Below the pieces are notes generated by a model. The model searched no databases. It saw only the letters and a program-made list of their open reading frames with translations, and was not told where the DNA came from. Made by a program: the position numbers and the translations under genes. From positions 1 through 64,000 of the forward strand of contig NZ_JAHBZK010000007.1 in assembly GCF_019635465.1 (NCBI RefSeq): a stretch of DNA of 64,000 nucleotides, written 5' to 3'. This stretch comes from Hydrogenophaga sp. GTDB lineage: Bacteria > Pseudomonadota > Gammaproteobacteria > Burkholderiales > Burkholderiaceae_C. Shown here piece after piece: positions 1 to 64,000 of the stretch. Each line of letters opens with the position of its first letter. Position 1 is the first letter of the stretch.

Positions 1-452
1 GCCCCACGGCACACGCCCAGTACCGGTTTCTTCTGCGCCAGAAAACACCGCAGGAGTGCGAGCTCATAGCGATCTCGCACCACATCACCTCGCCATGCGT
101 CCTTGAGCGGTTCTTGCCCATAGGTCTCTGGCGCCACGTCGGTTCCCCCCTGCAGCACCAGGGCATCCAGCTCCTGGACGACCTGCTCGACCTTCAGATG
201 CCGCGCGGCGTGCTGGCTGTCGTGCGTAACGGCGGGCACCATGAAGGCCACTGCCCCGTGCGCCATGATCCAGTGGGCCAGCGAGGCCTCTATGTATTGC
301 AGGCTCTTGTTTCGAAAGCCCAGCTCCGGGGGGACCTGATGCATCAGCCGGGCGGACATGCCAATGCGCAACGGGCGCTCTTGTGAGGCACGCGCGGCGG
401 ATCCCGCGGACATACGAGCCGGTTTGCGTACGCCCTTGGCAGCGGCAGTCAT
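1..452 (-). CDS. Class I glutamine amidotransferase-like (peptidase C26) protein, partial
   Basis: The reading frame enters at the left edge and starts with ATG at 452, giving about 150 residues with no stop. Seen: after a basic N-terminal tail comes a Rossmann-like region with VLQGGTDVAPETYG, then VLGVCRG, which matches the nucleophile elbow (GxCRG, Cys nucleophile) of the gamma-glutamyl-GABA hydrolase/PuuD branch of class I amidotransferases. The catalytic His/Glu part lies outside the window. The family hydrolyses gamma-glutamyl amides, often in polyamine or GABA catabolism; the substrate here is unknown. The start overlaps the rnr stop by 4 bp (ATGA), so it is probably translated from the rnr transcript. 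The family call is good; the specific function is not. Confidence 0.8.
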   Translation of the reverse strand, partial: MTAAAKGVRKPARMSAGSAARASQERPLRIGMSARLMHQVPPELGFRNKSLQYIEASLAHWIMAHGAVAFMVPAVTHDSQHAARHLKVEQVVQELDALVLQGGTDVAPETYGQEPLKDAWRGDVVRDRYELALLRCFLAQKKPVLGVCRG

Positions 453-2698
453 GTGCGTCGTCCTCTTCGCACCTTTGGAGTGACCTGCCGAGCGCCTGCC
501 TTCTTGCCAGCAGCCTTCCGAACGGCCTGCTTGAGCTCACCGGCTGAATTGGCGGCTGGTTCACGGTTGCGCCCGCTCCCCCGCGCTCCCTTGCGCACGG
601 GCGCCGCTTCGCGATCGCTTGCACCCGATTTGTCCTTCAACGCGCGCGACACCACATCGTCACCGGTCACGAGACGGAAATCGATGCGTCGACCGTCCAG
701 ATCGACGCGACTGACCTGAACCTGAACGCGCGAACCCAGGGCATAGCGAATCCCAGTGCGTTCTCCACGAAGCTCCTGGCGCGCCTCATCGAATCGGAAG
801 TACTCGCCACCAAGCTCGGTGATATGCACCAGGCCTTCGACGTACATGGCATCCAGCGTCACAAAAATGCCGAAGCTCGTGACTGCGCTGACGACACCGC
901 TGAACACCTCGCCCAGATGCTCACGCATGTACTTGCACTTGAGCCACGCCTCAACATCCCGACTCGCCTCATCGGCCCGGCGCTCGTTGGCACTGCAATG
1001 CAGGCCCGCCGCCTGCCAGGCCAAGGTATCGGCTGAAGGCTTGCGCACCGGCTGGGTGGGCGGTTTGGCCCGGCTGGCCAAGCGCTTGCTGAGCTTGGCG
1101 TGCGCTTCACCCGGCGTCGGCAATGCCGGCAGTTGGTACTTCTGGCGATGCAGTATCGACTTGATCACCCGATGGACCAGCAAATCCGGATAGCGTCGGA
1201 TCGGACTGGTGAAGTGGGTGTATGCCTCGAACGCAAGCCCAAAGTGGCCGCTGTTGATCGGCGTGTAGATCGCCTGCTGCATCGAGCGCAGCAACATCGT
1301 GTGAATCTGCTGCGCATCGGGCCGATCCTTGGTCAGCGCAGCGATCTGCTGAAACTCGCGAGGGTGTGGCTCTTCGCTGATGGTCGTTCCCACGCCCATC
1401 GACTTCAGGTAGTTGCGCAGCACCTCCTGCTTCTCCGGTGTCGGGCCTTCGTGAACACGGAACAATCCGGGGTGCTTGCTTTGCGCGATGAAGTCTGCTG
1501 CACAGACGTTGGCGGCCAGCATGGCCTCTTCGATCAGGCGGTGTGCATCGTTGCGCGTGCGGGCCACGATCTTTTCGATCCGTCCAGACTCGTCGCAAAC
1601 AATCTGGGTCTCCACGGTCTCAAGATCGACCGCGCCACGACCGTTGCGAGCACTTAGCAAGGCCCTGTAGACGTCATGAAGATTGAGCAGACTGGGCACC
1701 AGCGCCTTTCGCTGCTGCGCTTCGGGACCGCGAGTGTTCTGAAGAATGGCAGCGACCTCTGTGTAGGTAAATCGCGCGTGGCTGTGCATCACCGCTGGAA
1801 AGAACTGATAGGCATGCAGTGCGCCTGAACCATCGATGAGCATGTCACAGACCATGCAAAGGCGATCGACATCGGGATTGAGCGAGCACAGACCATTGGA
1901 GAGCTTCTCCGGCAGCATCGGAATCACCCTGCGCGGGAAATACACCGAGGTCGCTCGGTCGTAGGCATCCACATCGATGGGAGAGCCCGTCTGCACGTAG
2001 TGGCTCACATCGGCGATCGCCACCAACAGGCGCCAGCCTTTGCCCTTGCCAACTTTTGCAGGCTCGCAATAGACGGCGTCATCGAAGTCCCTGGCGTCTT
2101 CTCCGTCAATGGTCACCAGCGCGACGTCCCTCAAGTCCACACGGTGGCGCGCATCGGTGGGACGCACATGGTCGGGCAGCGCGCGCGCCTGCGCCATGGC
2201 CGCTTCCGAAAACTCGTGCGGAACGCCGTACTTGCGCACAGCGATCTCGATTTCCATGCCGGGGTCATCGATCTCACCCAGCACTTCCTTGACCCGACCA
2301 ACCGGTTGACCGTACAGCGCCGGCGGTTCAGTCAGTTCGACAACCACAACCTGGCCCGGTTTGGCCGCGCCCGTCGCTCCTTTGGGGATCAGCACGTCCT
2401 GTCCATAGCGCTTGTCTTCAGGTGCCACCAACCAAACGCCACTTTCCTGGAGCAAGCGCCCGATGATGGGCGCGTTCGAGCGCTCAATGATTTCGGTAAC
2501 CCGCCCCTCCGGTCGACCCTTTCTATCAAGTCGCACGATGCGGGCCTTGACGCGGTCCTTGTGCAGAACAGCGCGCATCTCGTTGGAGGGGAGATAGATG
2601 TCAGGTTGTCCGTCATCGCGGACCACAAATCCATGGCCGTCGCGGTGACCCGAGACGACGCCCTCAAATTCGGCCAACAGGCTGCTTTTTTCGGTCAC
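449..2698 (-). CDS. rnr: Ribonuclease R (3'-5' exoribonuclease)
   Basis: RNase R degrades structured RNA 3' to 5' in the cytoplasm and acts in rRNA, tRNA and mRNA quality control and in trans-translation. The 749-residue protein has N-terminal cold-shock domains, the RNB catalytic domain with TIDGEDARDFDDAVY (metal-binding Asp at about 198, 204, 206 and 207), a C-terminal S1 domain (about 600-680) and a lysine/arginine-rich tail, in the order and length of the family. The start is a GTG at 2698 preceded by GAGAAAAA; no upstream ATG is available. The gene is divergent from tRNA-Leu and its stop overlaps the following amidotransferase gene by 4 bp. Confidence 0.96.
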   Translation of the reverse strand: MTEKSSLLAEFEGVVSGHRDGHGFVVRDDGQPDIYLPSNEMRAVLHKDRVKARIVRLDRKGRPEGRVTEIIERSNAPIIGRLLQESGVWLVAPEDKRYGQDVLIPKGATGAAKPGQVVVVELTEPPALYGQPVGRVKEVLGEIDDPGMEIEIAVRKYGVPHEFSEAAMAQARALPDHVRPTDARHRVDLRDVALVTIDGEDARDFDDAVYCEPAKVGKGKGWRLLVAIADVSHYVQTGSPIDVDAYDRATSVYFPRRVIPMLPEKLSNGLCSLNPDVDRLCMVCDMLIDGSGALHAYQFFPAVMHSHARFTYTEVAAILQNTRGPEAQQRKALVPSLLNLHDVYRALLSARNGRGAVDLETVETQIVCDESGRIEKIVARTRNDAHRLIEEAMLAANVCAADFIAQSKHPGLFRVHEGPTPEKQEVLRNYLKSMGVGTTISEEPHPREFQQIAALTKDRPDAQQIHTMLLRSMQQAIYTPINSGHFGLAFEAYTHFTSPIRRYPDLLVHRVIKSILHRQKYQLPALPTPGEAHAKLSKRLASRAKPPTQPVRKPSADTLAWQAAGLHCSANERRADEASRDVEAWLKCKYMREHLGEVFSGVVSAVTSFGIFVTLDAMYVEGLVHITELGGEYFRFDEARQELRGERTGIRYALGSRVQVQVSRVDLDGRRIDFRLVTGDDVVSRALKDKSGASDREAAPVRKGARGSGRNREPAANSAGELKQAVRKAAGKKAGARQVTPKVRRGRRT

Positions 2699-2715
2699 TT
2701 TTTCTCTGCTATACT
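2687..2715 (+). promoter_or_regulatory. Probable sigma-70 promoter of tRNA-Leu
   Basis: A good -10 hexamer TATACT lies at 2710-2715, 16 bp before the mature tRNA 5' end. The T-rich stretch about 17 bp upstream is only a weak -35. It overlaps the start region of rnr, so the two divergent transcripts share this short interval. Confidence 0.55.
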
Positions 2716-2731
2716 GCCGGTTTCCTGAGAT

Positions 2732-2816
<85 letters not shown>

Positions 2817-2823
2817 ATCATAT

Positions 2824-2863
2824 AAGGGCTTGCATGCTGAATGGCTGCAAGCCCTTTTCTTTT
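2824..2863 (+). terminator. Rho-independent terminator after tRNA-Leu
   Basis: An 11-bp perfect stem AAGGGCTTGCA (2824-2834) pairs with TGCAAGCCCTT (2846-2856) and is followed by TTCTTTT. It lies 8 bp past the CCA end of tRNA-Leu and faces the 3' end of rimO. Confidence 0.88.
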
Positions 2864-2891
2864 GCGCGAATCGGTCGATTGCGGATGTGCG

Positions 2892-4286
2892 TCAGATCGG
2901 CAAAGCCACCAGATCGTGGCCATCGGTATCCACAATGCGTGCGCGCGTGAACTCGCCCACTTTCAAGGTCTTGCTGATTTTTTGCGGGGCCAACAAACGC
3001 ACCACGCCATCGATCTCAGGTGCGTCGGCATAGGACCGTCCGACACCCCCTTTGCGACCCAAGGCGGGTGCATGGTCCACCAGCACTTGCATGTCCGCAC
3101 CGATACGCGAGCGCAGCTTCTGCGTGGAAACTTCTTCCGCCACGGCCATGAAGCGCACGCGGCGTTCCTCGCGCAGCGCGTCCGGCACCGGATCAGGCAG
3201 ACCATTGGCCGCCGCGCCCGTCACTGGCGAGTAGGCAAAACAGCCAGCCCGATCGATGCGCGCCTCTCTGACAAAGGCCAGCAGATCCTCGAACTCGGCG
3301 TCCGACTCGCCCGGGAATCCGGCGATGAACGTGCTGCGCACCACGATCTCGGGACACAGCTCCCGCCAGCGAGCAATGCGTTCGAGGTTCTTCTCGCCAC
3401 TCGCGGGTCGCTTCATGCGTCGCAAAACATCCGGGTGGCTGTGCTGCAAGGGCACATCCAGATAGGGCAATACAAGCCCTTCGGCCATCAGAGGAATGAC
3501 CTCGTCCACATGGGGGTACGGATAGACATAGTGCAGACGCACCCAGGCGCCGTACGGTCGGGCGAGCTCGCCCAGGCGGCGCACCAGATCGAGCAGACGC
3601 GTCTTGACCGGTTGCCCATTCCAGAAGCCAGTGCGGTACTTGACGTCCACCCCGTAGGCCGAGGTGTCTTGACTGACGACCAGCAACTCCTTCACACCGG
3701 CCTCGAACAGCTTGTGCGCCTCGCCCAACACATCGCCAATCGGGCGACTGACCAAGTCACCTCGCATCGAGGGAATGATGCAGAAAGTGCACCGGTGATT
3801 GCACCCCTCGCTGATCTTCAAGTACGCGTAGTGGCGCGGCGTGAGCTTGATTCCCTGCGGTGGCACGAGATCCACGAAAGGATCGTGCGGCTTCGGCAAA
3901 TGCGAATGCACTGCCTCCATCACCTCGTGCGTCGCATGCGGCCCGGTGACCGCCAGGACGCTGGGATGCATCTGACGCACCAGATTGCCACCCTGATCAC
4001 CTTCACGCGCCCCCAGACAACCTGTCACGATCACCTTGCCGTTCTCGGCCAACGCCTCGCCGATGGCGTCCAGGCTTTCCTTGACCGCGTCGTCAATGAA
4101 GCCGCACGTGTTGACGATCACCAAATCGGCGCCGTCGTAGGACTTTGAGGTCTGGTAGCCCTCGGCACTGAGCTGGGTGAGTATGAGTTCGGCGTCCGTG
4201 AGGGCTTTGGGACAACCAAGACTGACGAAGCCCACTTTGGGGGCTGGCGCGCTGCTGAGCGCGGCTGGGGAGATGGCGTCGGACAT
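2892..4286 (-). CDS. rimO: Ribosomal protein S12 methylthiotransferase RimO
   Basis: RimO adds a methylthio group to the conserved aspartate of ribosomal protein S12. The 464-residue protein shows the N-terminal MTTase domain with three cluster cysteines (about C25, C61, C90), the radical-SAM motif CNHRCTFC (about C162, C166, C169) and a C-terminal TRAM domain. [14 protein letters not shown] near the start separates RimO from the tRNA-modifying MiaB. The ATG at 4286 follows a short leader behind phaR, 39 bp away on the same strand, so it may be co-transcribed with phaR. Confidence 0.96.
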
Positions 4287-4325
4287 GAGGGCGCGATTGT
4301 CTCAGACCGCGCCGGTGCCGGCACA

Positions 4326-4868
4326 TCACCGCTTGAGGCCCAATGCCGCCAACATCTGCTCGCTGTTCTTCTGCATTTGTTCCTGCATCTGCGTGAACGC
4401 AGTGCGGGACTGTTCAAGGTAGGCACCCATCATGCCCTGCATCATGGGCGACTGCACGTTCATGAACTGCTGCCAAGCCTCCGGATTAAGGCCTCCTCCA
4501 GCCTGCTCCGCCATCTTCTGCTGCAAGTCCATGAAAATCTGGACGTTCTTTTCAAGGTACGCGCCCATGAAGTCCTGCATCGAGTGGCCATAGAAGCGAA
4601 TGATGTTCGCCAGCACTTGCTCAGTGAAGATCGGCACACCCGCCGTCTCCTCCTCCAGGATGATCTGCAGCAGGATGCTACGCGTCAGGTCCTCGTTGGA
4701 CTTGGCATCGCGCACCACGAAGGGTTCGCTGTCCATCACCAGCGCCTTCACCTCCGCCAGCGTGATGTAGGACGAGGTGTCGGTGTCGTACAGCCGGCGA
4801 TTGGGGTACTTCTTGATGACGCGCACGCCCGGTGTGCCACCTGAGTCAGTCTTGGGTTTGGTTGCCAT
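4326..4868 (-). CDS. phaR: Polyhydroxyalkanoate synthesis regulator PhaR
   Basis: PhaR is a DNA- and polymer-binding repressor that senses polyhydroxybutyrate granules and controls phasin (phaP) expression. The 180-residue protein begins with a disordered tail, then the strongly conserved PHB accumulation regulatory N-terminal domain (VIKKYPNRRLYDTDTSSYIT, about 17-36), followed by two related segments (YLEKNVQIFMDL and YLEQSRTAFTQM) of the PHB_acc repeat. The C-terminus is methionine- and glutamine-rich, which fits granule binding. 3-hydroxybutyrate dehydrogenase lies 3.5 kb away in this window, consistent with a PHB-cycling host. Confidence 0.95.
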   Translation of the reverse strand: MATKPKTDSGGTPGVRVIKKYPNRRLYDTDTSSYITLAEVKALVMDSEPFVVRDAKSNEDLTRSILLQIILEEETAGVPIFTEQVLANIIRFYGHSMQDFMGAYLEKNVQIFMDLQQKMAEQAGGGLNPEAWQQFMNVQSPMMQGMMGAYLEQSRTAFTQMQEQMQKNSEQMLAALGLKR

Positions 4869-4924
4869 CCCGGCATTCTAGAAACACCGCCGGATACCCC
4901 GGGCATGGTTTTCCCTTTATGGCC

Positions 4925-4966
4925 GACAAAACGGAAAACCCCTGCAGGCAAAGGCCTGCAGGGGTT
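4925..4966 (-). terminator. Rho-independent terminator after tRNA-Val(GAC)
   Basis: On the minus strand a 13-bp stem (4954-4966 with 4937-4949) containing CCTGCAGG and a 4-nt loop is followed by a TTCCGTTTTG tail. It lies 5 bp beyond the tRNA 3' end. Confidence 0.85.
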
Positions 4967-4971
4967 GAATC

Positions 4972-5048
4972 TGGTAGGCGCGAAGGGACTCGAACCCCTG
5001 ACCCCCACCATGTCAAGGTGGTGCTCTAACCAGCTGAGCTACGCGCCT
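4972..5048 (-). tRNA. tRNA-Val (anticodon GAC)
   Basis: 77 nt with encoded CCA. The acceptor AGGCGCG/CGCGCCT is followed by discriminator A. The D arm is GCTCAGCTGGTTAGAGC, and the anticodon stem CCACC/GGTGG encloses TTGACAT with anticodon GAC (reads GUC/GUU). The T arm carries GGTTCGAGTCC. Its own promoter lies between relA and the tRNA, and its terminator is directly downstream. Confidence 0.97.
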
Positions 5049-5058
5049 GAAACTGCTC

Positions 5059-5074
5059 GAAGCCTCGCAGTATA
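5059..5074 (-). promoter_or_regulatory. tRNA-Val(GAC) promoter: -10 and GC-rich discriminator
   Basis: On the minus strand TATACT (5074-5069) is followed directly by GCGAGGCTTC. The -35 would overlap the relA stop region and is not clear. The same -10/discriminator block precedes the other tRNA-Val gene at 18821-18836. A GC-rich discriminator is typical of promoters under stringent control. Confidence 0.6.
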
Positions 5075-5090
5075 GCAGGACTATCACACT

Positions 5091-7385
5091 CTATTTGCGC
5101 CGCACCATGCGAACACCCTCCACGTCGCCCACAACAGCCATGGCGCGGCTGACCTGGCGTGCGTCATTGACCTCGATCGTGAATGTCATCCACGCCACAC
5201 CCTTTACCGTCTGGGTCTGAACGCCGATCACATTCATCTTTTCGCGAGCGAATACGTCCGAAATATCGCGCAACAAGCCCTGACGGTCATTGGCCTCGAT
5301 GGCCACATCCACGGGATACATAGACGACTTCCCGTCTTTGCCGCTGCCAGAATCGCCACTCCATTCGACATCGATCACCCGGTCCGGGCTCTTGCGAACC
5401 AGGTGTGCGAAATCGGCGCAGTCAGCGCGGTGGATGCTGACACCCTTCCCGCGCGTCACAAAGCCACGGATGTCGTCTGGTGGTGCCGGCCTGCAGCATT
5501 TGGCAAGTTGCGTCATCAAGGCGCCCACGCCCACCACCAGCACGTCGCCTTTGGGTGCGTCGCCACCACGCCGCGGGACGCGCGCCCAATTGGCCGGCGG
5601 CTCGGATGGCGCCTGAGGCTCCGGGGGCCGCAGCTGGGCTTCGATCGCTCGCAGTGAGAGCTCGTCCTTGCCAACCAACTCGAACATCTCATCCGCGCCT
5701 GACAGGCCCAGGTCGCTGGCCAGGTCATCAAACTTGACGGCGGTGCGTCCCTCGCGCTGGAGCAGCTTTTCCACGGCGTCCCTGCCACGCGCAACGGTTT
5801 CCGCCATGGCCTGGGCGTTGAACCAGGCGCGCACCTTGCTCTTGGCGCGATGGCTCACCAGATAGCCCAATTCGCCATTGAGCCAGTCGCGTGACGGACC
5901 GCCCTCCTTGGCAGCAGTGATCTCCACCGTCTGCCCGTTCTGTAGCGCCGTGTTCAAGGGCACCATGGCACCGTCGACCTTGGCGCCACGACAACGGTGA
6001 CCAAGATCGGTGTGCACCGTGTAGGCGAAGTCCACAGGCGTCGCCCCTTGGGGCAACTCGACGATGGCGGCGTTGGGCGTCAGCACATAAATGCGATCGT
6101 CAAAGAGACCCTGGGCCGTGCCGCTAAGGTCGCGCTCCCAAGCCAGCAGTTGCCGCAGCACGGCGATCTTGGCGTCGTACTCCGAGTTGGCCGAAACACC
6201 GGCGTATCCCTTGCTGCCGGCCTCTTTGTAGGCCCAATGCGCGGCAACGCCATGTTCCGCGTGATCGTGCATGGCCTGGGTCCGGATCTGGATTTCGAAC
6301 GCTCTGCCCTGCGCGTCGCGCACCACGGTGTGCAGTGACTGGTAGCCATTGGCCTTGGGCTTGGCAATGTAGTCGTCGAACTCCTCGGGTACGGGCGCAA
6401 AGCGCGCGTTGACATGGGCCAGCACGGCATAGCAATCCGCTGTGTCGGGCACCACGACGCGCAATGCGCGGATATCGAACACCTGCTCAAAGTCCAGCGC
6501 CTTGCCGCGCATCTTTCGCACGATGCTGTAGATGTGCTTTGGCCGCCCCTGGACCGTGGCGTGAATGCCGCTCGCGCGCAGTTCGTTCTGCAGCTGATCC
6601 CGGACCTGCTCCACGTGCGCCTCTCGTTCGGCGCGCTTCTCGTCCAGCAGGTGCGCCACTTCCTTGTAGGTCTGCGGCTCCAGGAAACGAAAGGCCAGGT
6701 CCTCCATCTCCCACTTGATTTGCCAGATACCCAGCCGGTTGGCCAAGGGAGCGAACACATTCAGAGACTCGCTGGCCAAGGCATCGCCTGGCTCGCCCTT
6801 GCAGGCGGCAAAGTACCGCAGTGTCTGCAACCGCGACGCCAGTCTTAGCATGACGACACGCAGATCGCGCGAGAAAGCCAACAACATCTTGCGAACGTTC
6901 TCGGTCTGACTGGCCGCCAGATCGGACAGGGGCGCCTTGGACAATCCCGCTGCGGGCTGGGCGACATCGGACGCAGCCTGCCGCTCTTCGTGCTTGCGGC
7001 GCAGCACCTCAGCCGCCTTGAGCCGGGCCTGTCGTTGCAGTTGCACCAGCTTGGTTGTCTCGACCGCCAGCGCGGCGTGTTGTTCGCCAAAGGCTTTGGC
7101 GATGACCTCCTGGGGTCGATTGAGGTGCTGGCAGGCATACACCAGATAGGCCGCGGCCTGCATGGCTTCTGACCCGCCGATGTCGGACAGGATTCGAGCG
7201 ACCGCGTGGGCGTGTGCCAGCGTGTTCTCGCCGGTGTCCAGGGTCTCCGATTCCAGCAAGGGCTCGGCAAAGGCCCGCGCCTTGCCCAGCGCATTGGCCT
7301 GCGCAGGAAGCTCCGCGGCGGTTGCGGCCACGATGGCCGCAGGTGCTGCTTCGGTCGCCTCGGTCGATGCAGGAAAGCGCTTCAT
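5091..7385 (-). CDS. relA: (p)ppGpp synthetase RelA, hydrolase-inactive type
   Basis: RelA makes (p)ppGpp on ribosomes stalled with uncharged tRNA. The 764-residue long RSH protein has an N-terminal HD-like domain, a synthetase domain (EEFDDYIAKPKANGYQSLHT and EIQIRTQAMHDHAEHG), a TGS domain (LTPNAAIVELPQGATPVDFA), a conserved-cysteine region (LAKCCRPAPPDD, GVSIHRADC) and a C-terminal ACT domain. The HD motif expected for (p)ppGpp hydrolysis is replaced (YACQHLN where SpoT has a HDxxED run), so this should be the synthesis-only paralogue; a bifunctional SpoT is expected elsewhere. The start overlaps the stop of the preceding hydrolase gene by 4 bp. tRNA-Val lies immediately downstream. Confidence 0.93.
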   Translation of the reverse strand: MKRFPASTEATEAAPAAIVAATAAELPAQANALGKARAFAEPLLESETLDTGENTLAHAHAVARILSDIGGSEAMQAAAYLVYACQHLNRPQEVIAKAFGEQHAALAVETTKLVQLQRQARLKAAEVLRRKHEERQAASDVAQPAAGLSKAPLSDLAASQTENVRKMLLAFSRDLRVVMLRLASRLQTLRYFAACKGEPGDALASESLNVFAPLANRLGIWQIKWEMEDLAFRFLEPQTYKEVAHLLDEKRAEREAHVEQVRDQLQNELRASGIHATVQGRPKHIYSIVRKMRGKALDFEQVFDIRALRVVVPDTADCYAVLAHVNARFAPVPEEFDDYIAKPKANGYQSLHTVVRDAQGRAFEIQIRTQAMHDHAEHGVAAHWAYKEAGSKGYAGVSANSEYDAKIAVLRQLLAWERDLSGTAQGLFDDRIYVLTPNAAIVELPQGATPVDFAYTVHTDLGHRCRGAKVDGAMVPLNTALQNGQTVEITAAKEGGPSRDWLNGELGYLVSHRAKSKVRAWFNAQAMAETVARGRDAVEKLLQREGRTAVKFDDLASDLGLSGADEMFELVGKDELSLRAIEAQLRPPEPQAPSEPPANWARVPRRGGDAPKGDVLVVGVGALMTQLAKCCRPAPPDDIRGFVTRGKGVSIHRADCADFAHLVRKSPDRVIDVEWSGDSGSGKDGKSSMYPVDVAIEANDRQGLLRDISDVFAREKMNVIGVQTQTVKGVAWMTFTIEVNDARQVSRAMAVVGDVEGVRMVRRK

Positions 7386-8302
7386 CGCTTGAACAGGAAG
7401 TCGATCACCGCCTGTACTTGATCACCGGCCATCAGGGTTGGCGCATGTCCAACGCCCGCAAAGGCAACACACTTCGCGCGTGGACCTCTTCTGGACATGG
7501 CCTCCGCGGTGGCCGCGCTCAGCAAGTCGGAATCGGCCCCGCGCAGAACCAGGGTCGGGCAGGCAATGGCATCGTAGAGATCCCACAGCGCGGCTTCTCC
7601 TTCTAGCGCCGCCCGCTGAAGCGTTTCCTGGCTTGCGCCCACCACCATGGCCTTGAAAGGCTGCGCAATGGCGGGGTCGTAGTGCAGTCCGTAGCGCCCA
7701 CCGTTGACTTTGAGCATGGGACCATTGAGCTCGCGCCACTGGGCCGGCGTATGTGGCCCGAATCCGACCGAGATGCTGGCCAGGTAGTCCAACGCCTGTT
7801 GCTCCGTGTCAAATTTCGGGTCATTGCCCACGTAGGTGGCTATGCGTTGCAAGGCTTCCCATTGAATGACGGGCCCAACGTCATTCAGGACAAGACGCGT
7901 GATTTCCAACGCTGCCTGTGCGGCAACACCCATCCCGATCAGTCCGCCCATACTGGTTCCCACCCAGGACAACCGAACCAACGGTGACTGTGCTCGAAGG
8001 TGCTGGACAAGCGCCACCGCGTCGCCCACATAGGTCGGGACCTGATAGTGCATGGGCTCTGCCAGCCAATCACTGCGTCCCCGCCCCGCCACATCGACCG
8101 CAATCACGCGCGCGAAGGGCTGAATGGCCCGCGCCAGGGTGTCGAAATCCCGCCCTTGCCGAGACAGGCCGTGTACGCAGATGACCAGCTCGCGCGACAA
8201 GTTGTCCGCGCACGCCCATTCCCAGTAAGCGATCTGGCGGGCTGCCCCGGTACGCGCGGCCACGCCATTGACCGTCAGGTGCTTGAGTTCAGGTTCTGTC
8301 AT
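7382..8302 (-). CDS. Alpha/beta hydrolase
   Basis: A 306-residue alpha/beta hydrolase-1 family protein. Seen: oxyanion segment VHGLSRQGRDF, RGRSDW, nucleophile elbow GTSMGG (Ser about 117), acid-loop region LRGADSDLLS, and the catalytic His in GVGHAPTL near the C-terminus. The ATG at 8302 is preferred over an in-frame start 54 bp upstream because conservation-like sequence begins there and the extension reaches toward the divergent bdhA. The stop overlaps relA by 4 bp, so the two are translationally coupled. Substrate unknown; members of this family include lipases, esterases and meta-cleavage hydrolases. Confidence 0.85.
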   Translation of the reverse strand: MTEPELKHLTVNGVAARTGAARQIAYWEWACADNLSRELVICVHGLSRQGRDFDTLARAIQPFARVIAVDVAGRGRSDWLAEPMHYQVPTYVGDAVALVQHLRAQSPLVRLSWVGTSMGGLIGMGVAAQAALEITRLVLNDVGPVIQWEALQRIATYVGNDPKFDTEQQALDYLASISVGFGPHTPAQWRELNGPMLKVNGGRYGLHYDPAIAQPFKAMVVGASQETLQRAALEGEAALWDLYDAIACPTLVLRGADSDLLSAATAEAMSRRGPRAKCVAFAGVGHAPTLMAGDQVQAVIDFLFKR

Positions 8303-8379
8303 GCCAGTCGATCGTTTGCGCGCCGCACCATAATGCGCCCACGCGTTTTGAATCAATCCTAATGGAACTGGAGTGACCC

Positions 8380-9150
8380 ATGCTTGCCGGAAAAACCGCC
8401 CTTGTGACCGGATCCACCAGTGGCATCGGCCTTGGCATCGCCAAGGCGCTGGCCCGTCAGGGGGCCAACATTGTCCTCAATGGATTTGGCGATGCCGAAG
8501 GCCCGAAGGCGGAAGTCGCTGCCCTGGGAGTGAAGGTGGGCTATCACGGCGCAGACATGAGCAAGCCAGCGGACATCGAGGCGATGATGGCCTATGCAGC
8601 GGCCACTTTCGGCCGCGTTGACATACTGGTGAACAACGCTGGCATCCAGCACGTTGCCCGCGTCGAGGATTTCCCGGTCGACCGCTGGGACGCGGTCATT
8701 GCCATCAATTTGTCGAGCGCATTCCATACCTCGCGCCTGGCATTGCCCGCCATGCGAGCGGCCAACTGGGGGCGAATCATCAATGTGGCATCGGTGCACG
8801 GCCTGGTGGGCTCCGCCGAAAAATCGGCCTACGTGGCGGCCAAGCACGGGATCGTGGGCCTGACCAAAGTGACCGCACTGGAAACCGCCACCACCGGGGT
8901 GACCTGCAACGCGATCTGCCCCGGCTGGGTGTTGACACCCTTGGTGCAAAAACAGGTGGATGCCAAGGCGGCGGCCCAGGGACTGACCAACGAAGCCGCT
9001 ACCCGTCAACTGCTAGGCGAGAAAGAGCCGTCGATGCAGTTCACCACCCCCGAAGAGCTTGGCGAGCTGGCCGCGTTTTTCTGCTCGCCGGCCGGCAACA
9101 ACGTGCGCGGTGTTGCGTGGAACATGGACGGCGGCTGGACCGCCCAGTGA
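8380..9150 (+). CDS. bdhA: D-3-hydroxybutyrate dehydrogenase (SDR family)
   Basis: Oxidises D-3-hydroxybutyrate, the monomer released from PHB, to acetoacetate with NAD+. The 256-residue classical short-chain dehydrogenase has TGSTSGIG (10-17), NNAG (85-88) and the tetrad N110-S138-Y151-K155 (YVAAK). GIQHVA after NNAG and the CPGWVLTPLVQKQ loop are characteristic of 3-hydroxybutyrate dehydrogenases rather than generic SDRs. The start is preceded by a GGAG Shine-Dalgarno. It is divergent from the hydrolase/relA genes and convergent with the SIMPL gene, 7 bp apart. Confidence 0.93.
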   Translation: MLAGKTALVTGSTSGIGLGIAKALARQGANIVLNGFGDAEGPKAEVAALGVKVGYHGADMSKPADIEAMMAYAAATFGRVDILVNNAGIQHVARVEDFPVDRWDAVIAINLSSAFHTSRLALPAMRAANWGRIINVASVHGLVGSAEKSAYVAAKHGIVGLTKVTALETATTGVTCNAICPGWVLTPLVQKQVDAKAAAQGLTNEAATRQLLGEKEPSMQFTTPEELGELAAFFCSPAGNNVRGVAWNMDGGWTAQ

Positions 9151-9157
9151 GTTCGCC

Positions 9158-9898
9158 TCAGCGCAGCTGAATCGAGCCGGACACCGTGACGCTGACCGTT
9201 GCGGTGCCGGCTGCAGTGGGGATCGGCATGTCGCTGGACGCGGCTTTGGCTTCCATCGCCATGACACGCGGCACGGGGCCACGATCTGGCATGTCGGCCG
9301 AGCTGACATTGACCTCCCGCAGCGCGTAGGAAGCAAAGCCAAACCCCTTGGCCACTTCGGACGCCCGGGCGCGGAAGCGCTCAATGGCTTGCGCCTGAAC
9401 CTGTGATTCCAGCGCTCGACGGGCGTCGCGCGAGAGCGAGAAGCCCATGTTCGACACCGTCATCGACTGAATTCGACCTGCAACCTCACTCACGCGGGCA
9501 AGGTCACGCCCTTCGATGATCAGCTCGGCCTGGCCTTGCCACCCGCTGATTCGACCGCCGCTGGCATAGCGGGGATACAAGCGGAGGTTGCCGGATCGCA
9601 CTTCCAGCTGCTGGGGCTTCGCTTGGGCTTGTGCTGTGGCCAACGCGGCGTCCATCGCCACCTTCAACTGGTTCTGAACCGTCGCCGGGTCGGCACCTTC
9701 TTTCGTCGTGCTGAGCACGATGGTGAGCCAGTCTTGCGGCACTTCCATGTGCCCGCTGGCTTGCAGACTCACGATGTTGGAGGGGACTTCGTTGATTTGG
9801 GCCTGCGCAGGCGACCAACACGTAGCGAAAAGAACGGCGCTCAGCGCCAAGCCGCGCCACGCGATGGCCACGCGGCGGCCGGAAGAAGCAAGTTTCAT
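9158..9898 (-). CDS. SIMPL-domain (DUF541) periplasmic protein
   Basis: 246 residues. The N-terminus is a clear signal peptide (basic RR, hydrophobic ALSAVLFATCWS, AQA cleavage near residue 33), so the protein is exported. The rest matches the SIMPL/DUF541 fold: an early ASGHMEVPQDW strand, a central ISGWQGQAELIIEGRDL segment, then a region of repeated AIERFRARASEVAKGFGF type and a serine/threonine-rich C-terminal strand. Related proteins (YggE, BP26) are linked to oxidative or envelope stress, but no biochemical activity is established. The small secreted protein upstream is 7 bp away on the same strand. Confidence 0.88.
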   Translation of the reverse strand: MKLASSGRRVAIAWRGLALSAVLFATCWSPAQAQINEVPSNIVSLQASGHMEVPQDWLTIVLSTTKEGADPATVQNQLKVAMDAALATAQAQAKPQQLEVRSGNLRLYPRYASGGRISGWQGQAELIIEGRDLARVSEVAGRIQSMTVSNMGFSLSRDARRALESQVQAQAIERFRARASEVAKGFGFASYALREVNVSSADMPDRGPVPRVMAMEAKAASSDMPIPTAAGTATVSVTVSGSIQLR

Positions 9899-9905
9899 GG
9901 ACTGG

Positions 9906-10199
9906 TCAGGGTTTGCGACTGGACTCGAACGAAGGCTGACCCCGCAGCTGCTCGCGAAGGCGATGACGCTCCTCCACGGTCAACCGGTAGGGCTTGGCCC
10001 CCTCCTCCACGTCGTCATAGGGTTGCCGTAGCGCGTCACGCAAACGCATGGGCGCGCGCGGCTCACCCCCGTCGATAGAGATCGGCATCACGCCAGCCAC
10101 GTCGGGCACCGCGTCACGCGCGTCTTGCGCATGGTCGGTGCCGGCCAGCGCACAGCTGACCGCAAACATGGCAAAGAAACCTATCGAACCGGACTTCAT
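9906..10199 (-). CDS. Small secreted hypothetical protein
   Basis: 97 residues if started at the ATG at 10199, chosen because it gives a clean signal sequence (MKSGSIGFFAMFAVSCALAG). An in-frame ATG at 10229 would add ten hydrophobic residues. The mature part is acidic and then basic, with RLTVEERHRLREQLR near the C-terminus, a pattern found in short uncharacterised betaproteobacterial proteins. It lies 7 bp before the SIMPL gene, so the two are probably co-transcribed and both periplasmic. I do not recognise a domain. Confidence 0.6.
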   Translation of the reverse strand: MKSGSIGFFAMFAVSCALAGTDHAQDARDAVPDVAGVMPISIDGGEPRAPMRLRDALRQPYDDVEEGAKPYRLTVEERHRLREQLRGQPSFESSRKP

Positions 10200-10310
10200 G
10201 GTGGAAATGAGTATGACCAGAGCGCGCATTGTGCAAGTGACACCCCGGTGAAGGCGATGAGCCATGGGGCAACATCTGTAACGAGCTGTCAGGAAATCAA
10301 AAATCGAGCA

Positions 10311-10337
10311 TTGACAAGCACTTGGCGCTGCCACAAT
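10311..10337 (+). promoter_or_regulatory. Candidate promoter for the ompR-envZ pair
   Basis: A perfect -35 TTGACA (10311-10316) is followed 15 bp later by CACAAT, a plausible -10. It lies 32 bp upstream of the ompR ATG. The spacing is short, so confidence is moderate. Confidence 0.45.
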
Positions 10338-10369
10338 CGCCTTTGTTACATTTGACGGAAGTTGCTCTC

Positions 10370-11101
10370 ATGCCACAGAACCACGCCCGCCCCAACAAAA
10401 TCCTGGTCGTCGACGACGACGTGCGCATCCGCGACCTGCTGCGTCGCTACCTCATGCAGGAGGGTTTCGAGGTGATGCTGGCCGAGGACGGCAAGGCGCT
10501 CAACCGGGTGCTGCAGCGCGAAGCGGTCGATCTCATCGTGCTCGACCTGATGATGCCCGGCGAAGACGGCCTGTCCATCTGCCGGCGTCTGCGCGCCAAT
10601 GGCGACCGCACGCCCATCATCATGCTCACGGCAAAGAGCGAAGACGTCGACCGCATCGTGGGCCTGGAAGTCGGCGCCGACGACTACCTGGGCAAACCAT
10701 TCAATCCGCGCGAACTGCTGGCACGCATTCACGCCGTGTTGCGCCGGCGCCCGCCGACCGAAGTCCCTGGCGCACCGTCCCAAGACCAGGAGGTCGTGAA
10801 GTTCGGGCCTTATGAGTTCGACCTTAGTCTGCGCACCCTGCGCAAGGACGGCCAGGAGCTGTCGCTGACCACCGGCGAGTTCGCCATGTTGAAGGCCCTT
10901 GTGCGCCATCCGCGCCAGCCGCTGTCCCGGGAGAAACTGGCCCAGTTGGCCCGCGGCAGAGAGTTCGAGCCCTTTGACCGCAGCCTGGACGTGCAGGTCT
11001 CTCGCCTGCGCAAGCTCATCGAAGAAGACGCTTCTTCGCCACGCTACCTGCAGACCGTCTGGGGCGTGGGCTATGTATTTGTTCCCGACGGCAACCCTTG
11101 A
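10370..11101 (+). CDS. ompR: OmpR-family response regulator
   Basis: 243 residues: an N-terminal receiver with acidic pair DD at 15-16, phospho-acceptor D59 in VLDLMMPG, the T in MLTAKSE and a conserved K in GKPFNPREL, then a C-terminal OmpR/PhoB winged helix (about 150-240, ending QTVWGVGYVFVPDG). The ATG at 10370 is preferred over an in-frame start at 10322, which would lie over the promoter, and follows an ACGGAAG Shine-Dalgarno. The stop overlaps the start of the histidine kinase by 1 bp (TGATG). It is an orthologue-like OmpR; osmotic or envelope control is known for the family, the regulon here is not. Confidence 0.92.
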   Translation: MPQNHARPNKILVVDDDVRIRDLLRRYLMQEGFEVMLAEDGKALNRVLQREAVDLIVLDLMMPGEDGLSICRRLRANGDRTPIIMLTAKSEDVDRIVGLEVGADDYLGKPFNPRELLARIHAVLRRRPPTEVPGAPSQDQEVVKFGPYEFDLSLRTLRKDGQELSLTTGEFAMLKALVRHPRQPLSREKLAQLARGREFEPFDRSLDVQVSRLRKLIEEDASSPRYLQTVWGVGYVFVPDGNP

Positions 11102-12504
11102 TGGACACCGAATCGCGGGTTCCTTTCGAAACCGAGCCCACTGCGCTGGAGACGGCCCCTGCCCCGCTGGAGGTCCGCCCTCCTCGGGGCGTCAGCCTGT
11201 TCTGGCGCACGTTTTTCTTTCTCACGCTGCTGCTGACGGGCTGTATCGTCGCCTGGTTGCAGACATTTCGTGCTCTCGAATACGAGCCGCGGGCACTGCA
11301 AAGTGCGCAGCAGCTGGCGTCGCTGGTCAACCTCAGTCGCGCGGCGCTCGTGCACTCCGACGCCATCGCGCGGGTGTCGCTGATCAAGACCCTGGCGACC
11401 GAGGAAGGTTTGCGCATCAAACCGCGCGAGCCCAACGACACGTTCAAGCTCTACGACGTCGACGCGCTCAGCCGCAACGTATCTGACCAGTTGAAGAACC
11501 GCCTCGGCCCGGACACCGTGGTCGCGCGCGAGGTCAATGCGCAGGGCGGTCTGTGGATCGGCTTCACCATCGACGGTGACCAGTACTGGCTGCTGACCGA
11601 TCCCTCCCGGGTCGGCCCGGTGGCAGGCATCACGTGGTTGATCTGGCTGGGCACCGCGGCATTGTTGTCCCTCACAGGCGCTGCCCTTATTGCCCGCCTG
11701 ATCAACCGACCGCTGAAGAAGCTCTCGTTTGCCGCGAGCCGGGTGCGCGAAGGTGACTTCAACGCCAGTCAGCTCAACGAAGCCGTGGCCACCAGCGAGA
11801 TCCGCGAGGTCAACATCGGCTTCAACCGCATGGCCCAGCGCCTGTCAAAAATTGAGCAGGACCGCGCGCTGATGCTGGCGGGTATCTCGCACGACCTGCG
11901 CACGCCCTTGGCCCGCTTGCGCCTGGAGACTGAGATGAGCGTGGCCGACGCGCAGGCCAGGGAGCACATGTCGGCCGACATCGAGCAGGTCACCGCCGTC
12001 ATCGACAAATTTCTCGATTACGCCCGGCCCGATCACCTGCGCACCGCCGAGGTCAACCTCAACCAGGTGATCGACGCCGCCATTTACGCACTGGGCGACG
12101 ACCCACACGTGATCGTGAAGACGCGGATCGAGCCCAACACCCGGGTCATGGGTGACGCGGTCGAGCTTCAACGGGTGTTCACCAACCTGATGGAAAACGC
12201 GGTCCGCTATGGCCGCAACCCGAGCTCGGGCGTGGTGCAGATCGAAGTTGCCTCCAAAGCCAAGGACAACGCCGTGCTGGTGAAACTGCGTGACCACGGC
12301 GTGGGCGTCAAGCCCGAAATCCTCGAGCAGCTCACGCAGCCCTTCTTTCGAGGCGACGCAGCGAGATCAGACGCCACCGGCACCGGCCTGGGCCTGGCCA
12401 TCGTCGAACGTGCCATTGCCCGCATGGGCGGACGTTTTGCGCTGGCCAACAGCAGCACGGGCGGCCTGGCGGCGCACATCAAGCTGCGCCGCGCCGGGCA
12501 TTGA
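11101..12504 (+). CDS. envZ: EnvZ-like sensor histidine kinase
   Basis: 467 residues. A cytoplasmic N-tail is followed by TM1 (about 35-54), a periplasmic sensor of about 120 residues, TM2 (about 173-200), HAMP, a dimerisation/phospho-acceptor segment GISHDLRTPLARLRLE (His 264), then N-box NLMENAVRYG, G1 DHGVGVK and G2 GTGLGLAIVERA of the ATPase. The kinase phosphorylates the OmpR encoded just upstream. The ATG at 11101 overlaps the ompR stop by one base; a TTG three bases earlier is possible but less likely. It is convergent with ispF, 3 bp away. Confidence 0.92.
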   Translation: MDTESRVPFETEPTALETAPAPLEVRPPRGVSLFWRTFFFLTLLLTGCIVAWLQTFRALEYEPRALQSAQQLASLVNLSRAALVHSDAIARVSLIKTLATEEGLRIKPREPNDTFKLYDVDALSRNVSDQLKNRLGPDTVVAREVNAQGGLWIGFTIDGDQYWLLTDPSRVGPVAGITWLIWLGTAALLSLTGAALIARLINRPLKKLSFAASRVREGDFNASQLNEAVATSEIREVNIGFNRMAQRLSKIEQDRALMLAGISHDLRTPLARLRLETEMSVADAQAREHMSADIEQVTAVIDKFLDYARPDHLRTAEVNLNQVIDAAIYALGDDPHVIVKTRIEPNTRVMGDAVELQRVFTNLMENAVRYGRNPSSGVVQIEVASKAKDNAVLVKLRDHGVGVKPEILEQLTQPFFRGDAARSDATGTGLGLAIVERAIARMGGRFALANSSTGGLAAHIKLRRAGH

Positions 12505-12507
12505 GCC

Positions 12508-12990
12508 TCAGGCCTTGAACAACAAGGCCACGGCCCGCGCTTCGATGGCTTCGCCCAGCCCGACCGGGCCCATCTTTTCCGCAGTCTTGGCCTTGACGTT
12601 CACCTGGGTGGGGTCAAGTGCCAGCAACGCTGCGATGCGCGCCACCATGGCCGGAATGTGAGCCGCCAGGCGAGGCGCCTGGGCAATCACGGTGCTGTCG
12701 ACATTGCCGATGACATAGCCGGCTGCGCCCACGCGCCTGGCTGCCTCGGTCAGCAGTGCCCCAGAATCGGCCCCCTTGAATCGCTCGTCGGTGTCGGGAA
12801 AATGCCGCCCGATGTCGCCCAGCGCTGCGGCGCCCAGCAATGCGTCCGTGATGGCGTGCAGCAGTGCGTCGGCGTCGGAGTGACCCAGCAAGCCGTGCGT
12901 GTGCGGCACCGTGATGCCACCCAGCACCAGTGGCCGGCCCTCGACCAGGCGATGGATGTCCCAACCCTCGCCAATGCGAAATGCGGTCAT
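12508..12990 (-). CDS. ispF: 2-C-methyl-D-erythritol 2,4-cyclodiphosphate synthase
   Basis: Fifth enzyme of the MEP isoprenoid pathway; forms the cyclic diphosphate from CDP-methylerythritol phosphate, releasing CMP. 160 residues, the family length. Metal ligands are visible as D11 and H13 (GWDIHRL) and H45 ([10 protein letters not shown]). The C-terminal [19 protein letters not shown] is also typical. The start overlaps the ispD stop by 4 bp, so the two consecutive-pathway enzymes are coupled. Confidence 0.97.
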
Positions 12991-13700
12991 GCGCGGCTCC
13001 GGAGAATGGCTTGCGCAAGGGTGAAATCGTGGGGGTAAGTGACCTTGAAGTTGCTGGCACGGCCGGGCACGAGGCGCGGGCGAGCCCCGGTGCGCTCAAT
13101 GGCACTGGCCTCGTCCGTGATCCCCGCGAACCCCGTCAGGCTGGCGTCCTTGAGCGCGTCATGCAACGCACCGAGACGAAACATCTGCGGCGTCTGGGCC
13201 AGCCACTTGTGTTGACGATCGATCGTCTCGGCCACACGGCCGTCCGCCTCGCCCTTCAAGGTGTCGGCCAGCGGCAACGCCAGCAGGCCGCCCACCGCGT
13301 CATCTCGACAAGCTGCCACCAATGCCGCAATCTCCTCCGGCGTGACGAGGCAGCGGGCCGCGTCATGCACCAACACCCAGTCGTGGTCTGGTACGCCCGA
13401 CTCGCGCAGAAAGCACAGTCCGTTGAAGACGCTTTCTGCGCGCGAGGCGCCGCCCCGGCGAACGGCCTCCACACCTGAGCGGTCGGTCCACCAGGTGTCA
13501 TCGGCGGCAATCACCACCAGCACACGCTCGATCGCGGCCACGGCCTGCAAGGCGCTGAGCGTGTGGGTCACCATCGGTACGCCCAGCAAGGGCTGGTATT
13601 GCTTGGGTTGCCGGGTGCCGGCGCGCGACCCCGTACCCGCACAAGGCAACAAGGCATGACAACGTGGCGTGTCGGAATTGGGGGGTGAATACGTGGCCAT
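12987..13700 (-). CDS. ispD: 2-C-methyl-D-erythritol 4-phosphate cytidylyltransferase
   Basis: Third enzyme of the MEP pathway; transfers CMP to methylerythritol 4-phosphate. 237 residues. The nucleotide-binding N-terminal signature is [20 protein letters not shown], with GxGxR and [12 protein letters not shown] (about residue 115) is the conserved metal/substrate loop, and the C-terminal region shows ITDEASAIE. The extra N-terminal tail ([14 protein letters not shown]) is not conserved-looking. The gene is divergent from mfd. Confidence 0.95.
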
Positions 13701-13712
13701 GGGCGGGCGCCA

Positions 13713-13758
13713 TTCTAGAATTCATCGCATCACCCCCGGCTTCAAGCGTCCGGGGGTG
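13713..13758 (+). promoter_or_regulatory. mfd leader: TAGAAT -10-like box and 5' stem-loop
   Basis: TTCTAGAATTCA at 13713-13724 contains TAGAAT (13716-13721), a plausible -10. A 9-bp perfect stem CACCCCCGG (13731-13739) with CCGGGGGTG (13750-13758) and a 10-nt loop would sit at the very 5' end of the transcript, 20 bp before the mfd ATG. The same 12-mer containing TAGAAT is found just upstream of the 6S RNA. No convincing -35 is seen. Confidence 0.4.
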
Positions 13759-13778
13759 TTTGTCATTGGTAGCCCCGA

Positions 13779-16700
13779 ATGCCCATCTCCTTGCCGCCCC
13801 TGTCTCCCGGTAAACGCCACACCATGCCCCGCCCGGTGGGCTCGGCCGACGCCCTCTGGCTGGCCAGCCTGGCACAACGCGAGCGCGCCCAAGGCCGCCT
13901 CACCGCCATCGTCACAGCCGACGCCAACGACGCGCAGCGGCTGATCGACGAGCTGGCCTTTTTTGCGCCCGAGTTGCGGGTGACGCTGTTTCCCGACTGG
14001 GAGACGCTGCCCTATGACACGTTTTCGCCTCACCAGGACCTGATCAGCGAGCGGCTGGCCACCCTGTGGCGCATCTCGCAGCGCCAGCACGACGGGGGCG
14101 CGGACGTGGTGGTGGTGCCCGCGACCACCGCGCTGTATCGGCTGGCGCCGCCCGCTTTTCTGGCGGGCTACACCTTCGAGTTCAAGGTGCGGCAGCAGCT
14201 GGACGAGGCCCGCCTGAAGGCCCAACTCACGCTTGCGGGCTACAGCCACGTGACCCAGGTGGTCAGCCCGGGCGAATACGCGGTACGGGGCGGGCTGATC
14301 GATCTGTTCCCGATGGGCAGCCCGGTGCCCTACCGCGTCGATCTGTTCGACGACGAGATCGACAGCATCCGCACCTTCGACCCGGACAGCCAGCGCAGCC
14401 TGTACCCCGTGAACGAAGTTCGCCTGCTGCCCGGGCGCGAGTTCCCCATGGACGACGGCGCGCGCGCGAAATTCCGCAACCGCTGGCGCGAGTTGCTCGA
14501 AGGCGACCCCACCAAGAGCCGCATCTACAAGGACATGGGCAACGGCGTGGCCACCGCCGGCATCGAGTACTACCTGCCCCTGTTCTTCGACGACACCGCC
14601 ACGGTGTTCGACTACCTGGGCCCTGACGCCACGCTGGTGTTGCACGGGGAGCTCGAACCCGCCTTCCAGCGCTTCTGGCAGGACACGCGGGATCGCCATC
14701 GCCTGCTGCAAGGCGACCCCGAGCGCCCCATCCTCGCCCCCGACGCGCTGTTCCTCAACGCGGAGCAGTTTTTCACCCACGCCAAGGCGCATGCCCAGGT
14801 GGTCATGCGCCCGGGCAGCGAGGACGTGGCCGACAGCGCGCTGGCGCAGGCGTTGCCCGACCTCGCCGTGGCACGCGGTGCGGACGATCCGCTCGCCCGC
14901 CTGCAGGCACACCTGCGAGCCACCAGCCAGCGCGTGCTCATCCTGGCCGAGAGCGATGGTCGCCGGGAAAGCCTGCTCGACTTCCTGCGCGCCAGCGGGC
15001 TGAACCCACCCGCCTTCGACGCCCTGGCGGAATTCGAGCGCAGCAGCGAGAAGACCGGCATCGCCACCGCCGCACTGGCCACTGGCTTCGCCTGGATGCA
15101 AGGCGGCATCGACTTCGTCACCGAGACCGAACTCTTCGCCGCCGGGCCCACGACGCGCCGACGCCGCAAGCAGGAACAGGTCAGCGACGTCGACGCGCTG
15201 ATCAAGGACTTGTCCGAGCTCAATGTGGGCGACCCGGTCGTCCACGCACAGCACGGCATCGGGCGCTACCGCGGCCTGGTCAACCTCGACATGGGCGAGA
15301 AGAACCCGGACGGCTCGCCCGCGCTGCAGGAGTTTCTGCACCTGGAATATGCGGACAAGGCCGTGCTCTATGTGCCCGTGAGCCAGTTGCAGCTCATTGG
15401 CCGCTACACAGGGGTGAGCGCGGACGAAGCCCCGCTGCACAAGCTGGGCAGTGGTCAATGGGAAAAGGCCAAGCGCAAAGCTGCCGAGCAGGTGCGCGAT
15501 GCCGCGGCCGAGCTGCTCAACATCTACGCGCGCCGTGCCGCGCGCCAGGGCCACCCCTTCCGCTACTCGCCGCAGGACTACGAGGCCTTCGCCAACGACT
15601 TCGGCTTCGATGAAACGCCCGATCAGCGCGCTGCCATCCACGCGGTCATCCAGGACATGATCAGCCCGCAGCCGATGGATCGCCTGGTGTGTGGCGACGT
15701 GGGCTTTGGCAAGACCGAAGTCGCCCTGCGCGCGGCCTTTGTGGCCGTCACCGGTGGCAAACAGGTGGCGTTCCTGGCCCCCACCACGTTGCTCGCCGAG
15801 CAGCACTACCAGACGCTGGTCGACCGCTTCGGCAAGTGGCCGGTCAAGATTGCCGAGATGAGCCGGTTTCGTTCGCAGAAGGAAATCTCGGCGGCACTCA
15901 AAGGCATCGCCGATGGATCGGTAGACATCGTCGTCGGCACGCACAAGCTGTTGTCCGAGAAGACGCAGTTCAAGAACCTGGGCCTGCTGATCATCGACGA
16001 GGAGCACCGCTTCGGTGTGCGCCACAAAGAGGCGATGAAGCAGCTGCGCGCCGAGGTCGACGTGCTCACGCTCACCGCCACCCCCATACCACGCACCCTG
16101 GGCATGGCGCTCGAAGGCCTGCGCGACCTCAGCGTGATCGCCACTGCGCCGCAACGCCGACTGGCGATCAAGACATTTGTGCGCAACGAGGGGACTGGCG
16201 TCATCCGCGAGGCCGTGCTGCGCGAGCTCAAGCGCGGCGGGCAGGTGTACTTCCTGCACAACGAGGTCGAAACCATCGAAAACCGGAAAGCCAAGCTTGA
16301 GGAAGACCTGCCCGAGGCTCGCATCGCGATCGCCCACGGGCAGATGCCGGAACGCGAGCTGGAGCGTGTGATGCGCGATTTCGTGGCTCAGCGCTTCAAC
16401 CTGCTGCTGTGCTCGACCATCATCGAAACCGGCATCGACGTGCCCACCGCCAATACCATCGTCATCAGCCGGGCCGACAAGTTCGGCTTGGCGCAGCTGC
16501 ACCAACTGCGCGGACGAGTCGGCCGCAGCCACCACCAAGCCTACGCCTACCTGCTGGTGCCCGAGATCGACGGTCTGACCAAACAGGCCGCCCAACGACT
16601 GGACGCCATTCAGCAGATGGAGGAACTGGGCAGCGGTTTCTACCTCGCCATGCACGACCTGGAGATCCGGGGCGCCGGTGAAGTGCTGGGCGAAAACCAG

Positions 16701-17276
16701 AGCGGCAACATGCTGGAGGTGGGGTTCCAACTCTACAACGAAATGCTGGCTGAAGCGGTCAAGTCGCTCAAGGCCGGTCGGGAGCCAGACCTGCTGTCAC
16801 CCCTGTCGGCCACCACCGACATCAACCTGCATGCCCCGGCACTGCTGCCCAACGACTATTGCGGCGATGTGCACCTGCGGCTGTCGTTCTACAAGAAACT
16901 GGCCACGGCCAAGAACGCAGACCAGATCGACGCCTTGCTCGAGGAAATCGTCGATCGCTTTGGCAAACTGCCGCCCCAGGCACAGACCCTCATCGATGTC
17001 CATCGCCTCAGGGTGCTGAGCACGCCGTACGGCGTGGCCAAGGTGGACGCGGCGCCGGGCGTCATCAACGTCACCTTCAGGCCAAATCCGCCGATCGAGC
17101 CCATGCGCATCATCGAGCTGATCCAGAAGCACCGGCACATCAAGCTCGCCGGCAACGAAAAGCTACGCATCGAGCGTGCGCTGCCTGACGTGAAAGACCG
17201 CGTTCAATTGGTGCGCGACGTGCTCAAGGCGCTGGGGCAACCCATCCGAAACCCCGAGCCGGCCGCCCCCGCTTGA
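13779..17276 (+). CDS. mfd: Transcription-repair coupling factor Mfd
   Basis: Displaces RNA polymerase stalled at DNA lesions and recruits UvrA. 1165 residues, full family length. Domains in order: UvrB-like N-terminal module (PDWETLPYDTFSPHQD near residue 70), RNAP-interaction domain (LSELNVGDPVVHAQHGIGRYRGL, about 475-500), SF2 translocase with Walker A GDVGFGKTEVALRA (about 640) and DEEH box IIDEEHRFG (about 740), motif VI-like QLRGRVGRS, and a C-terminal TRCF domain. The ATG at 13779 has no strong Shine-Dalgarno; MPRPVGSADALW 15 codons later would be an alternative. uvrB lies about 8 kb away in this window. Confidence 0.97.
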   Translation: MPISLPPLSPGKRHTMPRPVGSADALWLASLAQRERAQGRLTAIVTADANDAQRLIDELAFFAPELRVTLFPDWETLPYDTFSPHQDLISERLATLWRISQRQHDGGADVVVVPATTALYRLAPPAFLAGYTFEFKVRQQLDEARLKAQLTLAGYSHVTQVVSPGEYAVRGGLIDLFPMGSPVPYRVDLFDDEIDSIRTFDPDSQRSLYPVNEVRLLPGREFPMDDGARAKFRNRWRELLEGDPTKSRIYKDMGNGVATAGIEYYLPLFFDDTATVFDYLGPDATLVLHGELEPAFQRFWQDTRDRHRLLQGDPERPILAPDALFLNAEQFFTHAKAHAQVVMRPGSEDVADSALAQALPDLAVARGADDPLARLQAHLRATSQRVLILAESDGRRESLLDFLRASGLNPPAFDALAEFERSSEKTGIATAALATGFAWMQGGIDFVTETELFAAGPTTRRRRKQEQVSDVDALIKDLSELNVGDPVVHAQHGIGRYRGLVNLDMGEKNPDGSPALQEFLHLEYADKAVLYVPVSQLQLIGRYTGVSADEAPLHKLGSGQWEKAKRKAAEQVRDAAAELLNIYARRAARQGHPFRYSPQDYEAFANDFGFDETPDQRAAIHAVIQDMISPQPMDRLVCGDVGFGKTEVALRAAFVAVTGGKQVAFLAPTTLLAEQHYQTLVDRFGKWPVKIAEMSRFRSQKEISAALKGIADGSVDIVVGTHKLLSEKTQFKNLGLLIIDEEHRFGVRHKEAMKQLRAEVDVLTLTATPIPRTLGMALEGLRDLSVIATAPQRRLAIKTFVRNEGTGVIREAVLRELKRGGQVYFLHNEVETIENRKAKLEEDLPEARIAIAHGQMPERELERVMRDFVAQRFNLLLCSTIIETGIDVPTANTIVISRADKFGLAQLHQLRGRVGRSHHQAYAYLLVPEIDGLTKQAAQRLDAIQQMEELGSGFYLAMHDLEIRGAGEVLGENQSGNMLEVGFQLYNEMLAEAVKSLKAGREPDLLSPLSATTDINLHAPALLPNDYCGDVHLRLSFYKKLATAKNADQIDALLEEIVDRFGKLPPQAQTLIDVHRLRVLSTPYGVAKVDAAPGVINVTFRPNPPIEPMRIIELIQKHRHIKLAGNEKLRIERALPDVKDRVQLVRDVLKALGQPIRNPEPAAPA

Positions 17277-17286
17277 TCCGCGTCAA
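17273..17286. promoter_or_regulatory. Candidate FNR/FixK-type box
   Basis: TTGATCCGCGTCAA matches the FNR/FixK consensus TTGAY-N4-RTCAA at every specified base. It overlaps the mfd stop codon and lies 118 bp upstream of the DUF4405-serB pair. Activity is inferred only. Confidence 0.4.
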
Positions 17287-17404
17287 GAGCTGGGCAAATC
17301 GGTGCTACATGCGCCGCCGGTTTACCGGCGCTTCACGCAGGCGCCGAATATCTTCACCTGCGTGCTCCAGACTTTGAAGCACGTACCGCTCAGGAGTCTC
17401 TGTC

Positions 17405-17905
17405 ATGAATCTCAATGCCCAGCGCCCATGGATCACGCCCGTGGTCATCGGCGCTTTCCTGCTGTCCGCCACCACTGGCGTGCTCATGTTCTTTCACCTC
17501 GACAGCGGTCTGAACAAGACTGCGCACGAATGGCTGAGCTGGGCGATGGTGGTGGGCGTTGGTCTGCACATCCTGCTCAACCTGCCCGCCTTCAAACGCT
17601 ACTTCACCCAGACCACCGGGCGCGTGGTGATCGCCTTGTTTGCCGCGGTGCTGGCGGTCAGCTTCATCCCGGCGGGTGCCGATCAGGCCGAGCCTGGATT
17701 CGCGGCACCCATTCACGCGCTGGCCGAAGCCCCTGTAGCCAGCGTCGCTGCGGTCGCCGGCGTGGATGAAGCCACACTGAACCAACGCCTGGTCGCCGCA
17801 GGCGCCACCGGCGAGGCCGGGCAGACCATCGCACAGCGTGTTGGCCCCGACCTTCGGGCCCAGATCCGGGTGCTGACCCAGGTGCTCCAGCCTGCTCCGC
17901 AATAA
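17405..17905 (+). CDS. DUF4405-type small membrane protein
   Basis: 166 residues. The N-terminal half has three hydrophobic segments (about 10-30, 42-60 and 75-92) with His at FFHLDSGLNKTAHEW and GLHILLN, a layout seen in DUF4405 and cytochrome-b-like membrane domains where histidines may bind haem. The C-terminal 70 residues are soluble and alanine-rich, with no motif I recognise. It follows a CAGGAG Shine-Dalgarno and lies 7 bp before serB, so it is probably co-transcribed with it. A haem-binding or redox role is a guess based on histidine placement and an upstream FNR-like box. Confidence 0.65.
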   Translation: MNLNAQRPWITPVVIGAFLLSATTGVLMFFHLDSGLNKTAHEWLSWAMVVGVGLHILLNLPAFKRYFTQTTGRVVIALFAAVLAVSFIPAGADQAEPGFAAPIHALAEAPVASVAAVAGVDEATLNQRLVAAGATGEAGQTIAQRVGPDLRAQIRVLTQVLQPAPQ

Positions 17906-17912
17906 TCGCGGC

Positions 17913-18638
17913 ATGTCTGCCGCCATCGAACACAGCCCTGGTCTGATCTCGCGGGGCATCGCCTCCCCCTTGAAGCTTGCCGACTTCAAGCTCATCGCCT
18001 TCGACATGGATTCCACGCTCATCAATATCGAGTGCGTGGACGAAATTGCAGACGTGGTGGGCAAGAAGGCCGAAGTCGCCGCCATCACCGAGGCGGCCAT
18101 GCGCGGCGAAATCACCGATTTCAAAGACAGCCTGCGTCGCCGCGTGGCCCTGCTCAGGGGTGTGACCATCGCCGACATGGAGCGCGTCTACGTGGAGCGC
18201 TTGCGCTTGAATCCTGGCGCGGCCGAGTTGATTCGCGCCTGCAAAGCCGTGGGCATGAAAGTGCTGCTGGTGTCCGGCGGCTTCACCTTCTTTGCACATC
18301 GCGTACGCGACACCCTGGGCATCGACTTCGTTCGCGCCAACATCCTCGAGGTGGCCAGCGGCCCCAACTGCGGTGAACTCACTGGTGGCTTGGTGACGCA
18401 AAGCTGGGGCGACATCTGCGATGGCGCAGAAAAGCGCCGCACGCTGCTTGAGGTGGCGTCCCTGCTGGGCATTGAACCCAGCCAGTGCATTGCCATGGGC
18501 GACGGCGCCAACGACCTGCCGATGATGGGCGCCGCCGGGCTGTCCGTGGCATACCACGCCAAGCCCAAGGTGCGCGAGCAAGCCATGGTGTCCATCGAGA
18601 GCGGTGGGCTGGATCGGCTGCTCGAACTGATGAACTGA
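17913..18638 (+). CDS. serB: Phosphoserine phosphatase
   Basis: Last step of serine biosynthesis (phosphoserine to serine). 241 residues, HAD superfamily. Motif I AFDMDSTL (nucleophile D31, acid D33), motif II LLVSGGFTFF, motif III/IV KRRTL...AMGDGANDLPMM. ECVDEIAD after motif I is the SerB substrate loop. It lacks the N-terminal ACT-like region of E. coli SerB (322 residues), as is common in betaproteobacteria. The small membrane protein gene immediately upstream is on the same strand. Confidence 0.95.
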   Translation: MSAAIEHSPGLISRGIASPLKLADFKLIAFDMDSTLINIECVDEIADVVGKKAEVAAITEAAMRGEITDFKDSLRRRVALLRGVTIADMERVYVERLRLNPGAAELIRACKAVGMKVLLVSGGFTFFAHRVRDTLGIDFVRANILEVASGPNCGELTGGLVTQSWGDICDGAEKRRTLLEVASLLGIEPSQCIAMGDGANDLPMMGAAGLSVAYHAKPKVREQAMVSIESGGLDRLLELMN

Positions 18639-18654
18639 GCCGGGCGCGTCACGC

Positions 18655-18693
18655 CCAAAAAGACAAAGCCCCGGCGATTTCTCGCAGGGGCTT
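18655..18693 (-). terminator. Rho-independent terminator after tRNA-Val(CAC)
   Basis: On the minus strand AAGCCCC (18693-18687) pairs with GGGGCTT (18672-18666), with an inner GCGA/TCGC extension, followed by TGTCTTTTTGG. It lies 19 bp past the tRNA end and faces serB. Confidence 0.8.
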
Positions 18694-18711
18694 GACCTGT
18701 ATGGGGTTTCC

Positions 18712-18786
18712 TGGTGGGCGGTGCAGGGTTCGAACCTGCGACCCCTGCCGTGTGAAGGCAGTGCTCTACCACTGAGCTAACCGCCC
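18712..18786 (-). tRNA. tRNA-Val (anticodon CAC, reads GUG)
   Basis: 75 nt with encoded CCA. The acceptor GGGCGGT/ACCGCCC is followed by discriminator A. The anticodon stem CTGCC/GGCAG encloses TTCACAC with anticodon CAC, and the T arm carries GGTTCGAACCC. It complements the GAC isoacceptor at 4972-5048. Confidence 0.96.
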
Positions 18787-18820
18787 GATCGGCGCCGTGC
18801 CAAAGACATCAGCACCGTCG

Positions 18821-18836
18821 GAAGCCTCGCATTATA
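18821..18836 (-). promoter_or_regulatory. tRNA-Val(CAC) promoter: consensus -10 and GC-rich discriminator
   Basis: A perfect -10 TATAAT on the minus strand (18836-18831) is followed by GCGAGGCTTC, identical to the sequence after the -10 of the other tRNA-Val gene (5059-5069). The -35 region would overlap the 3' end of dnaQ. Confidence 0.65.
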
Positions 18837-18845
18837 GCCTGATAT

Positions 18846-19559
18846 TCAAACCGATTCGGACAGCCGCCACACTGTCTTGCCTTTGCTTGCCTTGTCCAGA
18901 TCGGCCAGCACCGCTGCATGGGCCTGCGCTTCCTGGTCGTTGGCTCGGAGCACAGGCAACTCGAACCGGCTCAGATCCAGTTGTTCCACGGCACTGCCCT
19001 CGCCCGCCGATTCGGCCACCTCGATGAGCAGCGCATCCTGTCCGCGCGTCATGTTGATGTACACGTCGGCCAGCAATTCCGCATCCAGCAACGCGCCGTG
19101 CAAGGTACGGCCGGAATTGTCGACCCCGAGCCGATCACACAAGGCATCCAGACCGTTGCGCTTGCCGGGGAACATCTCCTTGGCCATCACCAGCGTGTCC
19201 AGCACCCCTCCCACCAGCGACTTCACAGCCGGCAGGCCCAGCCGTTCGAACTCCTTGTTCAGGAAGCCGACATCGAACGGGGCGTTGTGGATGATGATTT
19301 CAGCGTCGCGCAGGTAGGCAACCAGTTCCTCGGCGATCGCCGCGAACTTGGGCTTGTCGCGCAGAAACTCGTTGCTGATGCCGTGCACCTTGAGCGCGTC
19401 TTCGTGGCTGTCGCGCTCCGGGTTGACGTAGTGATGCAGGTTGTTGCCGGTGAGCTTGCGGTTGAGCAGCTCCACGCAGCCGATCTCGATGATGCGGTCA
19501 CCGTTCTCCGCAGACAGGCCGGTGGTTTCGGTATCGAGAACGATCTGGCGCAAGGTCAT
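18846..19559 (-). CDS. dnaQ: DNA polymerase III epsilon subunit (3'-5' proofreading exonuclease)
   Basis: Proofreading subunit of the replicative polymerase core. 237 residues. DEDDh exonuclease motifs: ExoI VLDTETTG (D9, E11), ExoII HNAPFDVGFLN, ExoIII HGALLDAELLADVY. A C-terminal tail of about 60 residues (polymerase-contacting region) ends KGKTVWRLSESV. It lies downstream of fdx on the same strand, separated by a 93-bp hairpin-rich spacer. The tRNA-Val promoter is embedded in its 3' end. Confidence 0.95.
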   Translation of the reverse strand: MTLRQIVLDTETTGLSAENGDRIIEIGCVELLNRKLTGNNLHHYVNPERDSHEDALKVHGISNEFLRDKPKFAAIAEELVAYLRDAEIIIHNAPFDVGFLNKEFERLGLPAVKSLVGGVLDTLVMAKEMFPGKRNGLDALCDRLGVDNSGRTLHGALLDAELLADVYINMTRGQDALLIEVAESAGEGSAVEQLDLSRFELPVLRANDQEAQAHAAVLADLDKASKGKTVWRLSESV

Positions 19560-19567
19560 TTCTCCGG

Positions 19568-19650
19568 AGTGCTATCGATCCTCCGCAGGGCCGCTCCAAG
19601 TCGGGTCAGCCCTCTCCGGGGCAGCGACCCGCATAGCGGCGGAGCGTGGG
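19568..19650 (-). repeat. GC-rich nested inverted repeat between fdx and dnaQ
   Basis: Three nested stems are visible: CGCTCC (19592-19597) with GGAGCG (19641-19646), CGGGTC (19602-19607) with GACCCG (19626-19631), and GCCC with GGGC inside. It is non-coding. Its composition (GGGGCAGCGACC, GGAGCGTGGGGG) resembles intergenic repeats I associate with Comamonadaceae genomes. No second copy was noticed in this window. Confidence 0.5.
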
Positions 19651-19652
19651 GG

Positions 19653-19991
19653 TCAATGATTCTCTTTGGCGTGGTTGATGGAGTACTTGGGAATTTCGAT
19701 CGTGACGTCCTGCTGGGCCAGGATGGCCTGGCAGGACAGACGCGACTGGGGCTCCAGGCCCCAGGCGCGGTCGAGCAGATCCTCTTCGTCTTCGTCCGCC
19801 TCATTGAGGCTGCCCGCGCCTTCACGCACGATGACGTGGCAAGTCGTGCAGGCGCAACTCATGTCGCAGGCATGTTCGATGTTGACGCCGTTCTCCAGCA
19901 AGGCCTCGCAAATGGAGGTGCCAGCGGGTGCGCTGATGGTCTTGCCTTGCGGGGCGTATTCGGCGTGGGGAAGGATTTTGATCGTGGGCAT
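19653..19991 (-). CDS. fdx: ISC-type [2Fe-2S] ferredoxin
   Basis: Electron donor for Fe-S cluster assembly on IscU. 112 residues. Ligand pattern C42-x5-C48-x2-C51 with the distal C87 (SRLSCQAI), and an acidic helix NEADEDEEDLLD for partner docking, all as in adrenodoxin-type Fdx. It lies 14 bp downstream of hscA and ends the isc transcription unit before the hairpin spacer and dnaQ. Confidence 0.96.
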   Translation of the reverse strand: MPTIKILPHAEYAPQGKTISAPAGTSICEALLENGVNIEHACDMSCACTTCHVIVREGAGSLNEADEDEEDLLDRAWGLEPQSRLSCQAILAQQDVTIEIPKYSINHAKENH

Positions 19992-20005
19992 GGGGAGAAG
20001 GTCTC

Positions 20006-21877
20006 TCAGACTTCTTCAATTCTTTTGCCGGACAGCGCTTGCTGAATACCTCGGTTCATGCGTTCAGCGGCGAATGTCTCTGTTCCCTTGGCCAGTGCCT
20101 GGCTGGCCGCTTCGATGGCCGCCGCATCCTCGCCCTGTGCCGCCGACGCCAGCGCGGCCATCAGGCCGTCCAGGCCTTCGCGGTCGGGGACCGACAGCAG
20201 GTCGCCGTCGGCGGCCAGTGCCGAGCGCGTGGCCAGCAACAGGCGCTCGGCGTCGACCCTTGCCTCGACCAGCGCACGTGCCTGCATGTCCTGCTGCGCG
20301 GTGGCAAAGCTGTCCTGCAGCATCGTCGCGATCTGTTCGTCACTCAGGCCATACGCGGGTTTGACGTCGATGCTGGCTTCAACGCCCGAGGTGAGCTCCT
20401 TCGCTGCGACCGACAACAGCCCATCAGCATCTACCGTGAAGGTCACCCGAATGCGCGCAGCGCCCGCCGCCATGGGCGGTATGCCGCGCAGCGTGAATCG
20501 CGCCAGGCTGCGGCAGTCGGCCACCAGATCGCGTTCGCCTTGCACCACATGCAAGGCCAGCGCAGTCTGGCCGTCCTGGTAGGTCGTGAAGTCCTGACCT
20601 CGTGCGGTCGGAATGCTGCTGTTGCGCGGCACGATCCGTTCAACCAGGCCACCCATGGTCTCAATGCCAAGAGACAGGGGAATCACATCGAGCAGCAGCA
20701 AGTCGCCGTCCTGGCTGTTGCCGGCCAGCGCATTGGCCTGAAGCGCAGCGCCCAAGGCCACCACCTCGTCCGGATTGAGGTTGATCAATGGCTCGGTGCC
20801 GAAGAAGGTGCCCACCGTCTCGCGAACGACCGGCATGCGGGTGGATCCACCCACCATCACGACGCCCTGAACCTCTTCCTTGCTCACACCCGAGTCGCGC
20901 AAAGCCTTGCGCACGGCGGCCATGGTGCGCGCGGTCAGCGCCGCGGTGCAGGCTTCGAATTCGGCACGCGTCACGAGCTGCTCGATCACTCTGCCGCTGA
21001 CCTCAACCCGAAAGGCCGCCGTTGACTCACTGGACAACGCCTCTTTCGCGCGCCGCGCCTCCTTGTGCAGGCGGGCCCGGTCTGCAGCGGTCAGCGCACC
21101 CATCGCGTCTTGCTGCGCCAGGACCCAAGCCGCCAGCGCCTGGTCGTAATCGTCGCCACCCAGCGCGGAATCGCCGCCGGTGGCCAGCACTTCAAACACG
21201 CCTTGGGTCAGTCGCAGGATGGAAATGTCGAACGTGCCACCGCCCAGGTCGTACACGGCATAGACACCTTCGCTGCCGTTGTCCAGGCCGTAGGCGATGG
21301 CGGCGGCAGTCGGTTCATTGACCAGACGCAACACATGAATGCCCGCCAACTGCGCCGCATCCTTGGTGGCTTGCCGTTGGGCATCATCAAAGTACGCCGG
21401 CACGGTGATCACCGCACCAAACAGGTCGTCGTCAAAACTGTCCTCGGCCCGAAAGCGCAGCGTGGCGAGGATTTCTGCGCTGACTTCCATGGGCGTCTTC
21501 GGTCCCGCAACCGTATCGACCACCGCCATGCCTTGCTCATCGACGACGGCGTAGCTCAAGCGGTCGACATCGGCCACCTGTTCGCGGCGCCGGCCCATCA
21601 GGCGCTTGACCGAACTGACCGTATTGGCCGGATCGTCCACCTGAGCAGCCAGCGCATCCCAGCCAATCTGGCGACCGCTGCCACCACGGGCCGACTCCAG
21701 GTAGCGCACCACACTCGGCAGAATCACGCGCCCTTGCGCATCGGGCAGACACTCAGCCACCCCGTGCCGCACCGCCGCAACCAGGGAGTGGGTGGTGCCC
21801 AGATCTATGCCCACCGCCACCCGACGTTGGTGAGGATCAAGGCTTTGGCCAGGTTCGGAAATCTGCAGGAGCGCCAT
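20006..21877 (-). CDS. hscA: Fe-S assembly chaperone HscA (Hsp70 family)
   Basis: Specialised Hsp70 that with HscB helps release the nascent cluster from IscU. 623 residues. Nucleotide-binding signatures [29 protein letters not shown] and [15 protein letters not shown], then the substrate-binding domain with [17 protein letters not shown]. The ATG at 21877 is chosen because homology-like sequence begins at [19 protein letters not shown]; the frame stays open 45 codons further into the hscB 3' end. The client motif LPPVK is present in the IscU encoded upstream. Confidence 0.97.
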
Positions 21878-21911
21878 CGGTTCGTTTTTGTGTCGTACAA
21901 GGGCAAGCCGG

Positions 21912-22430
21912 CTATTGTCCCAGTTGGTCGAGGCGGTCTTCCACATCTTGCGCAAAGCGCTCAATGAACATGAGGGCTCTGACTTGACGCGCTGCCTCTG
22001 GGGCGTCGTCATTGATGTCCAGCGCCTGTTGCAGGGCGAGCAGGCGACCTCGTCGCGCCGTGCTCACTTCGTCTGCGAGACGCTCCAGCGAGCCAGCGTC
22101 ATTCGCTTCGTCCAGTGCCTCGCGCCAGGCCAGCTGCTGCATCAGAAAGTCGCCGGGCATGGCCGTGTTGCGCTCGGCATCGATGGCAGCCCCTCTGCGC
22201 TCGCACAGGTAAGCCGCGCGCTGGACCGGATCCTTCAACCGCTGGTAGGCCTCGTTGATGCGCACAGACCACTGCATGGCCTGACGCTGGGACTGCGCAT
22301 CAGCGCTCGCATGGCGGTCCGGATGTGCCGTCTGCTGCAAGGCCTTCCAACGCGCGTCCAGTTCGCCACGCGCAACGTCAAAGCGCTCGGGCAAACCGAA
22401 AATCTCGAAATCGCTGGACAGAAGATTCAT
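21912..22430 (-). CDS. hscB: Fe-S assembly co-chaperone HscB
   Basis: J-domain co-chaperone that delivers IscU to HscA. 172 residues. The N-terminal J-domain carries HPD at 36-38 (AHPDRH), followed by a helical IscU-binding C-terminal domain ([19 protein letters not shown]). ATG at 22430; a TTG two codons earlier is also in frame. A terminator-like hairpin sits in the 56-bp gap behind iscA. Confidence 0.96.
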
Positions 22431-22434
22431 CGGC

Positions 22435-22467
22435 AAAGAAAAACCGCCAAGGCTGTTGCCGGGCGGT
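22435..22467 (-). terminator. Terminator-like hairpin between iscA and hscB
   Basis: On the minus strand ACCGCC (22467-22462) pairs with GGCGGT (22448-22443) across a 13-nt loop and runs directly into TTTTTCTTT. This is the form of a weak intrinsic terminator inside the operon. It could lower hscB-hscA-fdx expression relative to iscRSUA. Confidence 0.55.
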
Positions 22468-22486
22468 CGTTCCCTCGTGCAATCAA

Positions 22487-22810
22487 TCAGATGCGGAAAC
22501 TCTCACCGCAGCCGCATCGATCCCGCTCGTTGGGGTTGTTGAACCTGAAGCCCTCATTGAGGCCTTCGCGGACGAAATCCAGCTGGGTGCCGTCGATATA
22601 GGCCAGGCTCTTGGGATCAACCAGCACCTTCACGCCGTTGTCCTCGAAGACCACATCCTCGGGTGCGACTTCATCGGCGTACTCGAGCTTGTAGGCCAGG
22701 CCCGAACAACCCGTGGTTTTGACGCCGAGCCGAACACCCACACCCTTTCCCCGCTTGGCGAGGTAACGCGTGACGTGCCGTGCGGCCGATTCCGAAATCG
22801 TGACAGCCAT
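22487..22810 (-). CDS. iscA: A-type Fe-S carrier IscA
   Basis: Carrier/delivery protein for Fe-S clusters. 107 residues with the three conserved cysteines C35 (GCSGLAY), C99 and C101 (CGCGESF). The preceding KTTG and N-terminal ISESAARHV are typical of IscA rather than ErpA or SufA, and operon position supports IscA. 4 bp downstream of iscU. Confidence 0.95.
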
Positions 22811-22814
22811 GGGC

Positions 22815-23201
22815 TCAGTTCGCGTGCTTCTTGCGGTAGTCGTCCACAGCCGCCTTGATGGCGTCTTCGGCCAGGATCGAGCAGTGGATCTTCACCGGCG
22901 GCAAGGCCAGCTCTTCCGCAATCTGGCTGTTCTTGAGCGCGGCCGCTTCGTCAAGCGTCTTGCCCTTGACCCATTCGGTCACGAGTGAGCTGGACGCGAT
23001 GGCCGAACCGCAGCCATAGGTCTTGAATCGTGCGTCTTCGATCACGCCAGTGCTGGGGTTCACCTTGATCTGCAGCTTCATCACGTCGCCGCAGGCCGGC
23101 GCACCCACCATGCCGGTGCCAACCGATTCGTCGCCCTTGTCAAAGGAGCCAACGTTGCGCGGGTTTTCGTAGTGATCAACGACTTTTTCTGAATAGGCCA
23201 T
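22815..23201 (-). CDS. iscU: Fe-S cluster scaffold IscU
   Basis: Scaffold on which [2Fe-2S] clusters are built from IscS-derived sulfur. 128 residues. Cluster residues C37, D39, C64, H106 and C107 are all present, as is LPPVK (100-104), the HscA recognition motif. 12 bp downstream of iscS with a GAAGGAGAA Shine-Dalgarno in the gap. Confidence 0.98.
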
Positions 23202-23213
23202 GCTTGTTCTCCT

Positions 23214-24431
23214 TCAATGCGCTGCCCACTGGATGGTGGACAGGTCGATGCCATCCTTGAACATCTCCCACAAGGGCGAGAGCTCGCGCAGCTTCGCGAC
23301 GTTCTCCTTGATGGTCTGGATGGCGAAATCGATCTCTTCCTCGGTCGTCCAGCGGCCGATCGTCATGCGCAGGCTGCTGTGGGCCAACTCATCGCTGCGG
23401 CCCAGGGCGCGCAACACATAGCTGGGCTCCAGGCTGGCCGATGTGCAGGCCGAACCCGACGACACCGCGATGCCCTTGATACCCATGATCAACGACTCGC
23501 CCTCAACGTAGTTGAAGCTCATGTTCAGGTTGTGCGGCACGCGACGGGTCTCGTGCCCATTGATGAACACCTCTTCGATGCCCTTCAAGCCATCGAGCAA
23601 GCGATCATGCAAGGCTTGGATACGCTTGTTCTCTTCGTGCATCTCGGCCTTCGCAATCCGATAGGCCTCGCCCATGCCCACGATCTGGTGGGTAGGCAGA
23701 GTGCCCGAACGCATGCCACGTTCGTGACCGCCGCCGTGCATCTGCGCTTCGATGCGCACGCGCGGTTTGCGACGCACATACAGCGCACCGATGCCCTTGG
23801 GGCCATAGGTCTTGTGGCTGGTCAGGCTCATCAGGTCGACCGGCAGTTGCTGCATGTCGATGTCCACGCGCCCAGTCGCCTGTGCCGCGTCGACGTGGAA
23901 GATCACGCCCTTTTCGCGGCAAGCCGCGCCGAGTGCAGCGATGTCCTGCACCACACCGATCTCGTTGTTGACGAACATGACCGAGGCCAGGATGGTGTCG
24001 GGTCGGATCGCCGCCTTGAACACATCAAGGTCAACCAGGCCATCGGCCATCACATCCAGGTAGGTCACTTCGAAGCCCTGGCGCTCCAGCTCGCGGCAGG
24101 TATCGAGCACGGCCTTGTGTTCGGTCTTGACCGTGATGATGTGCTTGCCTTTGCCCTTGTAGAAATGGGCTGCGCCCTTGAGCGCCAGGTTGTCTGACTC
24201 GGTAGCGCCGCTGGTCCAGACGATCTCGCGCGGATCGGCATTGATCAGGGCGGCGACCTGCTCGCGCGCGGTTTCAACCGCCTTCTCGGCTTCCCAGCCC
24301 CAGGCATGGCTGCGTGACGCCGGATTGCCGAAGTGCTCGCGCAACCAGGGAATCATGGCGTCCACCACCCGCGGATCGCAGGGGTTGGTGGCGCTGTAGT
24401 CCATGTAAATCGGAAAGTGCGGCGTGCTCAT
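23214..24431 (-). CDS. iscS: Cysteine desulfurase IscS
   Basis: PLP enzyme that removes sulfur from cysteine and hands it to IscU, and also supplies tRNA thiolation. 405 residues, group I desulfurase. PLP lysine K207 in [13 protein letters not shown]-contact HVDAAQATG, and the catalytic-cysteine loop [17 protein letters not shown]. The ATG at 24431 is chosen ([17 protein letters not shown] is the family start); the frame is open upstream into the iscR-iscS gap without similarity. The 108-bp gap to iscR contains GC-rich hairpins. Confidence 0.98.
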
Positions 24432-24482
24432 GGGGAATCGTTCTGGTGGAAATCGTTCGATCATCGACGCGACGGCGCGCAC

Positions 24483-24531
24483 GGGCTTCAATGCCCCTGG
24501 CGCTGCCATGGCTGCAGCGGGCAGAGCCCGC
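24483..24531 (-). other. Hairpins in the iscR-iscS intergenic mRNA
   Basis: GCGGGC/GCCCGC with a 3-nt loop (24517-24531) lies 9 bp after the iscR stop, and a GGGC/GCCC hairpin follows (24483-24496). Neither has a T-tail, so they are not clear terminators. In enterobacteria a structured iscR-iscS spacer protects the iscR part of the message during small-RNA regulation; an equivalent role here is inference. Confidence 0.4.
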
Positions 24532-24539
24532 CGCCCGTG

Positions 24540-25076
24540 TCACTTTGACAGCGCCACGCCTCCAAGGGCGAACACCGAGTTGGGGGCGTTCACGCGAATG
24601 GGCTTGACCACCGGCTGACTGGAGATGGCGCGTTTGATCATGGGAGCGTTCTCCACCACCACGCCCTTGGCCAGTTGTTGGTCCACGAGTGACTGCAGGG
24701 TCACCGAGTCGAGAAAGTCGACCATCTTGGCGTTGAGCTGGGCCCAGAGCTCATGCGTCATGCAGCGCTGACCATCGCCCATGCAGTTTTCCTTGCCACC
24801 GCATTGTGTGGCGTCGATGGGCTCGTCGACGGACACGATGATGTCCGCCACCGTGATGTCGGCGGCCTTGCGGCCGAGCGTGTAACCACCGCCCGGCCCG
24901 CGGGTGGACTCGACCAGCTCATGTCGGCGCAACTTGCCGAAAAGCTGTTCCAGGTAGGACAGAGAAATTTGCTGGCGTTGGCTGATGGCTGCCAGCGTGA
25001 CCGGGCCGTTGTTCTGGCGCAGGGCCAGATCGATCATGGCGGTGACCGCAAAGCGGCCTTTCGTGGTGAGGCGCAT
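24540..25076 (-). CDS. iscR: Fe-S responsive transcriptional regulator IscR
   Basis: Rrf2-family regulator that, with a [2Fe-2S] cluster, represses its own isc operon. 178 residues. Winged helix with MRLTTKGRFAVTAMIDLAL at the start and LSYLEQLFGKLRRHELVESTRGPGGGYTLGR. Cluster ligands C92, C98, C105 and H108 (Cys-x5-Cys-x6-Cys-x2-His); the second spacer is one residue longer than in E. coli. The ATG at 25076 matches the invariant family N-terminus, and the open frame upstream is non-coding leader. Confidence 0.96.
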   Translation of the reverse strand: MRLTTKGRFAVTAMIDLALRQNNGPVTLAAISQRQQISLSYLEQLFGKLRRHELVESTRGPGGGYTLGRKAADITVADIIVSVDEPIDATQCGGKENCMGDGQRCMTHELWAQLNAKMVDFLDSVTLQSLVDQQLAKGVVVENAPMIKRAISSQPVVKPIRVNAPNSVFALGGVALSK

Positions 25077-25214
25077 TTCAAGCTCCTTGAGCGTTGGCTT
25101 GACCGTCGTGTTGATGTCCGTCGGCCCCTGCCGTAGCGGACGCTGTTCTCCACCGCCCCGGCCCCACTTGGAGGCCCCCTTCGACTGCAGGTTCCCGACT
25201 GTTTCCGTCGAGTA

Positions 25215-25239
25215 TACCCGAAAAGCTGACTGAATTGCT
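25215..25239 (-). promoter_or_regulatory. Candidate isc promoter with IscR-like half site
   Basis: Reading the minus strand toward iscR, an AT-richer stretch contains CAATTCAGTCAGC followed by TTTTCGGGTATAC. TATACT is a good -10, and TCGGGTAT resembles the right half of the type I IscR site. The left half matches poorly. Coordinates are approximate. The gap between iscR and uvrB is 221 bp. Confidence 0.35.
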
Positions 25240-25297
25240 CGGCATTGTACCGCGGATGCGGCAGTGCAGCAGGCCGGCATAGCGTCCGGCAATCGAA

Positions 25298-27394
25298 TCA
25301 GGTCACGTGATCGTGGCCATCTGCTCCAAAGACACGGGCCTTGAGCCGCGCCAATTGGTCACGCACCTGGGCCGCCTGCTCGAACTCCAGGTTGCGGGCA
25401 TGTTCGAGCATGAGTTTTTCCAGCCGCTTGATTTCGCGGGCCACGTCCCTTTCGCTGAGCTCGTCAAGTTCGGCCCGCGCCGCACTTTCGGCCGCCAGGC
25501 GATCGGCCTCCTTGCCCGCCTTCTCGCTGTACACGCCGTCGATCAAGTCCTTGATGCGCTTGTTGACGCTGCGCGGCGATATGCCATGGGCCAGGTTGTG
25601 AGCCAATTGTTTGGCGCGACGGCGCTCTGTCTCGTCCATGGCCGCCTTCATGGAGGCAGTGACCTGGTCGGCATACAGGATGGCCTTGCCGTTGAGGTTG
25701 CGGGCCGCGCGGCCGATCGTCTGGATCAGGCTGCGCTCGGACCGCAAAAAACCTTCCTTGTCGGCGTCGAGGATGGCCACCAGCGACACCTCGGGAATGT
25801 CCAGGCCCTCGCGCAGCAGGTTGATACCGACCAGCACATCAAACGCGCCAAGGCGAAGGTCACGGATGATTTCCACGCGCTCGACGGTGTCGATGTCGCT
25901 GTGCAGATAGCGCACTTTTACCCCGTTCTCGTTGAGGTAGTCGGTGAGCTGCTCGGCCATGCGCTTGGTCAGCGTGGTGATGAGCACGCGCTCGTTGCGC
26001 TCGACGCGCCCACGGATCTCCTGCAGCACGTCGTCCACCTGGTGCGTCGCCGGGCGGACCTCCAGCTCCGGATCAACCAACCCGGTGGGGCGCACCAGTT
26101 GTTCGACCACCTTGCCTGCGTGCTGCTTCTCGTAGTCGGCTGGCGTGGCCGACACGAACACCACCTGCCGCATGCGCTGCTCGAATTCATCGAACTTGAG
26201 CGGTCGGTTGTCAAGCGCACTGGGCAGGCGAAAGCCGTACTCCACCAGCGTGGTCTTGCGCGCGCGGTCGCCGTTGTACATACCACCCAACTGCCCGATG
26301 AGCACGTGGCTCTCGTCCAGGAACATGACCGCATCGCGTGGCAGGTAGTCGGTCAGGGTCGAAGGTGGATCGCCGGGTCGTGCCTGCGAGAGGTGTCGCG
26401 TGTAGTTCTCGATGCCCTTGCAATGCCCGACTTCGCTGAGCATTTCCAGATCGAACCGCGTGCGCTGCTCCAGCCGCTGCGCTTCGACCAGCTTGCCCAT
26501 GCCCACCAGCTCCTTCAGGCGCTGGTCGAGTTCGAGCTTGATCGATTCCACCGCCTGCAGCACCTGCTCTCGCGGCGTCACGTAGTGACTGCTCGGGAAC
26601 ACGGTGAAGCGCGGAATCTTCTGGCGCACCTTGCCGGTGAGCGGATCGAACAACTGCAGGCTTTCGATCTCGTCGTCGAACAACTCGATGCGGATCGCCA
26701 TCTCGGAATGCTCGGCCGGAAAAACGTCAATGGTGTCTCCCCGCACGCGGAACTTGCCGCGGCCGAAATCCATCTCGTTGCGGGTGTATTGCATGCGCAC
26801 CAGCTGGGCGATGACATCGCGCTGGCCCAGCTTGTCGCCCACCCGCAGCGTCATCACCATCTGGTGGTAGCTCTCGGGTTTGCCAATACCGTAGATCGCC
26901 GACACGGTCGCCACGATCAGCACATCGCGCCGCTCCAGGATGCTCTTGGTGCAGCTCAGGCGCATCTGCTCGATGTGCTCGTTGATCGCGCTGTCCTTTT
27001 CGATGAACAGGTCGCGCTGCGGCACATAGGCCTCGGGCTGGTAGTAGTCGTAGTAGCTGACGAAGTACTCGACCGCGTTCTTCGGGAAGAACTCGCGGAA
27101 CTCGCTGTAGAGCTGCGCCGCCAGCGTCTTGTTGGGCGCAAACACGATCGCCGGGCGGCCCACGCGCGCGATCACGTTGGCCATGGTGAATGTCTTGCCC
27201 GAGCCGGTCACACCCAGCAGGGTCTGGAACACTTCGCCATCCTCAATGCCCTCCACCAGTTGCGCGATGGCTTCGGGTTGGTCCCCTGCCGGCGGGTACG
27301 GCAGGAACAGCTCAAAGGGCGAGCCGGGGAACTGGACGAATTCGCCTTCCGGGGGCGACTCGGCGGTGGCTTCAGGCAGCGTGGGCGTGGGCAT
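25298..27394 (-). CDS. uvrB: Excinuclease ABC subunit B
   Basis: Damage-verification helicase of nucleotide excision repair. 698 residues. Walker [11 protein letters not shown], the beta-hairpin [19 protein letters not shown]-like [12 protein letters not shown], motif [11 protein letters not shown], and a C-terminal UVR domain ([26 protein letters not shown]) that binds UvrC. ATG at 27394 is chosen; 11 further codons upstream are open but overlap the divergent exonuclease leader. Confidence 0.98.
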
Positions 27395-27445
27395 CGCGTG
27401 ATTGTGCCGGCTGCGCCAAGCCCCCACCCGCTATGCTGGCGCGCC

Positions 27446-28048
27446 ATGACCCAGCGAGAGACCCAACCCACGCCCAGCAAGGAGGCCATCGACGCCCTGC
27501 CTCCGTTCCCATCGCTCGACCTGGCCGCGATCACGCTGGTGCAGACCGCCGCGCAGGCCCAGGCGGCAGCACGCGCCCTGCAGGACGACGGCTGGTGGGG
27601 GTTCGACACCGAGTCGCGCCCGACCTTCCTGAAAGACCAGGTGTCGGACGGTCCGCACGTGGTGCAGTTGGCCACGCTGAACCACGCCTGGGTGTTTTTG
27701 CTGCACGACACCGCCTGCCGCACTGAAGTCGCTCGCCTGCTGGCCTTGCCCACGACACGCAAAGCCGGCTTTGGCTTGCGCGACGACCAGTTGCGCATCC
27801 GCAGCAAGCTGGGCGTGGAGGCGGCGGGCGTGCTGGAGCTCAACGCCGTGTTCCGAGAACGCGGCTACCGCAAGGACATGGGCGTGAAAGCGGCGGTGGC
27901 GGTGTTGTTCGGGCAACGCTTTGCCAAGAGCAAGAAGGCCGCCACCAGCAACTGGTCGGCGCGCACCCTCAGCGAATCGCAGATCCTGTACGCCGCCAAT
28001 GACGCCTGGGCGGCCCGCAAAGTGGCTCAGGCCTTGGGCTTGGGCTGA
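27446..28048 (+). CDS. DEDD-family 3'-5' exonuclease (RNase D-like)
   Basis: 200 residues. ExoI motif WGFDTESRP (D54, E56), ExoII-like region FGLRDDQLRIR and ExoIII YAANDAWAARKV define a compact DEDDy exonuclease domain without the HRDC domains of RNase D. Family members trim RNA or DNA 3' ends; the substrate here is unknown. The true start is ATG 27446; the frame is open far upstream only because it runs antisense to uvrB. It overlaps the convergent hydrolase gene by 22 bp. Confidence 0.88.
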   Translation: MTQRETQPTPSKEAIDALPPFPSLDLAAITLVQTAAQAQAAARALQDDGWWGFDTESRPTFLKDQVSDGPHVVQLATLNHAWVFLLHDTACRTEVARLLALPTTRKAGFGLRDDQLRIRSKLGVEAAGVLELNAVFRERGYRKDMGVKAAVAVLFGQRFAKSKKAATSNWSARTLSESQILYAANDAWAARKVAQALGLG

Positions 28049-28917
28049 GTCGGCCCCAGCAACCAGTCCTTCACGACCGCGTTGAACTCGGCCGGCTTCT
28101 GGCGCATCACCCAGTGGCCGGTGTCCAGCGACTTGGCCGCGCAGCCTGTAGTGCGATTGAGGTGGCGCACCCAGCGGCTCGAATGGAACATGAACGGCTT
28201 GCGCCGGCCGTACACGTACAAGCCCGGCAGTTGCTCGCCGATGAGCTTGTCCACTGGTGCCAGCCCACGCATACCGCCAAACGCCTTGAACCAGGTCATG
28301 GCATAGGGGTAGTTCATTTCCCAGCCCATGGACTGGGGATCGTTGCGACAGCCAATGCTGCGCGCCATCCAGCGCGTCATGCGGTTGGCCAGTGCGGGAA
28401 GGCGCTCGCCCAGCTGCCAGGCCAGCGCCAGCCAGATCTGGTAACCGGCGATCATGAGTTTCTCGCGCACCCCGAGGCCACGCATGTACTCGCCGCTGTT
28501 GTGATCGCCCACGTCCACGCAGACGATGCGCGCCACGCGATCACGGTGCCGGGCAGCGAACTCACAGCCGAACACGCAACCCCAGTCGTGCAACACCAGG
28601 GTCACCGGCACCCCCGGGCTGGCGGCATCAACGATGGCCAGCACCAGGTCGCAGACCTCATCCACCGAGCTTGGCCGCAGCCCCTTGGTCAGGTCGAACC
28701 CCGGCAAGTGAAACCGCACGCAGCGAAAGTGTTCACCCAACGAGGCCACGGTGGTGTCCCACAGCGCTGGCGTGTCGGGCCAGCCATGCAACATCACCAG
28801 GGTATCGGCGCCACGCCCGTCGATGAACACATCGACATCGTCGATCACCAGCTCGGGCGCCGGCCCGGGCACGGTGTCGGGGGAGTCGGGCGTGTCCGCC
28901 GGCGCCGCTTCGGTCAT
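28027..28917 (-). CDS. Alpha/beta hydrolase, epoxide hydrolase/haloalkane dehalogenase type
   Basis: 296 residues. HGWPDTPALWD (44-54) carries the oxyanion HGxP typical of epoxide hydrolases. The nucleophile elbow is VLHDWGCVFG with Asp 111 instead of Ser, the hallmark of epoxide hydrolases and dehalogenases. The catalytic His is in LDTGHWVMRQKP near the C-terminus. The lid is tryptophan- and arginine-rich. Start overlaps the aminotransferase stop by 4 bp; the 3' end overlaps the convergent exonuclease gene by 22 bp. Substrate unknown. Confidence 0.85.
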   Translation of the reverse strand: MTEAAPADTPDSPDTVPGPAPELVIDDVDVFIDGRGADTLVMLHGWPDTPALWDTTVASLGEHFRCVRFHLPGFDLTKGLRPSSVDEVCDLVLAIVDAASPGVPVTLVLHDWGCVFGCEFAARHRDRVARIVCVDVGDHNSGEYMRGLGVREKLMIAGYQIWLALAWQLGERLPALANRMTRWMARSIGCRNDPQSMGWEMNYPYAMTWFKAFGGMRGLAPVDKLIGEQLPGLYVYGRRKPFMFHSSRWVRHLNRTTGCAAKSLDTGHWVMRQKPAEFNAVVKDWLLGPTQPKPKA

Positions 28918-30116
28918 AGCGCCCTTCCCAGCCGGGCAATGCCCTCTTCGATCTTGTCGATCGGAGCGGTGGCAAAACTCAAGCGCAGCGTGGCGTTCAC
29001 CGGCTGGCTGGCAAAGAACGGCGCGCCAGGCACAAAGGCCACGCCCTGCTCAATGGCCTGTTTGGCAAAGGCCGCACCGTCGGCCACTTTGCCGCCCACG
29101 CCGGTCAGGCTGGCCCAGACGAACAGGCCGCCTTGCGGATCGACAAACGAAATGGCGTCGCCCAACTCGCGCCGCAGGGCGGTCGTCATGGCGGTGGCAC
29201 GCTCGGCATAGACGCGGCGTACGCGGTCCAGCGTGGCCGGCATGCGACCGGCCTTGAGGTATTGCGCCGCAGTGGCCTGGGCAAAGGTGCTGGTGTGCGC
29301 GTCGCTGAACTGTTTGCACATGGTGGCCTTGGCCAGCAGCTCGGCCGGCGCCACCATCCAGCCCACGCGCAGGCCCGGGCTGAGGACCTTGCTCAGCGAG
29401 CCGCAGTGCACGATCAGATCGCGCGCACCCGGCACGTCGGCCGACAGCGCCAGCAGGCTGGGCGGCGGTGCCTCGCCAAAGTACAGGTCGCCATAGGGGT
29501 CGTCTTCCACGATCAGCGTCTGGTGCTTGACCGCCGCTGCCAGCACCGCCTTGCGGCGTGCCAGCGGCATCAGGGCACCGCTGGGGTTGCCGAAGGTGGG
29601 GATGAGGTAGACGAACTTGGGTTTGTGCTCGGCAATCAGCTCGGCCAGCCTGTCGGTTTGCGCACCCTGCCCGTCCACTGGCACGGTGATGAGGTCGGCG
29701 CCGTACAGGCGGAAGCACTGAATGGTGGCGAGGAAGGTGGGGCCTTCGACAATGACCTTGTCGCCGGGCGAGATCAGGGTCTTGCCCAGCAGGTCCAGCG
29801 CCTGCTGGCTGCCGGTGGTGACGATCAGGTCGTTGGCGGTTACGCCACGCGCGCCCTTGCTGGCCATGAAGGCCGCCAGCTGGTCGCGCAGCGGGCCGTG
29901 CCCTTCGGTCGCGCCATACTGCAGCGCCGCGCCCGGCTCCTCGCTCAGCGCCGCGTTGACCGCCTCGCGGATGCCGTCGACGTCGAACAGCGCGCTGTCC
30001 GGGAAGCCACCGGCAAAGCTGATGATTCCGGGCTTGCCCAGCAGCTTGAACAGCTCGCGGATGGCGGAGGTTTCGACGTTGTTGAGGCGATCGGCAAACG
30101 GCGTGGTGAAAGGCAT
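28914..30116 (-). CDS. PLP-dependent class I/II aminotransferase (MocR/LysN-like)
   Basis: 400 residues. FAGGFPDSALFD, YGATEGHGPLRDQLAAFM and VTTGSQQALDLLGKTLISPGD match the 2-aminoadipate/aromatic aminotransferase branch. PLP is held by K243 in SLSKVLSPGLRVGW, with DDPYGDLYF upstream. There is no GntR domain, so it is an enzyme and not a regulator. ATG 30116 gives the family N-terminus; an in-frame ATG at 30149 would add 11 residues. It heads a two-gene unit with the epoxide-hydrolase-like protein. Confidence 0.88.
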   Translation of the reverse strand: MPFTTPFADRLNNVETSAIRELFKLLGKPGIISFAGGFPDSALFDVDGIREAVNAALSEEPGAALQYGATEGHGPLRDQLAAFMASKGARGVTANDLIVTTGSQQALDLLGKTLISPGDKVIVEGPTFLATIQCFRLYGADLITVPVDGQGAQTDRLAELIAEHKPKFVYLIPTFGNPSGALMPLARRKAVLAAAVKHQTLIVEDDPYGDLYFGEAPPPSLLALSADVPGARDLIVHCGSLSKVLSPGLRVGWMVAPAELLAKATMCKQFSDAHTSTFAQATAAQYLKAGRMPATLDRVRRVYAERATAMTTALRRELGDAISFVDPQGGLFVWASLTGVGGKVADGAAFAKQAIEQGVAFVPGAPFFASQPVNATLRLSFATAPIDKIEEGIARLGRAL

Positions 30117-30205
30117 GGGCAAGGCGACCTGTTGGAGCAAAGCCCGCATTGTCACCAAACCGGGCGGTTTCGTCCTGCTCGAACGACACCCTAGACTCCG
30201 CCGCC

Positions 30206-30841
30206 ATGAAGCGCGATCACATAGCCCCCTTCTTCGCCACCCTGGCCGCGGCCAACCCCCACCCACAGAGCGAGCTCGAATACACCACCGTGTTCGAATT
30301 GCTGGCCGCAGTGCTGCTGTCGGCCCAGGCCACCGATGTGAGCGTCAACAAGGCAACGCGCAAGCTCTTCCCCGTGGCCAACACGCCGCAGGCCATCCTG
30401 GACCTCGGGCTGCAAGGCCTGGAGAACCACATCAAGACCATCGGCCTCTTTCGCAGCAAGGCCAGGCACCTGATGGAGACCTGCCGCATCCTGGTGGAGC
30501 GCCACGGCGGTGAGGTGCCGCACACGCGCGAAGCGCTGGAAGCCCTGCCCGGCGTGGGCCGCAAGACAGCCAACGTGGTGCTCAACGTGGCCTTTGGCGA
30601 GCCAACCATGGCGGTGGACACGCACATCTTCCGGGTCAGCAACCGCACCGGCCTCGCGCCGGGCAAGACGCCGCTCGCGGTGGAGCAGCAGTTGATGAAG
30701 CGGGTGCCGCCAGCCTACGCCGTGGACTCGCATCACTGGCTGATCCTGCTCGGGCGCTATGTGTGCCTGGCGCGCAAGCCGCAGTGCCACCGCTGCTCGG
30801 TGGCGGCGTATTGCGACTATTCGCCCAAGACTGCCGCCTGA
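30206..30841 (+). CDS. nth: Endonuclease III (DNA glycosylase/AP lyase)
   Basis: Base-excision repair of oxidised pyrimidines. 211 residues. Helix-hairpin-helix LPGVGRKTANVVLNVAFG with catalytic K120, D138 in AVDTHIFRV, and a [4Fe-4S] loop C187-x6-C194-x2-C197-x5-C203. LLSAQATDVSVNKAT is the family N-terminal signature. ATG 30206 follows a divergent 89-bp promoter region shared with the aminotransferase. Convergent with cobC, 25 bp apart. Confidence 0.97.
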   Translation: MKRDHIAPFFATLAAANPHPQSELEYTTVFELLAAVLLSAQATDVSVNKATRKLFPVANTPQAILDLGLQGLENHIKTIGLFRSKARHLMETCRILVERHGGEVPHTREALEALPGVGRKTANVVLNVAFGEPTMAVDTHIFRVSNRTGLAPGKTPLAVEQQLMKRVPPAYAVDSHHWLILLGRYVCLARKPQCHRCSVAAYCDYSPKTAA

Positions 30842-30866
30842 GACCCGCGGCACAGCGACCTCAGGC

Positions 30867-31421
30867 TCAGAACTCGATGACCTGCAGCTCACCCTGCGCG
30901 GGCGCCTCTCGCGGCCATTCGGAAGCCGATCCGATCCGACGCGGCCCATGGGCCTTCAGGTAGCTGGCGGCGCGGATCACACCCGCGTGCGTCACCCAGG
31001 CCGCCTCGCGAATGCCGGCGCCGTGCAGTTCCAGCACCAGTGAGGCCACCCGGTCGATCACCTGCTGCGTGCACTCCTCGCCCCCGAAACGGTGCAGCGC
31101 GAAGTCGGCCATCCAGTCGTCGAAGGCCGCGCGCGGCACCGCCGCCCAGGGCTGCATTTCCCAGCGACCGAAGTCCATTTCGTTCAATCGGGTATCCACC
31201 CGCGCGGCGCCCAGGTCGGGCCGCTCGCGTTGCAGCACCGCAGCCAGTTGCTGGGCGCGCGTGAGGCCCGACACCCACAGCGGCACGAAGCGCGGCAAGG
31301 CCGCGGCAGCGGCCTGCGCAGCCGCCACCGTCGCCTCGGCGCGGGCCGGTGCGTCGGTGATGCCGTAGCAAAGCCCATCAGGCAAGGCCACGGCGGCATG
31401 GCGGATCAACCAGAGTTTCAT
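30867..31421 (-). CDS. cobC: Histidine phosphatase, probable alpha-ribazole-5'-phosphate phosphatase
   Basis: 184 residues. Phosphoglycerate-mutase-type core with LIRHAAVALPDGLCYG (R7, H8 phospho-acceptor) and LNEMDFGRWEMQPW, then the second catalytic His in WVTHAGVIRA. CobC removes phosphate from alpha-ribazole phosphate or adenosylcobalamin 5'-phosphate in nucleotide-loop assembly. It is the last gene of the cobalamin unit; its ATG overlaps the cobS stop by 4 bp. Function is taken from family plus position. Confidence 0.88.
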   Translation of the reverse strand: MKLWLIRHAAVALPDGLCYGITDAPARAEATVAAAQAAAAALPRFVPLWVSGLTRAQQLAAVLQRERPDLGAARVDTRLNEMDFGRWEMQPWAAVPRAAFDDWMADFALHRFGGEECTQQVIDRVASLVLELHGAGIREAAWVTHAGVIRAASYLKAHGPRRIGSASEWPREAPAQGELQVIEF

Positions 31422-32224
31422 AGGCTCAGTGCAAGTGCCAAGTAGAACAGCAGTTCGCTCACCTGTTGTGTCGCCCCCAGGCCATCGCCGGTGAAACCCT
31501 GCAGGCGGCGTTGCAGCCAGCCCCGCATCCAGGCCGTGCCGAGCAAGGCGCCCAGTGTCGCCGACCACCAAGGCGTGGTCGGGTACAGCCACACCACCAG
31601 GCACATGGCCAGCGCCGTCCACAGGCCGGCGGCCAGCAGCGCGCCCGGCGACAGGCTGTCGGCCAGCGGTTTGCTCTTGGAGCCGGCCGCATCGCCCACG
31701 TGTGGCAGCGTGTAGATGACCAGCAGCGGCATCGCGCGGGACACCACCTGCGCCGCAAACACCGCGACCACTGCGCGCAGGGCGTCGCTTTGCGCCAGCA
31801 GCACCAGCAAGCTCACCTTGGCCAGCAGTGCCAGCACCAGCGCGATGGCACCGAAACTGCCGATGCGCGAGTCCTTCATGATTTCCAGCGCGCGGGCACG
31901 ATCGGCGCTGCCCCCAAGGCCATCGAACAGGTCGGCCAGACCGTCCTCGTGGAAGGCGCCCGTGAACAGCACACCGGCGATGGTGGCGCCCACCGCCGCC
32001 ACCCAGGGTGAAGCGGGCAACGGCGGCAGACACCACTGCAAGGCAAAGAAGACCCCGCCCATCCACACGCCCGCCAGCCAGCCCACGCCCGGAAAATGCG
32101 CCGCACTGGCGCGCAACATGGCCGGGCTGAAACCCACCCAGTCCGCCAGGCGCCCGGTCACCGGCACACGGCTGAAGAACTGCAGTGCCAGCAGGTAGTG
32201 GCGCAGAAAGCGGCTCAAGGACAC
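31418..32224 (-). CDS. cobS: Adenosylcobinamide-GDP ribazoletransferase (cobalamin synthase)
   Basis: Integral membrane enzyme joining adenosylcobinamide-GDP to alpha-ribazole (phosphate). 268 residues with several hydrophobic segments. Signature FHEDGLADLFDGLGGSADRARALEIMKDSRIGSFG carries the acidic metal-binding residues. It lies 2 bp after cobT and overlaps cobC by 4 bp, so the nucleotide-loop genes are tightly coupled. Confidence 0.96.
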   Translation of the reverse strand: MSLSRFLRHYLLALQFFSRVPVTGRLADWVGFSPAMLRASAAHFPGVGWLAGVWMGGVFFALQWCLPPLPASPWVAAVGATIAGVLFTGAFHEDGLADLFDGLGGSADRARALEIMKDSRIGSFGAIALVLALLAKVSLLVLLAQSDALRAVVAVFAAQVVSRAMPLLVIYTLPHVGDAAGSKSKPLADSLSPGALLAAGLWTALAMCLVVWLYPTTPWWSATLGALLGTAWMRGWLQRRLQGFTGDGLGATQQVSELLFYLALALSL

Positions 32225-32226
32225 GT

Positions 32227-33294
32227 TCAGGCCTTCTCGCGGGCACCCACGTCGGTAGTCGCACCAGACACCCCGGCGCTGTCAAAGCTGGCCATCTCGC
32301 CCAGCAAGGCGCAGGCGCTCACCAGCAGCGGCCAGGCCAGCGCCGCGCCGGATCCTTCGCCCAGGCGCAGGCCCAGGTCAAGCAGCGGCTCGGCACGCAG
32401 GTGGGCCAGCATGAGCGCATGGCCGCGCTCGCCCGAGCGGTGCGCGAACACACACCGCTGCAGCACATGAGGGCGCAGCCGCGCGGCCACGAGCACCGCG
32501 CTGCTGGCGATGAAGCCGTCAACCACGATCACCCGGCGTTCGGCCGCGGCCTGCAACACGGCGCCCACCAGCGTCGCGATCTCGAAGCCGCCGAACGCGG
32601 CCAGTGCCGACAGGGGCGCCACCGCATCGGGGTGCCGTTGAAGCACCGCTTGCAGCACGGCGACCTTGCGTTGCACGGCCTCGGCATCGAGCCCGGTGCC
32701 AGCGCCGGTGACGTCGGCCACGGCCAGCCCGGCCAGGCGCGCCAGCAGCAGCGATGCCGCCGAGGTGTTGCCGATGCCCATCTCACCCAGCAACAGCGCG
32801 TTGCCGGGCAGGTCCTTCACGATCGCCATGCCGTTGGCGATGGCGGTGTCGCACTGTTCGGCACTCATGGCCGCTTGCGCCAGCGCGTCGGCCGTGCCCT
32901 CGGCGACCTTGCGCACCAGCAAGCCCGGGCGCGGCGCGAAGGGGTGACGCACGCCGCAGTCCACCACGGTCAGCGCCAGCCCGTGCTGGCGCGCGAGCAC
33001 GCTCACGGCCGCGCCACCGGCCAGAAAGTTCTCCACCATCTGCCAGGTCACGTCGCTGGGGTAGGCCGACACGCCGCGCGCCGCCAGGCCGTGGTCGCCC
33101 GCGCACACCAGCATCTGCGGTTGCAGCAGTCGGGGCGAGGGCGTGCCCAGGATGGCGCCCAGGCGTTGGGCCAGCCGCTCGATCTGCCCCAGCGAACCCA
33201 GCGGCTTGGTCTTGCTGTCCATGGCGCGTTGCAAGGCGGTGGCCAGTGCGTCATCGTGCAGGTCATCGACGGCGGGCACGCTCGAGAGGGTCAT
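32227..33294 (-). CDS. cobT: Nicotinate-nucleotide--dimethylbenzimidazole phosphoribosyltransferase
   Basis: Activates the lower ligand of cobalamin to alpha-ribazole phosphate. 355 residues, full length. TKPLGSLGQIERLA (substrate loop), LVCAGDHGLAARGVSAYPSDVTWQMV, LGEMGIGNTSAASLLLA and LRLGEGSGAALAWPL with the catalytic Glu. 18 bp behind cobQ. Confidence 0.97.
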   Translation of the reverse strand: MTLSSVPAVDDLHDDALATALQRAMDSKTKPLGSLGQIERLAQRLGAILGTPSPRLLQPQMLVCAGDHGLAARGVSAYPSDVTWQMVENFLAGGAAVSVLARQHGLALTVVDCGVRHPFAPRPGLLVRKVAEGTADALAQAAMSAEQCDTAIANGMAIVKDLPGNALLLGEMGIGNTSAASLLLARLAGLAVADVTGAGTGLDAEAVQRKVAVLQAVLQRHPDAVAPLSALAAFGGFEIATLVGAVLQAAAERRVIVVDGFIASSAVLVAARLRPHVLQRCVFAHRSGERGHALMLAHLRAEPLLDLGLRLGEGSGAALAWPLLVSACALLGEMASFDSAGVSGATTDVGAREKA

Positions 33295-33312
33295 CAGGTT
33301 CTCCTACAGATA

Positions 33313-34761
33313 TCAGGGCGCGACCAACGCATCGAGCACGCCCGGCCGACAGTGGGCCTGCAGCGCATCGGCCAGGCGGTCGAACACGGTGTCCAGCGTC
33401 GGCACTTGGGCGCCGAACAAGGCCTGCAGCGCCCGGGGATCTTCAAACAGGCCGTGCAGGTACACGCCAAGCACGTTGCCAGCGCCGTTGCACCAGGCCA
33501 GGCCGGGCATGACCTCCCGCACCTGAGCACCGGCCGCGAGCATGGCCGGGTGCGGTGCCGTCTGGCCGTGGTGAATCTCGTAGCCGGCCACCGCAACGGC
33601 CGACAGCGCCGACCAGGCACCGGGCAGCGGCGAAAAACTGGCCACCGTGTGGCGCACGGTCTTCTCGCGCGCAAAGCTCGTCACCAGCGGCAGCAAACCC
33701 AGGCCCGGTGCGTTGCCGTCGATGCCCTCGGTGTCGATCAGGGCCTCGCCCAGCACCTGCAAACCACCGCAGATGCCCAGCACCCGGCCACCGCGCGCGG
33801 CGTGCTCGCTCACCCAGCGGTCCAGGCCTTGTTCGCGCAACCAGGCCAGATCGGCCGCGGTGGACTTGCTGCCCGGCAACACGATCACGTCCGCCCGCGG
33901 CGCGTCGCCCGGGGCGCGCACCCACTGCAGGCGCACGCCAGGCACGTTCTTGAGTGGCTGAAACTCGTCGAGGTTGCTGATGCGCGGCCAGGCCACCACC
34001 GCCACCGTGGTGTGCACCGCGCCGGTGGCATGCCCGCGGTCGTCGAACACGCCATCCTCTTCCGGCAGGCTGTGCTGCCACTGCATGGGCACCACGGCCA
34101 CCGTGGGCACGCCCGTGAGTTGCTGCAACTGCTCGGGGCCCGGCGCCAGCAGCGCCGCATCGCCGCGAAACTTGTTGAGCACGAAGCCCCGCAGTCGCGC
34201 CCGATCGGACTCGGCCAGCAAGGCCCAGGTGCCGTAGAGGTGGGCGAAGGCGCCACCCCGGTCGATGTCGGTGACCAGCAGGCAACGGGTGTTGGCTTCT
34301 CGCGCCACACGCAGGTTGACGATGTCGTTGGCCATCAGGTTGATCTCGGCGGGCGAGCCCGCGCCCTCGATCACCACCACGTCGTTCTCGGCCATCAGTT
34401 CGTGCAGCGCCTGTCGCACCGTGGGCCAGGCGCGTTCACCGCGCTCGCGCCAGGGCAAGGCGGTCAACGCCGGGTCCACTCGCCCCATCAGCACGTACTG
34501 GCTGTGCGTGTCGGCCTCGGGTTTGAGCAGCACCGGGTTCATGCGCACCTCAGGCATGGCGCGCGCCGCGAGCGCCTGAAAGTACTGCGCACTGCCGATC
34601 TCACCGCCCTGCACCACCCGGGCGTTGTTGCTCATGTTCTGGGCCTTGAACGGCGCCACCTTGAGGCCCTGGCGCACGTAATGGCGGCACAGTGCGGTGG
34701 CCAGCCAGCTCTTGCCGGCCCCGCTGCTGGTGCCCAGCACCATCACGCACACCGCTGCCAT
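33313..34761 (-). CDS. cobQ: Cobyric acid synthase
   Basis: Amidates adenosylcobyrinic acid a,c-diamide at four side chains with glutamine. 482 residues. N-terminal P-loop-like MVLGTSSGAGKSWLATALCR and APFKAQNMSNNARV, central VVIEGAGSPAEINL, LPGSKSTAADL, and a C-terminal class I amidotransferase with Cys in LGICGGLQVLG and EIHHGQT. ATG 34761 is chosen; the 38 codons of open frame upstream run antiparallel-shifted through bioB. It lies 4 bp after bioB. Confidence 0.96.
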   Translation of the reverse strand: MAAVCVMVLGTSSGAGKSWLATALCRHYVRQGLKVAPFKAQNMSNNARVVQGGEIGSAQYFQALAARAMPEVRMNPVLLKPEADTHSQYVLMGRVDPALTALPWRERGERAWPTVRQALHELMAENDVVVIEGAGSPAEINLMANDIVNLRVAREANTRCLLVTDIDRGGAFAHLYGTWALLAESDRARLRGFVLNKFRGDAALLAPGPEQLQQLTGVPTVAVVPMQWQHSLPEEDGVFDDRGHATGAVHTTVAVVAWPRISNLDEFQPLKNVPGVRLQWVRAPGDAPRADVIVLPGSKSTAADLAWLREQGLDRWVSEHAARGGRVLGICGGLQVLGEALIDTEGIDGNAPGLGLLPLVTSFAREKTVRHTVASFSPLPGAWSALSAVAVAGYEIHHGQTAPHPAMLAAGAQVREVMPGLAWCNGAGNVLGVYLHGLFEDPRALQALFGAQVPTLDTVFDRLADALQAHCRPGVLDALVAP

Positions 34762-34765
34762 GGCG

Positions 34766-35773
34766 TCAGCCCTGTCTTGCGCGCAGGCCCAGGCGGGCCA
34801 GCAGGGCGCGGTCGGCGTCCACGTCGGGGTTGCCGGTGGTGAGCAGCTTGTCGCCGTAGAAGATGCTGTTGGCACCGGCCAGGAAGCACAGCGCCTGCAC
34901 CGCCTCGCCCATCTGCTGCCGCCCAGCCGACAGGCGCACCTTGGCGCGCGGCATGGTGATGCGCGCCACCGCGATGGTGCGCACGAACTCGAAGGGGTCG
35001 AGATCGGGCTGATCGGCCAGCGGCGTGCCCGCGACCTTGACCAGGTGATTGATGGGCACCGACTCCGGGTAGTCGGGCGTCAGGTTGGCCAGCTGTGCCA
35101 CCAGGCCCGCTCGCTGGCGGCGCGACTCGCCCATGCCGACGATGCCGCCGCAGCAGACCTTCACGCCCGCGCCACGCACACGTTGCAGGGTGTCGAGGCG
35201 GTCCTGGTAGTCGCGCGTGCTGATGATGTCGCCGTAGAAGCCGGGGTCGCTGTCGAGGTTGTGGTTGTAGAAGTCCAGGCCCGCGTCGCGCAGCTGTTCG
35301 GCGTGGCCCTCGTCGAGCATGCCCAGGGTGGCGCAGGCCTCCAGCCCCTCGGCCTTGACCACGCGCACCAGTTCGGCCACTGCGGCGACGTCGCGGTCCT
35401 TGGGTGCGCGCCAGGCAGCGCCCATGCAAAAGCGCGTGGCGCCGGCCGAGCGCGCTGCGCGCACCGCCGTGCGCACCGCCTCGACGTCCATCAACTTGGC
35501 GGCCGCCACGCCCGTGTCGTGGTGCACCGACTGCGGACAGTAACCGCAGTCCTCGGGGCAGCCGCCGGTCTTGACGGACAAGAGCGTGGCGAGCTCGATC
35601 TCCTGCGGGTTGTGGTGCTCACGGTGCACGGTCTGTGCGCGGTGCAGCAGGTCGGCAAACGGCAGGTCGAACAGGGCTTCGATGGCCTCGACCTGCCAGC
35701 GCCGCGCCTGCGTGTCGGGCGCTCGGCTCGTGTGCAGGCGGACGGTCTGTTCCTTGAGGGTGTCGGTGGTCAT
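34766..35773 (-). CDS. bioB: Biotin synthase
   Basis: Radical-SAM enzyme inserting sulfur into dethiobiotin. 335 residues. Radical-SAM motif CPEDCGYC followed by [10 protein letters not shown], then the second-cluster region with [25 protein letters not shown] and [12 protein letters not shown] (conserved Arg). Start overlaps the cobD stop by 4 bp and its stop is 4 bp from cobQ, so it is embedded in the cobalamin unit and not with other bio genes. Confidence 0.96.
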
Positions 35774-36810
35774 GGTGATCGGGTCTCCGGAGCGGGGGCA
35801 TTGTCGCCCTCGTGTGAGTGGTTCCAGGCAGCCAGCAGGGCATCTTGCGAGGCCGGCGCACGCACGCCCAGCCGCACATGGCCGGGCAGGCCGAACGAGG
35901 CGCAGTCGCGCAGCTTGACGCCGTGGTGGCGCCGCAGCGCGTCCAGCCGCCGGGTTGGTTGTTCGCCCGGCAAGCGGGCAACAAAGTAGTTGGCCTCGCT
36001 GGGCAGCACCTGCCAGCCCAGCGATTCGCAGACCGCTTGCTGGCGCTGCTTCCAGCCGCGCAGAGAGTCGGCGCAGCCGTGCACCCAGGCCTGCACCTCG
36101 GGCAGCGACCAGGCCCTCAGCATGGCCTCTGCGTGCGCGCCGAGCGGCCATGAGGGCGCCAAGGCATGCAAGGCGCCCAAGGCGTCGCCCGATTGCGTGG
36201 GCGCAATGGCATAGGCCCCGCGCACACCCGTCATGCCAAGCGCCTTGTTGGGCGACCAGAGTTGCCAGATCCGATCCAGCACACTCGCGGCGAGCGATGA
36301 CTCGCCTTGCAGCCGCAGCGGTGCGTAGGCGCGGTCGAGCACCAGGGTCTGCCCGTCGCGCAGACCGTGCACGCGCTGCGCCAGGCCTTCGTCAGCTTGC
36401 CCCAGCGGCGTCGACGGCTCACAGGCCCAGATCAGGCGCGCATCCTCGGCCCGCGCAGCACGCGGCAGACGCCAGGCCAGGGCCGCGCGCGCGCAATCGC
36501 CGTAGTGGTGCGGCGGCAACCACACACTCGCCCCGGCCGATTGTGCGGCCCAGGCGGTAAGGCGCTGGATGCCTTCGCTGGCGCTGGCCAGCAGCAGCAC
36601 GCGCCGCGGGTCCACCTGGTGCAGGGCCGCCAGCGCGGTCCGCAGATGGGTGGCCGCGGGGTCGGGGTAGTGCGTCGGGTCGGCGTCGCGCACCATGGCC
36701 AGCGCCACAGGGCAAGGGCCGCAGGCGTTCGCATTCGTCGAGAAGTCGTGCATGGGCACACCGAGCGCGTCGGCGCCACCGTGCACAGAGTCAAGGCCGA
36801 TCACGCTCAT
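35770..36810 (-). CDS. cobD: L-threonine-O-3-phosphate decarboxylase-like aminotransferase
   Basis: PLP enzyme that makes (R)-1-amino-2-propanol O-2-phosphate for the corrinoid side chain (CobD in Salmonella naming, CobC in Pseudomonas denitrificans). 346 residues. N-terminal [14 protein letters not shown] (family NxNxxGP-like start), [14 protein letters not shown], and the probable PLP lysine in [17 protein letters not shown]. It overlaps cbiB upstream and bioB downstream by 4 bp each. Function rests on similarity and on its cbiB neighbour, whose enzyme uses its product. Confidence 0.88.
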
Positions 36811-37781
36811 CGCCAGGCGCCCACCGCAACCAACGAACACACGGCCACCACCCACAGCGCGCCACCCAGCCACAGCGCGCGCGAGCCCAGTGCAATCGCC
36901 AACGCCACATCGCCCTCCGTGGGCGATCGTCCCGTCGCGTGCAGTGTGTAGACGCCCGGCTTGCGCAGTCGCAGGCCTTGCACCAGCGCCAGGGCCGCCA
37001 TGGGCCAGCCGCTGTTGGGCGACGGTGTGCGGCGCGCCTCGCGCCACAAGGCGCCCCACCCTCGCCCGGCGCCGCCGGCCAGCATCAGCAGCACGGCCGT
37101 GATACGCGCCGGCACCCACGACAACACGTCGTCGACCCGCGCGGCCCACTGGCCGGCCCAGGTCCAGTCGCGCGCCAGGCCCTGGGCGTCGCGGCGCAGG
37201 CCGTCGTAGCCCCACATCGCGTCCGCCGTGTTGGCCCAGCGGTACAAGGCCGCGCCCGGCAGGCCCGCGATCGCAAACCACAACAACGGCGCCACCACCG
37301 AATCGTTGAGGTTCTCCGCCAGCGATTCGATGGCGCTTTCGCGCACCGCCGCCGCGTCCAGCGCAGCGGTGTCGCGGCTCACCAGCCAGGACAGACGCTC
37401 GCGCCCGGCGACCAGCGACTGCGCCAGTGCCTGCTCGACCGAGGCCACCTCTTCGCGCAGGCAGCGCCAGGCCAGCAGGGGCTTGAGGCACACACCCAGC
37501 AGCAGCGCAGACCCCCAGTTACCCAGCGGAGCGACCAGCCATTGCACGGCCCAGGCCAGCGCCACCACCAGCGTGGCGCCCAAGGCCCAGGCCACCACGC
37601 CCGACAACCATTCGCGCAGACCGAAAACCGCGCGCGCCTGTTCACGCACCGGCGCCACCCGACGGCCCATCGCCGACAGCAGCCGCCCCATCCAGACCAC
37701 CGGGTGCCACGCGGCCCGCGGCTCACCCCAGCAGCGGTCGATCGCCAGCGCCACCGCCACGCTCAGCAGGCCCTCGACCAT
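36807..37781 (-). CDS. cbiB: Adenosylcobinamide-phosphate synthase
   Basis: Membrane protein that attaches the aminopropanol (phosphate) arm to adenosylcobyric acid. 324 residues with multiple transmembrane segments. Motifs DRCWGEPRAAWHPVVWMG near the start and ESLAENLNDSVVAPLLWFAIAGLPGAALYRWANTADAMWGY mid-protein are diagnostic. The ATG shares one base with the cobO stop (TGATG). Confidence 0.96.
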   Translation of the reverse strand: MVEGLLSVAVALAIDRCWGEPRAAWHPVVWMGRLLSAMGRRVAPVREQARAVFGLREWLSGVVAWALGATLVVALAWAVQWLVAPLGNWGSALLLGVCLKPLLAWRCLREEVASVEQALAQSLVAGRERLSWLVSRDTAALDAAAVRESAIESLAENLNDSVVAPLLWFAIAGLPGAALYRWANTADAMWGYDGLRRDAQGLARDWTWAGQWAARVDDVLSWVPARITAVLLMLAGGAGRGWGALWREARRTPSPNSGWPMAALALVQGLRLRKPGVYTLHATGRSPTEGDVALAIALGSRALWLGGALWVVAVCSLVAVGAWR

Positions 37782-38362
37782 CAGTCCTCGATGCCGCGCT
37801 GGGCCGGCACGCCCGCGTTGAAGGCGTGCTTGACCTTGGTCATCTCGGTCACGGTGTCCGCCAGTTCGATCAGTTCCGGCGGGCAGCGCCGGCCGGTGAT
37901 CACCACGTGCACATCGCGCGGGCGTTGCTGCAGGGCGTCGATCACCCATGGCAGCGGCAGCCAGCCATAGATCAGCGGGTAGGTGAGTTCGTCGAGCACC
38001 ACCATGAAGTGCTCGCCGCTCAGGATGGCCGCGCGCGCCCGCTCCCAGCCGTCGCGCGCCAGTTGCGCCGAGCGCTCCAGGTCCTGGCTCTTCCAGCTGA
38101 AGCCATCGCCGAGCCCTTCGATCGGCAGGCCAAGCTGCTCGAACATGCGGTGCTCGCCAAAGCGCGCTGTAGGCACCTTCATGAACTGGAAGATGCGCAC
38201 CCCTTTGCCGTGCACATGCGTGCGCCCGAACGCTCGCAGCGCCAGGCCGAAGGCCGCCGTGCTTTTGCCCTTGCCGTCACCGGTGTGCACGATCACCAGG
38301 CCGCGGCGTTCGCCCTCGGGCTTGTCGTAAGGCTTCTCGCTCGGCGGTGTCTCAATCTGCAT
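37781..38362 (-). CDS. cobO: Cob(I)yrinic acid a,c-diamide adenosyltransferase
   Basis: CobA/BtuR-type corrinoid adenosyltransferase that adds the upper 5'-deoxyadenosyl ligand. 193 residues. P-loop [19 protein letters not shown] (about 26-44), RIFQFMKV, and [17 protein letters not shown] 38362 is chosen because the family begins just before the P-loop; the frame remains open upstream inside btuD. It overlaps btuD by 11 bp. Confidence 0.95.
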
Positions 38363-39143
38363 GGGCTTCTCCGGTCTGCAGCCTGGGCAGCGCGGTCCAT
38401 TGCGCGCCCACGGCCTGGATGTGGATGCGGTGGTCGAACACCGCTTCAAGCGCGCCGTGGGTGGCCGCGTCGCCGCTGGCACCGTGGTGGGCCAGCCGGC
38501 CTTCGCGCATCACGACCACGTCGTCGGCGTGCAGGGCCAGGCCAATCTCGTGCAGCACGCTGACCACGGTGTGCCCGTGCTGCACCAGATCGCGCACCAG
38601 CTGCAGCCAGTCGGCCTGGTGGGGCGGGTCGAGGTTGGCCAGCGGTTCGTCCATCAGCAGCACCTGCGCCTGCACCGCCAGCGCACGCGCCAGCAGCACC
38701 CGCTGGCGCTCGCCGCCCGAGAGCGACCCGAGGGCGCGCTCGCGCCAGTCCCAGGCCTGGGTGGCGCGCAAGGCCTGTTCCACGGCGGTGTGGTCCTGCG
38801 CACTCGGCGAACCCAGCCAGGCCTGTTGCGGCAGCCGGCCCAGCATGGCCACGTCGATCACGCGCAGGTCTTCTCCGGCGTCCTGGTTCTGCCCCAGCCA
38901 GGCCAGGTGGCGCGCCCGCTCGCGGCGGGGCCATTGCGCCAGTGCCCGCCCCCGCAGCTGCACCGTGCCGGCCGACGGCGCCAGCAGCCCCGCCAGCACG
39001 CGCAAGAGCGTCGACTTGCCCGCGCCATTGGGGCCGACCACACTGGTCCAGCGCCCCGGTGCCAGCTCGAGGTCGATGCCATGCAGCACCTCGGCCTCGC
39101 CCAGGCGGGCATGCAGGCCGCTCACCGCAAAGGCCGCCGTCAT
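38352..39143 (-). CDS. btuD: ABC transporter ATPase for cobalamin/iron-siderophore type import
   Basis: 263 residues. Walker [11 protein letters not shown]-loop WLGQNQDA, signature [15 protein letters not shown], Walker [13 protein letters not shown] and switch His LHEIGLAL. The FecCD-associated subtype is clear; cobalamin specificity comes from the surrounding btuC, btuF, btuB and cob genes behind a B12 riboswitch. It overlaps btuC by 4 bp. Confidence 0.92.
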
Positions 39144-40195
39144 GACAGCCCTCCGCCGCTCACGCGCCGATGCATCAGGTACAGCAGGTACCCGCCACCG
39201 AGCACCGCGGTGAGCACACCCACCGGCAGCTCCTGCGGCGCGATGACGCCGCGCGCCAGCACGTCGGCGCCCGCCAGCAAGACCGCGCCCATCAGGCTGG
39301 CCAGGGGCATCAGGCGGCTGTGCGTGGTCTTGACGGCGGCACGCACCAGGTGCGGCGCGGCCAGCCCCACGAAGGCAATCAAACCGGTTTGCGCCACCGC
39401 CGTGCCGGTGGCCAGGGCCAGCACCGCCACCAGCGCGGCGCGCAATGGCGCCAGCGGCAGGCCCAGGCTCAGCGCGGTGGATTCGCCCAGCGCCAGGCCA
39501 TCGAGCACGCGCGCCAGGGCCCAGGCCAGCGCCAGGCACAGGCCCCACACCACGGCCATCAAGGCCATGGCCGACCAACCGACGAAGCCGGTCGAGCCAA
39601 GCAGGAACGCCTGCATGGCCTGCAGCGAGTCGGGTGAAAAGATCAGCACCAGCGAGGTGAACGCGCCCAGCACCACGCCCACGATCACGCCCGCCAGCAG
39701 CAGGCGCAGCGTGTGCTGCACACCGCGCGCCAGCATCAGCGTGAGCAGCACCGCGCCCACCGCACCCAGAAAGGCCGCACCCGTGAGGCCCAGGCGCACC
39801 GCCCAATCGCCCGAGTACACCGACACCGCTGCCGCGGTGCCGGCCCCGCCCAGCATGCCGGCCGCGCCACCCATGAGCGCCAGCGCCAGCGACACGCCCA
39901 GCGATGCGCCGGCCGCGCTGCCCAGCAGGTAAGGGTCGGCCAGGGGGTTGCGAAACAAACCTTGCGCCACCGCGCCACCCAGGCCCAGCAAGGCGCCCGC
40001 GCACCAGGCACCCAGCGTGCGCGGCAAGCGGATGTCCCACACGATCTGGCGGGTCACCGGATCGTGCTGCGCCTGCATCAGCGTGGACCACACGCCGTCA
40101 AAGCCGGTGCTGCCCACGCCCACGCCCAGCACCCACAGCACCACACTCAGCAGCACCAACAACAGCGCCAGGTGACGCGGACGCGTGAGGCTCAT
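39140..40195 (-). CDS. btuC: FecCD-family ABC permease for cobalamin
   Basis: 351 residues with about ten hydrophobic segments. The family motif RLPRTLGAWCAGALLGLGGAVAQGLFRNPLADPYLLG and the coupling-helix region GLIAFVGLAAPHLVR are both present, as is the C-terminal LPVGVLTAVLGGGYLLYLM. ATG 40195 overlaps btuF by 4 bp. Confidence 0.93.
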   Translation of the reverse strand: MSLTRPRHLALLLVLLSVVLWVLGVGVGSTGFDGVWSTLMQAQHDPVTRQIVWDIRLPRTLGAWCAGALLGLGGAVAQGLFRNPLADPYLLGSAAGASLGVSLALALMGGAAGMLGGAGTAAAVSVYSGDWAVRLGLTGAAFLGAVGAVLLTLMLARGVQHTLRLLLAGVIVGVVLGAFTSLVLIFSPDSLQAMQAFLLGSTGFVGWSAMALMAVVWGLCLALAWALARVLDGLALGESTALSLGLPLAPLRAALVAVLALATGTAVAQTGLIAFVGLAAPHLVRAAVKTTHSRLMPLASLMGAVLLAGADVLARGVIAPQELPVGVLTAVLGGGYLLYLMHRRVSGGGLS

Positions 40196-41058
40196 CGGGC
40201 AGCCCCTGGCGCGTGCTCGCGCAGGCAGCGCGCCATCAGCTGCGCACCTTCGGCCATGCGGGGGCCGGGGCGCACCAGGATGTCGGCCTGTGCCGGCGCG
40301 AACACACACACCCGCTGCTCGCGCACCGCGCGAATGGCGCCCCAGCCCGGGCGCTGCTGCAGGGCCTGTGCATTGCGCGCGCCGATCATGATCAGGTCGG
40401 GGTTGGCGCGCACCACGAACTCGGGGTTGAGCTTGGGAAACGGCCCGAGCTCGGCCGGCAATATGTTCTGCACCCCCAGCCGCGTCAGCGTCTCGCCAAT
40501 GAAAGATGAGGCCCCCGCGCCATAGGGCCCGCTGTTGACTTCGAAATACACCCGCGTGCTGCGCAGCACCGGCGGCAACGACTGCGCCGCCGCCGACACC
40601 CCCGCGTCGATGGCACGCCACACCTGGCCCGCATCGTTCACGCCCAGCAGCGCGCCCATGCGCTCGAGCACCCGTCGCATGTCGGCGTGGGTTTTGGGCT
40701 CAAGCGCCACCACCTTCAGCCCCAGCGCTTCAAGACGCGCCGCCGCGCGAGACGACGTGGCCAGCAACACCACGTCCGGCCGCAAGGCGACGATGGCTTC
40801 GATCTGCGGGTCAATGCCGCCGCCCACCTGGGGCAAGGCGCGCACGGCGGCAGGCCAGTTGGAGTAGCGGTCCACCCCAACCAGGAGCGCGCACTGGTCG
40901 AGCGCGCACACCGTCTCGGTCAGCGATGGCAGCAGGCTCACGATGCGTTGCGGCGGCGCCGCCAACACCACCGTAGCACCACGGTCGTCGACCACGCGCA
41001 CCTCGGCCTGCGCGCCCAGGCAGCAGCACATCAACAGCAGGCAGACGAGTCGCTTCAT
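40192..41058 (-). CDS. btuF: Periplasmic cobalamin-binding protein BtuF
   Basis: 288 residues. Signal peptide (MKRLVCLLLMCCCLGAQA) followed by RIVSLLPSLTETVCALDQ, the usual start of BtuF, and then the class III substrate-binding lobes (DVVLLATS, NPDLIMIGARNA). The CCC run gives a possible lipoprotein alternative, but no clear lipobox is present. It delivers B12 to BtuCD. It overlaps cobU by 4 bp. Confidence 0.9.
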   Translation of the reverse strand: MKRLVCLLLMCCCLGAQAEVRVVDDRGATVVLAAPPQRIVSLLPSLTETVCALDQCALLVGVDRYSNWPAAVRALPQVGGGIDPQIEAIVALRPDVVLLATSSRAAARLEALGLKVVALEPKTHADMRRVLERMGALLGVNDAGQVWRAIDAGVSAAAQSLPPVLRSTRVYFEVNSGPYGAGASSFIGETLTRLGVQNILPAELGPFPKLNPEFVVRANPDLIMIGARNAQALQQRPGWGAIRAVREQRVCVFAPAQADILVRPGPRMAEGAQLMARCLREHAPGAAR

Positions 41059-41621
41059 GGTGTTTTCAAACCCAAGGGCAGGCCGGCGGCCATCAAAGTC
41101 ACGCGCGGGCAAATGGCAGCCACTGCCTGGTTCAGGCGCCCCAGCGTGTCCACGAAGCCGCGCACCTCGGCGCCCAGTGGCACCACGCCCAGACCGATCT
41201 CGTTGCTCACCAGCACCACCGGCCCGGGGACGCGGCGCAAGCTGTCGCACAGCCCGTCGATGAGCTTTTGCGGCGACATGGTCGACGGCCCCGAGCGCAT
41301 CGGCATGAGGTGGTGCGTGAGCCACAGCGTCAGGCAATCCACCAGCACCAGCGTGTCGGCGCGGCTGGCGCGCGCGATGGCGTCGGCCAGGCGCAAGGGT
41401 TCCTCGATCAAGCCGATGCCGGGCAGGCGCGCCGCGCGGTCTTGCTGGTGACGGCGGATGCGTTCGCCCATTTCGGCGTCGCCCGGCACGGCCGTGGCCA
41501 CGAAGGTTGCCCGGTGCGCCGGGCTGGCCGCCAGCCAGGCCTGGGCGCGCGATTCCGCCAGGCGTGACTTGCCGCTTTTCTGGCCGCCCAGAATCAGCTC
41601 GGTGGTGATGGCCTCAGCCAT
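41055..41621 (-). CDS. cobU: Adenosylcobinamide kinase/guanylyltransferase
   Basis: Phosphorylates adenosylcobinamide and transfers GMP to it. 188 residues. P-loop ELILGGQKSGKSRLAES, VATAVPGDAEMGERIRRHQQDR (guanylated-His region), VLVDCLTLWLTH and VVLVSNEIGLGVVP. ATG 41621 overlaps the upstream binding-protein gene by 8 bp. Confidence 0.96.
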   Translation of the reverse strand: MAEAITTELILGGQKSGKSRLAESRAQAWLAASPAHRATFVATAVPGDAEMGERIRRHQQDRAARLPGIGLIEEPLRLADAIARASRADTLVLVDCLTLWLTHHLMPMRSGPSTMSPQKLIDGLCDSLRRVPGPVVLVSNEIGLGVVPLGAEVRGFVDTLGRLNQAVAAICPRVTLMAAGLPLGLKTP

Positions 41622-42435
41622 GGCGCGCGCCCCAGGCCATGACGATGCGGTGCAGCTGCTCGACACCATCGGTGAGCGCGGCCGGCCCGGGCTGCAGGAT
41701 GTCGGCCGACTTGATCTCGTGCAGCTCGCCGTCGCGCACCGCGGGCACGTCCTGCCAGCCCGGGCGCGCCGCCACCCGCTCGGGGCGGAACTTCTTGCCG
41801 CACCAGGAGCCGACGACGATGTCGGGCGCGCGTTCGACGATTCGAAAGGGCTCGCCGATGATGCGGTCCTTGCCCATGGGCATGGCCGCCAGCTCGGGGA
41901 AACAATCGTCACCGCCGGCGATGCCCATCAGCTCCGACACCCAGCGGATGCCGCTGATGCAGGGCTCGTCCCATTCCTCAAAGTACACCTTCGGCCGCCG
42001 CGGCAAGGCCGATGCGGCGGCGGCCATCCCGGCAAGCCGCGCCTGCGTGCGCGCGATCCAGGCCATGCCCCGCTCGGCCTCACCCACCAGCGCCGCCACC
42101 TGCAGCAGCATGTCGAAGATCTGCGCCACGCTGCGTTGGTTGAACACCGTCACCTGCACACCGGCGCGGACCAGCGCCGATGCGATGTCGGCCTGCAGGT
42201 CGGAGAACCCGAACACGCAGTCCGGCTCCAGCGCCAGGATCTTGTCGATCTTCGCGCTCAGGAAGGCGCTCACGCGCGGCTTCTCCTCGCGCGCCCGGCG
42301 TGGGCGCACGGTGTAGCCCGAGATGCCCACGATGCGCGCCTCCTGACCCAGCAGATAGAGCCACTCGGTGGTCTCCTCGGTCAGACAGACGATGCGTTGC
42401 GGGCCGCTCGGGGCGCGGGAGAAGTCGGCGGGCAT
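41614..42435 (-). CDS. Cobalamin-binding (BtuF-like) protein without a signal peptide
   Basis: 273 residues with class III substrate-binding features: RIVCLTEETTEWLYLLGQE, VSAFLSAKIDKILALEPDCVFGF, VYFEEWDEPCISGIRWVSEL. Unlike btuF it starts directly in the domain with no hydrophobic leader, and an in-frame TAA lies five codons upstream of the ATG, so no export signal has been missed. It sits 23 bp after btuB. It may bind corrinoid in the cytoplasm or be exported some other way; both are inference. Confidence 0.82.
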   Translation of the reverse strand: MPADFSRAPSGPQRIVCLTEETTEWLYLLGQEARIVGISGYTVRPRRAREEKPRVSAFLSAKIDKILALEPDCVFGFSDLQADIASALVRAGVQVTVFNQRSVAQIFDMLLQVAALVGEAERGMAWIARTQARLAGMAAAASALPRRPKVYFEEWDEPCISGIRWVSELMGIAGGDDCFPELAAMPMGKDRIIGEPFRIVERAPDIVVGSWCGKKFRPERVAARPGWQDVPAVRDGELHEIKSADILQPGPAALTDGVEQLHRIVMAWGARHG

Positions 42436-42458
42436 TGGGGGAATTTACTTGGCGGTGA

Positions 42459-44276
42459 TCACTTGGGCGCCCAGCGCAGCGTCACGAACACGCCGCGCCC
42501 GGGCTGGTTGTAGCCACGCACGGTTTCGTAGGCTTCGTCGGTGACGTTGCGCAGCTGGGCCTGCAGCGTCCACGCCTTGGCGATGGCGTATTGCACGTTC
42601 AGGTCCAGCGTGGTGTAGCGCTCCAGCAAAAAGGTGTTGGCCGTGTCGTCGTAGCGATCGCCCACGTGCAGCAAGGTGCCGCCCACCGTCCAGGCGCCGC
42701 GGGTGTGGTCCACCCCCAGCGAGGCCTGCGTGTTGCTGCGCCGGGCCAGTTGCTTTTGCGTGACGAGGTTACGCGGGTCCAGGCTGTCGAGCGAGGCCCG
42801 CACCAGCCAGTTGCCGATGCTGGCGTCGTAGCTCAGGGTCCAGCCATCGATGCGGGCACGCGGCACGTTGGCCGGCAACGGCCCCGACGGAATGAAGCCG
42901 CGGATGCGGTTCTCGAAATACACCAGCTTGGCGGTCTGCCCGCCCTGGCTCCAGGTCAGCCCCACATCGGTGTTGCGGCCCTCCTCGGGCACCAGGGTTG
43001 CGTTGCCAAAGCCTGGGTAATAGAGCTGGTTGAACGACGGCGCCACGAAGCTCGTGCCGTAGGACACGTGCGCACGCCAGGCGGGCGCAAAGCGGTAGCC
43101 ATAGCCCGCAAAACCGGTGGTGCTGTTGCCGAACTGCGAGTTGCGGTCATTGCGCAGGTTGAACTGCCAGCTGTGGGCGCCGGCTTCGCCGTTGAGGCCA
43201 GCAAAGACCGAGTTCACGCTGCGCTGGGTCACGGTGTACGCGGTCGCGCTGTCCACGCGCTGGGCCAGCCGCTCGACACCCAGCAACGCCACGCCCAGGG
43301 GCGTGTCCACGTCGTTTTGCCAGAGGAACTGGTCCTGCGTGGTCTTGAAGAAGCTGGGCAGCGTCGAGCCGACGATGGTGTTCGAGTCGTCAATGCTCTG
43401 CGACACCTGCACCTGCGTTTTCCAGCCCCGCAACACCTTGCCATTGACGCCCGCGCGCACCACGTCGGAGCTGAAGGCGTCGCGGGTGTCGCGGCCGGCG
43501 CCGTCGTCGTAGTGGTTGGTGCCTTCAGAGTGCAGCACACCCAGATCGAGCTGCCAGTCGCGGGCAAAGGCCACCCCCAGCGACGCATTGAGCGAGCGCT
43601 GACGCAAGGGGTCGCGGTCGGCGTTGTAGTTGCCGAACTGCACCGTCGGGTTGGTGGTGGAAAAACCATGGTCATTCAGCGTGGACGCATCGATGGCGTA
43701 GCTGACCTGACCGTCGCCGCCACGCAGCCCCACCCCGGCGGTGGCGAAATGTTCGCTGCCGACGCCCACGAAAGCGCTGGGGTGAAAGCCCTCGCTGCCG
43801 CGGCGCGTGAAGATCTGCACCACGCCGCCCACGCCGTCGCTGCCATACAGCGAAGACCCCGGGCCCTTGAGCACTTCGATGCGCTCGATGGCTTCCAGCG
43901 GCAGACCGCTCCAGACCGGCGTGCCGGTGGTGGCCGAGCCGTAGCGCACGCCGTCGATCAGCAAGATGGTGTGACGCGACTCGGCGCCGCGAATGAAGAT
44001 GTTGCCGCTCTTGCCGCGGCCGCCATTGGTGGCCATCTGCACGCCGCCCAGGCGCACGAGGATTTCGGTGAGCGTCTGCCCGGGCATCTTTTCGATGTCG
44101 GCGCGATCGATCACGGTGACGTCGCTGACCAGGCTGTCCACCCGGGTGGGTGTGCGGTTGGCGGTGACGACGGTGTCGGCAAGGGTGGGAACGGCCTCCT
44201 GGGCGAAGGCGGGCACGACCACAGACAGGCTCAGCGAGAGCGCGGCCTGGGGCCAGAACGAAGCACGGGTTGTCAT
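42459..44276 (-). CDS. btuB: TonB-dependent outer-membrane cobalamin receptor
   Basis: 605 residues. Signal peptide ending AFAQ, TonB-box-like DTVVTANR, plug domain (VTVIDRADIEKMPGQTLTEIL, NIFIRGAESRHTILLIDGVRYGSA, RIEVLKGPGSSLYGSDGVGGVVQIFTRR), then a 22-strand-type barrel ending YNQPGRGVFVTLRWAPK with the terminal aromatic-rich strand. Size and plug resemble BtuB. It is directly controlled by the cobalamin riboswitch 92 bp upstream of its start. Confidence 0.93.
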   Translation of the reverse strand: MTTRASFWPQAALSLSLSVVVPAFAQEAVPTLADTVVTANRTPTRVDSLVSDVTVIDRADIEKMPGQTLTEILVRLGGVQMATNGGRGKSGNIFIRGAESRHTILLIDGVRYGSATTGTPVWSGLPLEAIERIEVLKGPGSSLYGSDGVGGVVQIFTRRGSEGFHPSAFVGVGSEHFATAGVGLRGGDGQVSYAIDASTLNDHGFSTTNPTVQFGNYNADRDPLRQRSLNASLGVAFARDWQLDLGVLHSEGTNHYDDGAGRDTRDAFSSDVVRAGVNGKVLRGWKTQVQVSQSIDDSNTIVGSTLPSFFKTTQDQFLWQNDVDTPLGVALLGVERLAQRVDSATAYTVTQRSVNSVFAGLNGEAGAHSWQFNLRNDRNSQFGNSTTGFAGYGYRFAPAWRAHVSYGTSFVAPSFNQLYYPGFGNATLVPEEGRNTDVGLTWSQGGQTAKLVYFENRIRGFIPSGPLPANVPRARIDGWTLSYDASIGNWLVRASLDSLDPRNLVTQKQLARRSNTQASLGVDHTRGAWTVGGTLLHVGDRYDDTANTFLLERYTTLDLNVQYAIAKAWTLQAQLRNVTDEAYETVRGYNQPGRGVFVTLRWAPK

Positions 44277-44368
44277 GGTGATGAGAAAAGCCAGAAGCCC
44301 TCACCGCCTTCCCCGACGGTGCCTGGGCGTCACAGCGGCACCGCTTGCGCAGCACCGCCACCTCGTTG

Positions 44369-44595
44369 GCCGGTATCCGGGCTGACAGCGCGACCGCCAT
44401 CGCCTTCCCAGCGGTGCCCGAAGGCGCCAGCCAGTGGCTGTGTGATGGCGGTGGAACTCCCGGCGGCCTGTGACCACCGGTTGTCCCGTCTGCTTACCGT
44501 TGCGGGGGCAGCGCAGGTTAGGTTCGCCGCGCGAGCGGCTGGCCCTCCTGCTTCCCGTTGAACTGCGGCGAGAGAAGACCGCCGCGAGCACCAAC
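44369..44595 (-). ncRNA. Cobalamin (B12) riboswitch
   Basis: Conserved blocks are on the minus strand: TTGGTGCTC at the 5' end, CTGCCCCCGCAACGGTAA in the core, and the B12 box CGCCATCACACAGCCACTGG (44450-44431), ending near GATACCGGCC. Between it and btuB is a GGTGCC/GGCACC hairpin (44318-44342) without a T-tail, suggesting translational rather than terminator control. It should repress btuB and the downstream cobalamin genes when adenosylcobalamin is abundant. The remaining non-coding sequence of 44277-44653 is the expression platform and the divergent zapB promoter region. Confidence 0.95.
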
Positions 44596-44653
44596 GGCGT
44601 GGATTCTATGCCGATGCCACGCCTACAATGACCGCCGCACCCGGGACACCACC

Positions 44654-44875
44654 ATGGCCGCCTCAAAGCAACTCGATCAGATCACCGAGAAAGTGGAGCG
44701 GCTTTTGCTGCGTCACGAAGAGCTGCAGCGCACCAACGCCTTGCTCGTCGAGCAGGTGCAGGCCCTGCAGGCCGAGCGCGATTCGCTCAAGTCCCGCCTT
44801 CTGGCCGCCCGCGCGCGCATCGACGCTTTGCTCGAGCGATTGCCGGCCGAACTCGAACGCAAGGAGCGCTCATGA
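44654..44875 (+). CDS. zapB: ZapB-like cell-division coiled-coil protein
   Basis: 73 residues, almost entirely predicted coiled coil (KQLDQITEKVERLLLRHEELQRTNALL..., heptads of L). Length, composition and position immediately before zapA match the ZapB/TIGR02449-type small division proteins of betaproteobacteria. ATG 44654 is chosen; the open frame further upstream crosses the divergent B12-riboswitch region. It overlaps zapA by 4 bp. Confidence 0.8.
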   Translation: MAASKQLDQITEKVERLLLRHEELQRTNALLVEQVQALQAERDSLKSRLLAARARIDALLERLPAELERKERS

Positions 44876-45294
44876 ACAAGACGGGCCACAAGCAGATGGA
44901 GGTCCAGATCATGGGCCAGAGCTACCTGCTCTCCTGCCCCGTGGGCGGCGAGGCACTGCTGCTCGAAGCGGTGGAACGCGTCGACACCGCCATGTGCCGC
45001 ATCCGCGACGCCGGCAAGGTCAAGGCGCGCGACCGCATCGCGGTGCTGGCCTCGCTGAACTTGGCCTACGAGCTGTCGCAGATCGAACGCAAGGAAGCCG
45101 AGCGCGAGGCCGAGCGCGAAGCCGAGTCGCAGCAGTTCCAGGCCTCGTCGTTTGCCGGCGCCGATGGCAGTGCGATGGCCGAGATGGGTGGCGGCTTCGA
45201 CACCGACCCCGTTGACCCGCAAACCCAGGCGCGCGTCGAGGAGCTGATGCGCCGCCTCGACCAGACGCTCGATCGCGACGGTCGACTGCTCTGA
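44872..45294 (+). CDS. zapA: Cell-division protein ZapA
   Basis: FtsZ-ring stabiliser. 140 residues: N-terminal globular QMEVQIMGQSYLLSCPVGGEALLLEAVERVDTAMCRIR and KARDRIAVLASLNLAYEL, followed by an unusually long acidic coiled-coil tail with EAEREAEREAES repeats and a C-terminal RVEELMRRLDQTL helix. The downstream 6S RNA reproduces the classical zapA-ssrS order. Confidence 0.92.
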   Translation: MNKTGHKQMEVQIMGQSYLLSCPVGGEALLLEAVERVDTAMCRIRDAGKVKARDRIAVLASLNLAYELSQIERKEAEREAEREAESQQFQASSFAGADGSAMAEMGGGFDTDPVDPQTQARVEELMRRLDQTLDRDGRLL

Positions 45295-45386
45295 GCGGCC
45301 ACCTCGACCAACGCCGCCCGTCTAAGTGCAGGGCTTCACCGACCGGTGGCCAGCACCCACCCGCACGTGCTTCTAGAATTCACCCC

Positions 45387-45557
45387 GTCTGCAGTGCGTG
45401 CCGGGCTTCAATGTCCTTGAACCAATGCTCATCGAGCCCGGGCTTGGTACATTGCGCGGCTGGTGCGAGCGTCTCGCGTCAGACGAACCCGAAGCCGCGT
45501 TGCCCTCGCCCACCTGAACCCCGGTTCAGGCTTTCGGCCCGGCGCCCACTTGCAGAC
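45387..45557 (+). ncRNA. ssrS: 6S RNA
   Basis: A 171-nt interval is closed by a long interrupted stem: GTCTGCAGTGCGTGCCGGGC at 45387-45406 with GCCCGGCGCCCACTTGCAGAC at 45537-45557, plus an inner hairpin CCTGAACC/GGTTCAGG (45512-45530 region). This overall shape and the position right after zapA identify 6S RNA, which binds sigma-70 RNA polymerase. A TAGAAT -10 lies at 45373-45378, placing the 5' end near 45386. Exact ends need mapping. Confidence 0.82.
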
Positions 45558-45566
45558 ACCTAATTC

Positions 45567-46379
45567 ATGTCCCTCGAACCCCTGTTGATCGCCGAGCTGG
45601 CATTGCTCGGCCTGGGTACCGGTTTCCTTGCTGGCCTGCTCGGCATTGGCGGCGGCATGCTGATGGTGCCCTTCATCACCTTCATCCTGTCCAACCGGGG
45701 CGTCGCTGGCGACCTCGCCGTGAAGATGGCCATCGCCACTTCGATGGCCACCATCATCTTCACCAGCATCTCCAGCGTGCGCGCCCACCACAAGCGCGGC
45801 GCCGTGCGCTGGGACATCGTCAAACGCCTGGCCCCCGGCATCGTCACCGGCGCGGCCGTAGCCAGTCTGGGGGTGTTCGCGCTGCTCAAGGGCGCCTGGC
45901 TGGCCTTGTTCTTCGCGGCCTTCGTTGGCTTCTCGGCCACGCAGATGCTGCTCGACAAAAAGCCCACGGCCACGCGCACGCTGCCGGGCACGGCGGGCCA
46001 GTTCGGCGCAGGTGGTGTCATCGGGTTTCTGTCGGGGCTGGTGGGCGCGGGCGGTGGCTTTGTGTCGGTGCCCTTCATGACCTGGTGCAACGTGCCCATC
46101 CACAACGCGGTCGCCACCAGCGCCGCGCTGGGCTTTCCGATCGCGCTGGCCAACGCCGTGGGCTATGTCATCTCGGGGCAATCGGCGCAGAACCTGCCGG
46201 ACGGCGCCATCGGCTACATCTACCTGCCAGCACTCGTGGTGATCGCCAGCGTCAGCGTGCTGATGGCGCCCGTGGGCGTGAAAGCCGCGCACGCTTTGCC
46301 GGTCAAGCTGCTCAAGCGCGTGTTCGCCTGCATCCTGTACATGCTCGCGGCCTACATGCTCTGGCGCGGCCTGCGCTGA
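45567..46379 (+). CDS. TauE/SafE-family sulfite/organosulfonate exporter
   Basis: 270 residues, about eight transmembrane segments in two related halves: LGTGFLAGLLGIGGGMLMVPFI near the N-terminus and GFLSGLVGAGGGFVSVPFM in the second half, the duplicated TauE/SafE motif. It probably exports sulfite or small sulfonates; substrate not determined. Starts 9 bp after the 6S RNA 3' end with no evident Shine-Dalgarno. Confidence 0.9.
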   Translation: MSLEPLLIAELALLGLGTGFLAGLLGIGGGMLMVPFITFILSNRGVAGDLAVKMAIATSMATIIFTSISSVRAHHKRGAVRWDIVKRLAPGIVTGAAVASLGVFALLKGAWLALFFAAFVGFSATQMLLDKKPTATRTLPGTAGQFGAGGVIGFLSGLVGAGGGFVSVPFMTWCNVPIHNAVATSAALGFPIALANAVGYVISGQSAQNLPDGAIGYIYLPALVVIASVSVLMAPVGVKAAHALPVKLLKRVFACILYMLAAYMLWRGLR

Positions 46380-46401
46380 GCCGCACCGGGCGCCTGCCCC
46401 G

Positions 46402-46899
46402 TCAGAGCGGCGAGGCGCTCACCACGATGCCGTCGTCGTCCGCGTACAGCCAGTCGCCCGGGCGCACCGGCACACCCTGAATCAGCACCGGCACGTCGCG
46501 CTGACCTTCGTCGCGCCGCTCGGTGGGCAAAGGCACCGGTGCCAGCGCGCAGATGCCGACGTCGCTCTCGATCAGTTCGGCGACGTCGCGCACGCAGCCA
46601 TCGATCACCACGCCGGCCCAACCGTTGCGCGCCGCCGCCGCGCCCAGGTTGCCGCCCAGCAGCGCACGGCGCAAAGAGCCGCCGCCGTCCACCACCAGCA
46701 CCCGACCCTCGCCCGGCGATTCCACCGCAGCTTTCACCTGGGTGTTGTCCTCGAAGCACTTCACCGTGCTCACCGGACCGGCAAAACGGCGCCGCGCACC
46801 GAACTGGCGCCACACCGGTGGCAGCACGCGAAACGCGCCGCTGGTGTCGCCCTTGTGGGCGTCGCACAGGTCACAGGTTGCGGGGGAATCTGCCGTCAT
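46402..46899 (-). CDS. rraA: RraA-type regulator / 4-hydroxy-4-methyl-2-oxoglutarate aldolase family
   Basis: 165 residues. Conserved GGGSLRRALLGGNLGAAAARNGWAGVVIDGCVRDVAEL is the substrate/metal region shared by HMG/CHA aldolases and RraA, the RNase E inhibitor. Which function applies cannot be told from sequence alone. ATG 46899 (MTADSPATCDLCDAHKG) is the family start; upstream open frame lies in the divergent promoter region. Convergent with the TauE gene, 22 bp apart. Confidence 0.88.
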   Translation of the reverse strand: MTADSPATCDLCDAHKGDTSGAFRVLPPVWRQFGARRRFAGPVSTVKCFEDNTQVKAAVESPGEGRVLVVDGGGSLRRALLGGNLGAAAARNGWAGVVIDGCVRDVAELIESDVGICALAPVPLPTERRDEGQRDVPVLIQGVPVRPGDWLYADDDGIVVSASPL

Positions 46900-47055
46900 C
46901 TCGAAGCTCCAGCCAGGTTGATTTGCGCGGCATTGTGGAGACAAACCTGCACGCATTGGCATTGGCGCGCATTCGCTTGCGCGCAAAGTGTTGTTTTCCC
47001 CTCTACAAACGCCCGATTTGCAATGACAGCGACGCGAGAAAAGCGAAGCACCTTA

Positions 47056-47084
47056 TTGGAAGCCTGTGACAACTCCATTAGCAT
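47056..47084 (+). promoter_or_regulatory. Candidate sigma-70 promoter of the histone-like gene
   Basis: TTGGAA (47056-47061), 17-bp spacer, TAGCAT (47079-47084), 66 bp upstream of the start. The surrounding 251-bp divergent interval (46900-47150) otherwise shows no gene; it is less GC-rich than its neighbours. Confidence 0.4.
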
Positions 47085-47150
47085 CTACACGCTTGTGTGA
47101 AAGCGCGTTTTCCGCAGGCGTTCACGTCAACTTCTAGAAGGAAATTCAAC

Positions 47151-47597
47151 ATGGCAACTGCGAAAAAGGCCGCCGCGAAAAAAGCGCCGGCGAAAAAGGC
47201 CCCCGCCAAGAAGGCGGCTCCGGCCAAGAAAGTCGTGGCGAAGAAGGCCGCCCCGGCGAAGAAAGCGGCACCGGCCAAGAAGGCCGCGCCGGCGAAGAAG
47301 GCGGCTCCGGCCAAGAAGGTCGCCGCCAAAAAAGCGCCCGCCAAGAAGCGCACCCCCAACGCGGCCTTCATGAAAGCGCTGACCCCCAGCGCCGCCCTGG
47401 CCGCCATCGTGGGCAGCAGCCCGCTGCCGCGCACCGAAGTCACCAAGAAGGTCTGGGACTACATCAAGAAGAACAAGCTGCAGGACGCAGTCAACAAGCG
47501 CATGATCAACGCCGACGCCAAACTGAAGGAAATCTTCAAGAAGGCCCAGGCTTCGATGTTCGAAATGACCAAGCTGGTCAACGACCATCTGAAGTGA
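47151..47597 (+). CDS. Histone H1/AlgP-like tail fused to a SWIB/MDM2 domain
   Basis: 148 residues. The first about 62 are alanine/lysine/proline repeats (AAKKAPAKK, APAKKA units), like histone H1-like and AlgP proteins that bind DNA non-specifically. From about residue 64 comes a compact SWIB domain: TPNAAFMKALTPSAALAAIVGSSPLPRTEVTKKVWDYIKKNKLQDAVNKRMINADAKLKEIF...FEMTKLVNDHL. In eukaryotes SWIB occurs in chromatin remodellers; in bacteria it is uncharacterised, often in chlamydiae and betaproteobacteria. The start follows a strong AGAAGGAAA Shine-Dalgarno. A strong terminator follows, suggesting a monocistronic, well-expressed gene. Confidence 0.9.
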   Translation: MATAKKAAAKKAPAKKAPAKKAAPAKKVVAKKAAPAKKAAPAKKAAPAKKAAPAKKVAAKKAPAKKRTPNAAFMKALTPSAALAAIVGSSPLPRTEVTKKVWDYIKKNKLQDAVNKRMINADAKLKEIFKKAQASMFEMTKLVNDHLK

Positions 47598-47631
47598 TGC
47601 GCCGAACGCACCGCCAAGGTGCGTTTGCTCC

Positions 47632-47667
47632 CGACAAAGCCGACGTTCCGTCGGCTTTGTCGTTTCT
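47632..47667 (+). terminator. Rho-independent terminator after the histone-like gene
   Basis: A 14-bp perfect stem CGACAAAGCCGACG (47632-47645) with CGTCGGCTTTGTCG (47649-47662), 3-nt loop, then TTTCT. It separates the gene from the cyclase downstream. Confidence 0.88.
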
Positions 47668-47741
47668 GCTCGTCCATCGCCGCGCGCGACCTGATCACGT
47701 GACCAACTGTGCGAAACTGCGTCGCCCTGTCACGCACCCCG

Positions 47742-49565
47742 ATGAACACGCGTCCCTCGACCACGCCACCGCCCACCGACGCCATTGAAGCGTCGGGCAA
47801 CTCGTTGCCGCCATTGCGGCACAAAACCGTTCTGGTGATCGATCTGGTCGAGTCGGTGCGATTGATGGCCGCCAACGAAGCGCAAGTGGTGAGTCACTGG
47901 CGCAGCTTCGTTCAATTCGCCACCAGTGAGGTGTTGCCCGAACGGGGTGGCCGCCTGGTCAAGAGTCTGGGCGATGGCCTGCTGGCCGAATTCGAGCACC
48001 CATCGCAAGCGGTGCGCGCAGCGCTGGCCCTGCACCGCCATTTCGACGCCGCCAACCGACAGTTGCCCGCCGCCGAGCAGATGTACCTGCGCGCCGGCAT
48101 CAACGCCACGCAGCTGTATGTGGACGACGTGGACGTCTACGGGCACGGCGTTAACCTGGCCGCGCGCGTGGCCGATCTGGCCGCGCCGGGTGAGACGGTC
48201 GTCACCGCCAGCGTCTACGACGCGCTGGTGATCGGCGTGGACGCCGACGTGCAGGACCGCGGCGAGAGCTACCTCAAGCACTGGCCCGAGCCGGTGCGCA
48301 CCTGGTCGGTGACGCCGGTCAATGAACACACCCCGGTGGTTCGACTGCCCACGCCGGCCGAATCGGCGAGCGATTTCCGACCCGGCGTGGCGGTGGTGCC
48401 GTTCGAGACACGTACGCATGCGCAGGAGCATTTCGTCATTGGCGAGCTGATCGCCGACGGCGTGATCACCCAGCTCTCGCGCAGTCAGGACCTGCGCGTG
48501 ATCTCGCGCCTGTCCACCAGCGCCTTTCGCGGTCGTGGCTCGACGCCGGCCGAAATCGGCCAGCGACTGGAAGCGTCCTACACGCTCAGCGGCAGCTACG
48601 TGAGCTTTGGCGACAAGGTGGTCATCACCGCCGAGCTCAGCGACAACCGACGCAACGAAGTCGTCTGGGCCGATCGGCTGTCAGGCGACACGCTGGACCT
48701 GCTGCAGGCCGAGAGCGAACTCATCACCCGCCTGAGCGAAGCCACCGCCAGCGCGGTGCTGCACCACCTGGTGCAGCGCACCCTGGTGCAGCCGGTGCCG
48801 CAGCTGGAGAGCAATGCGCTGATGCTAGGCGGCATCACGCTGATGCACCGATCCACGCCGCGCGACCTCAAGCGCAGCCACGAACTGCTGGAGGCGGTGG
48901 TCGACCGCCACAAGCGCGTGGCCACACCGTGGGCCTGGCTGGCGAAGTGGCACATCATGCAGGTGGTGCAGGGCTTGGCGGCCGATCCGTCCAGGGAGTT
49001 CCGCGAAGCGATCGGCGTGGCGGATCGCGCGCTCGATCTGGAGCCCAGCAGCTCGCTGGCCATGGCGATCAAGGGACATGCGCTGTGCCACCTGGGTGCC
49101 GATGTGGATCTGTCCAGGCAGTTACTCGTTCAGTCGACCGAGATCAACCCCAACGATGCAATGGCGTGGCTCTACTTGAGCGTGTGGTCAACGCTCTGGG
49201 GGGTGCCCGACGATTCGGTCGCCGAAGCCGAAACGGCTCTGCGACTGTCGCCGCTGGATCCGCAGAAGTACTACTTCGAAATGATGCTCGCCAACTGCTA
49301 CCTCGCTACGCACCGTTTGAGCGACGCGATCCGGCTGGGCCAGGCATCGATGAAAAAAAACCGCTTTCACGCGCCCACCATCCGCGCCGTGCTGATCGCA
49401 CAGTTCGAGTCCGGCGACCTCACCGGCGCGCGGGGCAGTTTCGACATGTTGCGACAGGTGCAGCCCGATCTCACGATCGCGAAATACCGATCGACCGGGG
49501 GCGACAGCCCGATGCGCAAGCGCGCCGTGCATGCCTTTTCGGCTCTTGGCATGCCCGATTCCTGA
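47742..49565 (+). CDS. Class III adenylate cyclase with TolB/FlgO-like and TPR regions
   Basis: 607 residues. N-terminal class III catalytic domain (about 28-190): metal-binding D34 (VIDLVES) and D78 (LGDGLLAEF), transition-state N138 and R142 (GVNLAARV), and adenine-selecting K74 and D131 (VDVYGHG), which favour ATP over GTP. Next comes a TolB/FlgO-like segment (GVAVVPFETRTHAQEHFVIGELIADGVITQLSRSQDLRVISRLSTSAF, about 215-330) common in cyclase-TPR proteins, then helix-turn-helix TPR-like repeats to the end. No signal peptide or membrane segment, so cytosolic. ATG 47742 preferred over a GTG 33 bp upstream. 26 bp before the PAP2 gene on the same strand. Confidence 0.88.
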   Translation: MNTRPSTTPPPTDAIEASGNSLPPLRHKTVLVIDLVESVRLMAANEAQVVSHWRSFVQFATSEVLPERGGRLVKSLGDGLLAEFEHPSQAVRAALALHRHFDAANRQLPAAEQMYLRAGINATQLYVDDVDVYGHGVNLAARVADLAAPGETVVTASVYDALVIGVDADVQDRGESYLKHWPEPVRTWSVTPVNEHTPVVRLPTPAESASDFRPGVAVVPFETRTHAQEHFVIGELIADGVITQLSRSQDLRVISRLSTSAFRGRGSTPAEIGQRLEASYTLSGSYVSFGDKVVITAELSDNRRNEVVWADRLSGDTLDLLQAESELITRLSEATASAVLHHLVQRTLVQPVPQLESNALMLGGITLMHRSTPRDLKRSHELLEAVVDRHKRVATPWAWLAKWHIMQVVQGLAADPSREFREAIGVADRALDLEPSSSLAMAIKGHALCHLGADVDLSRQLLVQSTEINPNDAMAWLYLSVWSTLWGVPDDSVAEAETALRLSPLDPQKYYFEMMLANCYLATHRLSDAIRLGQASMKKNRFHAPTIRAVLIAQFESGDLTGARGSFDMLRQVQPDLTIAKYRSTGGDSPMRKRAVHAFSALGMPDS

Positions 49566-49591
49566 GAGCCCGAAGAACAGAGAGGTCAATC

Positions 49592-50689
49592 ATGAGCGGA
49601 GGTGTGAGCGGTGGCGTCAGCGGTGGCGTCAGCGGTGGCGTCAGCGGAGGGGTGAGTGGGGGTGTCAGCGGCGGGGTGAGTGGCGGCGTCAGCGGCGCCG
49701 TCGCATCGGCCGACGCGCTGATCACCAATCGCGCCGCCATCGTTGGCCCCTTTGATGGCCCGGTTCTTCAAGTGAAGTGGCCGCAAGTCAACGACCCTGC
49801 CAACCTCAAGCGCTGGGCGCCGACACCGCGCCTGCTGGCCATCGGCAACGAGCTGCAGGAAGGTCTGCGTGTCGACACCAATGCGCGCCGGCGCCGGGCC
49901 GAGTTGCACTTTGATCGCCGGGGCCGCAGCGACACCCTGGTCATGCTCGAAGGCCCGGACGAGCGCCTCATCAAGGAGCAACTGCCCCTGGTGGCCGCGT
50001 ATGCCAACCTGCGCGCCGACCGCGCCGTCGAAATCGTCGACCAGATGGGCTATCCGGTGGCGTTCTGGTCGTCGGTGATCGGCATGACGACGCACCGTCA
50101 CAAAAAGACGCTGGAGCTCATCGAGCTGGCCTATGCCTTCACCGCCAGCTTCACGCAGCGTTTCAAGTTCATCTTCTCGATCACACGCGCCGACGAGTTC
50201 TCGCCGCAGATCCAGGCCATGATCCCGACGCCGGGCCATGGCTCCTGGCCCAGTGGCCACGCCACCGAGGCCTTCCTCATCGCCACCTTGCTTGAGAAGC
50301 TGCTCGACGCCGCCGCACCGGCACGTGGGCGCCACCCTGGCAACGGCGCCGCCAGCCGCGAGCAGCTGCAACGCCAGGCCGCGCGCATTGCCGTCAACCG
50401 CACTGTCGCCGGTGTGCACTACCCCATCGACAGCGCCTGCGGCCGATTGCTGGGCACGGCGCTGGCCGAGTACATCGTGGCGCGCGCCACCGGCGGCAAG
50501 GTGCACGAACGCGGCTTTCACGCCGAGCTGTTCCGTGAACCGGACGGCGGCCCCAAGGACTTCTCGCTCGAAGACAGCATGGACCACGCGAGCGGCCACC
50601 CCTACACGCGGGCGCGCCAGGGCCGCACCGTGCCCGAAGCGCCGCTGCTGGCGTGGTTGTGGAACGAAGCCGTCAAGGAGTGGCCATGA
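49592..50689 (+). CDS. PAP2/vanadium-haloperoxidase-type protein with an SGGV-repeat N-terminus
   Basis: 365 residues. It begins with eight SGGV units and one SGAV unit (residues 2-37), then a region without a recognised domain, then the three-part PAP2/VHPO signature: K192-x6-R199, PSGH with S221-H223, and R270-x5-H276-x3-D280. These bind phosphate or vanadate; Asn replaces the usual Ser before R270. There is no signal or membrane segment, so it is likely a soluble enzyme acting on phosphate esters, or a haloperoxidase if vanadate is bound. Start has an AGAGGT Shine-Dalgarno. It sits between the cyclase (26 bp) and an S8 peptidase (58 bp). Confidence 0.82.
   Translation: MSGGVSGGVSGGVSGGVSGGVSGGVSGGVSGGVSGAVASADALITNRAAIVGPFDGPVLQVKWPQVNDPANLKRWAPTPRLLAIGNELQEGLRVDTNARRRRAELHFDRRGRSDTLVMLEGPDERLIKEQLPLVAAYANLRADRAVEIVDQMGYPVAFWSSVIGMTTHRHKKTLELIELAYAFTASFTQRFKFIFSITRADEFSPQIQAMIPTPGHGSWPSGHATEAFLIATLLEKLLDAAAPARGRHPGNGAASREQLQRQAARIAVNRTVAGVHYPIDSACGRLLGTALAEYIVARATGGKVHERGFHAELFREPDGGPKDFSLEDSMDHASGHPYTRARQGRTVPEAPLLAWLWNEAVKEWP
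49595..49702 (+). repeat. Nine in-frame 12-bp tandem repeats (SGGV)
   Basis: Nine units of AGCGGnGGnGTn type. Units 2-4 are identical (AGCGGTGGCGTC); the others differ mainly at third codon positions but keep Ser-Gly-Gly-Val, except the last (SGAV). This pattern points to protein-level selection with a recent expansion in the middle. Confidence 0.95.
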
Positions 50690-50747
50690 GCCGCCGGGCC
50701 GCTCCCAAGGCTCATCGTTCCGCAGTGCGCAGCACGGAGGTGTTCTG

Positions 50748-52688
50748 ATGAGCTGGCGGCCGCTGCCCAAGGGCCGTTTCACCGGCATCGACTGGTCCGC
50801 GCCGGGTGCCATCGATGGCATGGACCCCTACCTCGCCTGGGCCGAGGCCGATGGCTTCGTGGGCTATCACGCCCCTGGTCGACGCGATCAACCCCACTGG
50901 CTGCCCATCGTCATCGGCCTGCGCGAGGGCGCCGATGTGCGCCAGCTGGTGGACGCCAGCTCGACGCAGTGGTTGCAGGTGCCCACGGTCTATCTCCTGA
51001 CCCCGGGCCTGCGCCACTGCACCGCGCGCGTCTCGCGCGACTTCTTCAAGGCCTGGCGCCGCCACCACCCGGTGCGCGCGCTCATCGAGCGCTTTGAACT
51101 GGGCCTGCCGGTGGAACACCATGCCCGCGCCCTGGCGCACTTCTGCCACCCGCACAAGCAACCGCGCCCGGTGCGCGACCGCCTGCACGGCCCGGTGCTG
51201 GGCGTCATCGACGGTGGCCTTGCGCTGGCCAACGCGGCGTTTCGCGACGGTCGCGGTCGCACGCGCATCCTGCGCTTCTGGCGCCAGGACAACTTCTACG
51301 GTGGCGTCTGGCCCGGCCCGATCAACGACGCCCGCGTGCCGCTCGACCCTCATCGCGCCGGCCCCATGCCGCACGACATGGGCTACGGCCACGAGCTGCA
51401 CGCCACGCAGATCGACCGCGACATCGCCCGCTTCACCCAGCGTGGCCACTTGAACGAAGAGGCGCTGTACCGCCACCTGCAGCTGCCCGACCTGTCGCAC
51501 CCGGTCAACCACGGCACCCACGTCACTGGCCTGGCCACCGCGCCCGGCGGCCTGCTCGATGCGGCGCGCAACGACTTCGCCAGCCGCTGCCCCATCGTGG
51601 CGGTGCAGCTCGACTGGGCCAATGTGCTCGACACCTCGGGCGGTGCGATGAACGTGAGCGTGCTCGACGGCCTGCACTACATCGTTTCGCGCTGCACCGA
51701 TGACGCCGCCATCGTGACCAACATCAGCTGGGGCACGCTGGCCGGGCCGCACGACGGCACCTCGCTGCTCGAAGCCGCCATGGACGAGCTGGTGCAGGTG
51801 CTGGGCGGGAGACTGCAGATCACCGTGCCGGCCGGCAATGCCTACCAGAGCCGCACCCACGCCAACGCCACGCTGGCGCGGCGAACCTCGCTCGACCTGC
51901 ACTGGACCACCCTGCCCGACGATCAGACACAGAGTTTTCTGGAGATCTGGCTGCCGGCCAACGCGCAGCAGGTAAACATCGGCATCTCGCCGCCCGATCG
52001 CCCCGATCAGGCGGTGACGCTGGCGCCGGGCGCTTCGGGCATGTGGGTGGGTGGCGACGGGCGTCCTCGCTGGAGCGCCATCTACCCGCACACGAGCGCA
52101 CTCGGCAGCCTCGGCACCTGTGCCCTGATCGCGCTGGAGCCGAGCTTTCACCGCGAGGCCGGGCACGCACTGGCGCCGTTTGGCCGCTGGACCGTCAGCC
52201 TGCACAACCACGGCACCCAGCCTGTGACCTTCGACGCCTACGTGGAGCGCGACGACGTGGCACTGGGCGTCAACACCGGCGCCAAGCAGTCGTTCTTTGA
52301 GGACCGCAGCTACGACACGCTGGGTAACCTCAACGGCTGGGTGGATCACGCCAGCAACCCAACGCCGATCCGCCGCAGCGGCACCTTCAACAGCCTGTCC
52401 ACCGGGCAGGCCACGGTGAGTGTGGGCGGTACGCGGGCGACGGACGACGGGCCACAAGCCCTGGCCCGGTTTGCGCGCTACTCGCCTCAGCGACCGGACC
52501 CCGACCCCACCCGGCCGCAGCGCCCGGGGGTGAAACTGGTGCCCGAGACGCTTGCGCCCAGCGACGACAACCCCGCCTTGTGGGGTGTGCGCAGCACCGG
52601 CACCTTGAGCGCCAGCAGCGCCCGACTGGCCGGCACCAGTTCGTCCGCCCCGCAGGAGGCGCGGCGCCGCCTCAACGCGCTCGAATAG
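50748..52688 (+). CDS. Subtilisin-like S8 serine peptidase without signal peptide
   Basis: 646 residues. Catalytic triad D155 (VLGVIDGGLA), H255 (HGTHVTGLA) and S631 (AGTSSSAP), with oxyanion N364 (VPAGN). About 145 residues precede the first motif with no hydrophobic leader, so it is not a typical secreted subtilase. Some 265 residues separate N364 from S631, roughly 200 more than usual, and include beta-rich sequence with an F-x-x-W-x-V-like sandwich (GRWTVSLHNHGTQPVTFDAYVERDDV). The nucleophile is only 16 residues from the C-terminus. Start 50748 has an ACGGAGGTG Shine-Dalgarno. It ends the cyclase-PAP2-peptidase row and is convergent with crp. Confidence 0.88.
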   Translation: MSWRPLPKGRFTGIDWSAPGAIDGMDPYLAWAEADGFVGYHAPGRRDQPHWLPIVIGLREGADVRQLVDASSTQWLQVPTVYLLTPGLRHCTARVSRDFFKAWRRHHPVRALIERFELGLPVEHHARALAHFCHPHKQPRPVRDRLHGPVLGVIDGGLALANAAFRDGRGRTRILRFWRQDNFYGGVWPGPINDARVPLDPHRAGPMPHDMGYGHELHATQIDRDIARFTQRGHLNEEALYRHLQLPDLSHPVNHGTHVTGLATAPGGLLDAARNDFASRCPIVAVQLDWANVLDTSGGAMNVSVLDGLHYIVSRCTDDAAIVTNISWGTLAGPHDGTSLLEAAMDELVQVLGGRLQITVPAGNAYQSRTHANATLARRTSLDLHWTTLPDDQTQSFLEIWLPANAQQVNIGISPPDRPDQAVTLAPGASGMWVGGDGRPRWSAIYPHTSALGSLGTCALIALEPSFHREAGHALAPFGRWTVSLHNHGTQPVTFDAYVERDDVALGVNTGAKQSFFEDRSYDTLGNLNGWVDHASNPTPIRRSGTFNSLSTGQATVSVGGTRATDDGPQALARFARYSPQRPDPDPTRPQRPGVKLVPETLAPSDDNPALWGVRSTGTLSASSARLAGTSSSAPQEARRRLNALE

Positions 52689-52697
52689 CGCCGCGGC

Positions 52698-53348
52698 TCA
52701 CCAGCGTGCCGGCAACGGCTTGATCAACCAGATCCAGCGCTCGCGCACGGCGATGAAGCCGCCAGTCTCCAGGTCCTTGAGCAGGCGGCTCACCATCTCG
52801 CGCGAGCACGCCAGGTGCTGGGCGATCTGCTGGTGGGTGATGCGCTCACGCAGCGGACGCTCGCCCTGCTCGTTGGGCTCGTGTGCCCATTCGGTGAGCA
52901 GCTTGACCAGACGCCCATAAACATCAATCAAGGCCACACTGCGCGCGCTTTCGGTGGCCAGCCGGGCACGGCGGATCAGCCGCGCCATGAGTTCGAGCGC
53001 GAACTCGGGGTGTTCGGCGATGTAGCTGAGCAGACCGTGGCGGGTGACCACCGAGCAGGTGGTGTTGTCGACCGCTTCGACGTTGGCCGAGCGCGGGCCA
53101 CCGTCGAGCGACATTTCGCCCACGTATTCCAGCGGACCGTACAGGCCCAGGGTGAGCTCCTTGCCGCTGGCGTCGGCCACGAAGGCGCGAAGCCGGCCCT
53201 TGAGCACGATGAACAGCGTGTCGCCCGTATCGCCCTCCTGAATCAACAGGGCGCCACGTCGGTAATGGCGGTGCACGCCCTGCGCCGCCAGCGCTTCAAT
53301 GTGTTGGGTGTCGTACGAATCGAGGTTGGAAGCGCTGGCTGGGGGCAT
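52698..53348 (-). CDS. Crp/Fnr-family transcriptional regulator
   Basis: 216 residues. cNMP-binding fold with GDTLFIVLKGRLRAFVADASGKELTLGLYGPLEYVGE and a phosphate-binding cassette VGEMSLDGGPRSANV (E78, R86-S87-A88) of the type that contacts cyclic nucleotides in CRP. No N-terminal cysteine cluster, so not an oxygen-sensing Fnr. C-terminal helix-turn-helix ITHQQIAQHLACSREMVSRLLKDLE (170-194). It follows the PAS-LuxR gene by 9 bp and faces the cyclase-containing row. cAMP as ligand is an inference. Confidence 0.88.
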   Translation of the reverse strand: MPPASASNLDSYDTQHIEALAAQGVHRHYRRGALLIQEGDTGDTLFIVLKGRLRAFVADASGKELTLGLYGPLEYVGEMSLDGGPRSANVEAVDNTTCSVVTRHGLLSYIAEHPEFALELMARLIRRARLATESARSVALIDVYGRLVKLLTEWAHEPNEQGERPLRERITHQQIAQHLACSREMVSRLLKDLETGGFIAVRERWIWLIKPLPARW

Positions 53349-53357
53349 CCGGGCAGA

Positions 53358-54044
53358 TCAGGGGTGGTTGTAGGACCCCGAATTCTGCGTGACCGGTGTG
53401 ACGATGCGCAAGGCGGGCACCACGGGCGGCAGGCTGTTGATCCGCTGCAGCAGACGGCGGATGCTGGAAGCGCCGGCTTTTTCGCGCAGGGTCTTGATCT
53501 GGCTGCGCACGGTGGACACGGCCACGCCGTTTTCCTGCGCGATCTCGTTGATGTCCAGGCCGCGGCACAGCGCCAGCAGCACCACCTCTTCGGTCGGGCT
53601 CAGGCTGAGCGCGCGGGCGAACATGCGCACGGCCAGGTTGTCGCAGACGTTCTGGCGCGAGAGCACCACCAGCACGGTGGGCTTGTCGTCTTCAAGCGGG
53701 TGCGACAGCGGGGTGAAGGCCATCGACAGGTCGCGCTCGGCCTCGCGCATGAGCACCAGCCGGCGCTGACCGCGCACCGCAGCGTCCAGCGCTTGCTGGA
53801 TGCGCTCGCTGTGCTCGGGGGTGTTGCCCATGAGGCTGCCGCTGCAAGCGCGCAGCAGGCGGCGCTGGGCGAGTTCGTGGCGCGCCAGGTGGTTGGCGTG
53901 CAGGATGCGACCTTGCGCGTCCAGCAGCAGCAGACCGTAGTCGATCTCGTCGAACACGCGCAGCAGATGCGCCTCGCTCAAGCCGGACACGTCGTCGTGT
54001 ACCAACTGACCACTGGACCAAACCTTGTCTGAAACCTGCAACAT
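53358..54044 (-). CDS. PAS-LuxR-type transcriptional regulator
   Basis: 228 residues. An N-terminal PAS-like sensor (about 20-120: LLRVFDEIDYGLLLLDAQGRILHANHLARHELAQ) precedes a LuxR/GerE helix-turn-helix (LSLSPTEEVVLLALCRGLDINEIAQENGVAVSTVRSQIKTLREKAGASS, about 145-195). No receiver domain, so probably ligand-responsive. The start has a textbook AGGAGGT Shine-Dalgarno. It leads a two-gene unit with the Crp/Fnr gene. PAS ligand and targets unknown. Confidence 0.87.
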   Translation of the reverse strand: MLQVSDKVWSSGQLVHDDVSGLSEAHLLRVFDEIDYGLLLLDAQGRILHANHLARHELAQRRLLRACSGSLMGNTPEHSERIQQALDAAVRGQRRLVLMREAERDLSMAFTPLSHPLEDDKPTVLVVLSRQNVCDNLAVRMFARALSLSPTEEVVLLALCRGLDINEIAQENGVAVSTVRSQIKTLREKAGASSIRRLLQRINSLPPVVPALRIVTPVTQNSGSYNHP

Positions 54045-54176
54045 GGTGAACCTCCTGTTGAGACAGAAGTGTTCACCTCTGAGCGGCGACGCGATGTGTC
54101 GTGATGACGCGCAGTTTGTGATCTATTCACCAACGGCGTTGGGCGGGAGGGCATCGCGCGCCTGGCCGCTCAACGC

Positions 54177-55883
54177 TCAACGCCGCTTGAGTGCCGCCTC
54201 GCGAATGGCGCTCAGGGTGCCGCGGGTGGTGATGACCTCGGCGTCGAGCGGCACCACGATGACGGTGCCGCCGTCGTGGGCCAGCGCGCGTTGCAGGGCG
54301 GGCTCGAATTCCGCCGTGGCCTGCACACGCTCGGCGGCGTAACCATAGGCGCGCGCCAGGGCGCAGAAGTCGGGGTTGGAGAGGGCCGAGCCGCTCACAC
54401 GCGCGGGGTACTCGCGCTCCTGGTGCATGCGGATGGTGCCGTAGCTGCCGTTGTCGAGCAGCAGCACGATGCTGCGCGCGCCGTGCTGCACCGCCGTGGC
54501 CAGCTCCTGCCCGTTCATGAGGAAGTCGCCGTCGCCCGCAATGGTGAAGGCGGTGCGGCCGGTGGCGATGGCAGCGCCAATGCCCGCCGGCACGCCGTAG
54601 CCCATGGCGCCGTTGGTGGGCGCCAGCTGGGTCTTGAAGCCGCGTGCCAGCCCCGGGTAGCGGTAGAAGCGATGCAGCCAGCTGGCGAAGTTGCCGGCGC
54701 CGTTGGTGAGCACCGCGTCGTCGGGCAACAGGCGCTGCAGCGTGGCGATGATGGCCGGCATATCGATCGGGCCGGGCAGCGTCACGCCTCCGTTGGCCGG
54801 GTCGATGTTGGCCAGGTAGTCGGCGTGGCAGCCGGCGGTCCACTGGCCCCAAGGCAGCGTCGGAGGTGCTGTCAGCACCTCCAGGCTGCGGGCCGCGGCG
54901 TTCATGCTGGCCTGGATGGCCAGCGTGGGCTGGTACACGCGGCCCAGCTCTTCGGCGCTGGCGTGGATGTGCACCAGCTTCTGGCGCGGCAGGGGCGCTT
55001 CGATGAGCGTGTAGCCGCCGGTGGTGCTTTCGCCCAGACGTGGGCCGAGCGCGATCAGCAGATCGCTCTCGCGCACCCGCTTGGCCAGGGCCGGGTTGAT
55101 GCCCAGGCCCACGTCGCCGGCGTATTGCGCGTGGTGGTTGTCGAAGGTGTCCTGGAAGCGAAAAGCATTGGCCACCGGCAGTTGCCAGTTCTCGGCAAAG
55201 CGCTGCAGCGCGGCCGCGCTCTGCGGCGTCCAGCCGCCGCCGCCGGCAATCACCAGGGGGCGCTCGGCCGCCAGCAGCAGGGTGCGCAGTTCGCGCAGCG
55301 AGCCCGGGTCGCTCCAGGCCTGCACGGCGTCCACGCGGGGCAATGGCGCAGCGTCCACCTCGTGGGTAAGCATGTCTTCGGGCAGCACCAGCACCACCGG
55401 GCCAGGCCGACCGTTCATGGCGGTGGCAAAGGCGCGCGCCACGTACTCGGGAATGCGGCGCGCATCGTCGATGCGCTCCACGCGCTTGGCCATGCCCTTG
55501 GTGGACGGGCCGAAGAAGGCGGCGAAATCCACCTCCTGAAAGGCCTCGCGGTCGCGGGCATCGCTGGCCACATCGCCCACGAACAGCACCATGGGCGTGC
55601 TGTCCTGAAACGCCGTGTGCACACCAATCGAGGCGTTGGTGGCACCGGGCCCGCGCGTCACGAAGCACACGCCGGGCCGCCCGGTCAGTTTGCCGTGCGC
55701 TTCGGCCATGAAGGCCGCCCCGCCCTCCTGGCGGCAGGTCACGAAGCGGATGCGGTCGGCGTGCGCGTGCAGGCCGTCGAGCACCGCCAGGTAGCTTTCA
55801 CCCGGCACGCCAAACGCGTGCGTCACACCCTGTTCGATGAGGCATTCCACCAGCAGGTGGCCACCCAGACGCGCGGCGCTCAT
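54177..55883 (-). CDS. Acetolactate-synthase-like ThDP-dependent enzyme
   Basis: 568 residues with the three-domain ThDP decarboxylase fold: N-terminal PYR domain with catalytic Glu in CRQEGGAAFMAEAHG (E53), central domain (RPLVIAGGGGWT), and C-terminal PP domain with GDGDFLMNGQELATAVQHGARSIVLLLDNGSYGTI binding Mg/ThDP. Large-subunit type but with no small regulatory subunit nearby, so it may act on another 2-keto acid and not in branched-chain synthesis. ATG 55883 overlaps the MFS stop by 4 bp; the frame continues open upstream only as antisense to the transporter region. Confidence 0.87.
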   Translation of the reverse strand: MSAARLGGHLLVECLIEQGVTHAFGVPGESYLAVLDGLHAHADRIRFVTCRQEGGAAFMAEAHGKLTGRPGVCFVTRGPGATNASIGVHTAFQDSTPMVLFVGDVASDARDREAFQEVDFAAFFGPSTKGMAKRVERIDDARRIPEYVARAFATAMNGRPGPVVLVLPEDMLTHEVDAAPLPRVDAVQAWSDPGSLRELRTLLLAAERPLVIAGGGGWTPQSAAALQRFAENWQLPVANAFRFQDTFDNHHAQYAGDVGLGINPALAKRVRESDLLIALGPRLGESTTGGYTLIEAPLPRQKLVHIHASAEELGRVYQPTLAIQASMNAAARSLEVLTAPPTLPWGQWTAGCHADYLANIDPANGGVTLPGPIDMPAIIATLQRLLPDDAVLTNGAGNFASWLHRFYRYPGLARGFKTQLAPTNGAMGYGVPAGIGAAIATGRTAFTIAGDGDFLMNGQELATAVQHGARSIVLLLDNGSYGTIRMHQEREYPARVSGSALSNPDFCALARAYGYAAERVQATAEFEPALQRALAHDGGTVIVVPLDAEVITTRGTLSAIREAALKRR

Positions 55884-57130
55884 GCGGCCACCCCGGTGCG
55901 TTTGCCCACGCCGAGCGCGGCGACCACCGACAAGGCCAGCGTGAGCGCGGCCCCCGACAGCGTCGCGGCGTACCACCCGTGGTCCATGAAGATGCCAAAC
56001 AACAGCGGCGAGATGGCGAAACCCACATCCAGACCGGAGTAGACCGTGCCGTACACCCGGCCGGTGGCGCCCTTGGGGGTGGCGCGCTTGATAAGCAGAT
56101 CGCGGCTGGGGCCGGCCACGCCAATGGCAAAGCCGGTGGCCGCCAGCACGACCATGGTGCCCTGCTCGCCAAACCAGCCGGTGGCACACACGGCCATCAA
56201 CAAAGCGCCCAGGCCCATGGCCCAGGCCACCACGGTGTCGCTGGACACCTGGTGCTTGTGCCCGTAGACGGCCACGAAGCCGCCGGTGAACATGCCGGCC
56301 GCCGCGCACAGCATGTAGGCGCTGATGGTGAAGGTGGCTGCCTCCATCGACGTGCCGTACATGGCTTGCAGGATCGAAGGCGCAAAGCTCTGCACCACCG
56401 CCAGTGTCATGGTCGAGAGCAGGAAGAAGGTGAAACACCACCACACCACGGGCAGCTTGAGGAAGTCGAGATCGTTGGACGCGGTCGCATCACCCGCGCG
56501 CTGAGGACTGCGAACCACCACTTCCGTCTGCAGCTTGTCGCGCTGCCACCAAAGCAGCGCCAACACCCCCGCGTACATGATGGCCGCCGACAGGTAGGCG
56601 GTGCGCCAGTTGCTCATGGCCGTGATGCCCACCAGAAAGGCAGGCGCCAGCGCCCAGCCCAGGTTGCCCGTGAGCCCATGCGCGCTGAAGGCGTGGCCGA
56701 GCCGGGGCGCCGACACGCGCTGGTTCAGGATCGTGAAATCACAGGGGTGAAACGGTGCATTGCCGATGCCCGCAAGCACCGCCACGGCCACCAGGCCCCA
56801 GTAGCCGCTGGCCTGCGAAGCCACGAGGGAGGCCGCCAGGAAGCAGCCAATGGCCGAAAACAGCACCGGGCGCGCACCCACGCGGTCGACCAGAAAGCCC
56901 GAGAGCGCCTGGCCGATGCCGGAGATAACGAAGAACACCGCCATCAACAACCCGACGTCGGCAAAGCCGATACCGAACTCCCGGATGAAGACCGGGAACA
57001 AGGGCGCGAGCAGCAGATGAGAGAAGTGGGAGGTGCCGTGGGCCAGGCCGACGAGGCCGATGACGGTGGCGTCTTGCCGCAAGGGAACCGGGTTGGCAGG
57101 CGGCAGGCTGCCCAGGGTGGCGGTGGTCAT
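55880..57130 (-). CDS. Major facilitator superfamily transporter
   Basis: 416 residues with about 12 hydrophobic segments and MFS loops (FLVDRVGARPVLFSAI, with the D-R-x-G motif between TM2 and TM3). It shares a 4-bp overlap with the ThDP enzyme, so probably imports or exports its substrate or product, possibly a 2-keto acid. Substrate not determined. ATG 57130 gives the family start; 85 bp after the DUF1631 gene. Confidence 0.88.
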   Translation of the reverse strand: MTTATLGSLPPANPVPLRQDATVIGLVGLAHGTSHFSHLLLAPLFPVFIREFGIGFADVGLLMAVFFVISGIGQALSGFLVDRVGARPVLFSAIGCFLAASLVASQASGYWGLVAVAVLAGIGNAPFHPCDFTILNQRVSAPRLGHAFSAHGLTGNLGWALAPAFLVGITAMSNWRTAYLSAAIMYAGVLALLWWQRDKLQTEVVVRSPQRAGDATASNDLDFLKLPVVWWCFTFFLLSTMTLAVVQSFAPSILQAMYGTSMEAATFTISAYMLCAAAGMFTGGFVAVYGHKHQVSSDTVVAWAMGLGALLMAVCATGWFGEQGTMVVLAATGFAIGVAGPSRDLLIKRATPKGATGRVYGTVYSGLDVGFAISPLLFGIFMDHGWYAATLSGAALTLALSVVAALGVGKRTGVAA

Positions 57131-57215
57131 GGGCGAGATGGTAGCCAGCCGGCGATGCCCGCGCTGGCCGCTGGGCGACACCGCGCGCGATGGTCCGCCT
57201 GCGCGCCGTGCGCGC

Positions 57216-59642
57216 TCAGTGCATGCTGACGGGTTCGAGCACCGGCGGCGGACCGGCCGTGAGCACGGCATCGAGCGCGGTCTGCACCACCGGGCGGGCC
57301 TCGACCGGGCGCAGCCAGCGGTTGCGGATGAGCCGGATGCACACACGCTTGGTCATCGAGTGCGCGCGCCCGCCGCGGCTGGTGAACATGAACAACGTGC
57401 CCCGGTTGCTGGCCCAGGTCAGTTGCGCGCGCAGCCATTCGCCGTGCGAGTACAGGTCGACCCAGGCGCCTTCCTTGAGCGAGAACAGCATCTGTTCGGC
57501 GTCGAAGGCGCTCTGCTCGTCCAGCGAACCGGTGGACGAGTCGAGGTCGACACCGTGCAGACCGCCGAAGTCGGTCGCGATGGTGTCCTCGAAACCGGCG
57601 TCGGCCAGTTCACGCTGGCCGATCCAGGGCTGTGCAGCCGCCTTGGGCACGCGCTGCTCGGGCGTGGCCGGGGTGAGCTCCTCGAGCACGATGAGTGCGG
57701 TCGCATCGCCTTCGAGCGGAATCGGGTCGGAGTGGCCGGAATCGCTGCGCACCTTGGCGCGGCGCAGGCCCAGCACCGGCTCGTGCAGGCGCAGCAACTG
57801 GTCAAAGAAACCGCGGGTTTCGTCTTCGGACTTGCCCAGCTCTTCCAGGCCCTGGCGCAAGGTCTTGACCAGGCCGGGCACGATGCGAAAGAGCTCAGCG
57901 GGCCGGCGCAAGGTCACTTCCTTGCGAATGCTCCAGAGCAGATCGGACACCGCCTTGCGGTAGGCATTGAGCCGATCTTGCGATTTGGGCAGCCCCATCT
58001 CGGCGGAGGCCAGCACCAGGGCCCAGCTGCCGTAGATGAAGTCGAGGATGAAGGCAGGCGCGTTCTCGATGTCGGGGCGCTGGCTCAGGTCCCAGGCGAT
58101 CTGGTCGGCCTTGGCCTGGCGCTCCTCGGCATGGCGCAAGGCGTGCAGGCGATCGTTCTGAACGCTCTCTTCGCGCTCGTCCCTCGAGCGCCAGTCGCCA
58201 CGCAATTTGTCGAGGACCTCACCAAAGGCCTTGGGGTCCTTGGCCGCGCGCTCGTTGAGCGTGCGAAACGCCTCGCGCACCGGACCGAAGAAGGACTCGA
58301 ACTCTTCGCTGAATTCGTCGTTGTAGCGGAAGCTGCGCTGCGCCACGCTTTCGACGAGACGCCGCGCCGGGTGCGCGTCTTCGTTGAAGTAGCGCGGCTG
58401 GGTCATCGCCTGCTGCAGCAGGGCAGGCTCGAGCGCCACCACCGCTTCACGCACCGGCGCCAGCAGCAACGGGTCGCGCGCGACCTGGTTGACCAGCTTG
58501 CGAACCACGTCCAGGCCAACGGCCTGGGCTACCGACCTGGCTTGCGACTTGAGGTCGAGCAGCACCCGCGAGCGCTCGGTGGCGGTGGCCATCTCGCCCC
58601 AGGTCTGACCACTGAGCTGCGAGGCAATGCTGACGTGGCGCACCGGGCGATCCACCGCCGGCAACTCACGAAAACGCGTGCGCTCTTCTTCAAGCACCAC
58701 CTCGTCGAGCACCGGAATGGACGCCAGCGCCTGCAACTCGGCCCGCGCCCGGTCGAGCGCTTGGAAGTAGTTTTGGTCGAGCGGCTTGTCGAACTCGCTG
58801 CCACCCTGCTCCAGGAACTGCTGCATCACGTCGTGATCGAGCATGGGCTCGGCGCGCGCCAGGTCGGCCATGGGCGGCAGCCACATGGTGTCGGCGTTGG
58901 CATTGGTGCGGTCGGGTTGCACGGCCTGACCGCCGGGCGTGAATTCGAAGTCGAGCAGATCGCGTTTGGGGTGCCCCGCCGGCTTGCTGGCTTGCGGGTC
59001 GGCCACCAGGCGCACGCGGTAGCTGGCTTCCTGCACGTTGGCCTTCTGCAGCATCAGCGCGAGCTGCTCGTACAGCGTGCGCAGCTCGCGTCCCAGTGGC
59101 ACCGCCACGTGGCGCATCCACAGCGTGCGGATCTCGGGGTCGCCCTCTGACGCGGTCATGAGCTCGCGCAACACACGCACGTAGATCGAGGGGCGCAGGG
59201 GGTTCTTCTCGGCGTGCACCGAATGCAGGCCGATCAGCGAGCTCATGCGGGCATCGAGCACCGCGAGCGCCTGCTCCACCTCGGGCAGCAGGTTTTGCAG
59301 GATGCGCGCCGACTCGATCGATTCGTTAACTGCGCTTTCGTCGACCAGGGCGAGCAGCTGCGAGTTCGACAGCAGACCCATCGACGATGTACCACCTTCT
59401 TCGTACCCGTTCTGCAAGGCCACCTTGAGCTTCTGGGTGAAGGCCGCACCCCAGGTCTGGCGGTGCTTGAGCAGCGCGTACCACGCGCGCGCGCAACGGT
59501 CGCGCGCGGCGACGTCGCGCTCGTCCTTTTCTTCCTGCTGCATCGAACTGACGGCCAGATCGATGCAGCGCCCCAGACTGGGGGCGGCATGGCGAACGGC
59601 TTCATCGAAGCACTGCTCGAGCAGGGGCGAATTGACCGGCAT
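57216..59642 (-). CDS. DUF1631-family protein
   Basis: 808 residues, charged, no signal peptide or membrane segment. Sequence such as LNSQLLALVDESAVNESIESARILQNLLPEVEQALAVLDARMSSLIG and a C-terminal segment LQLTWASNRGTLFMFTSRGGRAHSMTKRVC fit the DUF1631 family of large proteins seen in betaproteobacteria; some members are linked to RNA or nucleotide-binding PilZ-like folds at the C-terminus, which the YSHGEWLRAQLTWASNRG stretch resembles. Function unknown. ATG 59642 follows GAGGACC; a TTG three codons earlier is in frame. Confidence 0.75.
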   Translation of the reverse strand: MPVNSPLLEQCFDEAVRHAAPSLGRCIDLAVSSMQQEEKDERDVAARDRCARAWYALLKHRQTWGAAFTQKLKVALQNGYEEGGTSSMGLLSNSQLLALVDESAVNESIESARILQNLLPEVEQALAVLDARMSSLIGLHSVHAEKNPLRPSIYVRVLRELMTASEGDPEIRTLWMRHVAVPLGRELRTLYEQLALMLQKANVQEASYRVRLVADPQASKPAGHPKRDLLDFEFTPGGQAVQPDRTNANADTMWLPPMADLARAEPMLDHDVMQQFLEQGGSEFDKPLDQNYFQALDRARAELQALASIPVLDEVVLEEERTRFRELPAVDRPVRHVSIASQLSGQTWGEMATATERSRVLLDLKSQARSVAQAVGLDVVRKLVNQVARDPLLLAPVREAVVALEPALLQQAMTQPRYFNEDAHPARRLVESVAQRSFRYNDEFSEEFESFFGPVREAFRTLNERAAKDPKAFGEVLDKLRGDWRSRDEREESVQNDRLHALRHAEERQAKADQIAWDLSQRPDIENAPAFILDFIYGSWALVLASAEMGLPKSQDRLNAYRKAVSDLLWSIRKEVTLRRPAELFRIVPGLVKTLRQGLEELGKSEDETRGFFDQLLRLHEPVLGLRRAKVRSDSGHSDPIPLEGDATALIVLEELTPATPEQRVPKAAAQPWIGQRELADAGFEDTIATDFGGLHGVDLDSSTGSLDEQSAFDAEQMLFSLKEGAWVDLYSHGEWLRAQLTWASNRGTLFMFTSRGGRAHSMTKRVCIRLIRNRWLRPVEARPVVQTALDAVLTAGPPPVLEPVSMH

Positions 59643-59664
59643 GGTCCTCAACTGAATGGCAACA

Positions 59665-59680
59665 CGTGACGCGGATCACG
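59665..59680. promoter_or_regulatory. CRP-like palindrome in the DUF1631/small-protein divergent region
   Basis: CGTGACGCGGATCACG has perfect half-sites CGTGA and TCACG with the six-base spacing of CRP operators. It sits 22 bp upstream of the DUF1631 start, in the 219-bp divergent interval 59643-59861, which contains no gene. Binding is inferred. Confidence 0.4.
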
Positions 59681-59861
59681 GTTATAGCCTTGAGCTGCGT
59701 GATCGATATGCTCATCGGCCGATTTCCGGACGACCTCCACGTTTGAGGTTCCAGTCGGTCATTGACGGGGCGCAGACGGCTGGCGCGATTCTTGAATGCA
59801 CACAGTGCGCCAGGGCTATTCATGTGCACGTCACGCCGCTGGCGCACCGTTACAGATCGCC

Positions 59862-60101
59862 ATGGAGACACCGCTTTACACCCGTACGTCTCAGGCCTGG
59901 CAGAACCTCGCCAAGCCAGACGCGCTGGACCGCAAGGCCCACACCCTGCTCCTGCTGGCCAATGGCCGGCGCACCCTGCGCGAGCTCTCGCGCCTGCTCG
60001 ACGAAGACATCAGTGAGCTGGCCGCCCGCCTGGCGGACCTGGGCTATCTGCAAGACACCCAGGCCCTGGCCCTGACCGAGCCGGAAGACGACCTGGCCTA
60101 A
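59862..60101 (+). CDS. Small helix-rich hypothetical protein
   Basis: 79 residues. ALDRKAHTLLLLANGRRTLRELSRLLDEDISELAARLADLGYL looks like a winged-helix or helix-turn-helix core of about 45 residues; the acidic C-terminus is PEDDLA. ATG 59862 is chosen; the frame is open 22 codons further upstream without similarity. Divergent from DUF1631 and convergent with clpB, 24 bp apart. DNA-binding is possible but not shown. Confidence 0.65.
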   Translation: METPLYTRTSQAWQNLAKPDALDRKAHTLLLLANGRRTLRELSRLLDEDISELAARLADLGYLQDTQALALTEPEDDLA

Positions 60102-60125
60102 GCCACGCCGGGCCGGCCGCACCCG

Positions 60126-62732
<2,607 letters not shown>

Positions 62733-62766
62733 GGCAAGGGCTCGCTGAAAAAGTGGACTGCCGGTC

Positions 62767-62794
62767 ACATGGCACCGACAGAGCCAATTTCAAG
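62767..62794 (-). promoter_or_regulatory. Sigma-32 (heat shock) promoter of clpB
   Basis: On the minus strand CTTGAA (62794-62789), 14-bp spacer, TGCCATGT (62774-62767) matches the RpoH consensus CTTGAA-N13/15-CCCCATNT at all -35 and six of eight -10 positions. Placement fits the known heat-shock control of clpB. Confidence 0.7.
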
Positions 62795-62814
62795 GCGCCG
62801 GCCCTACGCCGGCA

Positions 62815-62828
62815 TTGACCGAGGTCAA
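62815..62828. promoter_or_regulatory. FNR/FixK-like palindrome upstream of clpB
   Basis: TTGACCGAGGTCAA fits TTGAY-N4-RTCAA and overlaps the stop of the GNAT gene. Its centre is about 61 bp upstream of the clpB transcription start predicted from the sigma-32 promoter, a classical activator position. Inference only. Confidence 0.35.
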
Positions 62829-63580
62829 CGTCGCCAGTAGGCGTAGGGCCAGGCGAGCGAAAAGCCGGCGCGCCGGTACAGCGCCAGGGCCGGTGTGTTG
62901 TGTGCCGTGACCTGCAGGAAGACCCGCTCGATGCCGCGGCGCCGGGCTTCCCGCGCCATGGCGTTCAGCACGGCACCCGCCATGCCCCGGCCACGCTGGC
63001 TGGCTGCGGTGCGCATGCCGTGCACGCCCAGCCAGCCATGGCTGTAGCTGGCCGCGCCACACGCCAGTGTTTCGCCATGCTCCAGAAGGCTGGCGAACAG
63101 CGTGCCCTGGGCACGGGCCAGTGCGCGGGAGCGGCTGGCGCCGTCCACGGGGTCGAGCCCTTCGCCCAGGAACATGGTCATCCAGGCAGCGGTGGGCGCC
63201 TCGTCCAGATGCAGTTCCCGCCCGGGCACCAGCGCCTCGGGGATCGCGTGCAGCACGGTGGCGATGTCCCCGACCTGGGTCTGCGTCGGCAGCGCCCGGC
63301 GAAAGCCCCGCTCGCTCAAGGCCTGGAAGAAGGCGTCGAAGCTGGGCAGGTCGGGCAGGCGCCAGGCCGGTGTGAAGCCGCGCGATGCGTAGCGCGCAAG
63401 GATGTCGTCAATGGCACCGACATCGGGGGCGTCGTGGCGCAACGGCACCGCGCACTGCGCGCGCCCGACGGTGCCGTGGTCCATGGGCAGCAACCAGCCA
63501 GGCACGCCGTCATCGACGAACTCGGGCGACACCGCCTGCACGGTGGCGCGCTCCAGGCTGTCGACGTCGCGGGCGTCCAT
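62825..63580 (-). CDS. GNAT-family N-acetyltransferase
   Basis: 251 residues. The C-terminal half is a GNAT domain with acetyl-CoA motif A GMRTAASQRGRGMAGAVLNAMAREARRRGIERVFLQV (Q/R-x-x-G-x-G/A) and ALALYRRAGF. The N-terminal half may be a degenerate second GNAT-like lobe. Substrate unknown. It ends 93 bp before clpB and starts 21 bp after moaE on the same strand, so may be read from the moaE transcript. Confidence 0.83.
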   Translation of the reverse strand: MDARDVDSLERATVQAVSPEFVDDGVPGWLLPMDHGTVGRAQCAVPLRHDAPDVGAIDDILARYASRGFTPAWRLPDLPSFDAFFQALSERGFRRALPTQTQVGDIATVLHAIPEALVPGRELHLDEAPTAAWMTMFLGEGLDPVDGASRSRALARAQGTLFASLLEHGETLACGAASYSHGWLGVHGMRTAASQRGRGMAGAVLNAMAREARRRGIERVFLQVTAHNTPALALYRRAGFSLAWPYAYWRR

Positions 63581-63601
63581 GCTCGTCTCTGCCAGCGGTC
63601 T

Positions 63602-64000
63602 TCAGGCGTTGCCCGCCTGGATGCCCCAGCGCTGCAGCGCCTGGTCGTCGCTCACGCGGGCGTCGACCCAACGCGCGCCTTCGGGTGTTTGCTCTTTCTT
63701 CCAGAACGGCGCCTGGGTCTTGAGGTAGTCCATCAGAAACTCACAGGCCTGAAAGGCCTGGCCACGGTGAGCGGAGCTGACGGCCACCAGCACGATCTGA
63801 TCGAGTGGCTGCAAAGGGCCCACGCGGTGGATGACCCGGGCCCCCAGGATGTCGAAGCGCTGGAAGGCGGCGTCGATCATGGCCTCGATGGCCTTCTCGG
63901 TCATGCCGGGGTAGTGCTCGAGTTCCATGGCGCTGACCGACTGGCCGTCGTTGCGGTCGCGCACCGTGCCGATGAAGGTACAGACCGCGCCGACGCCCTT
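63602..64000 (-). CDS. moaE: Molybdopterin synthase catalytic subunit MoaE, partial
   Basis: The frame runs off the right edge; 132 residues are visible. GAVCTFIGTVRDRNDGQSVSAMELEHYPGMTEKAIEAM and RVIHRVGPLQPLDQIVLVAVSSAHRGQAFQACEFLMDYLKTQAPFWKKEQTPEG are MoaE signatures, with catalytic lysines in FWKKE. MoaE and MoaD insert the dithiolene sulfurs of molybdopterin. The N-terminal start and moaD should lie beyond the window. Confidence 0.95.
   Translation of the reverse strand, partial: KGVGAVCTFIGTVRDRNDGQSVSAMELEHYPGMTEKAIEAMIDAAFQRFDILGARVIHRVGPLQPLDQIVLVAVSSAHRGQAFQACEFLMDYLKTQAPFWKKEQTPEGARWVDARVSDDQALQRWGIQAGNA

Follow-up and report, generated by a model that had tools for sequence, protein, structure and literature searches.

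What a cyclase gene, a PAP2-superfamily gene and a peptidase gene do together, and whether the two regulator genes facing them belong to the same circuit, are the questions raised by a locus of Hydrogenophaga sp. The window, i.e. the whole stretch of 64,000 nucleotides that was analysed, carries on its forward strand gene 1 (47742–49565), assigned by Pfam and residue checks to a class III nucleotide cyclase with a TolB-like/TPR half, gene 2 (49592–50689), encoding a soluble PAP2-superfamily enzyme, and gene 3 (50748–52688), encoding a leaderless S8 peptidase. The gaps between them measure 26 and 58 bp. On the reverse strand, 9 bp beyond the gene 3 stop, lies the gene of a Crp-like regulator (52698–53348), and 5' of it, after another 9 bp and in the same unit, that of a LuxR-type (GerE) regulator (53358–54044). 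A preliminary description had given this layout correctly. The profiles Guanylate_cyc, PAP2, cNMP_binding and Crp HTH match the window proteins above the Pfam cut-offs, and Peptidase_S8 (17.1/21.8 bits), GerE (23.1/23.5) and PAS_4 (18.5/23.1) match below them. Hydropathy over 19 residues does not exceed 1.29 anywhere in the five proteins, and none of them thus appears to be secreted or membrane-bound.

Of 149 loci anchored on the S8 gene, 131 have the three genes in this arrangement of order and strand; removal of near-duplicates at 90% S8 identity leaves 111 trio loci. A scan of genome contigs found 111 relatives, of which 80 were taken in. The trio reaches across many bacteria of soil and water, in Burkholderiales and Alphaproteobacteria, at identities down to about 30%, and the genes flanking it differ between loci; the arrangement is beyond chance. 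The preliminary description would have been refuted by a trio restricted to close relatives, and the observed range extends far beyond these. All locus maps start from S8 matches, with the frequency of gene 1 alone outside their scope. A reverse search with PAP2 gave 43 strong places (at least 190 bits), spread over 42 of the 299 family genomes. An S8 match is present in 41 of these genomes as well; in the remaining one (G149), an S8 gene adjoins PAP2. Among 16 weaker places, two (L216, L217) have S8, nine are other PAP2 genes, and five (L218–L221, L229) show a gene-1-like neighbour of PAP2 without S8. No description of the trio was found in the open-access literature, a scope that leaves subscription journals and bioRxiv largely outside.

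The distribution is patchy (52 of 299 genomes), some copies are plasmid-borne, and the cyclase domain resembles PycC (1.9e-9), all of which would suit a Pycsar-like defence of the trio against phages in which the peptidase does the killing. Such a role is very improbable, since neither PAP2 nor S8 has a PADLOC match at E 0.01, and the window and three genomes of the same genus (L033–L035) have common neighbours, a pattern like that of vertical descent. Membership of Pycsar itself, in which a PycC cyclase goes with a TIR or membrane effector that has a cNMP sensor, was rejected: only the cyclase domain is PycC-like, and none of the five proteins is an effector of either kind. The match of the Crp-like protein to PycTIR is confined to residues 14–129, its cNMP part. 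A phage search returned only two S8 matches, both weak.

The cyclase domain of gene 1 occupies residues 29–188 (47826–48305, forward strand). Among the residues with established roles in such enzymes, a Lys/Asp pair is usually read as ATP-type. The window protein keeps this pair, both metal Asp residues and the transition-state Asn/Arg pair, in line with the earlier prediction of an ATP-selective enzyme, and its product is probably cAMP. All six residues (DKDDNR) are common to 96 of the 131 trio loci; three others have DEDANR, so the specificity may vary. The TolB-like/TPR half, at about residues 220–600, is the constant part of gene 1 across variants, and the N-terminal output domain is swapped: it can be an intact cyclase, a probable winged-helix DNA-binding domain or a decayed cyclase alone. 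In Phaeobacter, a winged helix of the OmpR type (Trans_reg_C, 4.3e-14) lies over a cyclase that has decayed, and a further variant has a SARP/ToxR-like head with weak matches. The replacement of the cyclase by a probable DNA-binding domain suggests that PAP2 and S8 can work without cAMP.

By sequence, the active sites of both enzymes downstream are intact. In PAP2, K192, R199, G222-H223, R270, H276 and D280 are invariant in all 20 aligned sequences. These vanadate/phosphate-binding residues serve in both the PAP2 phosphatase and the haloperoxidase families, and together with a match to bromoperoxidase structures at 1.3e-8 they would allow a vanadium haloperoxidase that oxidises halides for signalling or defence. 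This is rather unlikely, because the acid phosphatases 7f17/7f18 are the best-matching solved structures (9.4e-19) and a cytosolic location would be odd for a peroxidase; by sequence, PAP2 resembles acid phosphatases more. With the acid phosphatases of its superfamily, gene 2 has the K-R-PSGH-R-H-D signature in common, but it differs from them by a species-specific N-terminal repeat array and by showing no sign of a signal peptide. Of the earlier wording, a soluble PAP2/haloperoxidase-type protein with a repeat tail, solubility is supported by hydropathy and the tail exists at the N-terminus, whereas the haloperoxidase likeness is the weaker one. In the peptidase, D155, H255, N364 and S631 are likewise invariant (20/20), and the triad D155/H255/S631 with the GTSxxAP motif places it among the S8 subtilases, although the Pfam S8 match is below its cut-off. 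The absence of a hydrophobic leader, as first described, agrees with its hydropathy. Its closest solved structures are the Csp germination proteases (5.2e-25), with an aligned stretch that spans the catalytic D and H and the oxyanion Asn; unlike them, gene 3 has PAP2 and the TPR regulator as fixed partners and an N-terminal region of its own, about 145 residues long. The preliminary description saw both enzymes as effectors or substrates of the cAMP-Crp pathway, a role that is putative for each, as are their own substrates.

The Crp-like protein has the cyclic-nucleotide pocket GEMSLDGGPRSA, as had been proposed, and an SREMVSR recognition helix. E78, R86-S87 and S182-R183-E184 are invariant in 12 of 12 aligned proteins, the pocket pattern is present in 55 of 59 module Crps, and the phosphate-binding Glu and Arg-Ser in the pocket, the recognition helix and a TGTGA half-site agree with the Crp cluster of the Crp/Fnr family. 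As to the PAS-LuxR partner, its PAS match in the window is weak; at E 0.01, GerE matches all ten family members, including that of the window, and PAS_4 five.

A predicted Crp-type operator, GGTGAATAGATCACA, lies upstream of luxR-crp at 54117–54131 on the reverse strand. When palindromes in the DNA before luxR were ranked de novo, TGTGA-N5-TCACA came out on top, with 35 of 53 loci against 0.0 in shuffled sequences. With N5 or N6 and up to one mismatch, 42 of the 53 loci that have data carry an operator ahead of luxR-crp, against 0.7% after shuffling. This count left out L036, L039 and L091; in the first two, a site is present upstream. The recognition helix is altered in L122 and L190, and the operator occurs in neither of these two loci. 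Half-sites separated by N5 are unusual for Crp. Among five loci with LuxR and no Crp, one with an intact cyclase (L049) has the operator, so LuxR could be the binder instead. The pattern KGTGAATANNTCACA, at up to one mismatch, has the site at 54117–54131 as its single match in the 3.9 Mb genome; as a narrower consensus it matches in three of 12 genomes, and in two of these the match lies at the module. KGTGAATNNNTCACA has 16 exact matches in 17 module genomes and its reversed control pattern two. A wider regulon was rejected, as the 10 exact matches away from the module lie at unrelated genes. One off-module match, in G164, precedes a tail-collar and DUF6916 pair.

The preliminary description had named the DNA between and upstream of these genes as a place to look for Crp binding. 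No such site is seen before the trio: with N5 or N6 and up to one mismatch, the operator is absent ahead of the cyclase, both in the 55 loci that have Crp and in the 33 that lack it. The best N6 site before the trio scores 6.58 with Crp (6.56 shuffled) and 6.79 without (6.46 shuffled). De novo elements found before the trio were dismissed as probably derived from coding sequence. A conserved element, TGTGCGAAACTG, lies upstream of the cyclase at 47708–47719 on the forward strand, and elements of this type precede the cyclase in 19 of 89 cyclase loci.

The reading preferred here, to which a probability of roughly 55% is given, is that of an accessory signalling module. The TolB-like/TPR half would act as a cytosolic sensor that receives a signal, and its output in this locus would be the cyclase, probably producing cAMP as the ligand of the neighbouring Crp-like protein. 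In its loaded form, Crp would bind at 54117–54131 and control its own luxR-crp unit in a local feedback loop, and the LuxR partner would then probably act on the trio. PAP2 and S8 would form the working end as a constant, probably co-transcribed cytosolic pair. In relatives, where this TPR half is fused to a probable DNA-binding domain instead, the same would be achieved in a single step.

The Crp-LuxR unit may instead be an independent regulator that merely lies beside the trio and answers global cAMP or another ligand, with the trio cyclase signalling elsewhere. The lack of any operator before the cyclase is in its favour, as are 27 of 82 intact-cyclase loci without a module Crp and the presence in the window's genome of 10 matches of the cNMP-binding family and a second class III cyclase. 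Against it, Crp is found beside none of the 20 loci with other outputs, although two of these (L051, L203) have a cyclase altered at no more than one or two residues. Likewise, two loci with a decayed cyclase and a retained LuxR (L127, L130) show neither Crp nor operator at one mismatch, the downstream sequence of L130 covering only 1.65 kb. In Curvibacter, a cNMP-EAL protein, recognised by Pfam in L040 and by a profile match in L041 and L100, adjoins the cyclase where Crp-LuxR would be. An independent regulator is judged unlikely, though of some weight.

Counting any cNMP-binding protein within about 9 kb gives 61 of 82 intact-cyclase loci against 1 of 20 others (Fisher p 1e-8, with loci counted as independent of descent); six of the 61 have a cNMP protein other than Crp, one being a weak match (L116), and 21 of the 82 have none nearby. 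The table left out loci with broken or truncated genes (L073, L092, L103, L109) or less than 3 kb downstream (L090, L126, L129, L130, L206). No more than six changes of the cyclase state fall on the tree, and 14 of Crp; independent pairs never point in the wrong direction and are too few for significance. The proposed cyclase-Crp pair is supported by co-occurrence, by the conserved pocket and recognition helix and by the luxR-crp operator, but not as an obligatory one, and the data support a local cAMP-Crp circuit predicted to act on luxR-crp.

The N-terminus of PAP2 raises a question of its own. Directly after its Met, eight perfect SGGV units (49595–49690, forward strand) are encoded by synonymously diverged DNA. 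Perfect tandem repeats of 3–6 residues occur in 103 of 111 PAP2 N-termini, with 59 different units among trio PAP2s. Gly, Ser, Ala and Thr abound in the units, which mostly include one hydrophobic or aromatic residue, some arrays look recently copied (e.g. L060), and NSF occurs five times in Phaeobacter piscinae (L232) and six times in P. gallaeciensis (L235). These features are consistent with a tether of low complexity, flexible or sticky (sticker-and-spacer, condensate or surface binding), whose repeats are kept by slippage and loose constraints on composition, a reading held tentatively, at somewhat less than even odds. A linker would not need exact units, yet the DNA differs between 644 of 726 neighbouring copies, in runs chosen as perfect in protein; arrays of this size are also rare elsewhere in the loci, in 9 of 1360 other called proteins.

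A more speculative and rather doubtful possibility is an intracellular peptide relay. S8 would cut the tail into identical tri- to hexapeptides (SGGV here), to be sensed by the TPR half, and the released units would activate or silence the cyclase or the fused DNA-binding domain. With its species-specific unit, the tail would hold a private code in the manner of multi-copy pheromone precursors. A relay would explain why the units are perfect although their codons have diverged, why the pairing with a peptidase is fixed and why a TPR sensor is present. Two of the five loci without S8 have arrays. In L219, where a PAP2 with an ANT array has an unrelated Peptidase_A4-like gene as its neighbour in place of S8, a relay would also explain the exchange; L229, with no peptidase adjoining PAP2, speaks against it by having an array too, albeit imperfect. 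From the 16 weaker PAP2 places, the link between S8 and the arrays is suggestive only. RRNPP peptide receptors combine HTH and TPR and have a small secreted pro-peptide encoded nearby; the set of five proteins differs from such systems in that none appears secreted, and the HTH-TPR form is confined to relatives. A tail whose units are exact at the protein level, differ in their DNA and vary between species is a testable puzzle and could reveal an intracellular peptide code.

The yeast alpha-factor also consists of tandem identical short peptides within one protein, and Kex2 belongs to the S8 family. The fungal Kex2-processed repeat proteins (PMC7329392) resemble the tail in their tandem identical short peptides and peptidase partner; the tail differs in being bacterial and fused to an enzyme, with units of 3–6 residues, no secretion signal or hydrophobic leader, and no dibasic pair in the listed repeat units.

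The occurrence of the trio in two classes of Proteobacteria with a swappable output, cAMP or probable DNA binding, offers a natural experiment on second-messenger circuits versus direct control of transcription. Regulators of the HilA/CadC type combine a winged helix with TPR. Their TPR half is related to that of gene 1, where the HilA/EilA model matches residues 267–551 at 3.9e-11, far under its cut-off, and some relatives swap the cyclase for an OmpR-type winged helix; here, in contrast, the output of gene 1 is a cyclase and an enzyme pair lies downstream. Linked pairs of a class III cyclase and a dedicated cyclic-nucleotide receptor are described for XC_0250/XC_0249 of Xanthomonas (PMC3770947) and for CyaC-Clr-CycR of Sinorhizobium (PMC10463352). 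Compared with these accounts, the cyclase of the present locus is tied to PAP2 and S8, and its putative receptor faces the trio as part of a luxR-crp unit with its own predicted operator.

The arrangement given in the preliminary description, a three-gene set faced by Crp-like and LuxR genes, is present in the window. A cyclase-TPR gene (gene 1, 47742-49565), a PAP2 gene (49592-50689) and an S8 peptidase gene (50748-52688) share one strand and are faced by a crp-like gene (52698-53348) that forms one unit with a luxR-type gene (53358-54044). The active sites of the cyclase, the PAP2 protein and the peptidase all appear intact, and a long hydrophobic stretch was found in none of the five proteins. 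Searched against the collection of named genomes, the S8 gene finds its closest matches in Hydrogenophaga (74% identity). Upstream of the cyclase, 47151-47597 encodes a histone H1-like lysine/alanine repeat protein with its own tandem AKKAAP array.

The trio is real and conserved and, as far as the searched literature goes, undescribed. When the S8 protein was searched against 299 genomes of the family, 52 of them matched (32 of 141 genera), and 40 regions were mapped from that search; a further 20 came from 398 phylum genomes, 23 of which matched. Together with 80 of the 111 named loci found in the genome collection, eight plasmid loci picked from 54 plasmid records and the window itself, this makes 149 mapped loci, some genomes being counted twice. 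Gene 1, PAP2 and S8 keep the same order on one strand in 131 of them. Among the 18 others, a contig end cuts the upstream side in four (L066, L076, L104 and L119); the rest are lone S8 matches, pairs in which gene 1 is missing or PAP2 is inverted, and L185, in whose region the S8 profile gave no S8. The reverse search from PAP2 found 43 strong places in 42 of the 299 genomes, 41 of which are also in the S8 set, while in the last an S8 gene adjoins PAP2. The taxa include Hydrogenophaga, Polaromonas, Ramlibacter, Curvibacter, Variovorax, Rubrivivax, Paraburkholderia and Caballeronia in the Burkholderiales, and Rhizobium, Bosea, Microvirga, Roseibium, Phaeobacter and Kiloniella in the Alphaproteobacteria. 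Because the trio is kept so widely, the reverse search agrees and the taxa span both groups, its absence beyond close relatives, considered in the preliminary description, is not what was found.

Once near-duplicates had been removed, 111 loci remained for comparing the parts. Gene 1 combines a constant TolB-like/TPR half with a variable head, and PAP2 and S8 are constant too. In most loci the head is an intact cyclase, and in five (L127, L130, L195, L197 and L198) a decayed one. Phaeobacter has an OmpR-type winged helix (Pfam, 4.3e-14) followed by a decayed cyclase remnant. Bosea, Terrarubrum, Microvirga and Kiloniella carry a short domain that is winged-helix by weak matches only: among seven tested, Trans_reg_C at 0.04-0.16 in four, SARP AfsR at best 0.008 in two, and ToxR by profile at 0.0016. 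That a DNA-binding domain can take the place of the cyclase while the TPR body stays the same suggests that gene 1 serves to control transcription. Three cyclases (L102, L196 and L202) have E and A where the ATP type has K and D, and may use a different nucleotide; no Crp adjoins any of them.

Four catalytic residues (the two metal Asp, Asn and Arg) served to score the cyclase, with nine loci left out as unclear or cut. Of the 82 loci with an intact cyclase, 55 have a Crp next to it, versus 0 of 20 others, the latter including two (L051 and L203) only one or two residues off an intact cyclase. For cNMP-binding proteins of any kind within roughly 9 kb, the counts are 61/82 versus 1/20 (Fisher p 1e-8, for loci that share ancestry). 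On the tree, the cyclase changes state just six times; none of the independent pairs runs contrary, but they are too few for significance. Curvibacter loci yielded no Crp-LuxR pair, and directly upstream of their cyclase lies a cNMP-EAL protein.

A second line of evidence comes from the DNA upstream of luxR-crp. When every 5-base palindrome with a gap of 0-13 was scored without supervision, TGTGA-N5-TCACA came first (35 of 53 loci versus 0.0 in shuffles). With N5 or N6 and at most one mismatch, this predicted operator precedes 42 of the 53 Crp-LuxR loci with upstream DNA (shuffled DNA, 0.7%): 41 of the 50 with the recognition helix SREM[VI]S[RK], one with a frameshifted crp, and neither of the two whose helix is changed (L122 and L190). 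Two further loci outside the 53 also carry it, as does one of five with LuxR and no adjacent Crp (L049, with an intact cyclase). The window copy, GGTGAATAGATCACA at 54117-54131, is the sole match to KGTGAATANNTCACA at up to one mismatch in the 3.9 Mb genome (88% complete). Exact KGTGAATNNNTCACA occurs 16 times in 17 module genomes, six of them at the module, versus two for the reversed control pattern. The half-sites fit the SREMVSR helix, which is similar to SRETVGR of E. coli. Given this fit and the enrichment, the luxR-crp unit is probably controlled by its own Crp. The proposed cAMP-Crp link is well supported at the sequence level by co-occurrence and operator, and falls short of significance on the tree. 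In G164 (L276:2264-3526), a sulfotransferase gene and a phage-tail-collar/DUF6916 gene pair flank a perfect operator.

No Crp-type operator was found before the cyclase, in 55 loci with Crp or 33 without. A different element, TGTG[AC]GAAACTG, is kept at this position in 19 of the 89 loci with a cyclase, most of them from Hydrogenophaga. Near-invariant CTCCTACAAAA(T)GAGGAGG immediately precedes the cyclase start in 11 of the 89 (L036, L038, L039, L043, L075, L077, L078, L080, L081, L090 and L096); on paper, it could pair with and mask the ribosome-binding site.

The layout varies. At L218:7055-8107, a cyclase-PAP2 pair faces Crp-LuxR without S8 or a repeat array. About 5 kb or more separates S8 from Crp-LuxR at L036:1466-5735 and in L039, L078, L080, L081, L083, L085, L091, L094 and L096, mostly Polaromonas; in L036, the sole annotated locus of this set, genes for an M4 (thermolysin-type) peptidase and for an AAA-ATPase cyclase lie in this gap. 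DUF6065 proteins lie near the module at L037:12471-13479, L039:12555-14292 and L050:6208-7008 (by Pfam in L039 and L050), adjoining proteins with approximate G-rich repeats in L037 and L039 and occupying the place expected for Crp in L050.

The part of the module most worth testing is the PAP2 tail. A perfect tandem array (median 8 units) precedes the PAP2 domain in 103 of 111 proteins, 98 of which have a Met either inside the first unit or at most 25 residues ahead of it; among the eight other proteins, some have imperfect repeats (e.g., L094 and L122). Units are three residues long in 64 loci, four in 36 and six in three, with 63 distinct strings (59 after merging rotations). Neighbouring units differ in DNA in 644 of 726 comparisons, 82 being identical versus 33 expected from random codon choice. 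Since the arrays were chosen as perfect runs, protein identity between units follows from that choice; the notable point is such long perfect runs together with diverged codons. Elsewhere in these loci, 9 of 1360 called proteins have arrays of such size, eight being the lysine/alanine-rich neighbour. Related species may have a common unit (SGGY in L055 and L056) or different ones (SGGY in L055, SGGF in L057). Long perfect runs with diverged codons, their rarity elsewhere, and units shared or differing between relatives suggest that exact repetition is under selection, with the unit turning over. A multi-copy peptide reservoir would explain such a tail; a structural or sticky tail is the simpler account.

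Among solved structures, acid phosphatases give the best matches to the PAP2 profile (9.4e-19), with bromoperoxidase at 1.3e-8. The third position of the trio is occupied in L219 by a Peptidase_A4-like gene. For the S8 peptidase, the closest match is to the Csp germination proteases.
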